Source: Prochlorococcus marinus str. MIT 9313 (GTDB taxonomy: Bacteria > Cyanobacteriota > Cyanobacteriia > PCC-6307 > Cyanobiaceae). Taken from it: 64,000 bases of DNA. Made by a program: the position numbers and the translations under genes. The notes under the pieces are model-generated. The model saw only the letters and a list, made by a program, of their open reading frames with translations, was not told where the DNA came from and ran no database searches. Shown piece by piece: positions 1 through 64,000 of this stretch. Position 1 is the stretch's first letter. Each line of letters starts with the position of its first letter. The stretch is from positions 1 to 64,000 of the forward strand of contig NC_005071.1 in NCBI RefSeq assembly GCF_000011485.1. Reading direction: 5' to 3'.

Positions 1-173
1 TTCCACGATTTCCTCAAGCCCTACTACTACGATTCTTTTAATTTCTTTTAATAATTTAATTAATAAAGACGGGAGGTTATGAATGAGAATGATCTGCCAT
101 TGCACTTCTTGCTGGCTTGTGAAATTCTGGGAGACCTCTTCAGCGTTCTTGTTCTAGTCGTGACATTGATTCA
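1..173. other. dnaN upstream intergenic, probably origin-proximal
   Basis: No gene is visible. Bases about 35 to 72 are strongly AT-rich (runs of T, then alternating TTAA-type sequence), and the dnaN start follows at 174. In picocyanobacteria dnaN is commonly placed beside the replication origin, so this may be the edge of oriC. I see no clear cluster of consensus DnaA boxes in these 173 bases; anything diagnostic would lie before position 1. The dnaN promoter must also be here or upstream. Confidence 0.35.
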
Positions 174-1340
174 ATGAAACTGGTTTGTTCACAGGCTGAA
201 CTCAATACAGCACTACAGCTCGTTAGCAGAGCCGTGGCTTCACGACCCACTCATCCAGTGCTTGCCAACGTCCTTCTCACTGCTGATGCTGGCACTGATC
301 GTCTGAGCCTCACGGGTTTTGACCTGAGCCTTGGTATTCAAACTGCATTGACGGCCTCGGTGGAATCGAGTGGCGCAATTACTTTGCCTGCGCGCCTATT
401 AGGGGAAATTGTTGCAAGGCTTTCAAGTGATTCACCTATCACTTTGGCCACTGATGAGGCTGGTGAACAGGTTGAACTCAAAAGTTCAAGCGGGAGTTAT
501 CAGATGCGTGGGATGTCTGCTGATGATTTTCCTGAATTACCTCTTGTTGAAAGTGGTAAGGCTGTCAAGGTTAATGCGAGGGCTCTTTTGACAGCTCTTC
601 GAGGAACTCTTTTTGCTAGCAGTTCAGATGAAGCCAAACAGTTACTAACAGGAGTTCATCTGCATTTTGATGGTAAAGCCATGGAAGCAGCGGCAACTGA
701 TGGTCACCGCCTTGCCGTTTTAAGCTTGGCAGATGCCTTAGCTGTTGAGACTACGGTCTCATCTGAGATGGATGATGAAGGTGAGAATTTTTCCGTAACG
801 CTTCCTTCTCGCTCTCTGCGGGAAGTAGAGCGTTTGATCGCTGGATGGCGTGGTGATGATCAAGTGAGTTTGTTTTGTGATAAAGGTCAGGTGGTGTTTT
901 TAGCTGCTGATCAAGTCGTAACTAGTCGAACATTAGACGGTACCTATCCTAACTATCGTCAGTTAATTCCTGATGGTTTTGCTCGGAGTTTCGATGTTGA
1001 TCGGCGTGCTTTTATTGCAGCTTTAGAACGAATAGCTGTATTAGCTGATCAACATAATAATGTTGTAAAGGTTAGTGGTGACAATACTTCTGAGCTTCTA
1101 CAAATTAGTGCTGATGCTCAGGATGTAGGCAGTGGTTCTGAATCGCTATCGGCTGAATTTACTGGGGATGCTGTTCAGATTGCTTTTAATGTTCGTTATG
1201 TACTAGATGGTTTGAAGGTGATGGATAGTGACCGTATTGTACTGCGCTGTAATGCTCCAACTACACCTGCAATTATTTCGCCAAAGGACGATGATATTGG
1301 TTTTACATATTTGGTGATGCCAGTACAAATTCGTTCTTGA
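174..1340 (+). CDS. dnaN: DNA polymerase III beta subunit (sliding clamp)
   Basis: This encodes the ring-shaped processivity clamp that tethers DNA polymerase III to DNA. The 388-residue length is normal for the family. The N-terminus MKLVCSQAELNTALQLVSRA, the central ATDGHRLAVLSL segment and the C-terminal pattern ending in YLVMPVQIRS are typical of the three repeated clamp domains. The ATG at 174 is the natural start. The PRC-barrel gene begins 3 nt after its stop, so the two are probably co-transcribed. Its position at the window edge suggests a nearby replication origin, as in related genomes. Base composition is visibly richer in A/T than genes after about 9 kb. Confidence 0.98.
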   Translation: MKLVCSQAELNTALQLVSRAVASRPTHPVLANVLLTADAGTDRLSLTGFDLSLGIQTALTASVESSGAITLPARLLGEIVARLSSDSPITLATDEAGEQVELKSSSGSYQMRGMSADDFPELPLVESGKAVKVNARALLTALRGTLFASSSDEAKQLLTGVHLHFDGKAMEAAATDGHRLAVLSLADALAVETTVSSEMDDEGENFSVTLPSRSLREVERLIAGWRGDDQVSLFCDKGQVVFLAADQVVTSRTLDGTYPNYRQLIPDGFARSFDVDRRAFIAALERIAVLADQHNNVVKVSGDNTSELLQISADAQDVGSGSESLSAEFTGDAVQIAFNVRYVLDGLKVMDSDRIVLRCNAPTTPAIISPKDDDIGFTYLVMPVQIRS

Positions 1341-1343
1341 ACT

Positions 1344-2120
1344 TTGAATCTTCCTGATCAGATTTTATTGAGTGATTTGTTGCATCATCGTGTACGTTGT
1401 GATCAGGGGTTAGATCACGGCCCTGGTGTATTGCCTTGGATGCATCCTCCTGTTCATCGTTTACTTGGTTGGGTTAGTCGTCCATCAGCACTTCGAGTGT
1501 CGAGGGATGTTTGGCGTTTGGATCAGTCGCGTGGGATTAATGAGCAAGAGGTTTTTGTGAAAGGGCAACCGGCTGTTTCTGATCAGATCACGCTTGAGCG
1601 TCTTCCGACTTTGTTAGATGCTGATTTGTTGGATCGCGATGGCCATCGCCTTGGTTTGGTGGCTGATTTTGTTTTTATTCCCACAACAGGGAAAATCCTT
1701 CATTATTTGGTCTCTCGCAGTGATCCTCGGCTTCCAGGTAGTAGTCGATGGCGATTAACAACTGATCGCATTGTTGATCAGCAACCAGGAATTGTTGCTA
1801 CTGCTTTGCGTGGTTTAGATGATCTTCCCTTGGTTCATTCCAGTGTTCGTCAGGGTTTAATCAAGCGTTCCCGTCATTGGCGCGATCAACTTCACAAGAT
1901 GGGTGACCGGGCCAGTGATCGTTTGGAAGGCTGGTTGGAGGATCCTCCCTGGGATCAACCAGTTGAGCGTTCTTGGAAGTCTTCTGATATGGCTGAAATG
2001 GATCCCTTAGAAAGTTGGGATGATGAACAGACTGACAATTTTTCCCAATCAACTGAAGAGTTACGTCACCGTGGTCGTCCGGACGGTAGAGGCGATGGTC
2101 AGGATGATCCTTGGGTTTGA
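1344..2120 (+). CDS. PRC-barrel domain protein
   Basis: A 258-residue soluble protein of unknown specific role. Residues about 80 to 155 resemble a PRC-barrel: LPTLLDADLLDRDGHRLG, then VADFVFIPTTGKILHYLVSR, the pattern of short strands seen in RimM-like and photosynthetic reaction-centre H-subunit barrels. The tail (about residues 190 to 258) is rich in Asp, Glu, Trp and Arg and is probably disordered. The start is a TTG three bases after the dnaN stop; no better ATG lies near. It sits between dnaN and purL, a position I recall as conserved in marine picocyanobacteria. Function is not established; PRC barrels often mediate protein or RNA contacts. Confidence 0.8.
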   Translation: MNLPDQILLSDLLHHRVRCDQGLDHGPGVLPWMHPPVHRLLGWVSRPSALRVSRDVWRLDQSRGINEQEVFVKGQPAVSDQITLERLPTLLDADLLDRDGHRLGLVADFVFIPTTGKILHYLVSRSDPRLPGSSRWRLTTDRIVDQQPGIVATALRGLDDLPLVHSSVRQGLIKRSRHWRDQLHKMGDRASDRLEGWLEDPPWDQPVERSWKSSDMAEMDPLESWDDEQTDNFSQSTEELRHRGRPDGRGDGQDDPWV

Positions 2121-2159
2121 GCTTTATAAGCAAAACTGGGAAGAGATGAGTTAGATCTC

Positions 2160-4562
2160 GTGTGTCAGGGCCCCGATTTGAGAGTTGACTATGACGTGGC
2201 TGCGGCTTTACGTCATGAAGGTCTTAAACCGCATGATTACGACGAGATTTGTCGTCGTCTCCAACGTGCACCTAACCGAGTTGAGCTGGGAATGTTTGGT
2301 GTGATGTGGTCTGAACACTGTTGTTATCGCAATTCAAGGCCTTTGCTCAGCAGCTTTCCTACAAGTGGTCATCGGATTTTGGTTGGTCCTGGAGAAAATG
2401 CTGGTGTCGTGGATTTAGGAGATGGGCAGAGCTTGGCTTTCAAAATCGAAAGCCACAATCATCCTTCTGCATTGGAACCTTTTCAAGGAGCTGCTACAGG
2501 TGTTGGCGGAATCTTGAGAGATATTTTTACTATGGGTGCAAGGCCTATTGCGCTTCTTAATGCTTTACGTTTTGGACCTCTTGAAGATGAACGTAATGTT
2601 GGTCTTATGGAGGGGGTCGTTGAAGGTATAGCTCATTACGGCAATTGCGTGGGAGTTCCTACCGTTGGTGGTGAGGTGGCGTTTGATTCCAGTTATTCCG
2701 GCAACCCGTTAGTTAATGCAATGGCTCTTGGGCTGATGGAAACAGATGAGATTGTTTGTTCTGGGGCTCATGGTGTTGGTTATCCGGTGATTTATGTCGG
2801 TAGTACAACTGGTCGTGATGGTATGGGTGGTGCCAGTTTTGCTAGTGCAGAGCTCACAAAAGCTTCTTTGGATGATCGTCCTGCGGTTCAGGTTGGTGAT
2901 CCATTTTTGGAAAAAGGTTTAATTGAAGCTTGTCTTGAAGCTTTTAAGAGTGGCGATGTTGTTGCTGCTCAGGATATGGGTGCGGCTGGTCTTACTTGTA
3001 GCTGTTCGGAGATGGCTGCTAAGGGTGGTCTTGGTATTGAACTCGATCTTGATCGAGTTCCTGCTCGTGAGCTTGGGATGACTCCATATGAGTTTTTACT
3101 TTCGGAATCTCAAGAGAGAATGCTTTTTGTGGTGAAGCCTGGACAAGAGCAATCTTTGATGGAGAGATTTATTCGTTGGGGGTTGCAAGCAGCAATTGTT
3201 GGTTGCGTTCTTGAAGAGAAGGTGGTTCGTGTTTTGCAAAAAGGAGAAGTTGTTGCTGAGGTGCCTGCTAATGCATTAGCTGATGACACTCCAATTGATC
3301 GACATGAATTAGTGAGTGATCCTCCGCTAGAGATTCAGGCCAAATGGGACTGGCAGGAGAATCTATTACCAGTTGTTGGTTTAAAAGGGATCAATTTAAA
3401 TTCACAATCTCATTTTGGTAGTAATATTTCATGGGATGAAATTCTTTTAAAGTTACTTGATGACCCTACGATTGCTTCAAAACGTTGGGTTTATCGTCAA
3501 TATGACCATCAGGTTCAAGCTAATACAGTTTCAGCCCCAGGAGTTTCTGATGCTGCTGTTGTGAGATTACGTCCACAGCAAGGTAAGGGCTCTGTAGATG
3601 AGGTAAAGCGGGGAGTTGCGGCAGTTGTTGATTGTCCTAATCGATGGGTTTTTCTTGATCCAGAACGTGGTGCTATGGCCGCTGTAGCAGAAGCGGCCAG
3701 AAATCTTAGTTGTGTTGGTGCGGAGCCTTTGGCTGTCACAGATAATCTCAATTTTCCTTCTCCGGAAACGCCTACTGGGTATTGGCAATTGGCTTTAGCT
3801 TGTCGTGGTCTTTCTAAGGCTTGCAAGACTTTTTCAACACCAGTAACTGGAGGAAATGTTTCTCTATATAATGAGACTCGCTTAGCTGATGGAAAAATAC
3901 AACCTATTCACCCAACACCAGTTGTTGGAATGGTTGGTTTAGTTCATAATCTTGTAAATGTGTGTGGTCAGGCTTGGCTTGAGCCTGGTGATTTGATTTG
4001 GCTTTTAGGCGTGCCTATCGATACAACAGTTGCTGTTGATCCTCGCGTTAGCCTTGCGGGTAGTAGTTATCTTGAATGTATTCATGGTTTAGTTACGGGG
4101 AGGCCTCCGGAGATTGATCTGAAACTTGAGTGTTTAGTTCAATCTTTCCTACGCAATTCTATTACTGAGGGATTTGTTCGCTCTGCTCATGATCTAAGTG
4201 ATGGAGGTCTTGCAGTTGCAGTTGCTGAGTGTTGTATCGCTGCAAATTTGGGTGCACATATTGAGTTACCATCCAGCGATGCTCGATTGGATCGCTTGTT
4301 ATTTGCTGAAGGTGGTTCACGCATCTTGGTGAGTGTTCCATCCACGCAGGCTGTTGCCTGGCAAAAGGTTTTAAATCAGGCAAAGACCACAGCCCCTGGC
4401 TCAGTGTTTGATCAGTACCTTGGTGTTGTTACGGCTGATGATGAGTTGTTGATCACTCAGGCTGGCAATCGCTTGGTTCAGCTTCCTTTGAATCAGCTGA
4501 GGGAGTGCTTTGAGCAGGCAATCCCTCGTCGTATGGGCTTGGATCTCTCTTCAAGCGTCTGA
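2160..4562 (+). CDS. purL: Phosphoribosylformylglycinamidine synthase subunit PurL
   Basis: This subunit catalyses the ATP-dependent conversion of FGAR to FGAM in purine synthesis. At 800 residues it is the small bacterial PurL that needs separate PurS and PurQ (glutaminase) partners, neither of which is in this window. Diagnostic stretches are [18 protein letters not shown] near residue 45, [20 protein letters not shown] (the ATP/metal-binding signature), and the second-half motifs [13 protein letters not shown] and [15 protein letters not shown]. The GTG at 2160 gives the N-terminus [11 protein letters not shown]; a later start is possible because the conserved core begins about residue 10. 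purF follows after 59 nt. Confidence 0.97.
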
Positions 4563-4621
4563 GTTGAGCTTTGGTGCAAAATGTCTTCCTTGGCTTATGC
4601 ATTTGAGGAGTTGAGCTTCAC

Positions 4622-6079
4622 ATGTGTGGCATTGTTGGCATTGTTTCTACTGCGCTGGTCAATCAGCAGATCTATGACAGCTTGCTGCTTCTACAGCATC
4701 GGGGTCAGGACTCTACTGGCATAGCCACCATGGATGGCAGTGTTTTTCACTTGCACAAGGCAAGGGGGCAAGTGCGGGAGGCCTATCGCACACGTGATAT
4801 GCGTTCCTTAATCGGTAATATTGGTCTTGGTCATGTTAGATATGCAACAAAGGGTGCAGCTGAGCGAGAAGAAGAAGCACAACCATTTTATGTGAATGCT
4901 CCTTACGGAATCATTCTTATTCATAACGGTAACCTTACTAATACTCGAGAGCTTGATCGCGACTTGTTCAATATTGATCGTCGCCACACAAATTCAAAGA
5001 GTGATACGGAGATGTTGCTTAATGTTCTAGCTACTGAATTGCAATTGAAAATTTATGGCAGTGATCTTACTCCAGATCAGGTATTTGATGCTGTTACATC
5101 TGTACATCAACGAGTAGAAGGTTCTTATACATCTATTGCTTTGATTGCAGGGCACGGTCTTCTTGCCTTTCGTGATCCGTTTGGCATTAGGCCATTGGTA
5201 CTTGGTAAACGTAAGTCTTTAGAAGGTGCTGATGAGTGGATTGTCGCTAGTGAGTCATTGGTATTAGAGAATGGTGATTATGAGATTGTTAGGGATGTTG
5301 ATCCTGGTGAGGCGATTTTCATTACTCAAAATGGCGAGCTTTATTCACGTCAGTGTGCGAAGAATCCGCGTCTTGTGCCATGTTCATTTGAGTATGTTTA
5401 TCTTGCTCGACCTGATTCAGTGATGAGTGGAATCTCGGTTTATGAGGCTCGATTAAGGATGGGGGATCGTCTTGCAGAAACTATTGAAAAGTACACGCCA
5501 TCTGGAGATATAGATGTTGTGATGCCAATTCCTGACTCTTCACGGCCTGCTGCTATGCAAGTGGCTAGACAGCTTGGGATTGAATATCGTGAGGGCTTTT
5601 TTAAAAATCGTTATGTAGGCCGTACATTTATCATGCCTGGACAAGCTCAACGTAAGAAATCTGTTAGACAAAAGTTAAATGCTATGGGAACAGAATTTAA
5701 AGGTAAGAATGTTTTAATTGTGGATGATTCAATTGTACGTGGTACGACTTCGAAGGAGATAGTACAAATGGCTCGAGTTGCTGGTGCGAATAAAGTCACG
5801 TTTACCTCTGCAGCACCACCAGTGCGGTATTCACATGTTTATGGTATAAATATGCCAAATCGTCATGAGCTGATTGCTTATAATCGCACTATTCCTGAAA
5901 TCTCTTCTGAACTTTCAACGGATCACATGGTCTATCAAGAGGTTGCTGATCTAGAAGCAGCAATTGTTGAAGGTTCAGGTGTTTCTGAACTTGAGCTTTC
6001 TTGTTTTACCGGAGAGTATATTACAGGGACAGTTACTTCTGAATATCTCGATTGGATAGAACGCACACAATTGTCTTGA
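4622..6079 (+). CDS. purF: Amidophosphoribosyltransferase
   Basis: This enzyme commits PRPP to purine synthesis, forming phosphoribosylamine with glutamine as the nitrogen donor. The sequence opens MCGIVGIVST, so Cys2 becomes the N-terminal nucleophile of the class II glutaminase domain once Met is removed; there is no longer propeptide. LLQHRGQDSTGIAT and IHNGNLTNTREL belong to the same domain. The phosphoribosyltransferase half contains NVLIVDDSIVRGTTSKEIV, the PRPP-binding loop. The length of 485 residues is standard. It lies 59 nt after purL on the same strand. Its 3' end converges on the topoisomerase gene, leaving 35 nt. Confidence 0.98.
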   Translation: MCGIVGIVSTALVNQQIYDSLLLLQHRGQDSTGIATMDGSVFHLHKARGQVREAYRTRDMRSLIGNIGLGHVRYATKGAAEREEEAQPFYVNAPYGIILIHNGNLTNTRELDRDLFNIDRRHTNSKSDTEMLLNVLATELQLKIYGSDLTPDQVFDAVTSVHQRVEGSYTSIALIAGHGLLAFRDPFGIRPLVLGKRKSLEGADEWIVASESLVLENGDYEIVRDVDPGEAIFITQNGELYSRQCAKNPRLVPCSFEYVYLARPDSVMSGISVYEARLRMGDRLAETIEKYTPSGDIDVVMPIPDSSRPAAMQVARQLGIEYREGFFKNRYVGRTFIMPGQAQRKKSVRQKLNAMGTEFKGKNVLIVDDSIVRGTTSKEIVQMARVAGANKVTFTSAAPPVRYSHVYGINMPNRHELIAYNRTIPEISSELSTDHMVYQEVADLEAAIVEGSGVSELELSCFTGEYITGTVTSEYLDWIERTQLS

Positions 6080-6114
6080 TAAAGGTGACTATCAAGGCCT
6101 TAAGTGTTAAATGT

Positions 6115-8604
6115 TTAATCTAAAGTATTATTAGTGGTGATTAGTGGCACCAGTTTTTGAATTTCTTCGTTGTCTTTTAATTCCACAATATTTAGACTCG
6201 GTTTGATCGGTATGGTCAGTTCCAGCTTTCCAGCTTCAATACGGCCATGGCGACCTTGGCTACTGACTAGGCCGACCAACCTATTGCCATTACAGATGTC
6301 AACGACTCGATCTTGATCTCGGCTTGAATCTTTTATTGTTAATCCAATTTCCCCTAAATCTCCTCTCTGGCAGATTCTTATCGAAGAGACCAATATTTTT
6401 GCGAATTTACCTAGGCGTGTTGCAAGTAATACAGTGCTTTCACAGTTTGGTGGACAAGATACTGCTCCAACGACCATTTCTTCTGGTAATAGTCGCATTG
6501 TCATAGGCCCCTGAGCTAATTTTCCCATCAATGGCATGCTGTCGTTATTAACATTAATTCTGATTACTCTTCCTATATTACTTGCTAGAATAACATCATC
6601 ATTTGCTTTGCAAATGAATGCTGATTTTAAGATAACACCATCTTTCAATTTAACAATGGTTGCTGCTCTTCCGGAAAGTTCCATCACTTCTTCTATGGGT
6701 AATCGCTTGAAGCGTCCATCGCTGCTAAGTAGGCCTAGGCTTAGGTTTTGATCTACGGGCAAGGGGAATATATTGATCAATGTTTCTTTTTCTAATCCTC
6801 CTGGTAGGAAGCGTTCCAGCGACCCGGGTTGTTGCCCTGCAAATTCCCAGCGGACTAGAGCTACTCGACCATTGTTTGTCACCGCAAGTAGACGTGGGGC
6901 TGGTTCAATTGGCAAGATCAATCTGGCTGGCGAAGGTCCATCGCTGAGTTTGCAGGCTTCGTTGAGGTGAAGTCGACCGAGGATTTGAGGGCTCATTACC
7001 TTGACCTGGCTGTCTTGTTGGATGAGTATTCGTCCATCACTTGGCAGGGCGGATAGTGCTTGTTGTCGTTGAACTTCCGCATTCGGTCTTTGGTTTGCCG
7101 CTCGCTCAGCGACCAGATCATCGCCACCCTCCACAAGGCGAGTTCGCCGGGGGTTGTTAAAGCGTTTTTTGAGCTGTCGAAGTTCTTGAATGAGTACTTC
7201 CAGCATGCTTTCTCGATTTTCGAGAAGGAATTGAAGTTGTTCTTGTTTTTCTTGTAGTTCTTTGGCTTCTTGCCTCAAACTGCTTTGTTCCAGACTCGTA
7301 AGTCGTCTTAGTGGCATTGCCAGAACAGCGTCGGCTTGTTTTTCATTTAGATCTAATTGCACCATCAGACGGGCTCTTGCAGCAGCAGCATCGGCAGCCT
7401 CTTGGATCATTGCAATGACAGCTTGTAGTGCGTTCAATGCTGTGATTAATCCTTCCACCACTTCCAGGCGAGCTTTTGTTTTTTCTAGGGCGTGGTTGGT
7501 TCTTCGGATAACTGTGAGTTCTCGGTATTCGAGAAAAGTTTGTAACAATTTTCTCAGTGAAAGTTGTTGGGGCTGGCCGTTAACAAGAGCCAGAAGAATT
7601 GCACCGAAATTGCTTTGTAATGAGGTGCGTCGATGCAGATCGCCGAGAACATTCTCTGGGTTGGCATCTCGGCGCAGTTCCACCACTATCCTCATTCCTT
7701 CTCTATCGCTTTCGTCGCGAATATCGGCAATGCCACCGATTTTTCCATTGTTAACAAGATCTGCCAGTTTTTCGATCCAACCAGCTTTGCTGAGTTGATA
7801 GGGCAATTCAGTGACGACAACAGCACTTCGGCGGTGCCGACCCTTACCAGGTTGTATTTCTTCGACATGGGCCACGCCACGCATTGGGATGCTGCCGCGT
7901 CCTTTGAGGTAGGTTTCATGGATGCCAGTGCCCAGCAGGATCTCTCCACCAGTTGGAAAGTCTGGGCCAGGAATTAGACCAAGTAATTTGTCGTCACTGA
8001 GATCGGGTTTGCGTATCAGGGCAATCAATCCATCGACCACTTCGCCAAGGTTGTGGGGTGGAATGCTGGTCGCCATACCTACGGCGATTCCCGAACAACC
8101 ATTTAGTAGCAGGAAGGGAAGTTGGGCTGGCAGTACTGAGGGTTCCTGTTGGGAGCCATCAAAATTCGCAGTAAAATCAACGGTTTCCTCTCCGATTTCA
8201 TCCAACAACGCCATATGGGCGATTGAAGCCAGACGCGTTTCTGTGTAACGCATGGCCGCAGGCGGATCGTCATCAACGGAGCCGAAGTTGCCGTGTCCAT
8301 CCAATACTGGGAAACGGCTTGAAAAGTTCTGAACGAGTCGAACGAGTGCGTCGTAAACGGCTTGATCGCCATGAGGGTGATATTTCCCTAGGACATCTCC
8401 AACAACACGGGCGCATTTTCTATAGGGACGATCTGGCGTCAGGCCTAGCTCGTGCATTGCAAATAGGATGCGCCGCTGAACTGGCTTGAGGCCATCTCGG
8501 GCATCGGGCAATGCTCTTCCTACGATTACGCTCATCGCGTATTCGAGATAGGAGCGTTGCATCTCTTGATGCAATGCGATTGGTTGAAGGCGCTCCTCGG
8601 CCAT
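6115..8604 (-). CDS. Type IIA topoisomerase A subunit (GyrA/ParC family)
   Basis: The protein carries the DNA breakage-reunion core of gyrase or topoisomerase IV. The N-terminus is typical (YAMSVIVGRALPDARDGLKP, then KYHPHGDQAVYDALVR), and Tyr120 in AAMRYTETRL is the expected catalytic tyrosine. The C-terminal half has beta-pinwheel-like repeats such as ATRLGKFAKI. I find no canonical GyrA box (Q-R-R-G-G-K/R-G) at the start of that domain. A canonical box is expected in a supercoiling GyrA, so this 829-residue protein may be the second, ParC-like A subunit known in cyanobacteria. No partner B subunit lies in the window. The ATG start at 8604 fits the family. Confidence 0.9.
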   Translation of the reverse strand: MAEERLQPIALHQEMQRSYLEYAMSVIVGRALPDARDGLKPVQRRILFAMHELGLTPDRPYRKCARVVGDVLGKYHPHGDQAVYDALVRLVQNFSSRFPVLDGHGNFGSVDDDPPAAMRYTETRLASIAHMALLDEIGEETVDFTANFDGSQQEPSVLPAQLPFLLLNGCSGIAVGMATSIPPHNLGEVVDGLIALIRKPDLSDDKLLGLIPGPDFPTGGEILLGTGIHETYLKGRGSIPMRGVAHVEEIQPGKGRHRRSAVVVTELPYQLSKAGWIEKLADLVNNGKIGGIADIRDESDREGMRIVVELRRDANPENVLGDLHRRTSLQSNFGAILLALVNGQPQQLSLRKLLQTFLEYRELTVIRRTNHALEKTKARLEVVEGLITALNALQAVIAMIQEAADAAAARARLMVQLDLNEKQADAVLAMPLRRLTSLEQSSLRQEAKELQEKQEQLQFLLENRESMLEVLIQELRQLKKRFNNPRRTRLVEGGDDLVAERAANQRPNAEVQRQQALSALPSDGRILIQQDSQVKVMSPQILGRLHLNEACKLSDGPSPARLILPIEPAPRLLAVTNNGRVALVRWEFAGQQPGSLERFLPGGLEKETLINIFPLPVDQNLSLGLLSSDGRFKRLPIEEVMELSGRAATIVKLKDGVILKSAFICKANDDVILASNIGRVIRINVNNDSMPLMGKLAQGPMTMRLLPEEMVVGAVSCPPNCESTVLLATRLGKFAKILVSSIRICQRGDLGEIGLTIKDSSRDQDRVVDICNGNRLVGLVSSQGRHGRIEAGKLELTIPIKPSLNIVELKDNEEIQKLVPLITTNNTLD

Positions 8605-8681
8605 CCAGATATGGGATTAGAGGGCTTAAAGCGCTCAGCCTACAGATCTACTTAGCGGATACCCGCATTGTTGATCAGTGC

Positions 8682-9575
8682 CTATTGGTTTGTATCAGCA
8701 TTGGCTTCAGCTCGTTCCACAGCTGATCGTAGATTTGGGTTTGTCAGTAAATGACTAGTGGCTTGGCGAAGGCGCTCTCCCCAGAGCTGCTCTTTCTGGT
8801 GTCTTGGTAAGACGTAATTTGGATTTTCTGCAAGGGCTTGGTTGGCAAGTGCGAGTGCTTCTGTGTTGCCAGGGTTGATTTGATTCAATGCAGCCGCAAG
8901 GGCAAGCATTGGTTCAGCATTGCGTTTGATTTGTAGTACACGCCGCCAGCGGTTGATGGCAGCTTTGATTTTGCCCATTTCAAACAACACGATTCCTTGG
9001 TTGTTAACGGCTTCCCAGAATGTTGGCTGCAAGCCGGATGCCTTTTCAAAAGCTTCGAGAGCGATTTGAAGATTGGCTTGCATCACTCTTGCGTTGCCTA
9101 GATCAAAGTAAGCACCAGCATTATTTGGGTCGAGTTCTAGACCTTGGATGAGGAGGCTCACGGCGTCTGCAGGCCGGTTATCGCGCAGGGCAAGGGAAGC
9201 TTCAGCGAACCAAAGGCCTGCTTTCTTGGGGTTGAGTTCTTTTGCTCGCGCTAGAGAATGGCTTGCAGCATCAAGTTGATCGCTGCGTAGTTGGGCTTCT
9301 GCAAAAATTGACCAGAGACGCTCATCTTCTGGTTGCAGTCGGACTGCAAGTGCTGCCAAGAGCGCGGCCTCTTTTGGTTGACCCAGTTGCAGTAATTGGG
9401 CGGCTGTGCGTCCAATGCCGAGGCTGGCTCCTTTTAATTCAAGAGGACTTGGCTCGTAGACGTAGGGAATGAGGGCATGAGTCGGAGGTGTTGCCACAAT
9501 TGTGGTGATGAGCCCTAGAACAGCTCCTCTGAGCCAGCCATTAAGCGGTTTATATCGCGGCTGGTTCAGTTTCAT
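8682..9575 (-). CDS. Exported or membrane-anchored TPR protein
   Basis: A 297-residue protein with an N-terminal hydrophobic segment (about residues 15 to 35, LRGAVLGLITTIVA) ending near an Ala-Leu-Ile that could be a signal-peptide cleavage site. From about residue 50 to 240 the helical repeats are tetratricopeptide-like: YFDLGNARVMQANLQIALEA and NNQGIVLFEMGKIKAAINRW match the TPR pattern. TPRs bind other proteins, so a periplasmic or thylakoid-lumen scaffold role is plausible, but no partner is indicated. It lies 77 nt upstream of the topoisomerase gene on the same strand and 9 nt downstream of queG, so the three may form one transcript. Confidence 0.82.
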   Translation of the reverse strand: MKLNQPRYKPLNGWLRGAVLGLITTIVATPPTHALIPYVYEPSPLELKGASLGIGRTAAQLLQLGQPKEAALLAALAVRLQPEDERLWSIFAEAQLRSDQLDAASHSLARAKELNPKKAGLWFAEASLALRDNRPADAVSLLIQGLELDPNNAGAYFDLGNARVMQANLQIALEAFEKASGLQPTFWEAVNNQGIVLFEMGKIKAAINRWRRVLQIKRNAEPMLALAAALNQINPGNTEALALANQALAENPNYVLPRHQKEQLWGERLRQATSHLLTNPNLRSAVERAEANADTNQ

Positions 9576-9584
9576 TCCATGGAT

Positions 9585-10559
9585 TTAGTTGTTGTGCAGC
9601 GTAGGAGGTTTGTTGGTTTGCGTTGAGGCTGCATTTCGACGCCACATCCATGGTTTGATTCTTTTCAGAGCAGATCCGCGTAATTGTTCACTCCAAGTTG
9701 TATCGCTCCATGAGAGGGCTTGATTGCGCGTCAGCTTGAGTAACCAATCACGAGGCTGTACATCAGGATCATTGCTATGGGGAAGAGATTGTTGATTCCA
9801 TGGGCAGACGTCTTGACAGATGTCACATCCGGCGACCCAATTCCCCAAGGACCTCACAATGTTTTCTGGTAAGTCAGGGTTGCGGTTTTCGATTGTGTGG
9901 TATGCCAGACATCGACGTGAATCGATCACAAAAGGTTCGGTGATGGCTTCGGTGGGACATATCTCCAGACAGGATTGGCATTTGCCGCACAGGGACTTGG
10001 CGGGTTGGTCTGGGGTGAGTGGTTCGTTGCAAAGAAGATGACCCAGCACCATCCATGAACCTCGCTGGGTATTGATCAGGTTGCTGTGCTTGCCGATCCA
10101 ACCGAGACCGGCCTCTTCTGCCCAGGCTTTGTCGAGTAATGGAGCGGTATCTACGCAGATTTTCCAGCGGCAGTTAGGTCGCTGTTGTTCAAGCCAGCGA
10201 CCTACTCTTCGGAGCCTTTGCTTGATCACTCGGTGATAGTCCCGTCCCCATGCATAGCGAGCAACTAATAATTTGCCTGGAGCTCTTTGTACATTTACGA
10301 AGTAGTTCAGACCTACCGCCAGCAGGCTTGTCATCCCTTCGAGTAGTTGGTCCGCCTGTTGCCTTTGCGATGAGGCCATCCATGCCATGTCGGCTTGATG
10401 ACCAGCTTTTAGCCAGCGCTGTAGAGCAGCGGAGCGAAGTTGGAGTCGGTCACTACCAGGGAACCTGGCAATTCCTACAGGATCAAAACCTTGTTTTTTT
10501 GCTTGCTCTTTGAGCTCATGGCTGAGTTGATCTTGGTTGGCGCAGATTTTCACAACCAT
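9585..10559 (-). CDS. queG: Epoxyqueuosine reductase
   Basis: QueG reduces epoxyqueuosine to queuosine in tRNA, using cobalamin and two [4Fe-4S] clusters. Both ferredoxin-like cluster motifs are visible: CGKCQSCLEICPTEAI near residue 190 and CDICQDVCPWN near residue 245. The N-terminal part contains DTAPLLDKAWAEEAGLGWIG, which is characteristic of the family. At 324 residues it has the short form without a long HEAT-repeat tail. The ATG at 10559 is preferred over the TTG one codon upstream (10562). The divergent HpsJ-like gene starts 11 nt away, so the two promoters must overlap the coding ends. Cobalamin use fits with cbiD elsewhere in the window. Confidence 0.93.
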   Translation of the reverse strand: MVVKICANQDQLSHELKEQAKKQGFDPVGIARFPGSDRLQLRSAALQRWLKAGHQADMAWMASSQRQQADQLLEGMTSLLAVGLNYFVNVQRAPGKLLVARYAWGRDYHRVIKQRLRRVGRWLEQQRPNCRWKICVDTAPLLDKAWAEEAGLGWIGKHSNLINTQRGSWMVLGHLLCNEPLTPDQPAKSLCGKCQSCLEICPTEAITEPFVIDSRRCLAYHTIENRNPDLPENIVRSLGNWVAGCDICQDVCPWNQQSLPHSNDPDVQPRDWLLKLTRNQALSWSDTTWSEQLRGSALKRIKPWMWRRNAASTQTNKPPTLHNN

Positions 10560-10570
10560 CAACCGTACAC

Positions 10571-11260
10571 TTGATTACCTTTTGGCATCGTGCCTTGCCT
10601 GCTTCTGAGTTGGGATCAAGTTCAGCCGGTCGTTTAACTCCTTTGATGCGCTGGCTCGGACTCACCCTCGTGATTTTGCTGCTGTTGCAGATGGTTGTCT
10701 TGCTTGGTGCAAGCGATTGGGCGTCGGCGGAGTTTCAGCAAGTGATGGTTCAGCGTTTGGTTACGCTTTCTCCGATGGGATTTATAGGTCTGTTGCTGAT
10801 GTTGATCAGTTCCAGGCTGGATCATCCAGGTAAAGCGAAACTGCCGATTCGCTGGCTGATTTGTGCTTTTTCTAGTCTTTTTGCTATTGCCATGATCGCA
10901 GTGATTCCAATGGCGATCTCCGGTAATCAGACCCTCGCTGGACAGGCAAATCAAACTTTGAAGCAAAGGCGAGATCAGCTTGAGGAAGCCCGTAGACAGG
11001 CTCAGAACCCTGAAGCTCTTAAGGTCCTTGGTGATCAGCTTGCACAAGCTGGTCAGTTGCCTGCTACTGCAACCGATGAAGATCAGCAAAAGGCAGCCAA
11101 TGATTTCGTCGCTGGTCAATTGGCTCAGATGGATCAGCAGATCCAGCAAATGGAGCGGCAGCGCAATCTTGCAGTGAATCAGCGTCGTTTTGGTGGCACC
11201 CTTAGTGCTGTTGTGCTTGCAGTGGCTTTTGTGTTGCTGGCGCTCACAGCGGTGCTGTAA
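10571..11260 (+). CDS. HpsJ-like four-helix membrane protein
   Basis: The 229-residue protein has about four hydrophobic segments: residues 28 to 48 (LGLTLVILLLLQMVVLLGA), 70 to 83, 98 to 118 and a C-terminal one at 208 to 228. Between the third and fourth lies a long Gln/Arg/Glu-rich coiled-coil-like stretch (about 125 to 200, including RRDQLEEARRQAQNPEAL). This architecture matches the cyanobacterial HpsJ-like family named from hormogonium polysaccharide secretion; that assignment is from remembered pattern and is moderate. The start is TTG at 10571, only 11 nt from the divergent queG start. It is followed by DUF502 after 69 nt. Confidence 0.65.
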   Translation: MITFWHRALPASELGSSSAGRLTPLMRWLGLTLVILLLLQMVVLLGASDWASAEFQQVMVQRLVTLSPMGFIGLLLMLISSRLDHPGKAKLPIRWLICAFSSLFAIAMIAVIPMAISGNQTLAGQANQTLKQRRDQLEEARRQAQNPEALKVLGDQLAQAGQLPATATDEDQQKAANDFVAGQLAQMDQQIQQMERQRNLAVNQRRFGGTLSAVVLAVAFVLLALTAVL

Positions 11261-11329
11261 AAACTCGGCAGAAGTCAGACAGCTGGTTAGGTTGGTTCAA
11301 TCAAGTCCGCTTTTGGCCTCAGACTTTCC

Positions 11330-12082
11330 TTGGTGCAGTCCAATCCCAGAACAGATCTTCCGCTGACCTCAAGGCTTCAGCAGGATCTCAAGAACGATCT
11401 CATTGCAGGGTTGTTGGTAGTCATACCTTTGGCGACAACGATCTGGTTGGCTACCACTGTCAGCAGATTTGTACTGGCATTTCTTACGTCGATCCCCAAA
11501 CAGGTCAATCCGTTCATCACCCTTAATCCACTTCTTCAGGATCTGATTAATTTGAGCCTTGGCCTTACGGTGCCGTTGCTTGGCATCCTTTTGATTGGCT
11601 TGATGGCTCGCAATATTGTTGGACGTTGGCTGCTTGAGTTTGGTGAGGGAACTCTTTCTCGGATACCTCTTGCTGGTTCGGTATATAAGACCCTTAAGCA
11701 GCTTTTGGAAACTTTCCTAAGAGATAATTCGAAGCGTTTTCGTCGAGTGGTGTTGGTGGAATATCCCCGTGAGGGCCTTTTTAGTGTTGGGTTTGTGACC
11801 GGTTTGGTAGGTCCCTCACTACAAGCTGAGCTTGATCAGCCCTTGCTTAGTGTGTTTATTCCCACGGCTCCCAATCCCACCACAGGCTGGTATACCTTGG
11901 TGCCGGAGTCTTCTGTTCGCAATTTAAATATTTCCGTGGAGGATGCTTTCCGCACAATTATTTCAGCAGGAATTGTGAACCCTGATGAACAAGAGCCTCC
12001 TATGAATCGCAGTTTCTCAAGCTTGATGACTCAATTGCGTTCTAATACTGCCCCGTCTTCTTCGACTACGACCCAGGTTTGA
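11330..12082 (+). CDS. DUF502 family membrane protein
   Basis: A 250-residue conserved membrane protein of unknown function. Two hydrophobic segments are evident (about residues 25 to 50, IAGLLVVIPLATTIWLATTV, and 70 to 92). The DUF502 hallmark RIPLAGSVYKTLKQLLETFL follows, then a soluble part with VVLVEYPREGLFSVGFVTG. Start codons TTG (11330) and GTG (11333) are adjacent and I cannot separate them. The stop overlaps the earliest possible nusB start by 4 nt, indicating translational coupling in a DUF502-nusB-ftsY cluster. In plants the homologues are chloroplast or plasma-membrane proteins of uncertain role. Confidence 0.88.
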   Translation: MVQSNPRTDLPLTSRLQQDLKNDLIAGLLVVIPLATTIWLATTVSRFVLAFLTSIPKQVNPFITLNPLLQDLINLSLGLTVPLLGILLIGLMARNIVGRWLLEFGEGTLSRIPLAGSVYKTLKQLLETFLRDNSKRFRRVVLVEYPREGLFSVGFVTGLVGPSLQAELDQPLLSVFIPTAPNPTTGWYTLVPESSVRNLNISVEDAFRTIISAGIVNPDEQEPPMNRSFSSLMTQLRSNTAPSSSTTTQV

Positions 12083-12111
12083 GTTCGTCTCCTCCCGTTC
12101 TTGTGTCGATC

Positions 12112-12747
12112 ATGCAGTCCAGATCACTTGCTCGAGAACTGGCTCTTTTAGTGCTTGGTCAGATTCCCGAACGTGAAAGTTCGAGGTTAAAAACAATATC
12201 TTTGGAGAGTCTTCTTCAGAAGGCTTTTGATACCCTGAGTCAGCACTGGAGAGAGGGTCTTGATACTTGTGCTGTTGAGCTTGAGAATGCTCAACAGCAT
12301 TTACTCGATAGTGAGTTTCAAGATCGTGATTCGAGCTCTACGAGTCAGGTTCGTGAGCATTTACAGGCTTGTCTGATTGGTGCAGAACAGGTGATTAATG
12401 GTGTTTCAACAAGCTTGGAAATTTCCCGTTTGCTGGCGTTAGGAAACCAGGAGCAGATTCGGCTTGGGGCTCTAGAGCGTGTGAGGTTGGTGATAGAACA
12501 ACGCAACAGCATTGATGCAAGTATTGATGCTGTTATGGAGGGCTGGCGCTTGAGTCGTTTGCCTCGTATTGATCGGGATATCTTGAGGTTGGCCGTGGTG
12601 GACTTAACTGCTCTTCAGACTCCATTTGCTGTGGCTTGCAATGAAGCTGTTGAATTGGCCCATCGCTACAGCGATGATCAAGGTCGTCGCATGATTAATG
12701 GTGTCTTGAGACGGTTGCATGATGCCTCCACTATGACGTTGGCCTAA
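12112..12747 (+). CDS. nusB: Transcription antitermination factor NusB
   Basis: NusB binds the boxA of rRNA leaders with NusE and prevents premature termination. The C-terminal half is clearest: SRLPRIDRDILRLAVVDL and NEAVELAHRYSDDQGRRMINGVL, which are strongly conserved NusB helices. The ATG at 12112 (MQSRSLARELALLVLG) matches the usual N-terminus; an in-frame TTG at 12079 would add 11 residues and overlap the previous stop. At 211 residues it is longer than E. coli NusB because of a central insertion (about residues 50 to 95), common in cyanobacteria. The stop overlaps the ftsY ATG by one base (TAATG). Confidence 0.92.
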   Translation: MQSRSLARELALLVLGQIPERESSRLKTISLESLLQKAFDTLSQHWREGLDTCAVELENAQQHLLDSEFQDRDSSSTSQVREHLQACLIGAEQVINGVSTSLEISRLLALGNQEQIRLGALERVRLVIEQRNSIDASIDAVMEGWRLSRLPRIDRDILRLAVVDLTALQTPFAVACNEAVELAHRYSDDQGRRMINGVLRRLHDASTMTLA

Positions 12748-14201
12748 TGGTTTACGACTGGTTTAATCGTCAAGCCAGTGACGATGTTTCTACTGAGAAA
12801 GTTTTAGAGGAGAAGCCAGAAGGCTCTGAGGAGGTCAGCTCCGATTCGTCTAATAATCAAGAGGAATCTTCTTCAATCAACCAGGAGGAATCCTCTTTGG
12901 AGTGGGCTCGCAGTGCTTACGCCCGCTTAAAAGCACAGCAGGCGCAGCAGAAAACGTCACAGCCTTCCGTTGAGATTGACTCTGCTAGCGAAACAGCCCT
13001 TGCTGCGAATGTTCAAGCTGAATTTAGTGCTCAGTCTTCAAGTTTTGAGGCTGGGGGTTCTTTATTGGAGCAAGCTGCGCTTCAGAGGCAGGTTCGTCAA
13101 GAAGAGCTTGAAGAAAAGGTTGAGGAGGTGTCGCCTCAACTAGCTCAACAATCTCAGTTTTTGGAAACGTCGCCTGAACCCAGGCTTGGTGAGTTTGACG
13201 AAACTTTTGCGTGGTCTGCAGAAGTGCTTGCAGCACAGGGGCGCAAGCCGGAAAAAATTTCTTTAGAGGAGATTGATTGGTTGGGTCGACTCAGGCGTGG
13301 TCTTGAAAAGACCCGTCAAGGTTTTGTCAAAGGCCTGTTGGAAAACCTCGGAGATGATCCCCTTACCCCTGAGGTGCTTGATGACCTTGAAACATTACTT
13401 TTGAGAGCTGATGCGGGAGTTGAAGCTACGGATCAAGTTCTCGATGCACTTCGTCGTCGAATGAACGAAGAAGTTGTGGATCCTGCTGAAGGACTTCGCT
13501 TTCTTAAACAACAACTTTGCAATCTTTTGGAGGCTCCGATTCAGGACACTGGCACTGATCTTTTGGCGCCAGAACGGGGTCGTCTCAATATCTGGTTATT
13601 TGTGGGAGTCAATGGGGTTGGCAAGACCACCACTCTTGGCAAGTTGGCAAACTTGGCAGTACGCAGTGGTTATACCGCTTTGATTGCTGCTGCTGACACC
13701 TTCCGGGCCGCTGCTGTTGAACAGGTCAAGGTGTGGGGTGCTCGCAGTGGTGTTCCGGTCATAGCCAATTCCACTGCCAATGCTGATCCTGCTGCTGTTG
13801 TGTTTGATGCAATTGGTGCGGCCCGATCTAAATCAACGGACCTTGTGCTTGTTGACACAGCTGGTCGTTTGCAGACAAAGCACAATTTGATGGAGGAGCT
13901 ACAGAAGGTTCGACGAATTATTGATCGTTTAGCACCTGAAGCCAGGGTTGAATCTCTTTTGATACTTGATGCCAGTCAAGGTCAGAACGGATTGCGACAA
14001 GCCATGGCTTTTGCCCAGGCGGCCGCTCTTACAGGGGTAGTGATTACCAAGTTGGATGGCACATCTCGTGGTGGTGTGGCCTTAGCGGTGGCTTCAGAAG
14101 CGAGGTTGCCGATTCGTTTCATCGGCGCTGGTGAAGGGATCCGTGATTTACGACCGTTCAACAGCTTTGAATTTGTTGAGGCACTCTTGGCTAACTATTG
14201 A
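12747..14201 (+). CDS. ftsY: Signal recognition particle receptor FtsY
   Basis: FtsY is the membrane-docking GTPase that receives SRP-ribosome complexes for co-translational membrane insertion. The NG domain occupies about residues 170 to 484: GVNGVGKTTTLGKLA (G1), DTFRAAAVEQ, LVDTAGRLQTKHNLMEEL (G3), ITKLDGTSRGG (G4) and the closing GEGIRDLRPF. The first 160 residues are an acidic, low-complexity A domain that includes a near-tandem NQEESS repeat around residues 37 to 52. The ATG at 12747 overlaps the nusB stop, so translation is coupled. Confidence 0.96.
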   Translation: MVYDWFNRQASDDVSTEKVLEEKPEGSEEVSSDSSNNQEESSSINQEESSLEWARSAYARLKAQQAQQKTSQPSVEIDSASETALAANVQAEFSAQSSSFEAGGSLLEQAALQRQVRQEELEEKVEEVSPQLAQQSQFLETSPEPRLGEFDETFAWSAEVLAAQGRKPEKISLEEIDWLGRLRRGLEKTRQGFVKGLLENLGDDPLTPEVLDDLETLLLRADAGVEATDQVLDALRRRMNEEVVDPAEGLRFLKQQLCNLLEAPIQDTGTDLLAPERGRLNIWLFVGVNGVGKTTTLGKLANLAVRSGYTALIAAADTFRAAAVEQVKVWGARSGVPVIANSTANADPAAVVFDAIGAARSKSTDLVLVDTAGRLQTKHNLMEELQKVRRIIDRLAPEARVESLLILDASQGQNGLRQAMAFAQAAALTGVVITKLDGTSRGGVALAVASEARLPIRFIGAGEGIRDLRPFNSFEFVEALLANY

Positions 14202-14263
14202 TGTTCTGGCGGCTGCCTGAGCAGTTGATCTTGCTAACTTTCTAACCCTGCTGTGCCGTTGCT

Positions 14264-15667
14264 GTGAGCAGTAAGTCGCCACGGCGACATCCGACGCCTT
14301 CTTTTCGTAGCGCTTCTCAGCAGGTGTCAGCCTCTACGTCGTTGCGGCAATTGCTTGATAGCTTGTCGAGAGAGCAGCGCCGCAATCAGGACTTGTTGGT
14401 TTCGTTGGGTTTTGCCCTGCGCAGTTTCACCAATCTGCATCGTTTTCTCGAATTGGTCCCTGTGGTGGCCTCCCGTCTGGTGGGCGTACAAGGAGCATTG
14501 CTCGTGCCTTTTCAGGTTGATGGTCGTTTGTGGAGGGAGCAGCTTCAGGCAGTTCCATTTGATCAGAGTCAGGAATTAGTGAGGCAGTTGGCTTCATTTG
14601 AAGCAGGTTTTGCCACAGGTTTCGGTACTGATGAGGCACAGGTTCTTGCTATGGATCAGCTGGTTCAGCGCCATTTGGCTAGGGCCGGGATGTTTGCCAC
14701 CTCATTAGTTGCTCGCGGGCAGCAGCGTGGCAGGCTTTATGTTTTTGATCCTCAAGCAGCTCTGATTTGGAGTGATGTTCACCGTCGCCATGTGCAGTTG
14801 GTGGCAGATCTGACTGGGGTGGCTATTGAGAACGATCTGATGCTTCAGGAGGCCCGTCTTCACGAGCGGGTTGATCGTCAACTCAGTATCGGGGCAGAGA
14901 TTCAGGCTCAGCTTTTGCCGGATCGTTGTCCTGTGATTGAAGGTGTCGAGCTTGCGGCTCGTTGCCGTCCCGCCTTTCAGGTTGGTGGCGATTATTACGA
15001 TTTCATTCCTACCCGTCCAGAACTGATCGGTCGACGCAAGGAACGAGGTCGTTGGGGTCTTGTGATGGGAGATGTGATGGGTAAGGGTGTACCTGCTGGT
15101 TTATTAATGACCATGCTCAGGGGCATGTTGCGTGCAGAGGTATTAAGCGGTCTGCCGCCCAATCGGATTCTCCATGATCTCAATCAGCTAGCTCAAGAGG
15201 ACTTGGCTCAGTCCCATAGGTTTGTGACTCTTTTTTATTCTGACTACGATCCGCGCACGCGTCGTCTTCGCTATGCAAATGCTGCTCATAATCCTCCTCT
15301 GATTTGGCGAGCTGAGCAACGCAGTGTGAGCCGGCTTGATGTGCCTGGTTTGTTGATTGGACTTCAGCCAGAGGCGGATTACAGCTGTGGTGAAATTTTG
15401 CTCAAGCCTGGTGACGTGATTATTTACTACACAGACGGTGTTACCGAAGCTCCTGGCATCACCGGAGATCGTTTTGATGAAGCTCGCTTGATTCGCGCAT
15501 TGGAGGGATCTTGTCGAAGTGGTTTAGGCGCACAGGGGATTCTTGATCAGTTATTTGCCCGTTTGGATCGGTTTGTCGGTGTGGACCATCAACTGGAAGA
15601 TGATGCCTCAATGGTGGTTTTGAAAGTGCCAGAGGAGGTAACGCTGCCGTCTGTGTCCCTGGCCTGA
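14264..15667 (+). CDS. RsbU/SpoIIE-type PP2C phosphatase with GAF-like domain
   Basis: A 467-residue protein with a C-terminal PP2C-family serine phosphatase domain. Metal-binding signatures are visible: QVGGDYYDFIPT, MGDVMGKGVPAGLLMTMLRG, YANAAHNPPLIW and YYTDGVTEAPG. Residues about 55 to 205 look like a GAF sensor (LVGVQGALLVPFQVDG, then VADLTGVAIENDLMLQEA) linked by a helix to the catalytic part, the usual layout of RsbU-like regulators that dephosphorylate anti-sigma-factor antagonists. No anti-sigma kinase or STAS protein lies near, so the substrate is unknown. The start is GTG at 14264. argH follows on the same strand after 29 nt. Confidence 0.88.
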   Translation: MSSKSPRRHPTPSFRSASQQVSASTSLRQLLDSLSREQRRNQDLLVSLGFALRSFTNLHRFLELVPVVASRLVGVQGALLVPFQVDGRLWREQLQAVPFDQSQELVRQLASFEAGFATGFGTDEAQVLAMDQLVQRHLARAGMFATSLVARGQQRGRLYVFDPQAALIWSDVHRRHVQLVADLTGVAIENDLMLQEARLHERVDRQLSIGAEIQAQLLPDRCPVIEGVELAARCRPAFQVGGDYYDFIPTRPELIGRRKERGRWGLVMGDVMGKGVPAGLLMTMLRGMLRAEVLSGLPPNRILHDLNQLAQEDLAQSHRFVTLFYSDYDPRTRRLRYANAAHNPPLIWRAEQRSVSRLDVPGLLIGLQPEADYSCGEILLKPGDVIIYYTDGVTEAPGITGDRFDEARLIRALEGSCRSGLGAQGILDQLFARLDRFVGVDHQLEDDASMVVLKVPEEVTLPSVSLA

Positions 15668-15696
15668 CAAGCTGTTGACTCGCTGCTCATGAAGGG

Positions 15697-17109
15697 ATGG
15701 CAGGTGGAGTAACCAGTGGTTCTGCAGAAGGCTGGAGCAAAAGGTTTGAAGAGGGATTGCATCCAGTTATTGAGCGGTTCAATGCTTCCATCAGCTTTGA
15801 CATCACTCTGCTTCAAGAAGATTTGGATGGGTCTATCGCCCATGCACGCATGCTTGGCGAATGTGGAGTGATCAGTCTTGAAGAGGCGGCTCAGCTTGAG
15901 GGCGGCCTTGAGAAAATTCGCTCAGAAGCAGCTGCAGGAGAGTTTCAGCCAGGACTTGTTGATGAAGATGTTCATTTCGCTGTTGAAAGGCGGCTGATCG
16001 CTTTATTGGGGCCTGTCGGTAAGAAACTTCATACCGGCCGAAGTCGCAATGATCAGGTAGGCACGGATCTGCGCTTGTGGTTGCGGCGTCGCTTGGATGA
16101 TTTGGATTGTGAACTGGAGCGGTTTCAGCATGCTCTTTTGACACAGGCAGAATCCCATCGTCAAACTTTGATTCCCGGCTACACCCACTTACAGCGTGCC
16201 CAGCCGCTTTGCTTAGCCCATCATCTTTTGGCTTATATCGAGATGATTCAAAGGGATAGAGATCGGCTTAAAGATGTTCGCGGAAGAGTCAATATTTCGC
16301 CGCTTGGCGCGGCTGCCCTTGCAGGAACATCAGTGCCTATTGATCGCCAAAATACAGCAGCAGCACTTGGCTTTGAGTGTATTTACGCGAATAGCCTGGA
16401 TGCGGTAAGTGATCGCGATTTTGCTGTTGAGTACACAGCGGCGGCTTCGTTGGTCATGGTCCATCTCAGCCGCCTGGCGGAGGAGGTGATTTTCTGGGCG
16501 TCTGAGGAATTTGCATTTGTGCGTCTCAGCGACCGTTGTGCCACTGGCAGCAGCTTGATGCCTCAGAAGAAGAATCCTGATGTGCCTGAATTGGTACGAG
16601 GCAAATGTGGTCGTGTGTTTGGTCACCTTCAGGGTCTACTGACCATGATTAAGGGATTGCCATTGGCTTACAACAAGGATTTTCAGGAGGATAAGGAAGC
16701 TCTTTTTGACACCGTTCGCACTACTAAAGATTGTGTGGAAGCCATGTCGATTTTGATGGAGGAAGGGTTGGAGTTTTGTTCGGAACGCTTGGCAGCTGCC
16801 GTTGAATCCGACTTTTCCAATGCCACTGATGTGGCTGACTACTTGGTTGCTAAAGGAGTGCCCTTTCGGGAGGCCTACCAATTGGTGGGTGCGGTTGTGA
16901 AGCGTTGTTTAGACGAAGGGATTTTGCTTTGTGATCTAAGCCTTGAACAATGGCAGGAATTTCACTCTGCTATTGCTGAGGATTTGCATGAAGCATTGGC
17001 TCCAAAGCGGGTTGTGGCTGTGCGGATTAGTGAAGGTGGCACTGGTTTTGATCGAGTTGAGGAGCAACTGCGTCACTGGCGTAGCCGCCTTGATTCCGTA
17101 CTGTCATGA
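15697..17109 (+). CDS. argH: Argininosuccinate lyase
   Basis: ArgH cleaves argininosuccinate to arginine and fumarate, the last step of arginine synthesis. The fumarase/aspartase superfamily signature [20 protein letters not shown] is intact near residue 285. Other family blocks are [19 protein letters not shown] and [19 protein letters not shown]. The length of 470 residues is standard. The ATG at 15697 is in the expected place ([18 protein letters not shown]). Short spacing to the upstream phosphatase gene suggests partial co-transcription, though the functions are unrelated. Confidence 0.97.
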
Positions 17110-17232
17110 TCGAAATGCCTCGGCGGGTCTACGCTGATAGAGCCAAAGGTGGATTGATTCATTCCCGAATCATGAACTAATGGCTATACCTGGCCAATTG
17201 GTCCACTACTTTTTTTACGGTCCACAAGGAAA

Positions 17233-17832
17233 GTGAGTATTTTCGTCGGCAATCTTCCCTTCCGCGCTGAGCAGGAAGACGTTATTGAATTGTTTGCACC
17301 TTTTGGTGAGGTTGCGAATTGTGCTTTGCCCTTGGAACGCGACACAGGACGCAAAAGGGGCTTTGCTTTTGTTGAGATGGCTGATGAGTCAGCTGAGCCT
17401 GCGGCTATTGAAGCTCTTCAAGGGGCGGAAATGATGGGTCGCCCTTTGAGGATTAATAAGGCAGAGCCACGTGGCAGTGCGCCCCGTCGCGGCGGTGGAT
17501 ATGGCGGTGGTGGCGGCGGTGGCGGCGGTGGATATGGCGGCGGCGGCGGCGGTGGATATGGCGGCGGCGGCGGTGGATATGGCGGTGGCGGCGGCGGATA
17601 TGGCGGCGGTGGATATGGCGGTGGTGGATATGGCGGTGGTGGATATGGCGGTGGTGGCGGTGGTGGAGATCGTGGTTCGGGAGCTCGTGGTTGGGAAGAT
17701 CGCAGTTATGGCGGAGCTTCTCCTGAAACAAGTTCCTATGACGAGGGTCGCACTCGTCGTCGTAGGGGAGGCGCTGCACCTGAGGGTGAAGGTGGTGACA
17801 GCTACAGCGGATATGGGGGAGCGGAGGGCTGA
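17233..17832 (+). CDS. Glycine-rich RRM RNA-binding protein (Rbp type)
   Basis: The protein has a single RNA-recognition motif at residues 1 to 78 (RNP2 IFVGNLPF, RNP1 RKRGFAFVEM) followed by a glycine-rich tail. This is the cyanobacterial Rbp class, often cold-induced and related to plant GRPs. Residues about 87 to 148 are nearly pure Gly with eight Tyr at intervals, and the end is Arg/Glu-rich. The start is GTG at 17233, preceded by an AAGGA ribosome-binding sequence. The 123-nt upstream region holds a short inverted repeat (TGATTC/GAATCA near 17155 to 17172). Tail length is 199 residues in total, longer than minimal Rbps of about 100 residues. Confidence 0.93.
   Translation: MSIFVGNLPFRAEQEDVIELFAPFGEVANCALPLERDTGRKRGFAFVEMADESAEPAAIEALQGAEMMGRPLRINKAEPRGSAPRRGGGYGGGGGGGGGGYGGGGGGGYGGGGGGYGGGGGGYGGGGYGGGGYGGGGYGGGGGGGDRGSGARGWEDRSYGGASPETSSYDEGRTRRRRGGAAPEGEGGDSYSGYGGAEG
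17491..17676 (+). repeat. Imperfect GGN / GGATATGGC tandem repeat in the RRM gene
   Basis: The DNA is built from GGC, GGT and GGA triplets interrupted by GGATAT (Gly-Tyr) units, giving successive blocks of Gly-rich sequence with Tyr spacings of 10, 7, 6, 6, 4, 4 and 4 glycines. The last three GGATATGGCGGTGGT units are almost identical. Such triplet arrays are prone to in-frame slippage, so length may vary among strains. Confidence 0.9.
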
Positions 17833-17841
17833 GTTAAGTCC

Positions 17842-18861
17842 TTAAAGCCCGGCATCTTCAAGTTGCTGGGCTGCTTTTTGCAGCACTCTTAGATCGGCAT
17901 CGACTTTTTGAGCCTTGATGCCAAGGTCTCGCCGCCAGGCTTTGGCGCCCGGTACCCCTTCAACGAGTTGTAAAAGATGTCGGCAAAGATCCCATAGCCG
18001 GCCACCTCGGCTTAGGTGGGTTTCGGCATGAGGGAGTAATCCTCCTATGACTTGAGAAGCATTGATTGAGCGTGGTTGTTCTCCATAGACCAGCTCATCC
18101 ATGCTCTGCCAGCGGAGCGGATGCGCATACGCTGCTCGCCCCACCATTGCCCCATCACAGGTTTGCAGCGCTGTTAGGCAGTCGGCAGGGTGTTCTAGCC
18201 CTCCATTGATTTCAATAGTGAGCTGCGGGCGTTGTTGCTTGAGATGGGTGACTCGTTGATGTTGAAGTGGTGGAATCGTGCGGTTTTGTTTGGGGTCAAG
18301 CCCTTCTAGCCAGGCTTTTCGTGCATGCACAGTAAAGCGAGTGGCTCCTGCTATGGACACTCGGTCGACAAAGGTCATGAGTAGAGCGTCGCTATCGAAA
18401 TTATCAATTCCTAGACGGTGTTTCACAGTGACTGGAAGAGGGCTCGCCATCGCCATCGCTTCAACACAACGTGCGACTTGATCAGGTTTAGCCATTAGGC
18501 AGGCACCGAAGTTGCCTGCTTTTGCTCTTGAGCTGGGACATCCCACGTTGAGGTTGATTTCGTCGTAGCCCCAGGCATCGGCCAGACGCGCTGCTTCTGC
18601 AAGTATTTTTGGATCATCGCCTCCTACTTGTAGAGACAAGGGATGCTCGATGATGTCGAAATCGAGCAGATGATCAAGACGGTTGCTGTGATGCAGAGCT
18701 TGGGCCACCAACATTTCCGTGTACAGCAACGCCCGGCGACTGATTTGTCGCATTAGTACCCTGAAGTGTCGATCTGTGCAGTCGAGCATTGGAGCCACGC
18801 TGAACCGATAAGCACCATCAACCTGTGGCGTGAAAGGAGCAATCATTGATTCATGCTGCAT
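17842..18861 (-). CDS. dusA: tRNA-dihydrouridine synthase A
   Basis: DusA is an FMN enzyme that reduces uridines in the tRNA D-loop. The N-terminal FSVAPMLDCTDRHFRVLMRQ, the catalytic-cysteine block NLNVGCPSSRAKAGNFGACL and TVHARKAWLEGLDPKQNRTI are diagnostic of the DusA subfamily rather than DusB or DusC. The length of 339 residues is normal. The gene converges on the RRM gene with a 9-nt gap, so the RRM terminator hairpin lies inside the end of this gene. The start may be either ATG at 18861 or Met6 (18846). Confidence 0.95.
   Translation of the reverse strand: MQHESMIAPFTPQVDGAYRFSVAPMLDCTDRHFRVLMRQISRRALLYTEMLVAQALHHSNRLDHLLDFDIIEHPLSLQVGGDDPKILAEAARLADAWGYDEINLNVGCPSSRAKAGNFGACLMAKPDQVARCVEAMAMASPLPVTVKHRLGIDNFDSDALLMTFVDRVSIAGATRFTVHARKAWLEGLDPKQNRTIPPLQHQRVTHLKQQRPQLTIEINGGLEHPADCLTALQTCDGAMVGRAAYAHPLRWQSMDELVYGEQPRSINASQVIGGLLPHAETHLSRGGRLWDLCRHLLQLVEGVPGAKAWRRDLGIKAQKVDADLRVLQKAAQQLEDAGL
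17846..17879 (+). terminator. Rho-independent terminator of the RRM gene, inside dusA 3' end
   Basis: On the plus strand AGCCCGGCA (17846-17854) pairs with TGCTGGGCT (17864-17872), nine pairs with one G-U, around a 9-nt loop. GC and a run of five T follow (17875-17879). The hairpin begins 14 nt after the RRM stop and lies within the C-terminal codons of the opposing dusA gene. Confidence 0.6.
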
Positions 18862-18915
18862 TCATAGTTGTTTTGCGCTTTCCTAGAAAGAAGGTCATTG
18901 ATTTTGGCTGCGCTT

Positions 18916-19422
18916 ATGCCCATTACTGCTTTGCTATTGAGTCGTCGTTCTCTGCTGATAGCCACTATTGCAGGAGCCTTTGGTGTTTATAGGAGACCTG
19001 CAGCAGCCTTTGCTGCTACGAGGGCTGAGGATCTTGATTGGTCGCTTAGTAATGAGCAGTGGGCAAAGTGTCTTTCCCCTGAGGCTTATCGGGTGCTTCG
19101 AGAGGAGGGAACCGAGCGCCCTTTTACGAGTTCTCTCAACAAGGAGAAGCGTGTGGGCATCTATCACTGTGCAGGTTGCGATCTGCCGTTGTTTTCTTCT
19201 GCGGCGAAATTCGATAGTGGTACTGGCTGGCCAAGTTTCTGGGAGCCCCTTGCTGGAGCTATTCAAACGAAAGTAGATTTCAAATTGATTATTCCTCGCA
19301 GCGAATATCATTGCCGGCGCTGTGGCGGTCATCAGGGACATGTCTTCAATGATGGTCCCAGGCCAACCGGCAAGCGCTATTGCAATAACGGAGTTGCCCT
19401 TACTTTCCGACCCGCCCGTTGA
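18916..19422 (+). CDS. msrB: Exported peptide methionine-R-sulfoxide reductase
   Basis: MsrB reduces methionine-R-sulfoxide. The two zinc CxxC pairs are present (CAGC and CRRCGGHQGH), and the catalytic cysteine is expected in RYCNNGVALTF. With the ATG at 18916 the N-terminus reads MPITALLLSRRSLLIATIAG, a twin-arginine-like signal peptide ending near AAAFAAT. This predicts export to the periplasm or thylakoid lumen. A TTG at 18868 would extend it by 16 residues but lies 6 nt from the divergent dusA start, so the ATG is preferred. The 3' end overlaps the next gene by 29 nt. Confidence 0.9.
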   Translation: MPITALLLSRRSLLIATIAGAFGVYRRPAAAFAATRAEDLDWSLSNEQWAKCLSPEAYRVLREEGTERPFTSSLNKEKRVGIYHCAGCDLPLFSSAAKFDSGTGWPSFWEPLAGAIQTKVDFKLIIPRSEYHCRRCGGHQGHVFNDGPRPTGKRYCNNGVALTFRPAR

Positions 19423-20671
19423 TTTGATCGTTGTTGGTGGTGGTGCCTCAGGTTTTTTTGGGGCAATCACCGCGGCTGAGGAGGGTTTGGCTTTTGTGCA
19501 TGTGTTGGAGGCCACCTCTGAGCCATTGACGAAGGTGAAGATCAGTGGTGGCGGCCGTTGCAACGTGACTCATGCCTGCTGGGAGCCAGGTGATTTGGTG
19601 ACCAATTACCCCCGAGGTGGCCGCCCATTGCGGGGCCTCTTTAGCCGTTTTGCTACCGGTGATGCGGTGGCTTGGTTTGCCGATCGGGGCCTGGAGCTTG
19701 TGGCAGAGCCGGATGGGCGAATGTTCCCTGTGGCTAATTGCTCCTCTGCAGTGGTGGCCTGTCTGAAGCAGGCAGCAGTGTTGGCTGGAGTCAGCTTGCG
19801 CAGTCAGAAGGTTGTACAGAGCTTGGAGCGTAGGGGTGCTGCAGGGTTCTTAGTTCAATGTCGGGATGGGTCTTCTTTTCAGGCTCAAAGGGTTTTATTG
19901 GCTACGGGTGGGCATCCCAGTGGTCGTCGCTTGGCGGCAGCGATGGGTCATCAGCTTGTGCCGTCAGTTCCTTCTCTGTTCAGTCTTGCTCTGGAGGCAC
20001 CTGCGTTAATCGCCTGTTCTGGTTTGGCTCTCGATGGCGTTCATCTAAGTCTTAAGGCTGGAGGTCAAAACTTTCAGCAGACCGGCAGGGTATTGATTAC
20101 TCATTGGGGATTAAGTGGGCCCGCGATTTTGCGGCTTACTGCTTTTGCTGCAAGGGCTTTGCAAGGCGATCACTATCGGGGAAAGCTTTTTGTCAATTGG
20201 CTTGGCATGAGTAGTCACAATCTGGTGAAGCAGTCAATGCGTGACCTACGTCATCACCAAGGTCGACGCACTCTGGGATCAGCTCGTCCTCTGCCCAACT
20301 TGCCTCGTCGTCTTTGGTTGTCCTTGTTGGCTCAAGTGGGTGCTACTCGGGATTTGCGTTGGGCGGATTGTCCTGCCCGTTTGGAACGTCTTTTGTTTGA
20401 AGCTTTGGTTGCTAGCTGTTACTCAATCGGTGGCAAGGGGCCATTTGGAGAAGAGTTCGTTACGGCTGGGGGAGTGCAGTTGGGCGAGGTGAATCTCGCG
20501 ACGATGGAGAGTCGGGTTTGTCCAGGTCTTTATTTTGCTGGGGAACTTCTCGATGTGGATGGGCTGACGGGGGGGTTCAACTTCCAGCATTGTTGGACCA
20601 GTGGTTGGCTTGCTGGTCAGGCCATTGCAAAGAGTTTGCAGTTCGCTACTGGATCTGATCAAACACGGTGA
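19394..20671 (+). CDS. BaiN/HI0933-type FAD-dependent oxidoreductase
   Basis: A 425-residue flavoprotein of the HI0933/BaiN/YhiN family. The FAD dinucleotide fold is DLIVVGGGASGFFGAITAAE at the N-terminus, followed by the family signature KISGGGRCNVTHA and the C-terminal block LYFAGELLDVDGLTGGFNFQ. The physiological substrate is not established. The reading frame is open further upstream, but conserved sequence starts near TTG 19394 (translated MPLLSDPPVDL), which overlaps msrB by 29 nt; I chose that start. The 3' end overlaps the convergent pilC gene by 26 nt. Confidence 0.88.
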   Translation: MPLLSDPPVDLIVVGGGASGFFGAITAAEEGLAFVHVLEATSEPLTKVKISGGGRCNVTHACWEPGDLVTNYPRGGRPLRGLFSRFATGDAVAWFADRGLELVAEPDGRMFPVANCSSAVVACLKQAAVLAGVSLRSQKVVQSLERRGAAGFLVQCRDGSSFQAQRVLLATGGHPSGRRLAAAMGHQLVPSVPSLFSLALEAPALIACSGLALDGVHLSLKAGGQNFQQTGRVLITHWGLSGPAILRLTAFAARALQGDHYRGKLFVNWLGMSSHNLVKQSMRDLRHHQGRRTLGSARPLPNLPRRLWLSLLAQVGATRDLRWADCPARLERLLFEALVASCYSIGGKGPFGEEFVTAGGVQLGEVNLATMESRVCPGLYFAGELLDVDGLTGGFNFQHCWTSGWLAGQAIAKSLQFATGSDQTR

Positions 20672-21926
20672 ACATCGGGAGATACATCGCTAGCAGGATG
20701 GAGCCCACGATGACACCCACTACAACGATCATCGCGGGTTCAAGCATTGAGGTCAGAGTCTTCACCGAGGAAGAGACCTCATCCTCGTAAAAATCAGCCA
20801 CCTTGCTGAGCATTTGATCCATCTCTCCGGTTTCCTCGCCAATGGCCAGCATGTTTAAGGCCATGTCTGGAAGCACTTTTTGGCGAATTAAGGCAGCACT
20901 AAGGAGCACTCCTTCTTGAACAAGGGTGCGTGATTCAAGAATGGCGTCGGAAATGATCGCATTGCCAGCGGTTTCGCTGGCAATTTCTAGTGACATCAGG
21001 ATTGGTACGCCTGCTTTGATCAATGAGCTGAAGATTCTGCAGAATTGAGCGGTGGCAGTTTTGATGATCAGAGTGCCGAATAGGGGGATTCTCAGTTTCA
21101 GTCGATCGATCTGACGGCGTCCTTGGTGAGTGGAGTAGTAGCGGTTGAAAATCCAAGCGCACGCCAGTAGGACACCTGTTAATAGCAGGGAAAAGGAGGA
21201 ACGCAATAATTTGCTTAGGTCGACCATGAACTGAGTGAACAGGGGCAGTTCGGCGCCTAAATCTTCAAAGATTTCTGCAAAGGTCGGGATCAAGAAGATT
21301 GTCATGCCTAGGAAGACGAGGATGGCTATCACCAGCACAGTGATTGGGTAACCAAGGGCCCCTTTGATTTGGTTCTTGAGTCGGGCATTGTCTTCTAATA
21401 ACTTGGCGAGTCTCTTGAGAGATTCATCCAAAACACCACCAGCTTCTCCGGCTTCCACCATTGCGATACTGAGTTGGTCGAATACCTTTGGCCACTTGCT
21501 CATAGCAGTGCCCATGGCACTGCCTTCATTTACATCAAGACTCACCTTCATCAGTGCACGTTTGAACATAGGCAAGTGCTGCTGACTAGCCATTAGGTCG
21601 AGACTGCGCACGATCGGAACGCCTGCATCCACCAGAGTTGCCAATTTGCTTGCGAAAACTGCTTTGTCTTTTACACCTGGGGACTTTTCGAAAGCGGCAC
21701 TTAGATCGATGGAAAATAGTCCAAGATTTGATGATTTTGTATTCTTTTGGCGGTCAATTTTTTTGCTACTTTCTTGTCCTTTATTGCTGAGCGCTGCTTT
21801 CAGGTCAGTTGCTCGTATTCCACGACGACGTAGTAATTTTTTTGCGGTTGTTAGGTCGGCCGCTTTGATGGTTATTGTGCGTGTTTGACCACTTGCGGAT
21901 TCGTAGGTGGCGACGAAGGATGTCAT
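20646..21926 (-). CDS. pilC: Type IV pilus inner-membrane platform protein PilC (GspF family)
   Basis: A polytopic membrane protein that anchors the pilus motor ATPases. Two GspF repeats are visible, each beginning FASKLATLVDAGVPIVRSLD and CRIFSSLIKAGVPILMSLEI. Three hydrophobic segments are near residues 195 to 220, 245 to 265 and 400 to 420 (MIVVVGVIVGSILLAMYLPM). The length of 426 residues fits PilC. It is the last gene of a pilB-pilT-pilC set, 16 nt after pilT. Its C-terminal codons overlap the convergent flavoprotein gene. Confidence 0.93.
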   Translation of the reverse strand: MTSFVATYESASGQTRTITIKAADLTTAKKLLRRRGIRATDLKAALSNKGQESSKKIDRQKNTKSSNLGLFSIDLSAAFEKSPGVKDKAVFASKLATLVDAGVPIVRSLDLMASQQHLPMFKRALMKVSLDVNEGSAMGTAMSKWPKVFDQLSIAMVEAGEAGGVLDESLKRLAKLLEDNARLKNQIKGALGYPITVLVIAILVFLGMTIFLIPTFAEIFEDLGAELPLFTQFMVDLSKLLRSSFSLLLTGVLLACAWIFNRYYSTHQGRRQIDRLKLRIPLFGTLIIKTATAQFCRIFSSLIKAGVPILMSLEIASETAGNAIISDAILESRTLVQEGVLLSAALIRQKVLPDMALNMLAIGEETGEMDQMLSKVADFYEDEVSSSVKTLTSMLEPAMIVVVGVIVGSILLAMYLPMFTVFDQIQ

Positions 21927-21942
21927 CGCTTAGGCCTGTCTC

Positions 21943-23019
21943 TTAGCCATCGTTGAGGAGTTGCTCCAGTTCGCTGGGTTTACTGGCTTTGGCGATGGCT
22001 TCAGAGCGGCTAATTTCACCCTGTTTAGTTAGATTCGCAAGGGCTTTTTCTAGTGTTTGCATCCCTAGTTCTCCTCCGGTTTGAATTTGGGAGTAGAGCT
22101 GTGCGGTTTTGCCTTCTCTAATCAGGTTTGCTGTGGCTGGCGTGTTGATCAAGATTTCTTGAGCCATGACCCGCCCAAATTGTTCTGGTTGTGGATTTAG
22201 GCGCCGGCAGAGGGTTTGAGAAAAAATGGCTAGCAGGCTTCCTGAGAGTTGAACTCTGATTTGGGTTTGCTGGTTTGGGGGGAAAACATCAACCATGCGA
22301 TCGACCGTTTGTGCCGCCGAGTTGGTGTGCAGGGTGCCGAATACGAGGTGACCTGTTTCGGCGGCGCTGATGGCCAGTTGAATGGTTTCCAGGTCGCGCA
22401 TTTCGCCCACGAGGATCACATCTGGATCTTCGCGTAGTGCCGCACGCAGGGCATTGCCAAAACTGCGTGTGTCTTCATTGAGCTGTCGCTGGTGCACAAG
22501 GCTGAGATCGCTTTTGTATACAAATTCGATTGGATCTTCGATTGTGAGGATGTGTTCGCTTCTGGTGTGATTGATGTGGTCCAGCAGGGAAGCAAGGGTT
22601 GTTGTTTTGCCTGATCCGGTTGGTCCTGTTACTAGCACTAATCCCCTTGGTCGTTTGCTGGTTTCTATGACTACTGATGGCAGGTTGAGACTTTCAATAC
22701 TCGGGATAGTGCTGCCAAGAGCACGTAGACAGGCGGCGTAACTTCCCTTCTGTCGATAGACATTCACACGAAAGCGCGCCACACCCTTTAGCCCATAGGC
22801 ACAGTCAAGCTCCCAGATTTGTTCAAGAGTCTTTCTCTGACTGTTGTTGAGCATTGAGAAAATCAGCTTGTTGCATGTTTCTTCGGATAGGGGGGTATTG
22901 GTCATTGGCCTCAATTCACCGCTGAATCGTCCATACGGGGGTTGGCCGGTAGCAATGTGCAGATCACTGCCGCCACCTTGCACCAGCTGTTCCATCAGGT
23001 CCTCGATCATTAGATCCAT
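21943..23019 (-). CDS. pilT: Type IV pilus retraction ATPase PilT
   Basis: PilT is the hexameric ATPase that powers pilus retraction for twitching and DNA uptake. Motifs are intact: Walker A GPTGSGKTTTLASLLDHIN near residue 131, an Asp-box/Walker B region ALREDPDVILVGEMRDLETI, the histidine box GTLHTNSAAQTVDRMVDVFP, and the retraction-associated NLIREGKTAQLYSQIQTG. The length of 358 residues is typical. It lies between pilB (10 nt upstream) and pilC (16 nt downstream), so the three are surely co-transcribed. Confidence 0.95.
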   Translation of the reverse strand: MDLMIEDLMEQLVQGGGSDLHIATGQPPYGRFSGELRPMTNTPLSEETCNKLIFSMLNNSQRKTLEQIWELDCAYGLKGVARFRVNVYRQKGSYAACLRALGSTIPSIESLNLPSVVIETSKRPRGLVLVTGPTGSGKTTTLASLLDHINHTRSEHILTIEDPIEFVYKSDLSLVHQRQLNEDTRSFGNALRAALREDPDVILVGEMRDLETIQLAISAAETGHLVFGTLHTNSAAQTVDRMVDVFPPNQQTQIRVQLSGSLLAIFSQTLCRRLNPQPEQFGRVMAQEILINTPATANLIREGKTAQLYSQIQTGGELGMQTLEKALANLTKQGEISRSEAIAKASKPSELEQLLNDG

Positions 23020-23029
23020 GACGGGTCCT

Positions 23030-24847
23030 TCATTGGCGAGCGGTTAGACAGTAGGGACATTCCAGCCAGTCGTCTTGGAGGCCTGCCCCGCAGACGTTGC
23101 AGGTAAGAGTGCTAAGGGCTCTGGCGCGGCGCTCTGATTCCAATCCGGAATCGGTGAGGATCATTCGGCCTACTTCCTCAAGGGTGGTGTGGCCTTCTCG
23201 CACCAGGTCAAGGCTGTAGCCCAATAGAGTTTTCATACCAGCCTCGAGCGCCAGACGTCTTACTAAATCAGTAGTGGCACCTTTGGCGACGGCTGAAGCG
23301 AGCTCTTCGTTCATGCGCAGTACTTCATAGACACCAACTCGGCCCTTGTAGCCGCTGCCTTGACATTTGGGGCACGGCTGTTTTTCTTGACCGTGATGGT
23401 GGGCCTTGAAAAAGGTCACCCCAGTTTCTGTATGGGCCATCAAGCCGAATCGCCCCAGTTCTTTTTCAGTTGGGTGATATGACTTACGACAAGAACGGCA
23501 CACTCTTCGTAGAAGTCGTTGAGAGACGATGCCAATCAACGAAGCGCTCACCATGAATGGTTCCACGCCCATCTCGTTGAGGCGGGCGATCGCACTTGAT
23601 GCGTCATTGCAATGCAGTGTGGTTAGTACCAGATGACCAGTCAGTGCGGCTTCGATGGCGGTTTTTGCGGTTTCTAGGTCACGGGTTTCACCGACCAGCA
23701 GAACGTCTGGGTCTTGACGCATGAAGGCTCTCAGTGCAGTGCTGAAATCGAAGCCTTTTTCCCTATTCACTTGACATTGGGTAATCCCAGGGAGGGTGTA
23801 TTCGATGGGATCTTCTACGGTGGAAATGTTGATACCAGGTTCGTTGCGTTCTGCCAGGAGGGAGTAAAGGGTTGTTGACTTGCCTGACCCTGTTGGACCT
23901 GTCACAAGGATCATGCCGAAGGGCTTAGAGCCCAAGTTGCGTACGAGAGAGAGAGCACTTGGGTTGCTGATCAGTTTGTCTAACCCGAGTTGTGGAGCAC
24001 TGCTGTCGAGTAGTCGCAGACAGATTTTTTCCCCGTAACGGCTTGGCAGGCTATTAACCCTGAAATCGACCATACGATTGCGATATGTGCGACGAATGCG
24101 ACCGTCCTGAGCCATGCGCCGTTCTGCGATGTCTAGGTCGGCCATGATCTTGAAGCGTGAGGTAACAGCAGGGATCAACCGGCTCGGGAGGGGTTCGATA
24201 TAGCGCTGCAGGACACCGTCTTGACGGAAGCGGATCTGTAGTCCGTCTTGTTGCGGCTCAACGTGTACGTCGCTGGCTTCTGTTTGCAGTGCCTCTAGCA
24301 ATATGCGGTCCACCAGGTTGATGACTGGTGAACTGTCTGAGTCCATCAAGCTGGACTCCAAATCCTCTATGGAACTAGCAAGTCTGGCTTGTTCTTCAGG
24401 ATCTTCTTCGAGCACGCCTTCGGCACTAAATCCTGCCAGCAGGGAGGTTGGTGTTTGTGCAATTGGCTTTGTTGTTTTTGACTTGGATGCAGATTCAACG
24501 TGCTGCTCAGATCTCATTGGTGCAAGCAGCTGGCTGATGTCGGCTGCAAGCGCGAGACGGAATTCTGTGCTGAAGCCTTGGGACTGCAGCACTGAGATCA
24601 GTTGATTTTTGGTTTGCTCATTGCATTGGTCCGAGATGGCTACAACCAAATGTTGGTTGTGCATGTTGATTGGCAGGGCCTGGAATTGTTGCCACGTTGA
24701 GATGTCAAGAGTGGTGTGGTTGGCCATTAGCTCCACTCCGACAACAAGTTCTTCGTGGCTAAGCACATTGACTTGTAGGAGCAGTTCCAGTTCCAGTCGC
24801 TGCTGGATGCTGTTGGTTGCTTTGGGGATTGGTCGGCCCTGGGTCAC
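23030..24847 (-). CDS. pilB: Type IV pilus extension ATPase PilB (GspE family)
   Basis: PilB powers pilus assembly. Residues about 175 to 570 form the ATPase: GPTGSGKSTTLYSLL, MRQDPDVLLVGETRDLETA, LTTLHCNDASSAIARLNEMG and the tetracysteine zinc element CRSCRKSY...CPKCQGSG. The N-terminus is a GspE-N-like domain. The last 25 residues add a second CxxC pair set (CNVCGAG and CPYC), an extra rubredoxin-like ribbon. The frame stays open to 24946, but that would overlap the divergent grpE start, so the GTG at 24847 (605 residues) is preferred and leaves about 97 nt for two promoters. Start choice is an inference. Confidence 0.93.
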   Translation of the reverse strand: MTQGRPIPKATNSIQQRLELELLLQVNVLSHEELVVGVELMANHTTLDISTWQQFQALPINMHNQHLVVAISDQCNEQTKNQLISVLQSQGFSTEFRLALAADISQLLAPMRSEQHVESASKSKTTKPIAQTPTSLLAGFSAEGVLEEDPEEQARLASSIEDLESSLMDSDSSPVINLVDRILLEALQTEASDVHVEPQQDGLQIRFRQDGVLQRYIEPLPSRLIPAVTSRFKIMADLDIAERRMAQDGRIRRTYRNRMVDFRVNSLPSRYGEKICLRLLDSSAPQLGLDKLISNPSALSLVRNLGSKPFGMILVTGPTGSGKSTTLYSLLAERNEPGINISTVEDPIEYTLPGITQCQVNREKGFDFSTALRAFMRQDPDVLLVGETRDLETAKTAIEAALTGHLVLTTLHCNDASSAIARLNEMGVEPFMVSASLIGIVSQRLLRRVCRSCRKSYHPTEKELGRFGLMAHTETGVTFFKAHHHGQEKQPCPKCQGSGYKGRVGVYEVLRMNEELASAVAKGATTDLVRRLALEAGMKTLLGYSLDLVREGHTTLEEVGRMILTDSGLESERRARALSTLTCNVCGAGLQDDWLECPYCLTARQ

Positions 24848-24944
24848 GAAGAAGAAATGAAATTGGAGGTGCGGGCTTCCGCCGCTTGTGGGAGGTGTGC
24901 TATTCCCATCAACATGTCTAGACGTGAATTTGCAAACGGTCAGC

Positions 24945-25658
24945 ATGAGTGGCGACGCCCCTACCCCAGCTCACGATCCTGCTGCTGAGGGTTTAGAGGC
25001 TTCCGTGCCTCTGGAATCAGTGGCATCGATCAATTCCGACGAGGGTCAGTCTTCAGCTCAATCTGCACCATTAGCGGATAATGAAGCTCGCTTACAGCAA
25101 TTGGAGCAGGAGCACAGCAGCCTGCGGGAAGAGCACGAAACTCTTCGTAGTCAGTACATGCGGATTGCTGCAGATTTCGATAATTTCCGCAAACGTCAGA
25201 GTCGCGATCAGGACGATCTTCGATTCCAGCTTATTTGTACTACTTTGAGTGAGATTCTGCCGGTGGTGGACAATTTTGAGCGAGCTCGTCAGCAATTAGA
25301 GCCTCAGGGAGAGGAGGCTCAGGCTCTTCATCGCAGTTATCAGGGTCTTTATAAACAGCTTGTTGATGTGCTCAAGCAAATGGGCGTTGCTTCAATGCGG
25401 GTTGTTGGGCAGGTGTTTGATCCCACGCTCCATGAGGCTGTTTCACGAGAGCCCAGTGAGGAGCATCCAGAGGATGTAGTCACAGAGGAACTTCAGCGGG
25501 GATATCACCTCAATGGCAGGGTGCTTCGCCATGCTCTTGTGAAGGTGTCTATGGGACCAGGTCCGCAGAGTGGCGCCTCTCCTTCTTCAGCTCAACCCAA
25601 TGATGACTCCACTGCAACTTTTCAAGGTGAGGCAGATCCTGCCCAACCAGGGGTCTGA
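24945..25658 (+). CDS. grpE: Nucleotide exchange factor GrpE
   Basis: GrpE releases ADP from DnaK in the Hsp70 cycle. The central long helix ([20 protein letters not shown]) and the C-terminal beta domain ([20 protein letters not shown], then [14 protein letters not shown]) are diagnostic. With the ATG at 24945 the protein has 237 residues; about 45 N-terminal and 25 C-terminal residues are low-complexity. dnaJ follows after 44 nt. No dnaK is adjacent. The divergent pilus operon starts about 97 nt away, so heat-shock and pilus promoters share the intergenic space. Confidence 0.96.
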
Positions 25659-25702
25659 TTACATGCTGTTGCCCTTTAGGGTGAAGGAGTGTTGACGAGC
25701 TG

Positions 25703-26839
25703 ATGGCTGATTATTACGACCTGCTAGGGGTCAGCAAAGATGCTGATGGCGATACCCTGAAGCGGGCTTATCGCCGTCTTGCACGTCAGTATCACCCAGA
25801 TATCAATAAGGATCCTGGTGCAGAGGATCGTTTCAAGGAGATCGGTCGTGCCTATGAGGTGCTTAGCGATCCTCAGACTCGTGGCCGTTATGACCAATTT
25901 GGCGAGGCTGGGCTTGGGGGTGCAGCGGGCATGCCCGATGTGGGAGATATGGGTGGCTTCGCTGATCTCTTTGAGACCTTTTTTAGTGGTTTTGGAGGGG
26001 CTGGTGGATCTGGTGGCGCTCGTCCACGACGACGGGGACCGCAGCAAGGAGATGATCTTCGCTACGACTTGAAGATTGACTTTGAGCAAGCTGTTTTCGG
26101 CCAAGAACGAGAAATCAAAATTCCCCATCTTGAAACTTGCGACACCTGTAACGGCACTGGAGCCAAGGTGGGTAGTGGACCAACGACCTGTTCCACTTGT
26201 GGTGGTGTTGGTCAGGTTCGACGAGCGACCAGAACACCTTTCGGGAGCTTCACTCAGGTGGCGGAATGTCCCAGTTGTGAAGGTACTGGACAGGTGATTG
26301 CAGACCCTTGTCCTGCATGTGCTGGACAGGGTGTTCGTCAGGTTCGCAAGAAATTGCGCATCAATATTCCCGCTGGGGTTGATACAGGAACTCGTCTGAG
26401 AGTTGCCGGTGAGGGAAATGCTGGTTTGCGGGGTGGACCTTCTGGAGACCTTTACGTATTTTTGACGGTGAAATCCCATCCCCAATTGCGACGTGATGGG
26501 ATCACGGTGCTTTCAGAAGTCAACGTGAGTTATCTCCAGGCAATCCTTGGAGACATCATTGAGGTTGATACGGTTGATGGCAATACCAGTCTTGAGATTC
26601 CTGCTGGAACTCAGCCCAATGCTGTACTCACCCTTGAAAACAAGGGTATTCCTAAGCTAGGAAACCCAGTAGCAAGAGGGAATCAGCGTATTTCTATCAA
26701 TGTGAAGTTGCCCATTCGTCTTTCTGATGAGGAGCGGGGCTTGCTTGAAGAACTTGCTGGCCATCATTCTGCTAAAGGCAGGCAGCATCACCATCACAAC
26801 AGTGGTTTGTTTGCTCGTTTGTTTGGCCAGAAAGGATGA
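25703..26839 (+). CDS. dnaJ: Chaperone DnaJ (type I Hsp40)
   Basis: DnaJ delivers clients to DnaK and stimulates its ATPase. All type I parts are present: the J domain (residues 1 to 65, QYHPDIN carrying HPD), a Gly/Phe-rich linker (about 70 to 115), four CxxCxGxG zinc repeats ([32 protein letters not shown]), and C-terminal client-binding domains. A native run of four histidines occurs in the tail ([11 protein letters not shown]). The stop overlaps the ATG of the next gene (ATGA), so translation is coupled. Confidence 0.97.
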
Positions 26840-27081
26840 CCGCCCAGCTTGTTCCTGATCAGCAGATTGATTTGCGCGGTACTCCTTGCCCAATCAATTT
26901 TATTCGCTGTCGCTTGGCTCTTGAGGGTCTTAAGGACAAGGAACGTCTACAGGTGGATCTTGATCGTGGGGAACCTGAGGCGATGGTGGTTCCAGGGTTA
27001 GTAGAGGCAGGCCATCGCGTTGAGATTATTGCTCAGGAAAACACTTGGTTGAGGTTGATGGTGACTTGTGGCGGCGGCTGA
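26836..27081 (+). CDS. TusA/SirA-like sulfur carrier protein
   Basis: An 81-residue protein of the TusA family. The signature [20 protein letters not shown] puts the sulfur-carrying cysteine at residue 18 in a Cys-Pro motif, and the short alpha/beta length fits a single domain. TusA proteins pass persulfide sulfur for tRNA thiolation or other sulfur metabolism; the partner here is unknown. The ATG overlaps the dnaJ stop by 4 nt and its own 3' end overlaps rsgA by 14 nt, so it sits in a tightly coupled grpE-dnaJ-tusA-rsgA transcript. Confidence 0.85.
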
Positions 27082-28033
27082 GGCGCCGCGGCTTGCAGGG
27101 ATGGTGGTGGCCTTACAAGCCAATTTTCTCGAGGTAGAACTCGAGACTTTTAATCCATCTTCATTGGTGAGCTGGACAGGATCAACGGATGATGAACCAT
27201 TGCGTTTGCTTTGTACTCGTCGAACGCGCCTGGACCATCGCGGGGCTGCCGTGCATGTGGGGGATCGAGTTTGGGTGGAAGCAATCGATTGGCAGGAACG
27301 TCGAGCTGTGGTTGGTGATGTGGAACCTAGGCAGAGTTGGATCAACCGCCCGCCAGTCGCCAACGTTACGGCTGTTGTTGTTGCCTTGGCAGTCAAGCAG
27401 CCTTGCTTTGACGCTGACCAAGCGAGTCGTTTTCTACTGTCCGCTGAGCAGACTGGTGTTGATGTTCACCTCATCCTCACCAAACGCGATCTGATCACTT
27501 CGGACCAGCTCGAGCAGCAGCTCGTGCGGCTAAGGGGTTGGGGGTATCGGCCTATGGCGGTTTCTGTGCAGACCGGAGAGGGGTTAGGTGCTCTAAAAAA
27601 CAAACTCAGCAGTACACGACTTGCTGTCTTTTGTGGTCCTTCAGGTGTGGGTAAGACCAGTTTGCTCAATCAGCTCTTGCCCCAGCTATCCCTGCGCGTA
27701 GGCGCTGTTTCTGGACGGTTGAAACGTGGCAGGCATACCACTCGTCATGTTGAACTCTTTCGACTGTGCGAAGGATCTCTCGTTGCTGATACACCAGGGT
27801 TTAATCGACCTGAACTTCCTGCTGATCTGCGCAAGCTTGCGGTGTTGTTCCCTGAACTTGATGGACAGCTTGAAGATTATCCCTGCAGATTTAGGGATTG
27901 TTTCCATCGTGATGAGCCCGGTTGTGGGGTCGACAAAAGTTGGGAACGATATCCAATCTATAAGCGTTTTTTGGAGGAGATGGAGTGCCTCACTCGCTCA
28001 TCCCGGGGAGGTTCAGGTTCAGGCCTCCTGTAA
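27068..28033 (+). CDS. rsgA: Ribosome small-subunit biogenesis GTPase RsgA
   Basis: RsgA is a circularly permuted GTPase acting late in 30S assembly. The permuted order is visible: G4 LILTKRDLI comes before G1 [20 protein letters not shown], and G3 [11 protein letters not shown] follows. The C-terminal zinc knuckle is [14 protein letters not shown]. The N-terminal OB fold covers about residues 10 to 90. The start may be GTG 27068, overlapping the tusA-like gene by 14 nt, or ATG 27101. The 3' end overlaps the convergent ybaB by 44 nt. Confidence 0.94.
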
Positions 28034-28331
28034 GTTCTTCCATTTGCTCTTTCATGGTGGTGGTGGAGTGCTCATAGGCGGATTGAAGAGCGGCCAAGAT
28101 CGCGGTTTCGCTGGCATCTTGTCCTTCGGCAAGCAGTGAGGGTTCAATGCGCACACGCAGTGGTTGCTGGTTGCCAGATAGCCAGATACTTGCTCTGCCG
28201 TCTGGGCTGCTGCCCTCAATTTCCATGGCATCTAGCTCTTCCTGCAGTTTTTGGGCGTTTTGTTGGATTTGTTGGGCCTTGCGGAAGGCTTCGGTGAGTT
28301 GGCCGAAATTGGGAAGTCCGAACCCTGCCAT
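27990..28331 (-). CDS. YbaB/EbfC nucleoid-associated protein
   Basis: A 113-residue DNA-binding protein of the YbaB/EbfC family, which forms small dimers that bind and bridge DNA. The pattern [20 protein letters not shown] in an N-terminal helix, then [15 protein letters not shown] strands and [21 protein letters not shown] at the C-terminus fit well. It lies just downstream of murB (24 nt) on the same strand. Its last 44 nt overlap the rsgA 3' end on the other strand. Confidence 0.88.
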
Positions 28332-28355
28332 TGCATTGCTGGAGGAATGGGCAGA

Positions 28356-29279
28356 TTAAGCGGTCGCTTCGAAACCAAGTCGTTTCACTTCAGGATGAAG
28401 CATCACTCCATGGGCCATCTGTACCCGTTGCTGAATGAGGGTGATCATTTGATTGATGTCAGCAGCCGTGGCTCCACCAATATTGACGATGAAGTTGGCA
28501 TGAATGGGGGAGACTTCAGCTCCTCCAATGCGGTGACCTTTCAGACCCAGCGCTTCGATTAGACGACCAGCTTTGAGGGGTTCTGGGTTGCGAAAGACAC
28601 TTCCGCAACTAGGCAATTGATAAGGCTGGGTCGTCGTGCGATGAGTGAGGTTTTGCTGTGTGATTTGATTGAGCTCCTTGTGATCATGCCCGGGGTCTAG
28701 GCGGAATCTGGCTGAGAGCACGACGAGTGTTTTTTCCTGCAAGAGACTTTGTCGGTAGGCGTAGTCAAGCTCTTGGCGGCTCAGTTCAAAAGGGCCCTCG
28801 CCATTGAGGTCGAGGACTTGTACAGATTCCAGCCAGTCGGCTGTGCAGCCGCCCTGGGCTCCAGCATTCATGACGGCTGCACCACCAACTGTTCCAGGAA
28901 TTCCAACGGCCCATTCCAGGCCATGTAGGCCAACCTTTGCGGCGCGTTTGGAAAGGTTGGGGATTGGTTCACCGGCCAAGGCTTCGACAATGCCAGTCTT
29001 TGGATCTAGGTCGCTCCCTTGGAGTTTGCGCATGCAAAGGCTCAGGCCCGGCAAGCCAGTGTCGTTGATCAGTAGGTTTGATCCTGCTCCGATGACTCGA
29101 CAGGGCATCTTTTGTTCATAAGCCCAAGCAATCAGTGTCTGTAGTTCCTCCACGCTGCTGGGTGATGCAAACCATTCCGCAGGTCCTCCGACGCGCCAGC
29201 TCGTGAAGTTGGCAAGAGAAACCAGTGGTTGGGGCTTGATCCCCTTCACTAGGGTCAGGCTGCCAGGGAGGGTGGGCAT
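28356..29279 (-). CDS. murB: UDP-N-acetylenolpyruvoylglucosamine reductase MurB
   Basis: MurB reduces enolpyruvyl-UDP-GlcNAc to UDP-MurNAc using NADPH and FAD. The FAD-binding segment [20 protein letters not shown], the central [19 protein letters not shown] and the catalytic-serine block [20 protein letters not shown] are intact, as is [14 protein letters not shown]. The length of 307 residues fits the short type II form. It overlaps the end of murC by 25 nt, so they are translationally coupled and together supply the first cytoplasmic steps of peptidoglycan synthesis. Confidence 0.95.
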
Positions 29280-30721
29280 CTCTTTGCGTTGTCAAGATGT
29301 GTCAGTTGTCTCCATAGATTGTTGATATTGCCTGCACCCATGGCGAGGACTAGGTCACCTTTGAGGCTGTGTTTTTGCACCAATAGGGTTAGCTGATTAA
29401 AGTTTTCGGCTACAGCGACTGGCAGGTTGGGGTGTTGGATTCTGATCGCTTTAGCCAGGCTCTCACTCGTTGCTCCCTGAATAGGGTTCTCTCCGGCGCT
29501 GTAAACGGGTGCTAGCAGAACAGCATCCGCTTCACCGAGTGCCCTTGCGAAGTCGTAGAGAAATTTGTTTGTACGGCTGTATCGATGAGGCTGGAACACT
29601 GCCAAAATGCGTTTGGGTGGGTTTGGTAGTTGGCTACGACCACTAGTTACTATCAAGCGCGCCATTGTGAGTGTCGCGCTGACTTCGCTTGGATGGTGGG
29701 CGTAATCATCAACGATTTGGCGACCCTCCCAGGTGCCTCGGAAGTCGAAACGGCGCCCAGGAGGCTGCAGGTCAGCAAGACCTTGTTGCACGTCCTCAAA
29801 GGACAGTCCTTCGAGTCTGCAGGCTGCGATAGCTGCCATAGCGTTGCTGAGGTTGTGAAGTCCGGGCATTGGCAGTGTGATTTGCCCCATCCGTTTGCCC
29901 TGCTCGTAAATGTCCGCAATTGTTTGATCGCCATTGAGGCAAATTGGTAAAGCTGCAAAATCAACACCCGCTGAGGTTTTGACTGACCACCAAGCTGTGG
30001 CATCGAAATGCTCTTTGAGGATTGGGCAGTCGAAGTTCGCCAGCAGTCGTCGGCAACCTTGGCCGAACCGCTTCATGGTGTTGATCAGTTCATCAAGATT
30101 GGCGTAGTGGTCGGTGTGATCTAACTCCAAGTTGGTGATCACGCCGAGCGTTGCCTGAAACTTGACGAGAGATCCATCAGATTCATCAGCTTCTGCTACT
30201 AGCAGTCGTCCTTTGCCCACATGGCCATTGCTGTCGTAGTAAGGCACGACACCACCAATCACAGCTGTTGGGTCTTGATCGGTTGTGGCCAGCAGTGTAG
30301 TGAGCAGGGTGCTGGTGGTGGTTTTGCCATGGCTTCCGGCTACTGCAATAGATGGTTGTGCCTGAATCAAGGCAGCAAGGAGGTCTGAGCGATGCAAGAT
30401 TTTCAATTGAGACAGCTTGGCTGCCTTGAGCTCAGGATTGCTCTTGGGAATGGCTGTGCTGATCACAACCAAAGGAAGGAGATCTACGTTGCTACAAATG
30501 GCATCGATGTTTGCGGCGCTCTGATCGCGGAAGACTCTTACTCCTTGAGCTCTCAGTTGCTCAACGGCAGTGTTTTCTCGTGAGTCGGAGCCGGAGACGA
30601 TATGACCTCGATTCACCAGAATTAGAGCTAGTGCAGACATGCCGATACCGCCAACACCTATGAAGTGGATGGGTTGCTGGCGGTTGAGCGTGCTGGTCAA
30701 TGGGCAAAACCATAGGCTCAA
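29255..30721 (-). CDS. murC: UDP-N-acetylmuramate-L-alanine ligase MurC
   Basis: MurC adds L-Ala to UDP-MurNAc with ATP. The N-terminal fold is [18 protein letters not shown], the ATP loop [20 protein letters not shown], and the central ATPase segment [12 protein letters not shown] and [12 protein letters not shown]. The C-terminal [10 protein letters not shown] and [12 protein letters not shown] are also characteristic. The start is uncertain: TTG at 30721 gives 488 residues and TTG at 30700 gives 481; the fold begins about 18 residues in. It is divergent from gap with about 170 nt between the coding regions. Confidence 0.95.
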
Positions 30722-30892
30722 AAGATAAGCCAGTCTTGGGCTAAAAGCCCGTCATTCTTATGTTTTGGAGAGGTCCGGCCGGGGTTGACCTTGTGCCAGG
30801 TATGGGCCGCCTCCTCATCCGGAACAGCGGAAAGTGCAACCTATTTCTGTATGATCGGCGGCCACTTCCCTTGCGGTTTCCCCGTTTTTGTT

Positions 30893-31915
30893 ATGACTCT
30901 GCGTGTTGCGATCAATGGATTCGGCCGAATCGGTCGCAACTTCATGCGTTGTTGGCTAAGCCGAGGTGCGAACACGGGTATTGATGTGGTTGGCATCAAT
31001 GTCACTTCTGACCCTAAGACCAATGCTCATCTGCTTAAGTACGATTCAATTCTTGGACAGATCAAGGATGCGGAGATCGGTTATACCGATGACACTTTTG
31101 TTATCAACGGCAAAACCATTAAGTGTTTTTCAGATCGCAACCCCTTGAATCTTCCTTGGAAGGAGTGGGGTATCGATCTTGTGATCGAGTCCACCGGGGT
31201 TTTCAATACTGATGTGGGGGCTAGTAAACACATCGAGGCTGGTGCGAAGAAAGTGATCCTCACGGCTCCAGGTAAAGGAGATGGTGTTGGCACATATGTC
31301 GTGGGCGTCAATGCTGATCAGTACCGTCACGGTGATTTCAATGTTCTCAGTAATGCCAGCTGCACAACCAATTGCCTGGCACCAATCGTGAAGGTGCTTG
31401 ATCAGACCTTTGGGATCAATAAGGGCCTGATGACGACTATTCATAGCTACACCGGTGATCAGCGGATCCTCGATAACAGCCATCGAGATCTTCGCCGTGC
31501 TCGTGCGGCAGCCATGAATATTGTTCCGACCTCAACTGGCGCTGCCAAGGCTGTGGCTTTGGTTTATCCACAGATGAAGGGCAAGCTCACGGGTATTGCC
31601 ATGCGTGTACCAACCCCAAACGTTTCAGCGGTAGATCTAGTTTTTGAGTCTGGTCGTTCCACGACTGCTGAAGAAGTGAATGCTGCACTCAAATCGGCTT
31701 CTCAGGGTGGCATGAAGGGAATCATTAAATATGGTGATCTTCCTTTGGTTTCTAGTGACTACGCCGGTACTAATGAATCCACCATCGTTGACGAGGATCT
31801 CACGATGACTATTGGCGACAATTTGGTGAAAGTGGTTGCTTGGTATGACAACGAGTGGGGTTATAGCCAGAGGGTTGTCGATCTCGCTGAGATTGTGGCC
31901 AAGAATTGGAAGTGA
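30893..31915 (+). CDS. gap2: Glyceraldehyde-3-phosphate dehydrogenase (Gap2 type)
   Basis: This enzyme interconverts glyceraldehyde-3-phosphate and 1,3-bisphosphoglycerate; in cyanobacteria the Gap2 form uses NADPH or NADH and serves the Calvin cycle. With the ATG at 30893 (340 residues) the Rossmann start is [18 protein letters not shown], catalytic Cys157 lies in [13 protein letters not shown], and the C-terminus is [18 protein letters not shown]. There is no CP12-like tail. The frame is open upstream to 30785, but those 36 residues are not family-like. A possible -10 TATGAT lies at 30850. A strong terminator follows. Confidence 0.96.
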
Positions 31916-31964
31916 TCTTTCAGAGGATTACTACTTTCTGAGCTTCTAGCTTCTTTTTGAGTTA

Positions 31965-31998
31965 TAAACCCCTCCTATTAGCGAGGGGTTTATTCTGT
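31965..31998 (+). terminator. Rho-independent terminator after gap2
   Basis: TAAACCCCTC (31965-31974) pairs perfectly with GAGGGGTTTA (31983-31992) around an 8-nt loop, followed by TTCTGTTTCTTTATT. It lies 50 nt after the gap2 stop and just before the convergent thiL stop. The opposite strand lacks a T-run, so it mainly serves gap2. Confidence 0.85.
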
Positions 31999-32002
31999 TT
32001 CT

Positions 32003-32992
32003 TTATTGGAAATGTTTGAAGCTTGAGAAGTTGCTCACTTCTCCTTTGCCATGCGCCCATTCCACCCGAGGTGGGCCTTGTTCCATGACACCAATGATTT
32101 GGCTTGATGGAAGAACTTGCAGCCAAGCGGTGGCCCATTTCGGTGGCAGGCTGAGAATAAGTTCAAAGTCTTCTCCGCCATTTAGGCACCAGCTATCCCA
32201 GTGTTGGCCTAGTGGCCAGTCAGGGTCTTTGGGTAGGCCTGTTGGATCAAGAATCGCCCGGCAACCGCTGCTTCTGCAAAGGCCTTGAACCGCTGCCAGA
32301 AGTCCGTCACTACTGTCGGTGCCCCCAGCTCGCCATGGAAGTTCAGCAGGCTTACAGGTTTGAAGAGCGTGGAGTGCCTTCAGGCATGGTTGAGGGTGTT
32401 GATGAGCTTCTATCGCTTTTTGTTTGAGTTTGTCTGGCAGCAGGGCTGCTTCTATCAGTGGATCTGAGCGAAGTAGGGCCAGGCCAAGACGGCTGAGGCC
32501 ATGGGGACCACTGACGACAAGAGAATCTCCAGGTTGGGCTTGGGAGCGGTGCAACCGTACTGGCCCGAGAGTGCCCAGGGCGGTGATTGCGAGTAGTCGT
32601 TGATCCCCTCGGGAACAGTCGCCGCCCAGCAAGGTCCCCCCAAACTGTTTCAATGCGGCTTCTATGCCTAAATAAACCTTCTCTACCCAGTCCCAGGGGG
32701 TCTCTGGAGGGACTACAAGTCCGACAGTGATACCCAGAATCTGATCAACGCCACTGGCTGCTAGGTCGGAAAGGTTGGCGGTTACGCAACGCCAACCAAC
32801 ATCTTTTGGAGTCGTGGTGTCTTCGCTGAAGTGAATGCCTTCCACCATGACATCGGTATTAATGAGGAGTTCTCCCTCATTGGTGTGGACTTGCGCTGTG
32901 TCGTCGTCAAGTTGGCCAGCAGGAGCAAAGCGGGCTAGTCGATGCAGTAGTTCGTTTTCACCAAGTTGGGCTAGGGTTTCGCCCATACACAA
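32003..32992 (-). CDS. thiL: Thiamine-monophosphate kinase
   Basis: ThiL phosphorylates thiamine monophosphate to the active diphosphate. Characteristic parts are LINTDVMVEGIHFSEDT (metal/ATP site), DVGWRCVTANLSDLAASGV, GGTLLGGDCSRGDQ and, near the end, SDGLLAAVQGLC and WCLNGGEDFELIL. The length of 329 residues is standard. Start is ATG at 32992 or Met3 at 32986. Its ATG lies 4 nt from the stop of the upstream cyclophilin gene, so these are probably co-transcribed. Confidence 0.94.
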   Translation of the reverse strand: MCMGETLAQLGENELLHRLARFAPAGQLDDDTAQVHTNEGELLINTDVMVEGIHFSEDTTTPKDVGWRCVTANLSDLAASGVDQILGITVGLVVPPETPWDWVEKVYLGIEAALKQFGGTLLGGDCSRGDQRLLAITALGTLGPVRLHRSQAQPGDSLVVSGPHGLSRLGLALLRSDPLIEAALLPDKLKQKAIEAHQHPQPCLKALHALQTCKPAELPWRAGGTDSSDGLLAAVQGLCRSSGCRAILDPTGLPKDPDWPLGQHWDSWCLNGGEDFELILSLPPKWATAWLQVLPSSQIIGVMEQGPPRVEWAHGKGEVSNFSSFKHFQ

Positions 32993-32996
32993 GTCC

Positions 32997-34079
32997 TCAG
33001 GCGTGGGGCTTCAGCCGATCAGCTCCATCGACAACTTTGATGGATAAGATTTGATCACCAATTTCGAGTTTTTTAAGTAACTCGGTACCTTCAACGACAT
33101 AGCCAAAGGCTGCATTGCGGCCATCCACCAAGTTGAGACCAGCTGGAGTTAATTCTGCATCATAGAGAAATAGAAAGAACTGGGAGGAACCGTCGTCTAT
33201 AGCCTGGTCGGAATGGGCCCATCCGAGTGTGCCAAGGGCGGCGAATGGAAGGACTGGTGTGGCTTTGTAAAGACCGATGTCTTCAAAGGTTTGGTTGTAA
33301 AAAGGAGTTGGTTCCTCTGGAATACGGATTTCCAGAGGAACTTGACGTTCTTTCTTGGTTGTTGGGTCGATGTATCCGCTTTCAGGTCCTGTGGGGTCAC
33401 CGCTTTGTAGTACGTAATTGTCTTCAGCGCGTGTGAATGGCAATCCGTCATAAAAGCCTTTGAGAGCTAGGTCTACGAAGGCGCCGGCTGTTAGAGGGGC
33501 GTTGTAGCCATCAATCACAGCAGTGATGTTCCCTTTTGTGGTTTTGATCGATACAGTTGCTCTTCCGAGAAGCCGCGGTAGTGAGTTGAATTCCTCAGGG
33601 ATGGTGTAAGGAAAATCATTCACCAATAGCGCTTCTAGATCACCGATCTGCTTGAGACTTTCGCGACGTAGGTCGATGAAGCGATCTACGTTTTGATTAC
33701 TGGCTGCATCCCCCAGGGCCTGGACCGTTTTTCCCAAGGATTCCAAAAGTGCTTCACCCTTTTCTCGAGATGCTTCTGGGATGGCTGCGAGGATGCTCTT
33801 TTTGCGGGTTATTACTAGGAACTGACTAGAAGAAGCAGCTTCGTTTAGCGCAACCCAGCGATTGCCCTTTGAAGACCCAACCACTTTGCTAGTGGCCTCA
33901 AGGGTGGCTTGCATTTGGCGGAGATCTTTTTGTTCGATTGGTAGGGCATTTCGCAGGATTGCGGCACCATCGGTCACTGCACTTCCAGCTGGCAGAGCAG
34001 CCAGAACAGGATCACCCCAATTCAGTAAAAGTACTGCGAGCACTGTGATCAGGCTGGTCAGTAGAGGAGTATTTGGCAT
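32997..34079 (-). CDS. Cyclophilin-type peptidyl-prolyl isomerase, TLP40-like, exported
   Basis: A 360-residue protein with an N-terminal signal peptide (residues 1 to 30, ending near VLAALPAG). A helical region follows (about 40 to 150), then a C-terminal cyclophilin domain (about 160 to 360: [48 protein letters not shown]). This layout matches the thylakoid-lumen TLP40/TLP38 family. The open frame extends to 34250, but the ATG at 34079 gives a proper signal peptide and leaves 65 nt to the divergent efp start. Export across the thylakoid or plasma membrane is predicted; the client is unknown. Confidence 0.88.
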
Positions 34080-34144
34080 GTGGAACTCTTCTTGTGCTGG
34101 GACTTTGGCACAGCCGTATGATCCATCTGATCCGTTCAGCGGGA

Positions 34145-34705
34145 ATGATCTCAAGTAACGACTTCCGCACTGGCACCTCGATTGAATTAGACGGTTCTGT
34201 TTGGCGTGTAGTCGAGTTTTTGCATGTGAAACCGGGTAAGGGTTCAGCATTTGTGCGTACCAAGTTGAAGGCGGTGCAGAGCGGCAACGTGGTGGAAAAA
34301 ACCTTTAGGGCTGGGGAGATGCTTCCGCAGGCCTTGCTTGAGAAGTCGACTCTTCAACACACTTATATGGAGTCCGGTGACTATGTCTTTATGGACATGT
34401 CTAGTTATGAGGAAACCAGGCTTACAGCGCAGCAGATTGGTGACAGTCGTAAATACCTCAAGGAAGGGATGGAGGTGAATGTGGTCTCATGGAACGGAAA
34501 TCCTCTTGAGGTGGAGCTCCCCAATTCTGTGGTGCTTGAAATCACTGAAACTGATCCTGGTGTTAAGGGTGATACCGCTACCGGTGGCACTAAGCCCGCC
34601 ATCCTTGAGACTGGGGCTCAGGTGATGGTTCCTTTGTTTCTTTCTGTGGGCGAGAAAATTAAAGTCGATACACGTAACGACAGCTACCTCGGTCGCGAGA
34701 ACTAA
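34145..34705 (+). CDS. efp: Translation elongation factor P
   Basis: EF-P rescues ribosomes stalled at polyproline. With the ATG at 34145 the protein is 186 residues, the normal size: [20 protein letters not shown], then [19 protein letters not shown], where the tip lysine/loop lies. The C-terminal signature [20 protein letters not shown] is intact. The frame is open 24 codons upstream, but that part is not family-like. The stop overlaps the accB ATG by one base, an efp-accB pair widely conserved in cyanobacteria. Confidence 0.97.
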
Positions 34706-35199
34706 TGGCTATGCAGCTCGATCATGATCAACTGCACCAGTTGCTTGCAGCCTTGGCGGAAAGCGACATACAGGAATTTCGCCTTGAGGGAGATGATTTT
34801 CGTCTAGAGGTCAGGCGGAACATCCCTGCACCAGCAGTGGTGGCTCCGGTGATGCCATTGTCTTCGACCGTTGAGATGCCTTCACCGGCTCCAGAACCGA
34901 GAGTTGAGATGGTCGGACCTGGGACTCCGCCTCCAGCGGTACCAGGTTCAAGAACTGATTTCCTGGAGGTAACGGCACCGATGGTCGGCACGTTTTACCG
35001 TGCTCCTGGCCCTGGGGAATCCCCATTTGTAGAAGTTGGTAGTCGCATCGGTGTCGGTCAGATCGTGTGCATTTTGGAGGCCATGAAGTTGATGAATGAG
35101 TTGGAATCTGAAGTCAGTGGCGAGGTGGTTGAAATCCTTGTAGATAACGGCACGCCAGTTGAGTTCGGTCAGGTTTTGATGCGTGTTAAGCCTGGCTGA
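34705..35199 (+). CDS. accB: Acetyl-CoA carboxylase biotin carboxyl carrier protein
   Basis: AccB carries the biotin that shuttles carboxyl groups in acetyl-CoA carboxylase, the first step of fatty-acid synthesis. The biotinylation site is Lys128 in CILEAMKLMNELE. The N-terminal helix is followed by a Pro/Ala/Val-rich flexible linker (about residues 40 to 85), then the biotinyl domain starting at VTAPMVGTFYRAP. The length is 164 residues. It overlaps the efp stop by one base and abuts the convergent pdxA stop directly (35199/35200). Confidence 0.97.
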   Translation: MAMQLDHDQLHQLLAALAESDIQEFRLEGDDFRLEVRRNIPAPAVVAPVMPLSSTVEMPSPAPEPRVEMVGPGTPPPAVPGSRTDFLEVTAPMVGTFYRAPGPGESPFVEVGSRIGVGQIVCILEAMKLMNELESEVSGEVVEILVDNGTPVEFGQVLMRVKPG

Positions 35200-36231
35200 T
35201 CAGCGTGATTCCGTGAGCTCCCAGGCGGCTTTTAGGGCGGCCAACATGCTGTCGGGTCTGGCACATCCCTTTCCGGCAATGTCAAAGGCGGTGCCGTGAT
35301 CAGGTGAGGTACGTAGAAATGGAAGCCCAAGGGTGGTGTTGACGGCCGAGTCGAAAGCCAGCAGCTTCATTGGGATTAGACCTTGATCGTGGTATAAGGC
35401 CAGGATCCCGTCTGGGGTTTGGGCGCAAGGGATGCCATGCCAAGCCTTTGCAGCTGAAAGCCAACATGTGTCGGGAGGTAAAGGACCGTCTAGTTGGATC
35501 TCAGGGTGCTCCGTTTTCCATCTGTTCAGCATTGGGATCAACCATTTCAGCTCTTCATGGCCCAGTTGGCCTTGCTCGCCAGCGTGGGGATTGAGGCCTG
35601 CGACTGCAATGGATGGATCGGTTTTGAATCTTTGGCAGAATGCCTTGAGTACGTTGAGCTTCGCTCTAACCAACTCAGGGGTAAGCACTTGTGGGACTGC
35701 TGCTAGCGGGATATGGGTTGTTGCTAGCAGAGTGTTGAACCGCCAGCCGTTATGAGGTGAGATCGCGGTGAAGAGCATGGAGGCTTGATCAGCTCCCACC
35801 AGTTCTTTAAGTCGTTCGGTTTGACCGGGATAGTGATGGCCTGCTGCATGCCAGGCCTGCTTGGCAATAGGAGCGGTAACAAGGGCGCGGGCTCGACCCT
35901 TCAAGAGGAGTTCTGTTGCCTTTGTCAACCATAGAAAGCTTGCGGCTCCACTCTGTGCTGTGGGGTATCCAGGCTGAAGTGTGCTCTGCAGGGGTAGATC
36001 TTTGATGTCGAGGTTCTTTGGATTGGCTAGGGGAGAGATCCCTTGAGCTTGTAATTGGGCATAGGTCAGTTCTAGGCTTTTTCGACAGCCAACCAGCTGG
36101 GGATGCAGCTTTGATGGCAAGCTTGGTGAAGCGAGGGCCTTTAGGGTGACCTCCATCCCGATGCCAGCGGGATCGCCGATGGCGATAACGATAAGTTGAT
36201 TAGCGTCAAAGCCTTCAGAAGGCATAGCCAT
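35200..36231 (-). CDS. pdxA: 4-hydroxythreonine-4-phosphate dehydrogenase
   Basis: PdxA oxidises 4-phosphohydroxy-threonine in the DXP-dependent pyridoxal phosphate pathway. Clear motifs are IAIGDPAGIGMEVTLKAL at the N-terminus, VAGLNPHAGEQGQLGHEE (metal-binding His), LYHDQGLIPMKLLAFDSAV and TSPDHGTAFDIAGKG. The 343-residue length fits. The start ATG shares two bases with the ATG of a small divergent membrane-protein gene on the plus strand. Confidence 0.95.
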   Translation of the reverse strand: MAMPSEGFDANQLIVIAIGDPAGIGMEVTLKALASPSLPSKLHPQLVGCRKSLELTYAQLQAQGISPLANPKNLDIKDLPLQSTLQPGYPTAQSGAASFLWLTKATELLLKGRARALVTAPIAKQAWHAAGHHYPGQTERLKELVGADQASMLFTAISPHNGWRFNTLLATTHIPLAAVPQVLTPELVRAKLNVLKAFCQRFKTDPSIAVAGLNPHAGEQGQLGHEELKWLIPMLNRWKTEHPEIQLDGPLPPDTCWLSAAKAWHGIPCAQTPDGILALYHDQGLIPMKLLAFDSAVNTTLGLPFLRTSPDHGTAFDIAGKGCARPDSMLAALKAAWELTESR

Positions 36232-36442
36232 GATGCGCTGGTTGCTGCTTGGTTTGCTGTTGTTTGGTCTTGGTACCGGATTGCGGAATGGTTGGTTGGT
36301 GGTGCATTGGAGTCAGTTTTTGCGCGATGCCGGGTTGACATTTATCGATCCAGAGAAGCCCTTTAATTGGAACGAGTTCATTCTTGGTGGTCCGGATCGG
36401 GAACGTTCAACAACTAAGGAAAATTCGTCTGTGAGACCTTGA
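36230..36442 (+). CDS. Small single-pass membrane protein, unknown
   Basis: A 70-residue protein with one N-terminal transmembrane segment (about residues 3 to 20, RWLLLGLLLFGLGTGL) and a polar tail that includes DPEKPFNWNEFILGG. I believe a similar short ORF accompanies pdxA in marine picocyanobacteria, from memory. Two ATGs are adjacent (36230 and 36233). It overlaps the pdxA start by two bases and the 3' end of the epimerase-like gene by 29 nt. Function is not known; the overlap at both ends makes coding status less than certain. Confidence 0.6.
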   Translation: MMRWLLLGLLLFGLGTGLRNGWLVVHWSQFLRDAGLTFIDPEKPFNWNEFILGGPDRERSTTKENSSVRP

Positions 36443-37334
36443 AACCTTCTGCCAGATAACAGTCTCTAAGGCCGGATTGATAGTTGGGATGCATCAGGGA
36501 ATAGCCAAGCTCGCGGCATAAGAGCTGATTGCTGACCCTGCGATTCTCTTGCCAGAAGGAGAGTGCCATGGGATTCATCTGTGCAGCGGCAACTGCAAAT
36601 GGCTCAATTTCGGGTAAGGACTTTCCAAGTAGTTGGGCGGCGAACCCGAGTACGTCTGTATAAGCTGTTGGCAGGTCATCGGTGACGTTGATCACGATGG
36701 GTCGCTGTCCATCAGCAGCGCATTGGATTAGGTGCAGGATGGCGCCTGCAATGTCATCGACATGAATTCTTGAAAACACTTGGTTGGGCTTATGGATCAT
36801 TCTGCTTTGACCTGTGTTGACGTTTTTAAGCACTGAGCGGCCTGGTCCGTAGATGCCAGGCAGTCGCAGAATCTGCAGGGGTAATCCCGAAGCTTGCCAG
36901 GCCTCTTCACAGGCCAATCTTCTTTTGCTCCGTGCTTGTTGAGGCTGAGGGTGATCGATTTCTGTGACCCAGCGTCCTTGGCGATCTCCGTAAACCCCTG
37001 TGGTGGAGAGATAGCCAACCCATTGCAATGGCAACGCTCTGAGCTGGTCGCCCAAGCATGTCAGTACTGGATCTTTCCCATCGGCTGCTGGCGGTATGCA
37101 GCTGAGTAAATGCGTGACTCCTTCTAGAACTTTTGTGGCTGGCAACAGCTTGGTGGCACTATCAAATGCGATGTCTGCGTCTGGGCTGTTGATGTCTCTG
37201 CGGCTGCAGATAGCAGTGCTGCCAAGTGCTCTCGCCAGAGCCACTACATGCTGGCCACTGAATCCTCCACCGAGAACCAGCAACTTTGAGCCGGTGGGGA
37301 GAGGCGGACTCCGCTTGACAAGCTCTGTGAGCAT
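36414..37334 (-). CDS. NAD-dependent epimerase/dehydratase-like protein
   Basis: A 306-residue extended short-chain dehydrogenase-like protein. The N-terminal nucleotide-binding loop is LVLGGGFSGQHVVALARAL, and the middle has GYLSTTGVYGDRQGRWVTE and LRLPGIYGPGRSVLKNV, typical of YeeZ-type SDR relatives of sugar epimerases. The usual catalytic Tyr-x3-Lys is not clear (there is VYGDRQG instead), so catalysis is uncertain. Its 3' end overlaps the small membrane gene on the plus strand by 29 nt. The substrate is unknown. Confidence 0.82.
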   Translation of the reverse strand: MLTELVKRSPPLPTGSKLLVLGGGFSGQHVVALARALGSTAICSRRDINSPDADIAFDSATKLLPATKVLEGVTHLLSCIPPAADGKDPVLTCLGDQLRALPLQWVGYLSTTGVYGDRQGRWVTEIDHPQPQQARSKRRLACEEAWQASGLPLQILRLPGIYGPGRSVLKNVNTGQSRMIHKPNQVFSRIHVDDIAGAILHLIQCAADGQRPIVINVTDDLPTAYTDVLGFAAQLLGKSLPEIEPFAVAAAQMNPMALSFWQENRRVSNQLLCRELGYSLMHPNYQSGLRDCYLAEGFKVSQTNFP

Positions 37335-37366
37335 GAGTACAAATGTATTATATTCTGGGTTTGGTC

Positions 37367-37588
37367 ATGGCGAGCTCCTATTTGCGCGCTTCCGCGATTT
37401 CAGTGTCCATGCTGCCGCGTCGGGCATGTCCAAGGATCGTTCAAGGTCGGCAGATCAGTTCGGCTTTTCATTTTGTCTTGCCTTTGGCTTTGTTGACAGG
37501 TGCGATGCTTCTGGCTCCGGAGCAACCTGAGCAGCAGGCTTCTATTTGCCAAAGACATCACCCTGTGGTGGCCTGTCAGGTCTGGTGA
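37367..37588 (+). CDS. Small exported peptide with CxxxxxxxxCxVW tail
   Basis: A short ORF of 73 residues (ATG 37367; Met at 37409 would give 59). A hydrophobic stretch FHFVLPLALLTGAMLLA is followed by the polar tail EQQASICQRHHPVVACQVW. The two Cys near the end could form one disulfide after export. I recall short proteins with the same C-x8-C-x-V-W ending as frequent in marine picocyanobacteria, but no function is known. It starts 32 nt from the divergent epimerase gene and ends 8 nt before the convergent HNH gene stop. Confidence 0.55.
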   Translation: MASSYLRASAISVSMLPRRACPRIVQGRQISSAFHFVLPLALLTGAMLLAPEQPEQQASICQRHHPVVACQVW

Positions 37589-37595
37589 GATTGGT

Positions 37596-37997
37596 TTAGG
37601 CCAGCTGGGGCATCCATTCTTCATCTTGGCTGATAACAGGAGCTTCTCTATGGTTGGTTTGGGTCCATTGAAGCAGCCTTAAAGCCAGTCTGAGATCGCC
37701 ATCCATCCAGGCGCGGATGGCCATTGCGCGTCGCGGATCATAGAAACGTTGGCGCCTATACCACTCGAAGGCATCGGCATCTGATTTGTGACCGTTACAG
37801 GATAGACAGGCTGGAACGCAGTTTTGAGTAATACTTAAGCCACCGCGACTGCGAGGCAAAATATGGTCAATTGATTCAGAAGGTTTGCCGCAATAGATAC
37901 AACTTTGAGCGGTATAGTTGTGAAGGGATTTTCTCCATCTTCGCACACGTAATTTGGGGCAGAGATCTTCGAGGAAAACCGCGTCCCTATTGTGCAT
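37596..37997 (-). CDS. HNH endonuclease
   Basis: A 133-residue HNH (His-Me finger) nuclease. Zinc ligands are Cys33/Cys36 (CIYCGKP) and Cys64/Cys67 (CLSCNGHKSD). The catalytic core is IDHILPRSRGG (Asp44-His45), Asn59 and His70. The remaining C-terminal part is helical and basic (RRQRFYDPRRAMAIRAWM). Small HNH proteins like this are common in cyanobacteria without a known substrate. It is divergent from the SNF2 ATPase gene with 155 nt between them, which is noted as a finding. Start ATG at 37997. Confidence 0.88.
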   Translation of the reverse strand: MHNRDAVFLEDLCPKLRVRRWRKSLHNYTAQSCIYCGKPSESIDHILPRSRGGLSITQNCVPACLSCNGHKSDADAFEWYRRQRFYDPRRAMAIRAWMDGDLRLALRLLQWTQTNHREAPVISQDEEWMPQLA

Positions 37998-38152
37998 CTG
38001 AGTTTCTCGGTTTTGTGAAGTGTGCCGCGCATGCTCTTTGAGTCAATGTGTCTAAATATCTATTTTGACTTGCTTTGCGCTGCTTTTTACAGTGGTTGCT
38101 TTCGCGCTTGCTAGTAAGGCAATGGGGCGTAAATTAGGTGTTCTCTTGAGCA

Positions 38153-39781
38153 GTGAAGTTCACGCCTAAATCGTCTTCCAGCTGTTATTTGGGTCTGACT
38201 GCGGCGGGTTTGGTCAAGGTGACGTTCCCTTTCGATGCGGTCACTCAGGCTCAGCTTCGCAAAGTGAGGCCTCGTGGAATTTGGCGTGGTACTCGCCAGG
38301 GCTGGGAATTTCCTTTGGTTGCGGCTCAACATTTGCAGAGGCAGTTTGGCTCACGTTTTTTGGTGCAGGATGACTTGGCTCAGTGGCTGAGTTGGTTCGA
38401 ACAGCCTTTGCCACCGATGCCGCCCCATCGCGATCTCGTGAGCTATGCAGACCTTGAGGTTGTTTTGACAGATGGTCGTAGACCTCTTCCGCATCAGTGC
38501 TCTGGAGCCCGTTGGTTGTTGGCGCGGCGCGGTGCAGTCTTGGCTGATGAAATGGGTCTTGGTAAGACTCTTACCTCTCTTTTGGCGGCTCGCGCGATGG
38601 TGAGATGTGCTGATGTACGGGTCATGGTGGTGGCGCCGGTGGGTCTTCATGACCACTGGCGTATCGAAGCTGCAAGTCTTGATTTGCCGGTGTGCATCCA
38701 TAGCTGGGCTCGTTTGCCTAGGGAATTGCCGGCGGCGGGAACGCTTCTGTTGGTGGATGAAGCGCATTTCGGCCAGTCCATCAAGTCAAGACGAACTCAG
38801 GCTCTTTTAAGGCTTGCGCGGCATCCGCGTTTAAGGGCTATTTGGTTACTCACCGGGACGCCGATGAAAAATGGTCGTCCTGATCAGCTTTATCCACTGC
38901 TGGCGGCCATTGATCATCCTTTGGCTCGAGATCAACGCAAGTTTGAAGAGCGTTTTTGTCAGGGTTACTGGCGAGATCAAGGTGGACAGCGACGCTGGCT
39001 TTCACGTGGTGCGAGTGATCTCGATGCTCTAGGGAAGCTCACACGGCCATTGGTTCTGCATCGACGCAAGCAGACTTTGCTTGGCTTGCCCCCAAAACGT
39101 CGTCAAGAGCATCGGGTTGTTCTTACAGAGTCAGAGTCTCGTGGTTTTGACCATCGTCTCGCTCTTGTCACTGACAACTATCGCCATCGTGTTCAGCAGG
39201 GTTTGGTGCGTTCAGATGCGGAATCGCTGGCGGTGCTTACGGCTTTGCGTCAGATTGCAGCGGAGTTCAAGCTGCCAGCAGTGGAGACTGTTGTGGCAGC
39301 ACTTCTTGCTGAGGGGCAAGCCGTTGTCCTTTTCAGCAGTTTTGTTGGTCCTTTGCTGCTTTTGCAGCAACGCTTAGGGGGTGAGTTGTTAACTGGGCGT
39401 CAGCGTCCAGGCCAGCGTCAAGAAGCTGTGAATCGTTTTCAATCAGGGATGAGTTCCCTTTTGTTGGCAACCTATGCAGTAGGCGGGCTTGGTTACACCT
39501 TGCATCGCGCTAGGCATGTGGTTTTGCTTGAACGTCACTGGACACCTGGTGATGTGGATCAGGCTGAGGATCGTTGCCATCGATTGGGGATGGATGGTGG
39601 ACTCACGAGTCACTGGTTCCAACTGGGTTTTGCAGATCAGCTGGTGGATTCTCTGATAGCAAGTAAGGCCGAGCGGATTGAGGTATTGCTTGGTTCTCGT
39701 CGTGTTGGACTCAAGCGTCAGCCTTTGCCAGTCATGTTGAGATGTTGCATGCAGGAGTCTTTACGCACGGTTAGTTCGTGA
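38153..39781 (+). CDS. SNF2-family ATPase with HARP-like N-terminus
   Basis: A 542-residue superfamily 2 DNA translocase. ATPase motifs: I ADEMGLGKTLTS (Lys138), II LLLVDEAHFGQS (DEAH at 202-205), III WLLTGTPMKNG, V ATYAVGGLGYTLHRARHVVL and VI DQAEDRCHRLGM. The first 80 residues contain VKVTFPFDAVTQAQLRKVRP and GTRQGWEFPLVAAQHLQRQF, a pattern resembling the HARP domain of SMARCAL1-type annealing helicases. That reading is from pattern memory and is moderate. The start is GTG at 38153. It converges on a lipoprotein-like gene with a 64-nt overlap and is divergent from the HNH gene. Confidence 0.88.
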   Translation: MKFTPKSSSSCYLGLTAAGLVKVTFPFDAVTQAQLRKVRPRGIWRGTRQGWEFPLVAAQHLQRQFGSRFLVQDDLAQWLSWFEQPLPPMPPHRDLVSYADLEVVLTDGRRPLPHQCSGARWLLARRGAVLADEMGLGKTLTSLLAARAMVRCADVRVMVVAPVGLHDHWRIEAASLDLPVCIHSWARLPRELPAAGTLLLVDEAHFGQSIKSRRTQALLRLARHPRLRAIWLLTGTPMKNGRPDQLYPLLAAIDHPLARDQRKFEERFCQGYWRDQGGQRRWLSRGASDLDALGKLTRPLVLHRRKQTLLGLPPKRRQEHRVVLTESESRGFDHRLALVTDNYRHRVQQGLVRSDAESLAVLTALRQIAAEFKLPAVETVVAALLAEGQAVVLFSSFVGPLLLLQQRLGGELLTGRQRPGQRQEAVNRFQSGMSSLLLATYAVGGLGYTLHRARHVVLLERHWTPGDVDQAEDRCHRLGMDGGLTSHWFQLGFADQLVDSLIASKAERIEVLLGSRRVGLKRQPLPVMLRCCMQESLRTVSS

Positions 39782-40131
39782 CGCACCATCGGATCAGCTG
39801 ACGTGCCTTGTTGATTCAGAAGCTTTAGGCCTTTGGAGACATCTTGACAAGCCAAATTGGTTTGGCCAAGCAGGGTGTAGATCAGTGACCGGTCGTTGAG
39901 TGGTTCAGGGTCGTTTTGATGTTGGTTCACTACGCTATTGCAGCGCAGTAGGGCTTGGTCGAGTCCTTTGAGGTCAAGATTTTCCAAGCAAGCTTGGGAC
40001 GAGATATTCGATTCAGCAGATGGATTGGTTGGTGCTGAGCGACTGTTGCAGCTAAGACCGGAAAGCAGCAATCCGCTCAGACATAGTTTGGCAAGGAAGC
40101 GAGGGAATTTAATAGCTGTAGTGCTGCTCAT
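39718..40131 (-). CDS. Secreted lipoprotein-like protein with TPR-like helices
   Basis: With the ATG at 40131 this is a 137-residue protein. An N-terminal hydrophobic segment ends in LSGLLLSGLSCNSR; the Cys could be lipidated, although the residue three places before it (Gly) does not fit a strict lipobox. The mature part has paired helices (LKGLDQALLRCNSVV and SLIYTLLGQTNLACQDVSKG) resembling TPR units. Function is unknown. It overlaps the SNF2 gene 3' end by 64 nt and its own start overlaps the end of the upstream DUF6554-like gene by 23 nt, suggesting coupled translation. Confidence 0.68.
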   Translation of the reverse strand: MSSTTAIKFPRFLAKLCLSGLLLSGLSCNSRSAPTNPSAESNISSQACLENLDLKGLDQALLRCNSVVNQHQNDPEPLNDRSLIYTLLGQTNLACQDVSKGLKLLNQQGTSADPMVRHELTVRKDSCMQHLNMTGKG

Positions 40132-40555
40132 GATCTGTACTTGAAGGAGTGGTGGTGTTGGTATTACCAGAGCTATAGGAGTCGATGACAGTCTCATCAC
40201 CACTTACTTGATCAGCTCCAGATGAAGAGCCTTTGTTACCTCCGTAGAGATCACCAAGGTATTGACCGCAGTTTGGATAATTGCTGGGTTCATTGACCAC
40301 TGCTTCAGTAATTAATACGGCAGCATGCTTTGGTGAGGTCTTGAAAAGGCTATTTCCCTGGCGTTTGATTAGGGCATAAGAGGCAGTCCAGCTCACCTCA
40401 TGGTTATTGCCATTACTACGCATGAAGCAGTAGATCTGGGCTCCTTTGCTTGCGGCATCAGTTGTTGCTGACTGGGCAGCTGTGGCAGAAAGACTGATTC
40501 CCACAAGGCCTAGCAGTGTGAGTGAAAGGGCAACTCGATTTCGATTTCGATTCAT
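40109..40555 (-). CDS. DUF6554-like secreted protein
   Basis: A 148-residue protein with a clear signal peptide (residues 1 to 27, LSLTLLGLVGISLSATAAQS). The mature part contains GAQIYCFMRSNGNNHEVSW and SLFKTSPKHAAVLITEAVV, then YPNCGQYLGDLYG; two cysteines could pair. I recall this pattern as DUF6554 of marine picocyanobacteria, function unknown. The C-terminus is Ser/Thr/Asn-rich. ATG 40555 is preferred to 40564 because the signal peptide then starts with basic residues. Confidence 0.72.
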   Translation of the reverse strand: MNRNRNRVALSLTLLGLVGISLSATAAQSATTDAASKGAQIYCFMRSNGNNHEVSWTASYALIKRQGNSLFKTSPKHAAVLITEAVVNEPSNYPNCGQYLGDLYGGNKGSSSGADQVSGDETVIDSYSSGNTNTTTPSSTDHEQHYSY

Positions 40556-40617
40556 CGCTTGCAAGTCAACACAGTATTGATCAACTTATCGATTGAAACT
40601 GTCCTGTCCAGGTTTAA

Positions 40618-41133
40618 TCAGGAATCAATGAGTCCTAATGGGGCCAATAGCTTCACCAGAAGCGGTAGTACCAAAAGTACGGTGATTAATCTCACAGCAT
40701 GCAGGGTGGCGACTGCAGCACCGACGCCGAATTCCGCACCTACCAGACTCATGCCACTGATGCCTCCTGGGGCAGCGCCGAGGAGAGAAACCACAGGGTC
40801 AATACCTAGTAATCGACTGCTCCAAAGACCGATCACTATCCCAGTAAGTACAAGGGTCAGAGTGATCAGTAGGGCTGGTTTCCAGAGGTTTTGCAGCTCC
40901 CCTAGGGAGCTTTTGGTCAGGCCGGTACCGATCACCGTGCCGATGGCGATTTCAATTGCGGTGCGTGTTCCTGAGGGCCATTCAGCAACATCAAGGCGAC
41001 CGGTCATGCTCACGAGCCCTGCACCTAAAAGAGCACCTGCAAGGGGTGCTGCTGGAATGCCAGTGCGCAATGTCAGCAGACCCAATGCTGTTCCTGCCAT
41101 GAGATAAATCAGTAACGTTGCCAGAGAAGGCAT
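40618..41133 (-). CDS. AbrB-like integral membrane protein
   Basis: A 171-residue hydrophobic protein with about five membrane segments. Sequence such as LLTLRTGIPAAPLAGALLGA and LLGAAPGGISGMSLVGAEFG is characteristic of the AbrB/ammonia-monooxygenase-like membrane family (Pfam AbrB, not the DNA-binding AbrB). Full-length members contain two such repeats in about 350 residues; this one carries a single repeat. Transport substrate unknown. The upstream region (41134-41254) is shared with a divergent small gene. Confidence 0.75.
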   Translation of the reverse strand: MPSLATLLIYLMAGTALGLLTLRTGIPAAPLAGALLGAGLVSMTGRLDVAEWPSGTRTAIEIAIGTVIGTGLTKSSLGELQNLWKPALLITLTLVLTGIVIGLWSSRLLGIDPVVSLLGAAPGGISGMSLVGAEFGVGAAVATLHAVRLITVLLVLPLLVKLLAPLGLIDS

Positions 41134-41254
41134 GGGATCGATTTGAAACAGTACAGATACTTTGAGCGCAAATGATTCTCCTCACCATCTGCCTAATGAC
41201 TTGAGCCTTTATTCCTCATGTGTTGTCATCGGGACAAAGTATTTGTTTGTGGCT

Positions 41255-41551
41255 ATGTCCTCGTCAGTTTCTTTTCGAATTACTCGTACTGCAGAAGACC
41301 TGGTTCAGACGATCACTGCTTTATCGCAGAGGCTCGTTAAATTGGAGCAGCGTCAGGAGGCTTTGGAGTTTCAGTTGAGACAGCAGAGCGAACCTCAGAG
41401 GATTCCCGCAGAGGAAATGGAGATGCTCGATGGGGTTGAGCAGCTTTTAAAAGAGTGCCAGGAACTTCTTGATAGTTCTGATCAAGCTGAGGATCAAGCC
41501 CGAGAAGAACCTCAGTCTTGGTCAGGGGAACCAGACACTCTTGCGGCATGA
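41255..41551 (+). CDS. Small coiled-coil protein, unknown
   Basis: With the ATG at 41255 this is 98 residues: MSSSVSFRITRTAEDLVQTI followed by a long heptad-like helix (LSQRLVKLEQRQEALEFQLR) and an acidic end. No enzymatic motif is seen. The open frame goes back to 41162 but that part is not protein-like. It opens a run of three small same-strand genes that look lineage-specific to marine picocyanobacteria. A role in oligomeric scaffolding is only a guess. Confidence 0.6.
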   Translation: MSSSVSFRITRTAEDLVQTITALSQRLVKLEQRQEALEFQLRQQSEPQRIPAEEMEMLDGVEQLLKECQELLDSSDQAEDQAREEPQSWSGEPDTLAA

Positions 41552-41588
41552 GGGTGGCATCGGGTGCACAATAAAAAGAAAGGCATCC

Positions 41589-41819
41589 ATGGCTTTAACC
41601 ATTTCTGCCTCTGGCAAAGCTGGGGTTACCAGCTCAGTATTTTCACCGTTAGTGAGATCTTCTATCAGACTTCAGGCCTTCCATGAGGGGGGGCATCAGC
41701 TCGAGAAGCTTGAATTTGCATTGGCTGTTGCCGCAACTCGTGGTGACCAGACTCGTGCGTCAGTCTTAAGAGCTCAGATCGAAACTATGGGAGGCAACAT
41801 TGAGGAGCCAGGAACCTGA
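41589..41819 (+). CDS. Small protein, unknown
   Basis: A 76-residue protein from the ATG at 41589, beginning MALTISASGKAGVTSSVFSP and ending in LRAQIETMGGNIEEPGT. I recall similar short proteins in marine picocyanobacteria, without function. It follows the coiled-coil gene by 37 nt. No signal peptide, membrane segment or metal motif is seen; the middle (HQLEKLEFALAVAATRGD) is helical. Confidence 0.55.
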   Translation: MALTISASGKAGVTSSVFSPLVRSSIRLQAFHEGGHQLEKLEFALAVAATRGDQTRASVLRAQIETMGGNIEEPGT

Positions 41820-41953
41820 TTTAGCCCCCTTATATTTTTTATACATATCAATTGGCTGATTTGGGCAACAACATTTGCTGTTTTGATGCTCGATATTGCT
41901 TGTACTAGACAATTCGCGTTAAACTTTCAATCAAGGGGTTCAGCTCAGCAGTC

Positions 41954-42178
41954 TTGACGTCTACTTTTTTGAGAACAACAGCGGGCACGAATTCCGCTTC
42001 TATTCAACGCGAGGTTTACTTGAAGGCCGCGAGTGGTTTTTTTGACCGAGCTTCTGCACAGGCTGAAGCGGGAGATTTTCAGGCTGCTGGCAGTTTGATT
42101 CTTAAGGCATTAGATCAGGAGCGTCGTGCAGGAGTGGTTGGCCCACAAGTTCTTCAATTAATCAAGCCCAGATCCTGA
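41954..42178 (+). CDS. Small helical protein, unknown
   Basis: A 74-residue protein starting at TTG 41954 (an ATG is not available). The sequence YLKAASGFFDRASAQAEAGD and FQAAGSLILKALDQERRAG looks like one helix-turn-helix TPR-type unit. It lies 134 nt after the previous small gene and is followed by a candidate terminator. Function unknown. Confidence 0.6.
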   Translation: MTSTFLRTTAGTNSASIQREVYLKAASGFFDRASAQAEAGDFQAAGSLILKALDQERRAGVVGPQVLQLIKPRS

Positions 42179-42200
42179 ATTTGCATTGAATAATGCTTTG

Positions 42201-42230
42201 AAGCCTATTCTCAATTAGGCAGGCTTTTTG
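42201..42230 (+). terminator. Possible terminator after the 74-residue gene
   Basis: AAGCCT (42201-42206) can pair with AGGCTT (42221-42226), followed by TTTTGGTTTG; an alternative inner stem GCCTA/TAGGC (42203-42207/42216-42220) also exists. It lies 23 nt after the stop. The stem is short, so confidence is limited. Confidence 0.4.
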
Positions 42231-42281
42231 GTTTGTTAAATATGAATGAGTATTCTATGAACCTTGATTAATCCTTTGATA

Positions 42282-42353
42282 AGCGGGTGACCGGATTCGA
42301 ACCGGCGACGTTCAGCTTGGGAAGCTGACATTCTACCACTGAATTACACCCGC
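42282..42353 (-). tRNA. tRNA-Gly (anticodon CCC)
   Basis: The reverse complement gives a complete cloverleaf. The acceptor GCGGGTG pairs with CACCCGC and is followed by a T discriminator. The D arm contains AGTGGTAGAAT. The anticodon stem is TCAGC/GCTGA with loop TTCCCAA, so the anticodon is CCC. The T arm is GCCGG-TTCGAAT-CCGGT. The 3' CCA is not encoded. It reads GGG glycine codons, usually a minor glycine tRNA. It lies between a small unknown gene and the aminotransferase gene, and no other tRNA adjoins it. Confidence 0.95.
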
Positions 42354-42401
42354 ATTTGATCAGTTTAGATCAGCTTTAGTTCGTTTTGTTGGCGAGCACT
42401 G

Positions 42402-43550
42402 TTATCTCAGAATTGCTGCTGCTGCTGCCAGGCCATCTCCCATGTTGCCTTTATGCAAGCCAAGAGATTGCAAGGTGGATTCGATGGCAGCTATGGCAGT
42501 GAGGATATCTCTATCACATACGAATCCAAGATGGCCGATACGGAAGACCTTCCCTTTTAGATGATCCTGTCCACCTGCTAGCAGGATGTCGAATTTCTCT
42601 TTGACAGTTTTGCGCAGTTGCTCTGCATCAATTCCCTCAGGTGCGACTGCGGTGATCGCTGGGCTGCCGTGTCCTTCAGCTGCATACAGTGGCAGGCAGA
42701 TGGCCTTCATGCCGGCCTGAGCGGCTGCGCGATGGCGAGCATGACGTTCAAAGATGGCTTCCAGTCCTTCTGACTGCATCATTCCCAGCGCAGATTCCAG
42801 TGCGAAGTAGAGATTCACAGCAGGGGTGAATGGATTGCTGTCTTGAGCGGCAGTTTTTCGGTATGGCCCCAGATCGAGATAAAACTTCGGTAGATCCGAT
42901 TGTTGATGCGCTTGCCAGGCTCGTTCACTCATGGCCACGAAGCTGAGACCTGGAGGCATCATGTATCCCTTTTGGGAACCGGAGGCAACCACATCTAGAC
43001 CCCAAGAATCCATGGGGACATTGCAGGCCCCAAGGCTTGTAACGCAATCAGCGATGGCTAGTGCTTTGCCATGAGTGCGGACATATTTGCTGATGGTTTC
43101 AAGGTCGTTAATGACCCCGGTTGAGGTTTCCGAGTGGGTGAGAATTACGGCTTTTATTGTTTTGCCATTATCTGCTTCCAGTGCTTTTTTGAAGGCTTCT
43201 GGGTCTAACGGTTGTCCCCAGTCTGCTTTTATCACTTGTACGTCCAGGCCGTAAGCCTTAGCCAGCTTTACCCAGCGCTGTCCAAACTTGCCGTTGTCGC
43301 CGCAGAGGACCTTGTCGCCGTAGCTGAGGGTATTGATGATTCCTGCTTCCATCGCAGCGGTACCGCTTCCAGTGATAACTAGAACATCTGCTTTGGTCTG
43401 ATGCAGCCAGCGCAGCTGCTCGGTGGTATGTCTAACGACGGCTTGAAACTCTCCACTGCGATGGCCGATGGGGTGGCGACCCATGGCTTTGAGTACTGTT
43501 TCGGGAACCGGTGTAGGACCCGGGATCATCAGGGTGAGTTTGTCCTGCAC
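42402..43550 (-). CDS. Class V aminotransferase (alanine/serine-glyoxylate type)
   Basis: A 382-residue PLP enzyme of fold type I, class V. The N-terminus IPGPTPVPETVLKAMGRHPI and the PLP-lysine block VASGSQKGYMMPPGLSFVAM are diagnostic. VITGSGTAAMEAGIINTLSY is the cofactor phosphate region. The family includes alanine-glyoxylate and serine-glyoxylate aminotransferases, and cyanobacterial members were once labelled soluble hydrogenase 42-kDa subunit. A role in photorespiratory glyoxylate metabolism is inferred. It is divergent from cbiD with about 84 nt between the chosen starts. Confidence 0.9.
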   Translation of the reverse strand: MQDKLTLMIPGPTPVPETVLKAMGRHPIGHRSGEFQAVVRHTTEQLRWLHQTKADVLVITGSGTAAMEAGIINTLSYGDKVLCGDNGKFGQRWVKLAKAYGLDVQVIKADWGQPLDPEAFKKALEADNGKTIKAVILTHSETSTGVINDLETISKYVRTHGKALAIADCVTSLGACNVPMDSWGLDVVASGSQKGYMMPPGLSFVAMSERAWQAHQQSDLPKFYLDLGPYRKTAAQDSNPFTPAVNLYFALESALGMMQSEGLEAIFERHARHRAAAQAGMKAICLPLYAAEGHGSPAITAVAPEGIDAEQLRKTVKEKFDILLAGGQDHLKGKVFRIGHLGFVCDRDILTAIAAIESTLQSLGLHKGNMGDGLAAAAAILR

Positions 43551-43634
43551 GGCCTAAGGCTTAGTAATGAACCATCCTCAAAAATACCTAAGCAAGGGTT
43601 TTTTATCGATCACGCCGATGCTGATTCAAGGGGG

Positions 43635-44786
43635 TTGACGCTCCCGGTTTGGGTCGCGGCTGCGGCCCGAGCTGCTACTGAAGCTTTGCTTGGCAGGCCT
43701 TTCAGTGCTTCTCAGTTGCTTGAATTGCCTGATCGCGACGAACCTTTGGCTGTTTCAGTCACCTCGGCAGCGGTTTTGGCTGGAGGTGAACAGGCTTTGG
43801 CAATCAGCCATTGCGATCCAGGTTCAGGTCTGGATCTCACAAGAGGTTTGGAGATTTGGGTGTGTGTTCAGTGGCAGGAGTTGGTTGATGATGAGTTGAA
43901 TGTTCATTCAGAAGCCTGGCTGAATCTCTTGGCAGGCAAGGGTGTTGGCACGCTGGGGTCCGGTGGAGAGGCGTGTGTGTCTCGATTTGCACGCGAGCTT
44001 TTGAGTCGTAATTTGTACCCCCTGGTGCCTTCGGGTCGAGGGTTGCAGTTGGAAGTTGTGTTGCCTAGGGGTAGAGATTTGGCAGCACGTACCAGTAATG
44101 CAGCTTTTGGGGTTGTGGATGGCTTGGCCTTGATTGGTACCCAGGCGGATGTGCAGGTCAGCGCCTCTCCTGATCAGTTGCAGCAGACCATTGAGCAACT
44201 ACGTCGGCAAAGTGCCGCTTCAGATTTTTGTGGAGCAATGACTTTGGTGATTGGTGAGAATGGTCTTGATCTAGCTCGACAGTTGGGGTTGGCTGCCCAG
44301 CCGCTCCTCAAGATTGGCAATTGGTTGGGGCCTGTCATCGTGGCCGCGGCAGAGGCTGGGGTGGAGCAATTGTTGTTGTTGGGGTATCACGGCAAGTTGG
44401 TGAAGTTGGCAGGGGGGATTTTTCATACTCATCACCATCTGGCAGATGGTCGTTTGGAGGTGCTTGCGGCCATGGCTGTGCGAGAAGGATTGCCGTTGGA
44501 TCTGATCCGGCAACTTGGCCAGGCTGATTCCATGGAGGCAGCATTGAAGATGCTGGAAGCTCAAGACCCAGAGCTGGTACGCAAGCTTTGGTATCGGCTG
44601 GCGGTAACAGTGGAGCATCGCAGTGCTGCCTACCTTGCCCGTTATGGCTCATGGTCGATAGCTATTGGGGCAGCTCTTTTCGATCGTCAGCGACGGTTGC
44701 GCTGGGCTGGTCCCCAAGGGTCTCAACAGTTGGCTGTCTTGGGAGTGACCCCTGAGGATTCACCGATAAGCCTTTCTCTACCCTGA
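43635..44786 (+). CDS. cbiD: Cobalt-precorrin-5B C1-methyltransferase
   Basis: CbiD methylates C1 of cobalt-precorrin-5B in anaerobic (early cobalt) corrin synthesis. The N-terminus LTLPVWVAAAARAATEALLG and the block PLLKIGNWLGPVIVAAAEAG, followed by LLLGYHGKLVKLAGGIFHTH, are typical. The start is inferred: a TTG at 43635 gives 383 residues, the family length. The frame is open upstream to 43401 but would overlap the divergent aminotransferase gene. Together with QueG, this fits an organism that makes a cobamide. guaA follows after 40 nt. Confidence 0.9.
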   Translation: MTLPVWVAAAARAATEALLGRPFSASQLLELPDRDEPLAVSVTSAAVLAGGEQALAISHCDPGSGLDLTRGLEIWVCVQWQELVDDELNVHSEAWLNLLAGKGVGTLGSGGEACVSRFARELLSRNLYPLVPSGRGLQLEVVLPRGRDLAARTSNAAFGVVDGLALIGTQADVQVSASPDQLQQTIEQLRRQSAASDFCGAMTLVIGENGLDLARQLGLAAQPLLKIGNWLGPVIVAAAEAGVEQLLLLGYHGKLVKLAGGIFHTHHHLADGRLEVLAAMAVREGLPLDLIRQLGQADSMEAALKMLEAQDPELVRKLWYRLAVTVEHRSAAYLARYGSWSIAIGAALFDRQRRLRWAGPQGSQQLAVLGVTPEDSPISLSLP

Positions 44787-44826
44787 ACGTTCTGTTGGTT
44801 GACTCCAGAGGAGCTTTTTCGCTGAT

Positions 44827-46413
44827 ATGTCCAATTCCCAGTCTGAAGGTAAGCGCCAGCCGGCAATCGTCATTCTCGATTTTGGCTCTCAGTATTCAGA
44901 GCTGATTGCCCGTCGGGTGCGAGAAACAGAGGTCTACTCATTGGTAATGAGCTATTGCACCTCAGCGGATGAGCTTCGCCAGCTTGCCCCGAAGGGCATC
45001 ATTTTGAGTGGCGGACCTAGCTCTGTGTATGCCGAGAGAGCGCCGCTTTGTGATCCGAACATTTGGGATTTGGGTATTCCTGTGCTTGGTGTCTGTTACG
45101 GCATGCAGTTAATGGTGCAGCAGCTGGGTGGTCGGGTGGAGGCTGCTATTGGCAAGGCTGAATACGGTAAGGCTCCCTTGCAGGTCGAGGACCCTAGGGA
45201 CCTTCTCACCAATGTTGAAAGTGGCTCCACGATGTGGATGAGCCATGGTGATGTGGTGAGGGATTTGCCTGAGGGGTTTGTGCGGCTTGCTCACACAGCC
45301 AATACTCCTGATGCGGCGGTTGCTGATCACAATCGTCAGTTTTATGGCGTTCAGTTTCACCCTGAGGTGGTGCACTCAAGCCATGGAATTGCTCTGATTC
45401 GAAACTTCGTTTACCACATTTGTGGTTGTGAGCCGAATTGGACGACCACTGCATTTATTGAAGAAGCGATTGCTCAGGTGCAGGCTCAGGTGGGTCAGAA
45501 AAGGGTCTTGCTTGCTTTGTCTGGAGGAGTTGATTCCTCAACCTTGGCTTTTCTATTAAAAAAGGCCATTGGAGATCAGCTCACGTGCATGTTTATTGAT
45601 CAGGGTTTTATGCGTAAAGGTGAGCCTGAATTCTTGATGGATTTCTTTGATCAAAAGTTCCATATCAATGTTGAATACATTAATGCTCGTCAACGCTTTA
45701 TTTCTAAGCTCAAGGGGATTATTGATCCTGAGGAAAAGCGCAAGATCATCGGCACGGAATTTATCAGGGTGTTTGAGGAGGAAAGCAATCGTCTCGGTCC
45801 CTTTGATTATCTTGCGCAGGGCACTCTTTATCCGGATGTGATCGAGAGTTCTGGTACCAACATCGACCCGAAAACCGGAGAGCGGGTGGCCGTGAAGATC
45901 AAGAGCCACCACAATGTGGGCGGTCTTCCCAAAGATTTGCAGTTCAAATTGGTGGAGCCACTTAGGCGATTGTTTAAGGATGAAGTGCGTAAGGTAGGCC
46001 GTGCTTTGGGGCTGCCTGAGGAGATTGTCCGCCGCCATCCTTTTCCTGGGCCAGGTCTGGCGATTCGTATCCTTGATGAAGTTAACGATGAAAAGCTCAA
46101 TTGCTTACGCGATGCTGACTTAATCGTGCGAGAGGAAATCCGTGAGGCGGGTTTATATCACGAGATTTGGCAGGCTTTTGCCGTATTACTACCGGTTCGC
46201 TCTGTCGGGGTAATGGGGGATAAACGCACCTATGCCTGGCCGATTGTGCTGCGATGTGTCTCCAGTGAGGACGGCATGACAGCGGATTGGTCGCGTTTAC
46301 CTCATGAACTTTTGGAGCGTATCTCCAATCGAATTGTCAATGAAGTGAGAGGTGTAAACAGGGTTGTGCTTGACATTACCAGTAAGCCTCCTGGAACGAT
46401 TGAGTGGGAATAG
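44827..46413 (+). CDS. guaA: GMP synthase (glutamine-hydrolysing)
   Basis: GuaA aminates XMP to GMP. The N-terminal class I glutaminase has Cys in [12 protein letters not shown] and the His-Glu pair in QFHPEVVHS. The ATP-pyrophosphatase has the P-loop [20 protein letters not shown], and the C-terminal dimerisation domain ends [13 protein letters not shown], the invariant family terminus. The length of 528 residues is standard. It follows cbiD by 40 nt; a 469-nt gap without a supported gene comes after it. Confidence 0.98.
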
Positions 46414-46882
46414 TTTAAGTATTAAATTTTTCTCTTCACCCTAAATTGCGGCTTCACGTTTTATTGGAGGTGATGCAGAGTTGCACATTCTGGTATCAGT
46501 TTTAAGAACTCTACGATTTTAGTTGGATTGAGAATGTTATTTATCTTGGCCTTTGATAAGCTTGCACTTTTCTTGTCAATTGTTGTTTGAATCAGTTTGT
46601 TTCATGCTGCTAATGATCAACTTTGACTTTCGCTTATTTGGCAATCATTGCCGATGTGTTGATGGTGACAAACATTAGATGATCTTTCTAGCGTCGAATC
46701 TTGTTCGCCAACCCTCTCTGCTCTAACTCGGCTGCATGAGCTCAAGTCATCTTCGAGAATGCTCTGCATCACTCAATCTTGTTGATTCGCACCCTTGAAG
46801 TGAAAGTCGACTCTGTTGAGGTGATCAGGGACTGGTGAAGCTCAGAATGACTCGATAACCTGGGCCACTGGCCTAGAGACTT
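46414..46882. other. Intergenic region between guaA and an unknown gene
   Basis: A stretch of 469 nt with no supported gene. The first half is AT-rich and the second half more balanced. Only short open frames occur, the longest I found being a 50-codon frame on the minus strand (46617-46769) with no recognisable features. No tRNA-like fold, strong hairpin or known small-RNA motif is evident by eye. A small RNA or a long leader of the downstream gene remains possible. Confidence 0.6.
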
Positions 46883-47494
46883 TTGACCGTCGCCCACCAG
46901 CAAGACATACAGCTAGATCGCCGTTTGCAACAGGACAGCATTCAGTTTGCGGGTAAGACCGTTTATATCAACCCTTTCCTGTACTGGCGAAGGTTTGACA
47001 GCAACACCGATCGTTGGTTAAGGGAGCCCGGTCAGTTGGGTGAAGACCAGATCAGCCTCAATCGTGGTCGCTTTTACCCTGAGCTTGATTGGGCCCTGTT
47101 GGATGAGAGCCAAAGGGATATCAAGGATGCTGCTGTTGAGATGTTCCTTAAAAGTTTGGAGCTGATCGGCACTTTTCACCCTGAACTTACAGCTGGCCAG
47201 TTGCTTGAGGTCGAGCGCAAGATGGCGGTCACCAAGAAGCAGTCTTTTGAGCGCTGGGTCGAGAAGTCGTTTCGCAGGCGTTTCAAACAAGAGTCTCGTG
47301 AGCGCAAGCGCTTTGCTCGTGAGCGTTTTTTGCGGTCTTGGAGGGAATGGTTCAGCTTGGAGACAACGCATCATGCTGTGGGACCAATGGTGGCGTTATT
47401 GGTTTTGGCAGGTTTTGGGGGCTGGTCGATGGGAATGTCTCAAACGTCTTGCCCAACACTTTTGATCCCTTCCGAGCAAACTGTTGTTAGGTAG
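46883..47494 (+). CDS. Conserved cyanobacterial protein with C-terminal membrane anchor, unknown
   Basis: A 203-residue protein starting at TTG 46883. It has a mixed N-terminal domain (KTVYINPFLYWRRFDSNTDR, then GRFYPELDWALLDESQRD), a very basic Arg/Lys helix (about 125 to 157, VEKSFRRRFKQESRERKRFA) and one C-terminal transmembrane helix (about 169 to 185, MVALLVLAGFGGWSMGM). I do not recognise a family function. The basic segment next to a membrane anchor suggests contact with nucleic acid or acidic lipids, but this is a guess. The next gene follows after 15 nt. Confidence 0.7.
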   Translation: MTVAHQQDIQLDRRLQQDSIQFAGKTVYINPFLYWRRFDSNTDRWLREPGQLGEDQISLNRGRFYPELDWALLDESQRDIKDAAVEMFLKSLELIGTFHPELTAGQLLEVERKMAVTKKQSFERWVEKSFRRRFKQESRERKRFARERFLRSWREWFSLETTHHAVGPMVALLVLAGFGGWSMGMSQTSCPTLLIPSEQTVVR

Positions 47495-47509
47495 ACCTTT
47501 GAGGCTTGC

Positions 47510-47911
47510 ATGGCCGACGATTCGTTCGACAGCCTTCGCCTTTCCCTGATGCAGGATGCTCTTCCTGTTGGCTTGGCGATGGTTGATCGGGTTCGTCGTG
47601 GTGGAGCGAGAAAAATGGTGGAAGCTTTTACGGGCTCAAGTGATCCCCTCCAGGAGCTCCGTGTTGAAGGAGAAGCTGCTGCTCGATCAGTACGTGATCG
47701 ATTAGATCAGGTCAGCCCAGGGCTGGGGAATCCTGTGATGGCAGTGAATGTGGCCGTTGATGATGTCGTTGTGAATTCCCCAGACCCTCAGGATCAGCAG
47801 ATTTTGCTGGAGGTGCTGGCCAGGATTGAGGGACGGCTTGATGCTCTTCAGCTTCACCTGCAGAAAGATGTTGGTGAAAAATCGCCAACATCAGGCGTGG
47901 AACAAAGCTGA
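47510..47911 (+). CDS. Conserved protein, unknown
   Basis: A 133-residue protein from the ATG at 47510. Early residues DSFDSLRLSLMQDALPVGLA and a helical region with RVRRGGARKMVEAF are followed by a coiled region ILLEVLARIEGRLDALQLHL near the end. No catalytic motif or signal peptide is seen. It sits 15 nt after the anchored basic protein and 2 nt before the PBP2 frame, so it may belong to a cell-envelope transcript. Confidence 0.65.
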   Translation: MADDSFDSLRLSLMQDALPVGLAMVDRVRRGGARKMVEAFTGSSDPLQELRVEGEAAARSVRDRLDQVSPGLGNPVMAVNVAVDDVVVNSPDPQDQQILLEVLARIEGRLDALQLHLQKDVGEKSPTSGVEQS

Positions 47912-47916
47912 CGTTG

Positions 47917-49719
47917 ATGAGCGGATCGCGGCCTTTGGGACGTGCCAATCAGCGGCACAGTGGTTTAGGCCAGCAGCCCAAGGTCTTGTTTGCGCTGGTG
48001 CTTTTGTTTAGTGGTGCCATGGTGGCGCGGTTGACCTGGTTACAGCTGTTGGAAGGGGCCCGATACCGAGAGTTGGCAGATGAAAATCGGATTCGCTTGG
48101 TACCCCGCTCACCGATTCGTGGTCGGCTGCTCGATCGTCAAGGCCGTGTACTTGCCTCAAGCAAGCTCAGCTACAACCTTTATTTGCAGCCTCGATTGGT
48201 GAGTGATGTTAATTGGCCTGGGCTTCGTGACAGTCTTTCTCAGTTGCTCAATCTTCCTAAGCAGGATTTAGATCAGCGCAGGCGACAGGGGGTTGGCATG
48301 GATGGCTATCGCATCACTTTGGCAACTGATTTGAAACCTGAGCAGGTGCTGCGTTTTCGAGAGCAGGCTCGCAGTTTTGAAGCGGCCCAGGTCGATGTGG
48401 ATGTACTCCGTCACTACCCGCACGGCACTTTGGCCGCTCATGTTTTGGGTTATACCCAGCCAATTACTGAAAAGGAGTTTAAAACTCTCGCTGATCAGGG
48501 TTATGAGATTAGAGATCGCATTGGCCGAATTGGAGTAGAGGCAGCCTATGAACCTCATTTACGAGGGAAGTGGGGTGGTCAGATGCTTGAAGTCAACGCT
48601 ATGGGAGAGGTGCAGCGCAGTCTTGGTGACAAGCCTTCACAGGCGGGTAAAGACCTCCTCCTCACACTGGACCTTGATTTGCAGTTGGCTGCTGAAAAGG
48701 CTCTTGAAGATAAGCCTGGCGGTGCAGTTGTAGCACTCGACCCTCGTAACGGTGCTATTCGCGCCATGGCTAGTCGCCCTGCCTTTGATCCCAATTTTTT
48801 CTCAAAACTGGTCACCACGCAGAAGGAGTACGACAAGCTTTTTGCTTCGTCGAGCAAGCCATTGCTCAGTCGGGCCATGAATGCCTATGACCCTGGGAGT
48901 ACTTGGAAACCTGTGACAAGTATGGCGGGTATGGAGAGTGGCAAGTTTCTGCCTGATGTGCGTTTAAAGACGGCGGCATGCATCACTTATGGGGGGCATT
49001 GTTTCCCTGACCACAACGGTGTCGGATTTGGCACGATCGGTTATGAGGATGCGCTGCGCTTTTCCAGCAATACCTTCTTTTATCAGGTGGGTGTGGGTGT
49101 GGGTTCTAAGGCGCTTTATGAAGCCGCCATCAAGCTTGGTTTCGATGCCCGCACTGGGATTGAGATTGGCTATGAGGAGAGTAAGGGCTTGGTGGGCCAT
49201 CAGGCCTGGGCGGCTAAAGGTCGGGGTTGGGCTGAAGCTGGAACGACTCCTTGGATTCCCGAGGACATGGCCAGCGCCTCGATTGGTCAATCTGTGGTTC
49301 AGATCACTCCTTTGCAACTTGCTCGCGCTTATGCAGTATTTGCCAATGGGGGGTTTTTGGTCACTCCTCATCTGGCAGATGGTGCGATCGACTGGACTTC
49401 ATCACTGCGACGCATCAAGGTCGATATCAAGCCATCCACATTGGCGACGATTCGGCGTGGTTTGCGAAAGGTTGTGCAGGATGGGACTGGTTCAGGTCTC
49501 AATTTGCCGAACTTTCCGCAAGTGGCTGGCAAGACGGGCACTGCTGAGGACAGTACCGGTGGCTCTGATCACGCATGGTTTGCATGTTTTGCGCCATATC
49601 AGTCAGCAGAAATCGTCGTTGTTGCTTTTGCCCAGAACACTCCTGGTGGCGGTTCGGTCCATGCGTTGCCTATGGCACGGCAGGTGCTTCAGGCTTGGAA
49701 TCGCACACGCTCTAGTTGA
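47917..49719 (+). CDS. mrdA: Penicillin-binding protein 2 (transpeptidase)
   Basis: A class B PBP that cross-links peptidoglycan during elongation. A single N-terminal membrane helix lies near residues 24 to 42. The PBP dimerisation domain (NRIRLVPRSPIRGRLLDRQG) is followed by the transpeptidase: SxxK in DPGSTWKP (Ser328), SxN in FSSNTFFYQVGV, and KTGT in AGKTGTAEDS (Lys539). The 600-residue length fits PBP2. The ATG at 47917 is preferred over TTG one codon earlier. No rodA is adjacent. It converges on sqdX with 35 nt between stops. Confidence 0.92.
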   Translation: MSGSRPLGRANQRHSGLGQQPKVLFALVLLFSGAMVARLTWLQLLEGARYRELADENRIRLVPRSPIRGRLLDRQGRVLASSKLSYNLYLQPRLVSDVNWPGLRDSLSQLLNLPKQDLDQRRRQGVGMDGYRITLATDLKPEQVLRFREQARSFEAAQVDVDVLRHYPHGTLAAHVLGYTQPITEKEFKTLADQGYEIRDRIGRIGVEAAYEPHLRGKWGGQMLEVNAMGEVQRSLGDKPSQAGKDLLLTLDLDLQLAAEKALEDKPGGAVVALDPRNGAIRAMASRPAFDPNFFSKLVTTQKEYDKLFASSSKPLLSRAMNAYDPGSTWKPVTSMAGMESGKFLPDVRLKTAACITYGGHCFPDHNGVGFGTIGYEDALRFSSNTFFYQVGVGVGSKALYEAAIKLGFDARTGIEIGYEESKGLVGHQAWAAKGRGWAEAGTTPWIPEDMASASIGQSVVQITPLQLARAYAVFANGGFLVTPHLADGAIDWTSSLRRIKVDIKPSTLATIRRGLRKVVQDGTGSGLNLPNFPQVAGKTGTAEDSTGGSDHAWFACFAPYQSAEIVVVAFAQNTPGGGSVHALPMARQVLQAWNRTRSS

Positions 49720-49754
49720 ACGCACTGACTCTCAGAACACACTGATGTTTGGTC

Positions 49755-50900
49755 TCAGGCGGCCAGGTTGAGGGGTTGGCCGAGGATTGTTCTGTAGTAG
49801 CTCCGCAGTTGTTGCGTGGCACTGGCCCATCCCCAGCGTTCGGCTTCTTGACGGGCTGCTTTGCGCAGACCTTGACGCTCGAGATCGTTGCCGAGCAGTC
49901 GTCGGGTTGCATTGATCAGGCTGGTGGACCCTCCATCCACTCCATCCGGCTCGTAGAGACAGCCGTTGACTCCGTCGGTAATGATGTCTGGGATTCCGCC
50001 ACGATTGGCTCCTACTACAGGACAACCTGCTGCCATTGCTTCCAGTAAAACGAGCCCAAGGGTTTCGGTGCTTGAGGGGAATAGAAAGGCATCCCCGCTT
50101 GCATATGCACTGGCTAGTTCTTCCCCTTCGAGATAGCCCACAAATGTTGTAGCAGTGCCTTCAAATGCTTTTTCCAGTTGCTGGCGGTGAGGTCCATCGC
50201 CTACTAGGGCCAATCGTGCCTCGGGTATGCGATCGAGAACAGGTTTGATGCGTTCGATTTGCTTTTCGGCGGAGAGCCGCCCTACGTAGAGAAGCAGGGC
50301 ACCTTGATCGTCGTTTGTGTTCAAAAGGCGTAAGCGCATGGTTTCGTTGCGCAGTTCCGGTCGAAAGAGTTCGGTATCCACGCCGCGTTGCCACAGGGCG
50401 GTGTTTTGGATCCCTTTCTCGCTCAATTCAGCCACCATTGCTGTTGAGGTGCAGAGATTGAGTATTGCTTGATTGTGGGCTGCCTTGAGAAGTTCCCAGA
50501 GCAAGGGTTCCAGCATGCCCATGCCGTAATGCTCTAGGTATTTCGGGAGGTGGGTGTGGTAGCTAGCGATTAGAGGGATTCCGTTGGTTTTGGCGAGCCA
50601 AATTCCCCCAAGGCCTAGTACAGCTGGATTGACAACGTGTACGAGATCGGGTTCGAAGGTTTCTAGGGCTTCGGCAACGGCTGGTCTGGGCAGGGCAAGC
50701 TTCAGTTCCGGATAGAGCGGCAGTGGCATGGCTGGCACTCCTATCAATTCGGCTCCCATGTATTCGCTAGGACAGCCTTCCGGGCAGAACACCATCACTT
50801 CATCACCGGCTTCAACCAGGTGCTGCACCGTTTTGGTGAGTCTTGTCACGATTCCATCCACTTTTGGGAGGAAGGTCTCTGTGAAAAAGGCGATCTTCAC
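49755..50900 (-). CDS. sqdX: Sulfoquinovosyltransferase SqdX
   Basis: SqdX is a GT4-type glycosyltransferase that moves sulfoquinovose from its UDP form to diacylglycerol, making the thylakoid sulfolipid SQDG. The N-terminus VKIAFFTETFLPKVDGIVTR and the C-terminal donor site FLFPSSTETLGLVLLEAMAA are typical. The GTG at 50900 gives 381 residues with the normal start; the frame is open to 50984 but would then overlap sqdB. sqdB lies immediately upstream on the same strand. Its membrane site is the thylakoid or plasma membrane. Confidence 0.95.
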   Translation of the reverse strand: MKIAFFTETFLPKVDGIVTRLTKTVQHLVEAGDEVMVFCPEGCPSEYMGAELIGVPAMPLPLYPELKLALPRPAVAEALETFEPDLVHVVNPAVLGLGGIWLAKTNGIPLIASYHTHLPKYLEHYGMGMLEPLLWELLKAAHNQAILNLCTSTAMVAELSEKGIQNTALWQRGVDTELFRPELRNETMRLRLLNTNDDQGALLLYVGRLSAEKQIERIKPVLDRIPEARLALVGDGPHRQQLEKAFEGTATTFVGYLEGEELASAYASGDAFLFPSSTETLGLVLLEAMAAGCPVVGANRGGIPDIITDGVNGCLYEPDGVDGGSTSLINATRRLLGNDLERQGLRKAARQEAERWGWASATQQLRSYYRTILGQPLNLAA

Positions 50901-50929
50901 TGGTTCAGCGGGTGGTGTGGGCAGGCTGT

Positions 50930-52126
50930 TTAGGAGGGGTTCTTGATGGCCTCCGCTTGGGTCGAAGTCCAGGCCGATACACATGGGATACGACTGCGGT
51001 CGCAGCGGTCTGCCCAGCGTTTTGCCACATCGACTACTTCAGCAAGTAGGCCATCGTCGAGGGTGGTTGGTTTGAGTCCAAGTTCGATGAAGCAGCGGTT
51101 ATCCACAATCAGATCATTCTCCACTGCTTCGTTGCGTGGGTTTGGAAGATGGTTTAGTTCGGCGCCGGTTAGGGCAGCTACCTTCTTGGCAAGTTCACCT
51201 ACTTGGTGGCTCTCGGTCATTTGGTTGAAAATCTTGACTCGTTCGCCTTTAGCCGGTGGGTTTTCAAGAGCCAGTTGTACGCACTTCACAGAATCGCAGA
51301 TGTGGATGAAGGCACGGGTTTGACCTCCTGTTCCATGGACAGTGAGCGGATAACCGATTGCTGCCTGCATCAGGAAGCGGTTGAGAACTGTGCCGTAGTC
51401 ACCGTCGTAATCAAAGCGGTTGGTTAGTCGTGGATCCCTAGCGGTTGCTTCAGTGTTGGTACCCCAGACGATGCCTTGGTGAAGGTCGGTGATCCTGATT
51501 TGGTCATTCTTGTTGTAGTAGAGGAAAAGCAGTTGATCGAGCGTCTTGGTCATGTGATAGACGCTTCCAGGGCTGGCTGGGTGAAGAATTTCTTCCTCGA
51601 AACGGCTGCCATCAGGCTGGGGCACTTCCACTTTGAGGTATCCCTCAGGAATGGTGGCTCCGCGGTGCGAGCCGTAGCCGTACACCCCCATCGTTCCCAG
51701 GTGCACGATGTGGATGTCTAGGCCGCTTTCAACGATGGCGGCGAGCAGATTGTGAGTGCCGTTGACGTTGTTATCGACGGTATAGCGCTTGGTGGAGCTG
51801 CTCTTCATCGAGTAGGGCGCTGCACGCTGCTCGGCAAAGTGAACCACCGCATCGGGTCGTTCAGTTTTGAGCATTGTCACCAATCGGTCGTACTGATGGG
51901 CGATGTCTAGGTGCTCAAAACGAATTGGCTTGCCTCCGATTTCTCGCCAGGCTTTAAGGCGGTCGCCAATGCTGGTGATTGGTGTCAGTGACTCGACTTC
52001 AAGATCGATATCGATCTTGCGGCGGCTGAGATTGTCGACGATCAATACGTCGTGACCCCTATCAGCAAGGTTCACTGAACAAGGCCATCCGCAGAAGCCG
52101 TCGCCGCCGAGAACGAAAACTTTCAA
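50930..52126 (-). CDS. sqdB: UDP-sulfoquinovose synthase SqdB
   Basis: SqdB makes UDP-sulfoquinovose from UDP-glucose and sulfite using NAD+. The extended-SDR start is KVFVLGGDGFCGWPCSVNLA. The active site block SPGSVYHMTKTLDQLLFLYY contains the Tyr-x3-Lys pair, and NGTHNLLAAIVESGLDIHIV and DLHQGIVWGTNTEAT are family hallmarks. It lies 29 nt upstream of sqdX, forming the sulfolipid pair. The Psb34-like gene ends 59 nt before its ATG, so co-transcription is likely. Confidence 0.97.
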   Translation of the reverse strand: MKVFVLGGDGFCGWPCSVNLADRGHDVLIVDNLSRRKIDIDLEVESLTPITSIGDRLKAWREIGGKPIRFEHLDIAHQYDRLVTMLKTERPDAVVHFAEQRAAPYSMKSSSTKRYTVDNNVNGTHNLLAAIVESGLDIHIVHLGTMGVYGYGSHRGATIPEGYLKVEVPQPDGSRFEEEILHPASPGSVYHMTKTLDQLLFLYYNKNDQIRITDLHQGIVWGTNTEATARDPRLTNRFDYDGDYGTVLNRFLMQAAIGYPLTVHGTGGQTRAFIHICDSVKCVQLALENPPAKGERVKIFNQMTESHQVGELAKKVAALTGAELNHLPNPRNEAVENDLIVDNRCFIELGLKPTTLDDGLLAEVVDVAKRWADRCDRSRIPCVSAWTSTQAEAIKNPS

Positions 52127-52185
52127 CTCAAACTCCTGCAGGAACGAGCAATTCGCTCAGTCAGGGCAAGCTACTACAAGGTTTT

Positions 52186-52353
52186 TCAGCTGATGGCGAT
52201 CCTGACGATGATTAGGGATGTCACAAGCAGGGCTCCACCGATGAGGAGCAGGCGAGTGTTGGCGTTGCTGCTGCCTTTTTCAGCTATCACTTCCATACGG
52301 GGTTCTCTTGCAAAGGCGTTGAGTCGACCACCCTCTTCCTCGGTGACTTGCAT
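52186..52353 (-). CDS. psb34: Psb34-like (ssl1498 family) small thylakoid protein
   Basis: A 55-residue ORF. The N-terminus MQVTEEEGGRLNAFAREPRM matches the E-E-G-G-R-L-N-x-F/Y-A-x-E-P pattern of the ssl1498/Psb34 family, and the C-terminus is one membrane helix (LLLIGGALLVTSLIIVRIAI). Psb34 in Synechocystis binds CP47-containing photosystem II assembly intermediates and influences attachment of Hli proteins. The stop is TGA at 52186-52188, 59 nt before sqdB; thiG lies 73 nt upstream. The family assignment rests on the recalled motif; gene structure is clear. Confidence 0.82.
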   Translation of the reverse strand: MQVTEEEGGRLNAFAREPRMEVIAEKGSSNANTRLLLIGGALLVTSLIIVRIAIS

Positions 52354-52426
52354 GTAACACTTACAACTCGGCGGACCCTATGGACAGGATTGCTTGCAGG
52401 AACTTTTCCGTTACGTTCCTTCATAA

Positions 52427-53251
52427 TTATTTAGTCTTTGCTTCCGCAATAATCCCTGTTGTCGGTGAGCTTGGCGAGGCTGCGGCGCGTTCGGGTAGGC
52501 GACCTGATCTGTAAGCCTGCCTACCGGCCTGAATTGCCCAGCGCATTGCTTCGGCCATGGTGATTGGATCTCCGGCTAAGGCAATTGCGCTGTTAACCAG
52601 CACTGCGTCGGCACCCATTTCCAAGGCCTGTGCAGCTTCACTAGGGACACCGATGCCAGCATCCACAACGACTGGCACTCGGGCGTTTTCAATGATTAGG
52701 GAGATGTTGGCGGCATTCCTCAGACCTTGACCTGATCCAATCGGTGAGCCCAGTGGCATGACCGTTGCACAGCCCACCTCTTCAAGGCGCTTAGCCAAGA
52801 GGGGATCGGCATTGATGTATGGCAAGACCTCGAAGCCTTCTTTTACCAATTGTTCAGCGGCCTCAAGGGTGCCGAAAGGGTCAGGTAGGAGGTAGCGGCT
52901 GTCGGGGATGACTTCGAGCTTGACGAACTTGTTGTCCTCCTGGCCTGCCAGTTTGGCGAGTTCGCGGCCGAGTCGGGCTACACGAATGGCTTCCTCTGCA
53001 GTTGCACAGCCAGCGGTGTTGGGCAGCATCCATATTTTTGACCAGTCGATGGCTTCTATCAGGCCGGCGTGGCCTGATGCCATTGTCTGTACACGGCGGA
53101 CTGCAACAGTCACCATTTCGCATCCTGAAGAGCGCAGACTCTCTTGCATCACTTTTAGGCTTGGGTACTTCCCTGTGCCTGCAAAAAGTCGGCTGTGGAA
53201 GTTGCGTTTGCCGATTGTGAGTAGGTCAGGTGAGGAGTGCGTCAGAACCAT
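52427..53251 (-). CDS. thiG: Thiazole synthase ThiG
   Basis: ThiG forms the thiazole phosphate of thiamine from deoxyxylulose phosphate, ThiS-thiocarboxylate and an imine. The TIM-barrel blocks [40 protein letters not shown] (Schiff-base Lys in this region), [20 protein letters not shown] and [20 protein letters not shown] are intact. The ATG at 53251 gives 274 residues; the frame is open to 53359 but the extra part does not look conserved and would overlap the divergent gene. No thiS or thiO adjoins it. Confidence 0.95.
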
Positions 53252-53339
53252 TGGCGCTGTTGAGGTTGTTGGAACGTCATCGCGGAGTGTCCCGGTTGAG
53301 CCGATTGGCCTTAGCTTGTGCCCATCATCATGTTTTTCC

Positions 53340-53879
53340 ATGCCCATCCTGCTCGCCATGGATCTCTCGATTGACAGTCAGGTTCCCTTCGAGCTCACTA
53401 TGCCCTTGGATTCCTCCCAATTGGCTGTGCCGCTGGTCGTGGAGGGTTCTGTTCAGAGATTTGATCCGGTAGCGCGCGCCGTTGATCTAGCTGAGACAAT
53501 GCCTCGCCAGTGGTGTGGCACTTACAGGTCTTTTGGAGATGGCTCCAATGTTGATGTGAACTTGGATCTGTCCAAGCTCACACCGATTGGTCAGATCATT
53601 GATCTGCGTGGAGAGATGCGTCTTGGCAGCGTTACAACTCCTGTGCAGGGAAACTTGAATGCCAAGTCAGATCAGCTGGAGTTGCTACCCCTTTCAGATC
53701 AGTTGATTCCTGGAGTGGAGCCAGGTGGTTTTTTTATCGGCCTTCAGGAGTTAACAATGGTGGGTTGGCAGGCACCTCGTCTTACCAATACGGGAGGCAT
53801 GCTTGACTTAAACAGCTCCTGTTCAGTACAGGCATCAGAACCCTTATCAGAACCCTTGCCCATCCGCGGGCTCTGGTGA
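53340..53879 (+). CDS. Conserved protein, unknown
   Basis: A 179-residue protein from ATG 53340 (Met7 at 53358 is an alternative). The sequence contains [40 protein letters not shown] and [20 protein letters not shown]; strand-rich, with no signal peptide or membrane helix and no catalytic motif that I recognise. It resembles conserved cyanobacterial hypothetical proteins seen beside thiG. It is divergent from thiG (88 nt apart) and overlaps the convergent TPR gene by 33 nt. Confidence 0.65.
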
Positions 53880-54410
53880 GTTTGTTGGTTGTGTTTTTGC
53901 CAATCGCTTGAGGTTTTTGCGCGCTGTCTTGTTCTTGGGATCAAGTCTGAGAACCTTTTGATACAGCTCGTAGGCCTCAGCATCTTGCTCAAGGCGCTCT
54001 TTAGCAAAGGCAAGGTTGTTGAGTGCTACGGGGTAGTCAGCCTTGGCTTTTAGGGCTGACTGGTAGTGACTAACTGCAGATGAATAATCTGTTTGAGCCG
54101 CGAGTGCAAACCCAAGGGCATTTTCGATCAGAGCTTTGGCTTCATCTGGTTCACCAGTCAGTTGCTTCAAGGCTTTGCGAAGGGATGCTATGGCCTGGGG
54201 ATAGAGCCTTTTACGCAGCTGTACAGATGCCAGTTCATAGAGTTTGGATGCCTCTTTGGAAGAGCCCGCTCCACTTTTTTCAAGTCGGATCAGTGCCCGT
54301 TCGTCGCGTTGAGTCTTGAAAACTTGACTGCCCACGATGACAGCCACGATTGCGAGCAAACCGATTAGGCCAATTAGGTAGGTTTGCGTTTCTGGCAGGA
54401 AGGCGCTCAT
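53847..54410 (-). CDS. Membrane-anchored TPR protein
   Basis: A 187-residue protein with one N-terminal transmembrane segment (about residues 10 to 32, YLIGLIGLLAIVAVIVGSQV) and TPR-like repeats (LYPQAIASLRKALKQLTGEP, SAVSHYQSALKAKADYPVAL, EAYELYQKVLRLDPKNKTAR). This resembles the Ycf37-type TPR proteins involved in photosystem I assembly in cyanobacteria and plastids; that match is suggestive, not certain. It is preceded by a 1-kb gene-poor stretch containing hairpins. Confidence 0.75.
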   Translation of the reverse strand: MSAFLPETQTYLIGLIGLLAIVAVIVGSQVFKTQRDERALIRLEKSGAGSSKEASKLYELASVQLRKRLYPQAIASLRKALKQLTGEPDEAKALIENALGFALAAQTDYSSAVSHYQSALKAKADYPVALNNLAFAKERLEQDAEAYELYQKVLRLDPKNKTARKNLKRLAKTQPTNSPEPADGQGF

Positions 54411-54448
54411 GGTTTAGGGGCAGTTCTTAGTGATGAGTTGGCATTTGC

Positions 54449-54478
54449 AGTCAAATCGAGGAAGTAGTCGAATTGACT
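54449..54478. repeat. Imperfect inverted repeat upstream of the TPR gene
   Basis: AGTCAAATCGA (54449-54459) is nearly complementary to TCGAATTGACT (54468-54478), with one mismatch, around an 8-nt loop. It lies 39 nt before the TPR gene ATG (minus strand). It could be a regulatory site or RNA hairpin in the leader of that gene. Confidence 0.45.
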
Positions 54479-54917
54479 TTGAACTTTTAACATCTGCTTT
54501 TCTGGTTGAAAAACCATTGTCCCAATGGCTCAAAGAGTTTGCTCTGCAGGTTCATCGATATTGAGTTCAGGCACTTGCGGGAAATTTGCGCTTGGTTAGA
54601 GATCAGCACTGAGGGTTTAGAGGCTTCCAACCATCTTTTCAAAGTAGCTTCCACCATTTGATGGTTTGATATCTTCTCAGACGAGAACGAGTCTTTGCTG
54701 GACTAGCAGATTAGGTATAGGACGTTTTGCACACATCAGCACGTCAGATTCATTGCTCTCGAGCATGAGAGAGACGTAGCGGAGGGTCTTAGTCTTGCTT
54801 GTGTGTTTTGGACCCATCGCTGCAAATCCCTTGGCTTCAGAACATCAGCCGACTTCTAGCTCCTATTGCAGGACCTCCTCTGATCGGCACATTCATGGTT
54901 GTTCTCTGCTTTTTTGA

Positions 54918-54964
54918 GATCAATTGCTGCTGAACGGGCTTGCTCAGTTCAGCAGCAATTGATC
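54918..54964. repeat. Perfect 18-bp inverted repeat, 11-nt loop
   Basis: The arms GATCAATTGCTGCTGAAC (54918-54935) and GTTCAGCAGCAATTGATC (54947-54964) are exact reverse complements; the spacer is GGGCTTGCTCA. A run of six T lies just before the left arm. On neither strand is the hairpin followed by a T-run, so it is not an ordinary terminator. It may be a binding site, an RNA stem of a small RNA, or a remnant element. Confidence 0.9.
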
Positions 54965-55426
54965 ACAGTCTTTGTGGCTGCATGTCTGAAGTGTGGGTAG
55001 GCCATTGAGATTTTGCCTGAGCTTGTGGGTTGCAGGCCTCAGTGGTTGAAATCAGTCAATTTTTCGGTTCATCGGCTGCGAAGGCAAAGCCGGAGCAAGC
55101 CGATCAGCGAAGACCGCGCGCTCTTACATACAGGAGTATTGCCCACATTGGCTTGGAGCCGTCAGCGCAACGGCAAGCCTTGGAGTCAGGTTTAAGGCTT
55201 GCTCAGCTATCGAGCCAGAACTGATTTTGATGTCTTGATGATTTTTTAGCTTTGATGGATTGGATGATCCTCAAAAGCAATAGACGGTAGAGAAAAACAA
55301 GCCCTATCAAGAGTTCAAGATGCTCTGGTCATTAAACAGAGATGAAAGTTTTTTGGCTAGGCATCCAGAAAGATCTTCAGATTGGAGTTTCTGTTGACTA
55401 TGTGTATTGATAAGCCAAACAGTGAA

Positions 55427-55774
55427 TCAGCTCTTGGCGGAGGTAACCACGCTCGTGAAACTTTTTGGATCCATGACTGCCAGTTGGGCCAACATTTTCC
55501 GATTGATGCGTACGTCGGCTTTTTTAAGACCACCAATTAGGCGGCTGTAGCTGACTCCATTGATCCGAGCGGCTGCATTAATGCGAGCAATCCAGAGACG
55601 ACGAAAATCACGTTTGCGCCGCCGCCGATCGCGATAGGCATTGCAAAGAGCCTTCATGACCCGCTGATTGGCTGTGCGGAAGAGGCTTCCATTGCTGCCT
55701 TGAAAGCCGCGGGCTAGTCGAAGAATTTTGTTGCGGCGTTTGCGGGCAACGTTGCCTCTTTTGACGCGGGCCAT
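55427..55774 (-). CDS. rplT: 50S ribosomal protein L20
   Basis: A 115-residue basic ribosomal protein that binds 23S rRNA early in 50S assembly. The start [20 protein letters not shown] and the body [20 protein letters not shown] and [19 protein letters not shown] are diagnostic. It lies 71 nt after rpmI, the usual pair. infC is not adjacent here. In other bacteria L20 represses its own operon by binding a leader; no such site was identified. Confidence 0.98.
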
Positions 55775-55845
55775 GGTTTAAGAAATCAAGAAGGGAATGA
55801 AATCAGATCAGAGCTTGTATAAGACCTGTTAGTTGAGCTTGGTGT

Positions 55846-56043
55846 TTAGGCGTAAGGGAGCATCAGACGCACATTCTCCGCATCACGTTCATCTACAACG
55901 GCTTTGGTGGCGAGATGGCGCTTTAATTTCGGGCTTTTGTGGTCCAGTAGGTGATTGCGAAATGCACGACGGCGCATGAATTTGCCAGTGACAGTTGCCT
56001 TGAACCGCTTGGCAGCAGCTTTGCGGGTCTTGAGCTTAGGCAT
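55846..56043 (-). CDS. rpmI: 50S ribosomal protein L35
   Basis: A 65-residue basic ribosomal protein: [20 protein letters not shown], then [20 protein letters not shown]. The ATG at 56043 is the correct family start although the frame stays open to 56151. It is upstream of rplT and divergent from the SpoIID-like gene, whose ATG is 63 nt away. Confidence 0.97.
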
Positions 56044-56106
56044 CTCTGACGGTCTGCGCACAAACGACAACCATACGATCAAGACCTGCCAGAAGCCAAA
56101 TTTCGC

Positions 56107-57717
56107 ATGATGGGTGTTTGCCGAGGGGAAGCATTGGCCAAGACTTTTCATCGTTCGCTGATTCGCTCAAAGCAAGTCATAAGTGGCGCCCTGGTCTTGC
56201 TTGGTGTGTGCACGGTGGGCTGTGACGCCCAAGAGGTGATTCCACCAGTTGGTTCTGTTGGTATGCCTACTCATCAGGCCGTACAAGCTCCGCCGGTTCC
56301 TATGTCAGGTAGGTCTTTGTTGTGGGTGGCTTTGCAGCCTTATTTGGGACAGGGCACGACGTCGAGTCGCTCAGCTCCATCATTACGTTTGATCAGTGCT
56401 GGGCATCAGCCCTTATTGCTCAAAGATGCGCGCGGTGATGTGCAGCGGGCTCCAGTTATCACAATCACCTGGCGGTTGGTAGCTCTCGAGGAGCCCCTCC
56501 AGTTGTCACGTCAGGTGGCTGGTCCATTCGCCAGTTTCGAGTCGGCGGAGCAGGTTGCATCGCAGTGGCGAGAGCTGGGCGTTGCGGCAGTGGTGGCTCA
56601 TCCAAGCGAATGGGAAGTGTGGGCGCCGCAAGGGGTACAACCTCTCCCAGGAGTGGACATTCGTCTTTGGCAGGGCATCGTCTCTACAGCTGTGCAGCCT
56701 GTGATTCAGGGGGACAGTGGTGATCGCAGCTTGGTGGGTCCGATTCAGATTGATGCTCCGGATGGCCTCAGTTGGAAGGGTGGGGTGTATTTGGGGCCGT
56801 TTCAACTGCAGGTTGATGCCTACGGAAGCTGGACTTTGGTGGAACATGTCCCCCTGGAGAGGTATCTGGAAGGAGTGGTGCCCCATGAGATTGGAGCGGG
56901 CGCTCCATCAGCAGCATTAGCTGCTCAGACGGTGTTGGCTAGGACCTGGGCGCTTGCCAATAGCCATCGGTTTGCCCTTGATGGATACCATCTGTGCAGT
57001 GACACTCAGTGCCAGGTTTACAGCGATCCAAGGCAGGCCAGTTTTGGAGTCCGCCAGGCGATTGTGAGCACTGCTGGCAAGGTGTTGAGCTGGAAGGAGC
57101 AACCGATCAATGCTGTGTATCACGCCAGCAATGGTGGTGTGATGGCCGCTGGTTCTGAAGCTTGGTCCATGGAGTCTGTTCCATACCTAAGGGCTCAGTT
57201 GGATGGATCCGTTGGATGGGTAGATCGATTCCTTTTGCCACTTACAGAACGAGTTGTCGTGAAGTCATTGCTGGATAATGCCGATGGTGCTTATGGCCTG
57301 GGTCATCCCCGTTTTCGTTGGACCCGTACTTTGACGGCTGAACAGTTGAAACAAGCTTTGCGTTTGGTGGCGCCTAGCTTGTCAATGCCCCAGCGATTGA
57401 CTGTTCTTGAACGGGGTCCAAGTGGTCGGGTCTTGTCTTTGGAGATACGTGATGAAGGCCATCAGCCCCCTGTGGTGCTTCGATTAGACGGTATTCGGCG
57501 TCATTTGCGTCAGTTGCCAAGCACTCTCTTCGTGGTTGAGGAAGTTGGTGTCGGAGTTTGGCAACTTTCTGGCGGTGGTTTTGGCCATGGGGCTGGGCTT
57601 TCACAAGCCGGAGCAGTTGATCTGGCCCGTCGGGGCTGGACAACTGAACAGATTCTTAGTCATTACTACCCAGGAACGACGTATGGACCTTTGCCTGAGA
57701 TGAAGGATGCCCCTTAG
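56107..57717 (+). CDS. SpoIID/LytB-domain protein, exported
   Basis: A 536-residue protein with an N-terminal signal or lipoprotein-like segment ([16 protein letters not shown], Cys near residue 39). The C-terminal half is a SpoIID/LytB domain: [40 protein letters not shown], and [20 protein letters not shown] close to the end, followed by [14 protein letters not shown]. SpoIID-type enzymes in sporulating bacteria cleave peptidoglycan glycan strands; cyanobacterial homologues are probably wall-acting. The glycosyltransferase gene follows after 24 nt. Confidence 0.9.
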
Positions 57718-57741
57718 AGTCACTGGACTTCGGGTCTATGC

Positions 57742-59073
57742 ATGGCCGCCGCCGCTGTCATTGGGGATTATCGACGCGGCAAGACAGCCCTGTTTTTGAT
57801 TGCTTGCGGTTGGGCTGGTGCCGCACCCCACCTTTGGTTGGAAGCAGGTAGAAGTCTTTTGCCTGCAATTACGCTGGCTTTTGTCTTGGGAGGGTATGGC
57901 CTGCGCACGGTTTTGCGCGATCGGCAGCACTCGTCTGCCAATGCCAATGAAATTGGGCTTGAGCCCTCTGCTGAGTATGTCTGGCCCAGCGTTGATGTTT
58001 TGGTCGCTGCCAGGGATGAGGAAGCTGTGGTTGATCGGTTGGTGGAACGTCTTGCCGGTCTGAACTATCCCAAGGGCAAGCTGTCTACTTGGATTATTGA
58101 TGATGGTAGTCAGGACCGAACGCCAGCTCTACTGGATGAGTTGCAGCAGCAGTTTCCTTCTTTAAACGTGATTCATCGTCCTTCTGGAGCAGGCGGCGGA
58201 AAGTCTGGAGCTCTTAATGCAGCACTCCAGCAGCTTCAGGGGGAATGGCTTTTGATTCTTGATGCTGATGCCCAGTTGCAGGATGACCTGCTCCAGCGTC
58301 TGGTGGTATTTGCCCAACAGGGTGGGTGGTCTGCTGTGCAGTTGCGTAAGGCGGTGATCAACTCTCAGCACAATCTGCTCACCAGGGTTCAGGCGATGGA
58401 GATGGCTATGGATGCCTTGATTCAACAAGGACGCTTAGCGGGGGGAGGCGTGGTTGAGCTGCGTGGAAATGGCCAGTTGATTCAACGCTCCACGCTGGAG
58501 GCTTGTGGGGGATTCAATGAAAATACGGTCACAGATGATCTTGATCTGAGTTTTCGTTTACTTACAGCTGGAGCTTTGGTCGGGATTGTCTGGAACCCTC
58601 CAGTGCAGGAGGAGGCAGTGGAGAGCTTGTCAGCTCTTTGGAGACAACGGCAACGTTGGGCCGAGGGTGGATTGCAGCGATTTTTTGACTACTGGCCAGT
58701 CTTGATGTCCAGCAAGTTAACTCTGGCTCAGCGTCGTGATTTGGCTTGTTTTTTCCTCCTTCAATACGCCCTCCCAGTGGTGTCTTTTGCTGATTTGTTC
58801 ACCACATTGTTGACACGCACTATCCCAACCTATTGGCCCCTTTCGATCGTGGCCTTCAGCATTTCAGGGATGGCTTACTGGCGCGGTTGTAGGAGCATCA
58901 GTGATGGGCCTGCTTTGCCATCACCAACCCCGTGGAATCTTGTGGTGGCGATTACTTATTTGTCTCACTGGTTTGTGGTCATCCCTTGGGTCACAGTACG
59001 GATGGCACTGTTCCCGAAGAGTTTGGTGTGGGCCAAGACCAGTCATCATGGCCAACAGCCTGTTCAGGTTTGA
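57742..59073 (+). CDS. Family 2 glycosyltransferase, membrane
   Basis: A 443-residue processive-type GT2. Short hydrophobic segments lie near residues 12 to 50. The catalytic core contains STWIIDDGSQDRTPALLDEL, LLILDADAQLQDDLLQ (DxD), VTDDLDLSFRLL and the RQRQRWAEGGLQRF motif (Q/RxxRW). Three or four C-terminal membrane helices follow. Such proteins elongate cell-surface polysaccharides. It follows the SpoIID-like gene by 24 nt, so an envelope function for both is a reasonable inference. It converges on dnaX with a 4-nt gap. Confidence 0.85.
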   Translation: MAAAAVIGDYRRGKTALFLIACGWAGAAPHLWLEAGRSLLPAITLAFVLGGYGLRTVLRDRQHSSANANEIGLEPSAEYVWPSVDVLVAARDEEAVVDRLVERLAGLNYPKGKLSTWIIDDGSQDRTPALLDELQQQFPSLNVIHRPSGAGGGKSGALNAALQQLQGEWLLILDADAQLQDDLLQRLVVFAQQGGWSAVQLRKAVINSQHNLLTRVQAMEMAMDALIQQGRLAGGGVVELRGNGQLIQRSTLEACGGFNENTVTDDLDLSFRLLTAGALVGIVWNPPVQEEAVESLSALWRQRQRWAEGGLQRFFDYWPVLMSSKLTLAQRRDLACFFLLQYALPVVSFADLFTTLLTRTIPTYWPLSIVAFSISGMAYWRGCRSISDGPALPSPTPWNLVVAITYLSHWFVVIPWVTVRMALFPKSLVWAKTSHHGQQPVQV

Positions 59074-59077
59074 ATGT

Positions 59078-60898
59078 TTAAAGGTCCACGTCCAGCACTT
59101 TGCCGTTGAAGAAGTCAGCTAGCCGCTTTGCTTTGCTGTCGATGGGTTCTAAAGAGGAAGTGGGCTGAGTCGTAGGAGAATCCTCCTCTAGAGGCTTTGG
59201 CTGGTCTGTGATGGCGGCGCTGGTTGCAGGATCTGGGGAATAAGCGTCTGTAGATCTGGATTGAACTTGTGGTGGTGGTGATGGTTCAGCAGTGGAAGCG
59301 GATGTGTTTGTTGTTGGTGCCGCACCTGTTTTTTGTGGGATGGGAGTTTGTGTGGCACTTCCGCTTTGGCTTTCGAGAACAAGCTGTCTGGAATTTCCCA
59401 GGGCTTTTGCAATTGCTTGTTCCAGGAGGGTTGCACGGCTTTGCACCATTCCCATCCAGTTGCCGGCGACTTGAACCACGGCGCGATGGTCATCAAGGCG
59501 CACTAGCTGGGCTTGCTGAGAGAGCAACATGCGTGTGGACGGTAACTCCAAACTGCCAAGTATTTGTTGCCATAACTCCTGCAGATTGCTGTTAGGGGTT
59601 CTCTGGGCTGGAGCTGGGGATGGATCGGGTTCTGCGTTTGGGGTGATTGCTGAGACTGGATTGTTGGTCGTCGTTGATCCAGAAGGGGGTTGTTGGATTT
59701 GTGTTGTCGGGGTCAATGCCTTGGCAGTGATCTCCTGCGCAGTTGGGGTTATTGGTTGAGCTGTCTTTGCTATTGGCACTGCGGTTACAGCTTCACTGGA
59801 AGGTGGATCGGCCAGTAGACCCAGCAGAAGCACTTCAAGCCAGAGACGGGGTTGAACGCTGTGACGCAGCTGATTTTCGCTTCCTTTGAGTTGGACCTGC
59901 CATTGCAAAAGCTGATGACGACCTATTTGGCTGGCTAGGGGCGGCAATTGATTGCGGAATTGTGGAGAAACACTTGTGAGTTCAGGGCGATCGGGTGCGG
60001 CAGTCATGAGCACCAAATCTCGTAACACCGCTGCCAGCCCTTGCAGAAGTGCACCTGGATCACGCCCTCGATTCAGCAGGTTTCGGCAGGTTTCCAATAA
60101 GCTGAGTGGATCGGCTTGGGCCAAGGCTTCGGCTAGTTTCAGCAGCTCTTGCTCAGGCACGGCTCCCATCAACTCCCATACAGCTTCTGCTTTGATGGGC
60201 CCTGGAAGCAGGCTGAGCTGATCAAGCAGGCTTTCCGCATCTCGAAGTCCTCCCTGGGCTCGCTGGGCTACCACATGCAGGGCTTCGGGCTCAATCGGAA
60301 TGGCTTCACGAGTGGCGATCATCTCTAGGTGTTGTTCAAGGGCTTCCAGTGGAATCCGTCTGAAATCAAAACGCTGACAACGGCTGAGGATGGTCGGCAG
60401 CACTCGCTGTGGATCGGTCGTTGCTAGTACGAACACCACCCGTGGTGGTGGTTCTTCAAGGGTCTTCAGTAGGGCATTGAAGGCGGCGGTTGAGAGCATG
60501 TGGCATTCGTCCACCACATAAACCTTCCAGCGGGCTTGTACCGGGGCAAAGCGGGAGCGTTCGATCAGTTCGCGAATGTTGTCTACGCCGGTGTTGGAGG
60601 CGGCGTCGATTTCGATCACGTCTAGTGCTGTGCCGGCGGCAATGCTTTTGCAGAGCTCACAGTTTCCGCATGGCTCGGGTGTTGGCTGGTCGCAGTTCAA
60701 GCAGTTGAGTGATCGGGCCAGGATGCGAGCACTGGAGGTTTTACCAGTGCCTCGTGGACCGCTGAATAGATAGGCCGGTGCGATCCGGCTGCTGCGCAAG
60801 GCATGACTGAGGGTCGCGGCGATCGCGTCCTGCCCTACCAGGGCATCGAAGCGCTGTGGCCGATATTTGTGATGCAGCGGCTGGTAGGCCTGGCTCAT
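59078..60898 (-). CDS. dnaX: DNA polymerase III subunits gamma/tau
   Basis: DnaX is the AAA+ clamp-loader subunit. Motifs: Walker A LFSGPRGTGKTSSARILAR, zinc ligands CLNCDQPTPEPCGNCELC, Walker B VDECHMLSTAAFNALLKTLE and FVLATTDPQRVLPTILSRCQ (SRC). After residue 370 the tau-like part is rich in Thr, Pro, Gln and Ser. The length is 606 residues with no intein, unlike some freshwater cyanobacteria. No A-run slippery sequence for programmed frameshifting was seen. Confidence 0.96.
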   Translation of the reverse strand: MSQAYQPLHHKYRPQRFDALVGQDAIAATLSHALRSSRIAPAYLFSGPRGTGKTSSARILARSLNCLNCDQPTPEPCGNCELCKSIAAGTALDVIEIDAASNTGVDNIRELIERSRFAPVQARWKVYVVDECHMLSTAAFNALLKTLEEPPPRVVFVLATTDPQRVLPTILSRCQRFDFRRIPLEALEQHLEMIATREAIPIEPEALHVVAQRAQGGLRDAESLLDQLSLLPGPIKAEAVWELMGAVPEQELLKLAEALAQADPLSLLETCRNLLNRGRDPGALLQGLAAVLRDLVLMTAAPDRPELTSVSPQFRNQLPPLASQIGRHQLLQWQVQLKGSENQLRHSVQPRLWLEVLLLGLLADPPSSEAVTAVPIAKTAQPITPTAQEITAKALTPTTQIQQPPSGSTTTNNPVSAITPNAEPDPSPAPAQRTPNSNLQELWQQILGSLELPSTRMLLSQQAQLVRLDDHRAVVQVAGNWMGMVQSRATLLEQAIAKALGNSRQLVLESQSGSATQTPIPQKTGAAPTTNTSASTAEPSPPPQVQSRSTDAYSPDPATSAAITDQPKPLEEDSPTTQPTSSLEPIDSKAKRLADFFNGKVLDVDL

Positions 60899-60921
60899 GC
60901 GCTGCTGGCGGGATGTTGAGG

Positions 60922-61605
60922 TTACTCAGGCTTGGCTTTTGGTTCGTCGAGCAATGCAGTGATGCGGGCTTCTAGATCTTCTATTGCTGCTAGTTCATCG
61001 GCAAGGGTCTGACCTTTTAACAGCAAAGAACGGCTGCGGGAGTTGCGGTGATCGATCAAGTTGTTGTTGTCTGGTTCACCATGAAGCCATCCCTCTGCTT
61101 GCTCCAGTGTTGCTTCAAGCTTGTTGAGTAAGTTCACGCGCAGACTTTTCAGTTGAGCTACTGCTTGCCTTGCACGTTCCCGCGAGGTTTCATCCACCAA
61201 TCCTCGCCGAAGGAGTAGTGATAATCCTGTCAGTAGGGCAGCAGGGATGATTTGCCCCAGTGCCAGGGCTCCTAGGCTGCTGGTTTGCATCCAGTCCTCG
61301 ACTTGGCTGCTTCGATGTCGCCCGGTTTTGCACCAGTTAGCAAAGTGCTCACAATTATTGAAAAGTAGGTTGTAGCGCTGCTCACCAATGCGCCTCATCG
61401 CTCGTCTCAGGGTCACTCCTGAGGGAGAGGCCTCGGTGTGATTCACCACGTTCACAGGTGCACCGCGCGAGAAGTCTTCAAGGGAGCTGCGCAGGATTGA
61501 CCGACCTTCTAGATAGTGGGCCACGCTGCCATCTCCAAGATCAATTCCGTGATGCAAAAAAAGTCCGTGCTGGCGGGGCACCTTTAGGTGGTCAGCCGTC
61601 GCCAC
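60922..61605 (-). CDS. LRAT/NC-domain (NlpC/P60-related) protein
   Basis: With the GTG at 61605 the protein is 227 residues. It has the permuted NlpC/P60 (LRAT/NC) core: the first His in LFLHHGIDLGDGSVAHYLEG and the catalytic Cys in NNCEHFANWCKTGR. A hydrophobic segment (LGQIIPAALLTGLSLLL) and a helical acidic tail follow. Members act on lipids or peptide/ester bonds; the substrate here is unknown. The GTG lies 4 nt after the clpX stop on the same strand, so it belongs to the tig-clpP-clpX transcript. The open frame to 61683 would overlap clpX. Confidence 0.82.
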   Translation of the reverse strand: MATADHLKVPRQHGLFLHHGIDLGDGSVAHYLEGRSILRSSLEDFSRGAPVNVVNHTEASPSGVTLRRAMRRIGEQRYNLLFNNCEHFANWCKTGRHRSSQVEDWMQTSSLGALALGQIIPAALLTGLSLLLRRGLVDETSRERARQAVAQLKSLRVNLLNKLEATLEQAEGWLHGEPDNNNLIDHRNSRSRSLLLKGQTLADELAAIEDLEARITALLDEPKAKPE

Positions 61606-61609
61606 TGGA

Positions 61610-62968
61610 TCAGGCTGATTCCTGATGCGATCGCTCGTCGTTGGCTGGTAGAGGCAGCACCTTGCCGCCGGTATGTTCATCAACCATCGTGCGGGTCACG
61701 GTGAATTTCTTCACGTTCTTCTTGGAGGGAAGGTCGTACATCAAATCCAGCATTAACTCTTCGATGATGCCTCGTAGTGCTCGGGCCCCGGTCTTGCGCC
61801 GATGTGCTTCCTGGGCGATAGCTTCTACGGCATCTGATTCAAACTCAAGCTGCACGTTGTCCATGCTCAGCAGGGTGCTGAATTGCTTGACCAGTGCATC
61901 ACGAGGTTCCGTGAGTATCGATTCGAGTGCTTGTGAATCAAGTGGTTCAAGCACTGCACTCACGGGAATGCGGCCAATGAATTCAGGGATCAAGCCATAA
62001 CGCACGAGGTCGTCGGCTTCAAGGTGGTGCAGCACCTGTGAGGCCTGTAGATCACGATTGGCCCGGCTGCGCCCTCGACCATCGCTGGGCATAAAACCGA
62101 TGGCATTACGGCCTAGTCGCTTTTGCACCACATCTTCGAGGCCAATGAAGGCACCACCGCAGATGAAGAGGATCTGGCTGGTGTCGATTTGGATGCAGTC
62201 TTGATAGGGGTGTTTACGCCCTCCTTGCGGTGGCACGTTGGCGACTGTGCCTTCGAGCATCTTTAGCAGGGCTTGCTGTACTCCTTCACCGGATACGTCG
62301 CGGGTAATGGAGGGGTTTTCACTTTTTCGGGCGATCTTATCGATCTCATCGACGTAAATGATGCCCCGCTGGGCATGCTCCACGTCCATGTCGGCCTTTT
62401 GCAATAGCCGCAGCAAAATGTTTTCGACATCCTCGCCCACGTAGCCGGCTTCGGTCAGTGTGGTTGCATCAGCAACGGCGAAGGGCACGTCCAGGAGTTC
62501 GGCCAGGGTCTGGGCTAATAGGGTTTTGCCACAGCCTGTTGGACCGATGAGCAGGATGTTTGACTTGTGGAGCCTGGTTGCAGAGAGATCGGTTTCGCCT
62601 TGGCCGTCACCTTGCCAAGCCAGGCGTTTGTAGTGGTTATAGACGGCGACTGAAAGGACTTTTTTGGCAGCTTCTTGCCCCACCACTTGCTTATCTAGGA
62701 AGCTTTTGATCTGCTGAGGTTTGGGTATGGTGGCGAGTGTGGGTGCTGGCTTTCCACTTTTATGGGAAGCAGTTGCAGACTTGCGATTTGACTCGCTGCT
62801 ATGACGTGGGTTGCCTTGGCTATCGACAAGTTCTTCATCCAGGATCTCGGTGCAAAGATCGATGCATTCGTCGCAGATGTAGACACCTGGCCCAGCAATC
62901 AATTTGCGTACTTGGTCCTGAGACTTGCCGCAGAAAGAGCACTTTAGATGGGCGTCGAATTTGGCCAT
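61610..62968 (-). CDS. clpX: ATP-dependent Clp protease ATP-binding subunit ClpX
   Basis: ClpX unfolds tagged proteins for ClpP. The N-terminal zinc domain is [20 protein letters not shown] then [12 protein letters not shown]+ motifs are [40 protein letters not shown] and the sensor region [23 protein letters not shown] is sensor 2. The length of 452 residues is standard. It follows clpP by 88 nt and precedes the LRAT-domain gene by 4 nt. Confidence 0.97.
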
Positions 62969-63056
62969 CGGGCTGTGATCACTTCAAACGGGCAGACAGG
63001 ATCTGACGAATGTTGGCCAGCCTGAACGCTCAGGATCGTGTCAGATCAGGGTTGCG

Positions 63057-63731
63057 TCACCCTTCCTTAACGATTCCACCGCCTGTGAGGCTATCCACAA
63101 CCCGATCGATCAGTCCGTATTCAACCGCTTTTGCTGGAGAAAGGAAGTGGTCGCGGTCAGTGTCTTCAGCGATTTTGTTGAGGGGTTGGCCAGTGTGCTC
63201 GGCGAGAAGGCCGTTGAGGGTTTCTTTTAAGAAGAGGATCTCTTTAGCCTGGATTTCGATGTCTACTGCTTGGCCCTGGGCACCACCCAGGGGCTGATGA
63301 ATCATGATCCGTGCATTGGGTAGTGCCAGTCGCTTGCCTTTGGTACCTCCGCAGAGAAGGAAAGCCCCCATGCTGGCAGCAAGGCCATAACAGATGGTCA
63401 CGACGTCTGGAGCGACCTGCTGCATGGTGTCATAGATAGCCAAACCAGCGGTCACTGAACCACCTGGGGAGTTGATATAGATCTGGATGTCCTTTTCGGG
63501 ATCTTCGGCTTCAAGGAAGAGCATCTGAGCAACGAGGGCATCTGCTACTTGATCGTCGACACCAGTGCCAAGAAAAATGATTCGCTCACGTAGCAAGCGC
63601 GAGTAAATGTCGAATGCCCGTTCCCCACGGCCCGACTGTTCCACCACTGTGGGCAGGATCCCTGGTGATGAGACAGGACGAATGCCTTGCCAGCGATTGT
63701 GGATGGGGTGGTAGCAGTAGGAATCGATCAC
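63057..63731 (-). CDS. clpP: ATP-dependent Clp protease proteolytic subunit ClpP
   Basis: A 224-residue serine peptidase of the ClpP family. The catalytic Ser is in [20 protein letters not shown], the His in [17 protein letters not shown], and the N-terminal half has [20 protein letters not shown]. Cyanobacteria have several ClpP/ClpR paralogues; the intact Ser and His mark this as a catalytic subunit, and the partner clpX next to it suggests it is the ClpX-associated one. It lies 46 nt after tig. Confidence 0.96.
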
Positions 63732-63777
63732 TCGCTTGGGCTTTAGGGGAGCACTTCTATCAATCTATTGGTGCCAT

Positions 63778-64000
63778 TCAGGACTTGCTTTTGTCCGAGG
63801 CAGGTTTTTCAGTGTTGGCTTTGTTGGTCTTGGTTTTTGTGGATTTAGTTTTGCTGCCTTTGGATTTTGCAGCGGGCTTACTGGTTTTTGCCTCGCTTTC
63901 AAGTACCTTTTCGGTAATGGTGCTGTTGTCTTCGAGCCAGTCCAGCAATTTGTCTTTGAGTAAGTCGTCGCTAACAGCTTGACGCAACCTTGCCGGGTCA
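63778..64000 (-). CDS. tig: Trigger factor, C-terminal fragment at window edge
   Basis: The last 73 codons of a gene that continues beyond the window. The frame reads [20 protein letters not shown] in the final bases, then [14 protein letters not shown] and a Lys/Ser/Thr-rich tail. This matches the C-terminal helix of cyanobacterial trigger factor, and the tig-clpP-clpX order is conserved. The lysine-rich extension is about 40 residues. The start and most domains lie outside, so assignment relies on context and the short C-terminal match. Confidence 0.85.

Follow-up and report, generated by a model that had tools for sequence, protein, structure and literature searches.

The first 64,000 bases of the single-contig genome of Prochlorococcus marinus str. 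MIT 9313 (2,410,873 bases), hereafter the window, contain a small HNH endonuclease gene lying back to back with a SNF2 ATPase gene, which raises the question of whether the two products form a split counterpart of ZRANB3 that acts on stalled replication forks, or are neighbors for some other reason. A sequence-only reading had proposed the former, and had described the ATPase N-terminus as HARP-like. Both open reading frames are real on the evidence of their Pfam matches, and their positions bear out the divergent gap of 155 nt between them. The features of the locus are as follows.

36414..37334, minus strand: neighbor resembling NAD-epimerases (putative label), bounding the HNH-SNF2 pair on the HNH side
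37596..37997, minus strand: HNH endonuclease gene, 133 aa (PF01844, E 7.7e-10; PF14279, E 4.4e-9)
37779..37901, minus strand: HNH core, residues 33-73 (CxxC ... DH ... N ... CxxCN)
37998..38152, no strand: divergent intergenic interval, 155 nt
38153..39781, plus strand: HARP-like/SNF2 ATPase gene, 542 aa, with an uncertain GTG start (PF00176, E 6.8e-23; PF00271, E 5e-11)
38186..38347, plus strand: HARP-like (HARP/UvsW/XPB-type) domain, residues 12-65, ordered strand-strand-helix-strand-helix and bearing PFDAVT...W.FP (profile and fold comparison)
38477..39697, plus strand: SNF2 motor core, residues 109-515 (Pfam, alignment motifs and an INO80 fold match)
39718..40203, minus strand: convergent neighbor, putatively 'TPR' (our label), whose 3' end overlaps that of the SNF2 gene by 64 nt

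The 542-residue protein belongs to the SNF2 family, having both SNF2 and Helicase_C Pfam domains and intact ATPase motifs (DEMGLGKT, DEAH and QAEDRCHR are invariant, or nearly so, in the family alignment). In a full AF2 model (pLDDT 82.7), the motor superimposes on the INO80 ATPase (8oo7_G; VIA Z 27.2, rmsd 2.5, 366 aligned) and on CSB (9hwg_b; VIA Z 25.6, rmsd 3.1, 410 aligned). A 1106-codon open frame far off in the same genome encodes one further SNF2-family protein.

The N-terminus is not a formal Pfam HARP domain, as a scan with that model (PF07443; gathering score 25 bits) returned no match in the window protein or elsewhere in its genome. Because Pfam HARP missed the window protein, we built an alignment of 26 members, comprising orthologues and distant relatives, in which sub-threshold HARP matches occur in two distant SNF2 relatives that belong to other lineages of the phylum (E 0.011 and 0.013). 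Both matches sit at the N-terminus (residues 21-50 of L042 and 19-49 of L043), and the best HARP scores among the SNF2 relatives, at 15.7 and 15.4 bits, lie below the cut-off. A HARP search of the phylum yielded two proteins, L050 and L052, that have two HARP-type repeats and no motor, and whose full-length scores (31.8 and 32.5 bits) exceed the Pfam cut-off. In hhalign comparisons, a profile of 23 family N-termini matched the repeats of these two proteins with an E-value of 2.7e-5, which fell to 1.3e-6 once distant SNF2 relatives were added; when 65-residue segments were tiled along the whole SNF2 protein, scores against HARP were confined to those that overlap the N-terminal domain. The family motif reads GLIKV.FPFDAVT....LR.IRPRG.W......WEFP, and Pro26 and Trp51 are the sole invariant columns in 34 rows spanning the family, distant SNF2 relatives and HARP repeats; few residues precede the domain, and these are poorly conserved. 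By profile homology to accepted HARP domains, then, the N-terminus is HARP-like at superfamily level, and to this extent the original description holds. The tandem proteins (L050:1165-1815, minus strand; L052:1096-1662, plus strand), which come from other lineages of the phylum, share the HARP-type domain with the window protein but lack its motor. A sequence search of the PDB with a bona fide HARP protein returned no relative, although the crystal structure of the SMARCAL1 HARP domain (4o66) exists.

Folded alone, the N-terminus is predicted to adopt the order strand, strand, helix, strand, helix (pLDDT 81.8). The match to the SMARCAL1 HARP crystal was weaker (4o66_C; Z 3.5, rmsd 3.1, 55 aligned), ranking under the accessory domains of T4 UvsW (1rif_A; Z 5.9, rmsd 2.1, 61 aligned), which was the top neighbor in VIA-align 2, and of archaeal XPB (2fwr_C; Z 5.6, rmsd 2.1, 55 aligned). 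All of these matches are weak (Z <8), with unrelated eIF1-like folds interleaved at Z 5.0-5.5. Foldseek found nothing under E 0.6 for this model in the PDB, its top rows being non-significant XPB chains; against viral models the best E-value was 0.004, and two lower-ranked matches with SMARCA-like or HepA-related names were too weak for use. Taken alone, the structural result is suggestive of a HARP-like domain, and it is consistent with the sequence profile. A paper on HLTF states in its discussion that UvsW itself has one HARP domain, at the N-terminus (PMC4666394).

Together these features suggest that the SNF2 protein looks like a minimal HARP-type fork remodeler, confined to one picocyanobacterial family. 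HARP-type fork remodelers are best known from animals and phage T4. The window protein resembles the SMARCAL1/HARP annealing helicase of human and fly in that a HARP-like domain directly precedes the SNF2 motor, an arrangement near the minimal active unit defined in animals, where a region spanning one HARP domain and the whole SNF2 motor is enough for annealing-helicase activity (PMC4035279); fusion of HARP domains also confers this activity on other SNF2 proteins (PMC4035279), and enzymes of fork reversal are described as needing a junction-specific domain together with a motor (PMC4666394). Unlike vertebrate SMARCAL1, which has two HARP domains, the window protein has one, and that below the Pfam cut-off. 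The N-terminal domain of UvsW is the best structural neighbor, and it too lies before the motor; unlike UvsW, however, the window motor is of the SNF2 family by Pfam, and the two domains align at just 8% identity.

Since XPB chains rank high among the structural neighbors of the N-terminus and head the non-significant Foldseek rows, and SNF2 motors such as CSB serve comparable roles, the protein might instead be a lesion- or transcription-coupled translocase with XPB-type damage recognition, rather than a fork remodeler. We regard this as unlikely, albeit the strongest of the alternatives, given that the fork-regression enzyme UvsW scores as high (tied with XPB), that sequence profiles tie the domain to HARP, and that the motor belongs to SNF2, not to the XPB type. 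Next in standing, and also unlikely, is that the HARP-like fold is incidental in a RapA-like SNF2 protein associated with transcription or the chromosome. The weak structural evidence for the N-terminal domain leaves some room for this, and for many bacterial SNF2 proteins no function is known to have been tested, but the NCBIfam RapA match is marginal (E 5.9e-5, far under the cut-off) and the HARP profile match is specific to the N-terminus.

The 133-residue HNH protein likewise has an intact catalytic motif (PF01844, 39.2 bits against a cut-off of 21.4), with C33, C36, D44, H45, N59, C64, C67, N68 and K71 invariant in its core. Orthologues occur in 131 of the 151 genomes sampled from the picocyanobacterial family. 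Outside the family, the closest HNH relatives that these searches detected are cyanophage HNH endonucleases (e.g., of S-EIVl and S-H34), at ~37-41% identity over 70-80%. Relatives occur in 249 phage records, chiefly of Synechococcus phages, and the HNH protein is probably related to the cyanophage enzymes. Unlike them, it is fixed in the chromosome and vertically inherited, with conserved N- and C-terminal parts of its own. Several streamlined genomes that lack the SNF2 gene encode at another site a second HNH paralogue of greater divergence (57-63% identity; e.g., G136:C1:19048-19386 and G117:C1:919922-920266), and some of these matches contain an internal stop.

How far does the arrangement of the two genes speak for a shared task? 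The SNF2 gene was found in 105 of the 151 family genomes, and in 104 of these, spanning some 40 genera, it is the divergent neighbor of the HNH gene (66-281 nt between matches, median 163), the one exception lying at a contig end. The pairing, which the sequence-only reading had noted in a single genome, is therefore no one-strain accident. Loci of up to 12 kb were nevertheless compared across 60 genomes with the pair and 18 with the HNH gene alone, and gene order proved constant wherever contigs reach, running ppiB-efp-accB-pdxA-epimerase-HNH-(SNF2)-(TPR)-DUF-abrB-AGX-cbiD (the labels are ours, putative and based on sequence, and here and there a small flanking gene escapes detection). As every gene in this 12-kb block is equally adjacent to its neighbors, the pairing is weak evidence of joint function, and we rejected conserved adjacency as proof of it. 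More generally, where a whole neighborhood is frozen, 99% adjacency in a single bacterial family reveals little about function.

Twenty-five family genomes keep the HNH gene and lack the SNF2 gene, and in the 18 such loci examined, the HNH gene holds the same block position. Its zinc-binding and catalytic residues are intact in SNF2-less genomes, and the median ratio of HNH to PdxA divergence is similar without (0.64) and with (0.59) the SNF2 gene (p 0.86), which suggests that the HNH protein works without its neighbor. The reverse arrangement, SNF2 without HNH, was never clearly seen, the one case being on a truncated contig. Both genes are missing from one genome (G025, locus L158), where the epimerase gene adjoins the TPR gene, and from the epimerase locus of one genus (g9). 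We rejected the former as an ancestral empty site, as G025 is nested inside the marine clade in a small three-protein tree. The two genes are thus not invariably retained or lost together, though one lineage lost both, and a single deletion of neighbors explains such a joint loss as well as shared function does.

Beyond the family, SNF2 relatives are distant (only weak ones occur in phages), and a search of 291 genomes of the phylum gave no full-length HNH relative. A wider scan of 84,980 species genomes, from which 80 loci were kept, gave HNH-like neighbors in only two (L169 and L172) by a motif search that could miss divergent HNH proteins. Since both loci carry the same gene block, they belong to the picocyanobacterial family, and the species label on one of them is evidently mistaken; outside the family, this motif search saw no HNH gene beside SNF2 relatives in the kept loci.

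These observations bear directly on the split ZRANB3-like module, in which the SNF2 protein would remodel the fork and the separate HNH protein would nick the junction, both acting together. Like ZRANB3/AH2, the locus encodes both an SNF2 motor and an HNH nuclease; unlike that single chain, it does so in separate reading frames on opposite strands, here and throughout the 104 paired genomes, and zinc-finger or clamp-binding parts are absent by Pfam. The breadth of the divergent adjacency, the restriction of both gene families to the same taxonomic family, the clean joint absence in a genome nested among pair-bearers, and the near-total want of SNF2 without HNH all speak for joint action. Against this, the flanking genes are all equally conserved, the HNH gene persists without relaxation where the motor is gone, and the motif search saw no HNH neighbor beside HARP-SNF2 relatives elsewhere. 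Pairing within a frozen, collinear block lends no support to joint function, and we consider this module improbable. More doubtful again is its fullest form, in which the divergent genes would encode a two-protein system of fork remodeling and cleavage, a bacterial counterpart of ZRANB3 in separate chains, from which streamlined genomes could dispense with the SNF2 part.

It is simpler to read the locus as a fork remodeler next to a nuclease that acts independently, and this is the view to which we lean, with measured confidence: the SNF2 protein would be a HARP-type fork remodeler auxiliary to RecG, and the HNH protein an independent nuclease kept in place by the frozen block. Here, the HARP/UvsW-like domain of ~55 residues would recognize a DNA junction and direct the SNF2 double-strand translocase, which may then re-anneal or branch-migrate stalled forks and other branched DNA by annealing or fork reversal. 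RecG exceeds its family cut-off in 10 of 11 family genomes tested, SNF2-bearing or not, so that the SNF2 protein would be an auxiliary, lost in streamlined Prochlorococcus, rather than the sole fork remodeler. The small HNH nuclease would act independently in the cell, and stay beside the SNF2 gene through inheritance of the block. A version of some 540 residues, kept across marine and freshwater picocyanobacteria alongside RecG, would offer a simple bacterial test of what HARP contributes to a SNF2 motor, with the loss in streamlined Prochlorococcus as a natural comparison. G025 had no RecG match over the cut-off; as this genome is 95% complete, the absence may be a gap.

Finally, that the genes are part or remnant of a restriction or defence system, as the co-occurrence of SNF2 and HNH genes in predicted restriction operons (PMC2292703) and weak, partial PADLOC matches to the ZorD, DpdE and DrmD motors and HNH models might hint, is very improbable and was rejected on family cut-offs and location, since the similarity is at motor level only, the SNF2 protein falls far below every NCBIfam defence cut-off tested (Zorya, DISARM, Dpd), the restriction operons are other operons, no methylase or other defence partner lies among the locus neighbors, and a fixed place in a housekeeping block across the family is the opposite of a mobile defence island.

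Several smaller observations concern the gene boundaries. An element, GTCAATGTGTC, lies upstream of the HNH gene at ~38041-38054 of the window and recurs in six freshwater loci (L096, L106, L108, L111, L116 and L117). On the HNH strand it includes, by eye, a TTGAC that is absent from the promoter-scan output and is possibly the -35 box of a candidate HNH promoter. On the other side of the interval, the true start of the SNF2 gene is uncertain, because the GTG at 38153 is not kept even in orthologues that are 84-85% identical. In 21 of 57 SNF2 orthologues, no ATG, GTG or TTG occurs from the upstream in-frame stop to a conserved Cys codon, in the region of 38080-38200 of the window (L072, L073, L076, L078, L079, L082, L083, L085, L086, L087, L089, L091-L093, L102, L124, L127 and L128, among others), and two of these (L085 and L092) also lack such codons ahead of the PFDAVT motif. 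This Cys is present in most orthologues, encoded by TGT or TGC. Translation from a non-canonical start codon, or by some unusual mode of initiation, is possible on this pattern.

At the 3' end, the SNF2 stop is displaced in the clade of the window, such that the gene enters its convergent neighbor by 64 nt (39718-39781), while in most relatives it comes earlier. The conserved codons that follow the stop in those relatives reflect the overlapping convergent gene; readthrough at in-frame stops near their C-terminus was accordingly rejected in favor of a normal stop followed by antisense codons. In another cyanobacterial family, a SNF2 relative (L045, ~525-1515; also L041) has its DEAH motif interrupted by an apparent intein (Intein_splicing, E 5.3e-7, which misses the curated cut-off), and in L045 an open frame of 290 codons resembling DUF559/zinc-finger endonucleases (593-1462; E 4.1e-16) overlaps this intein in a different frame.
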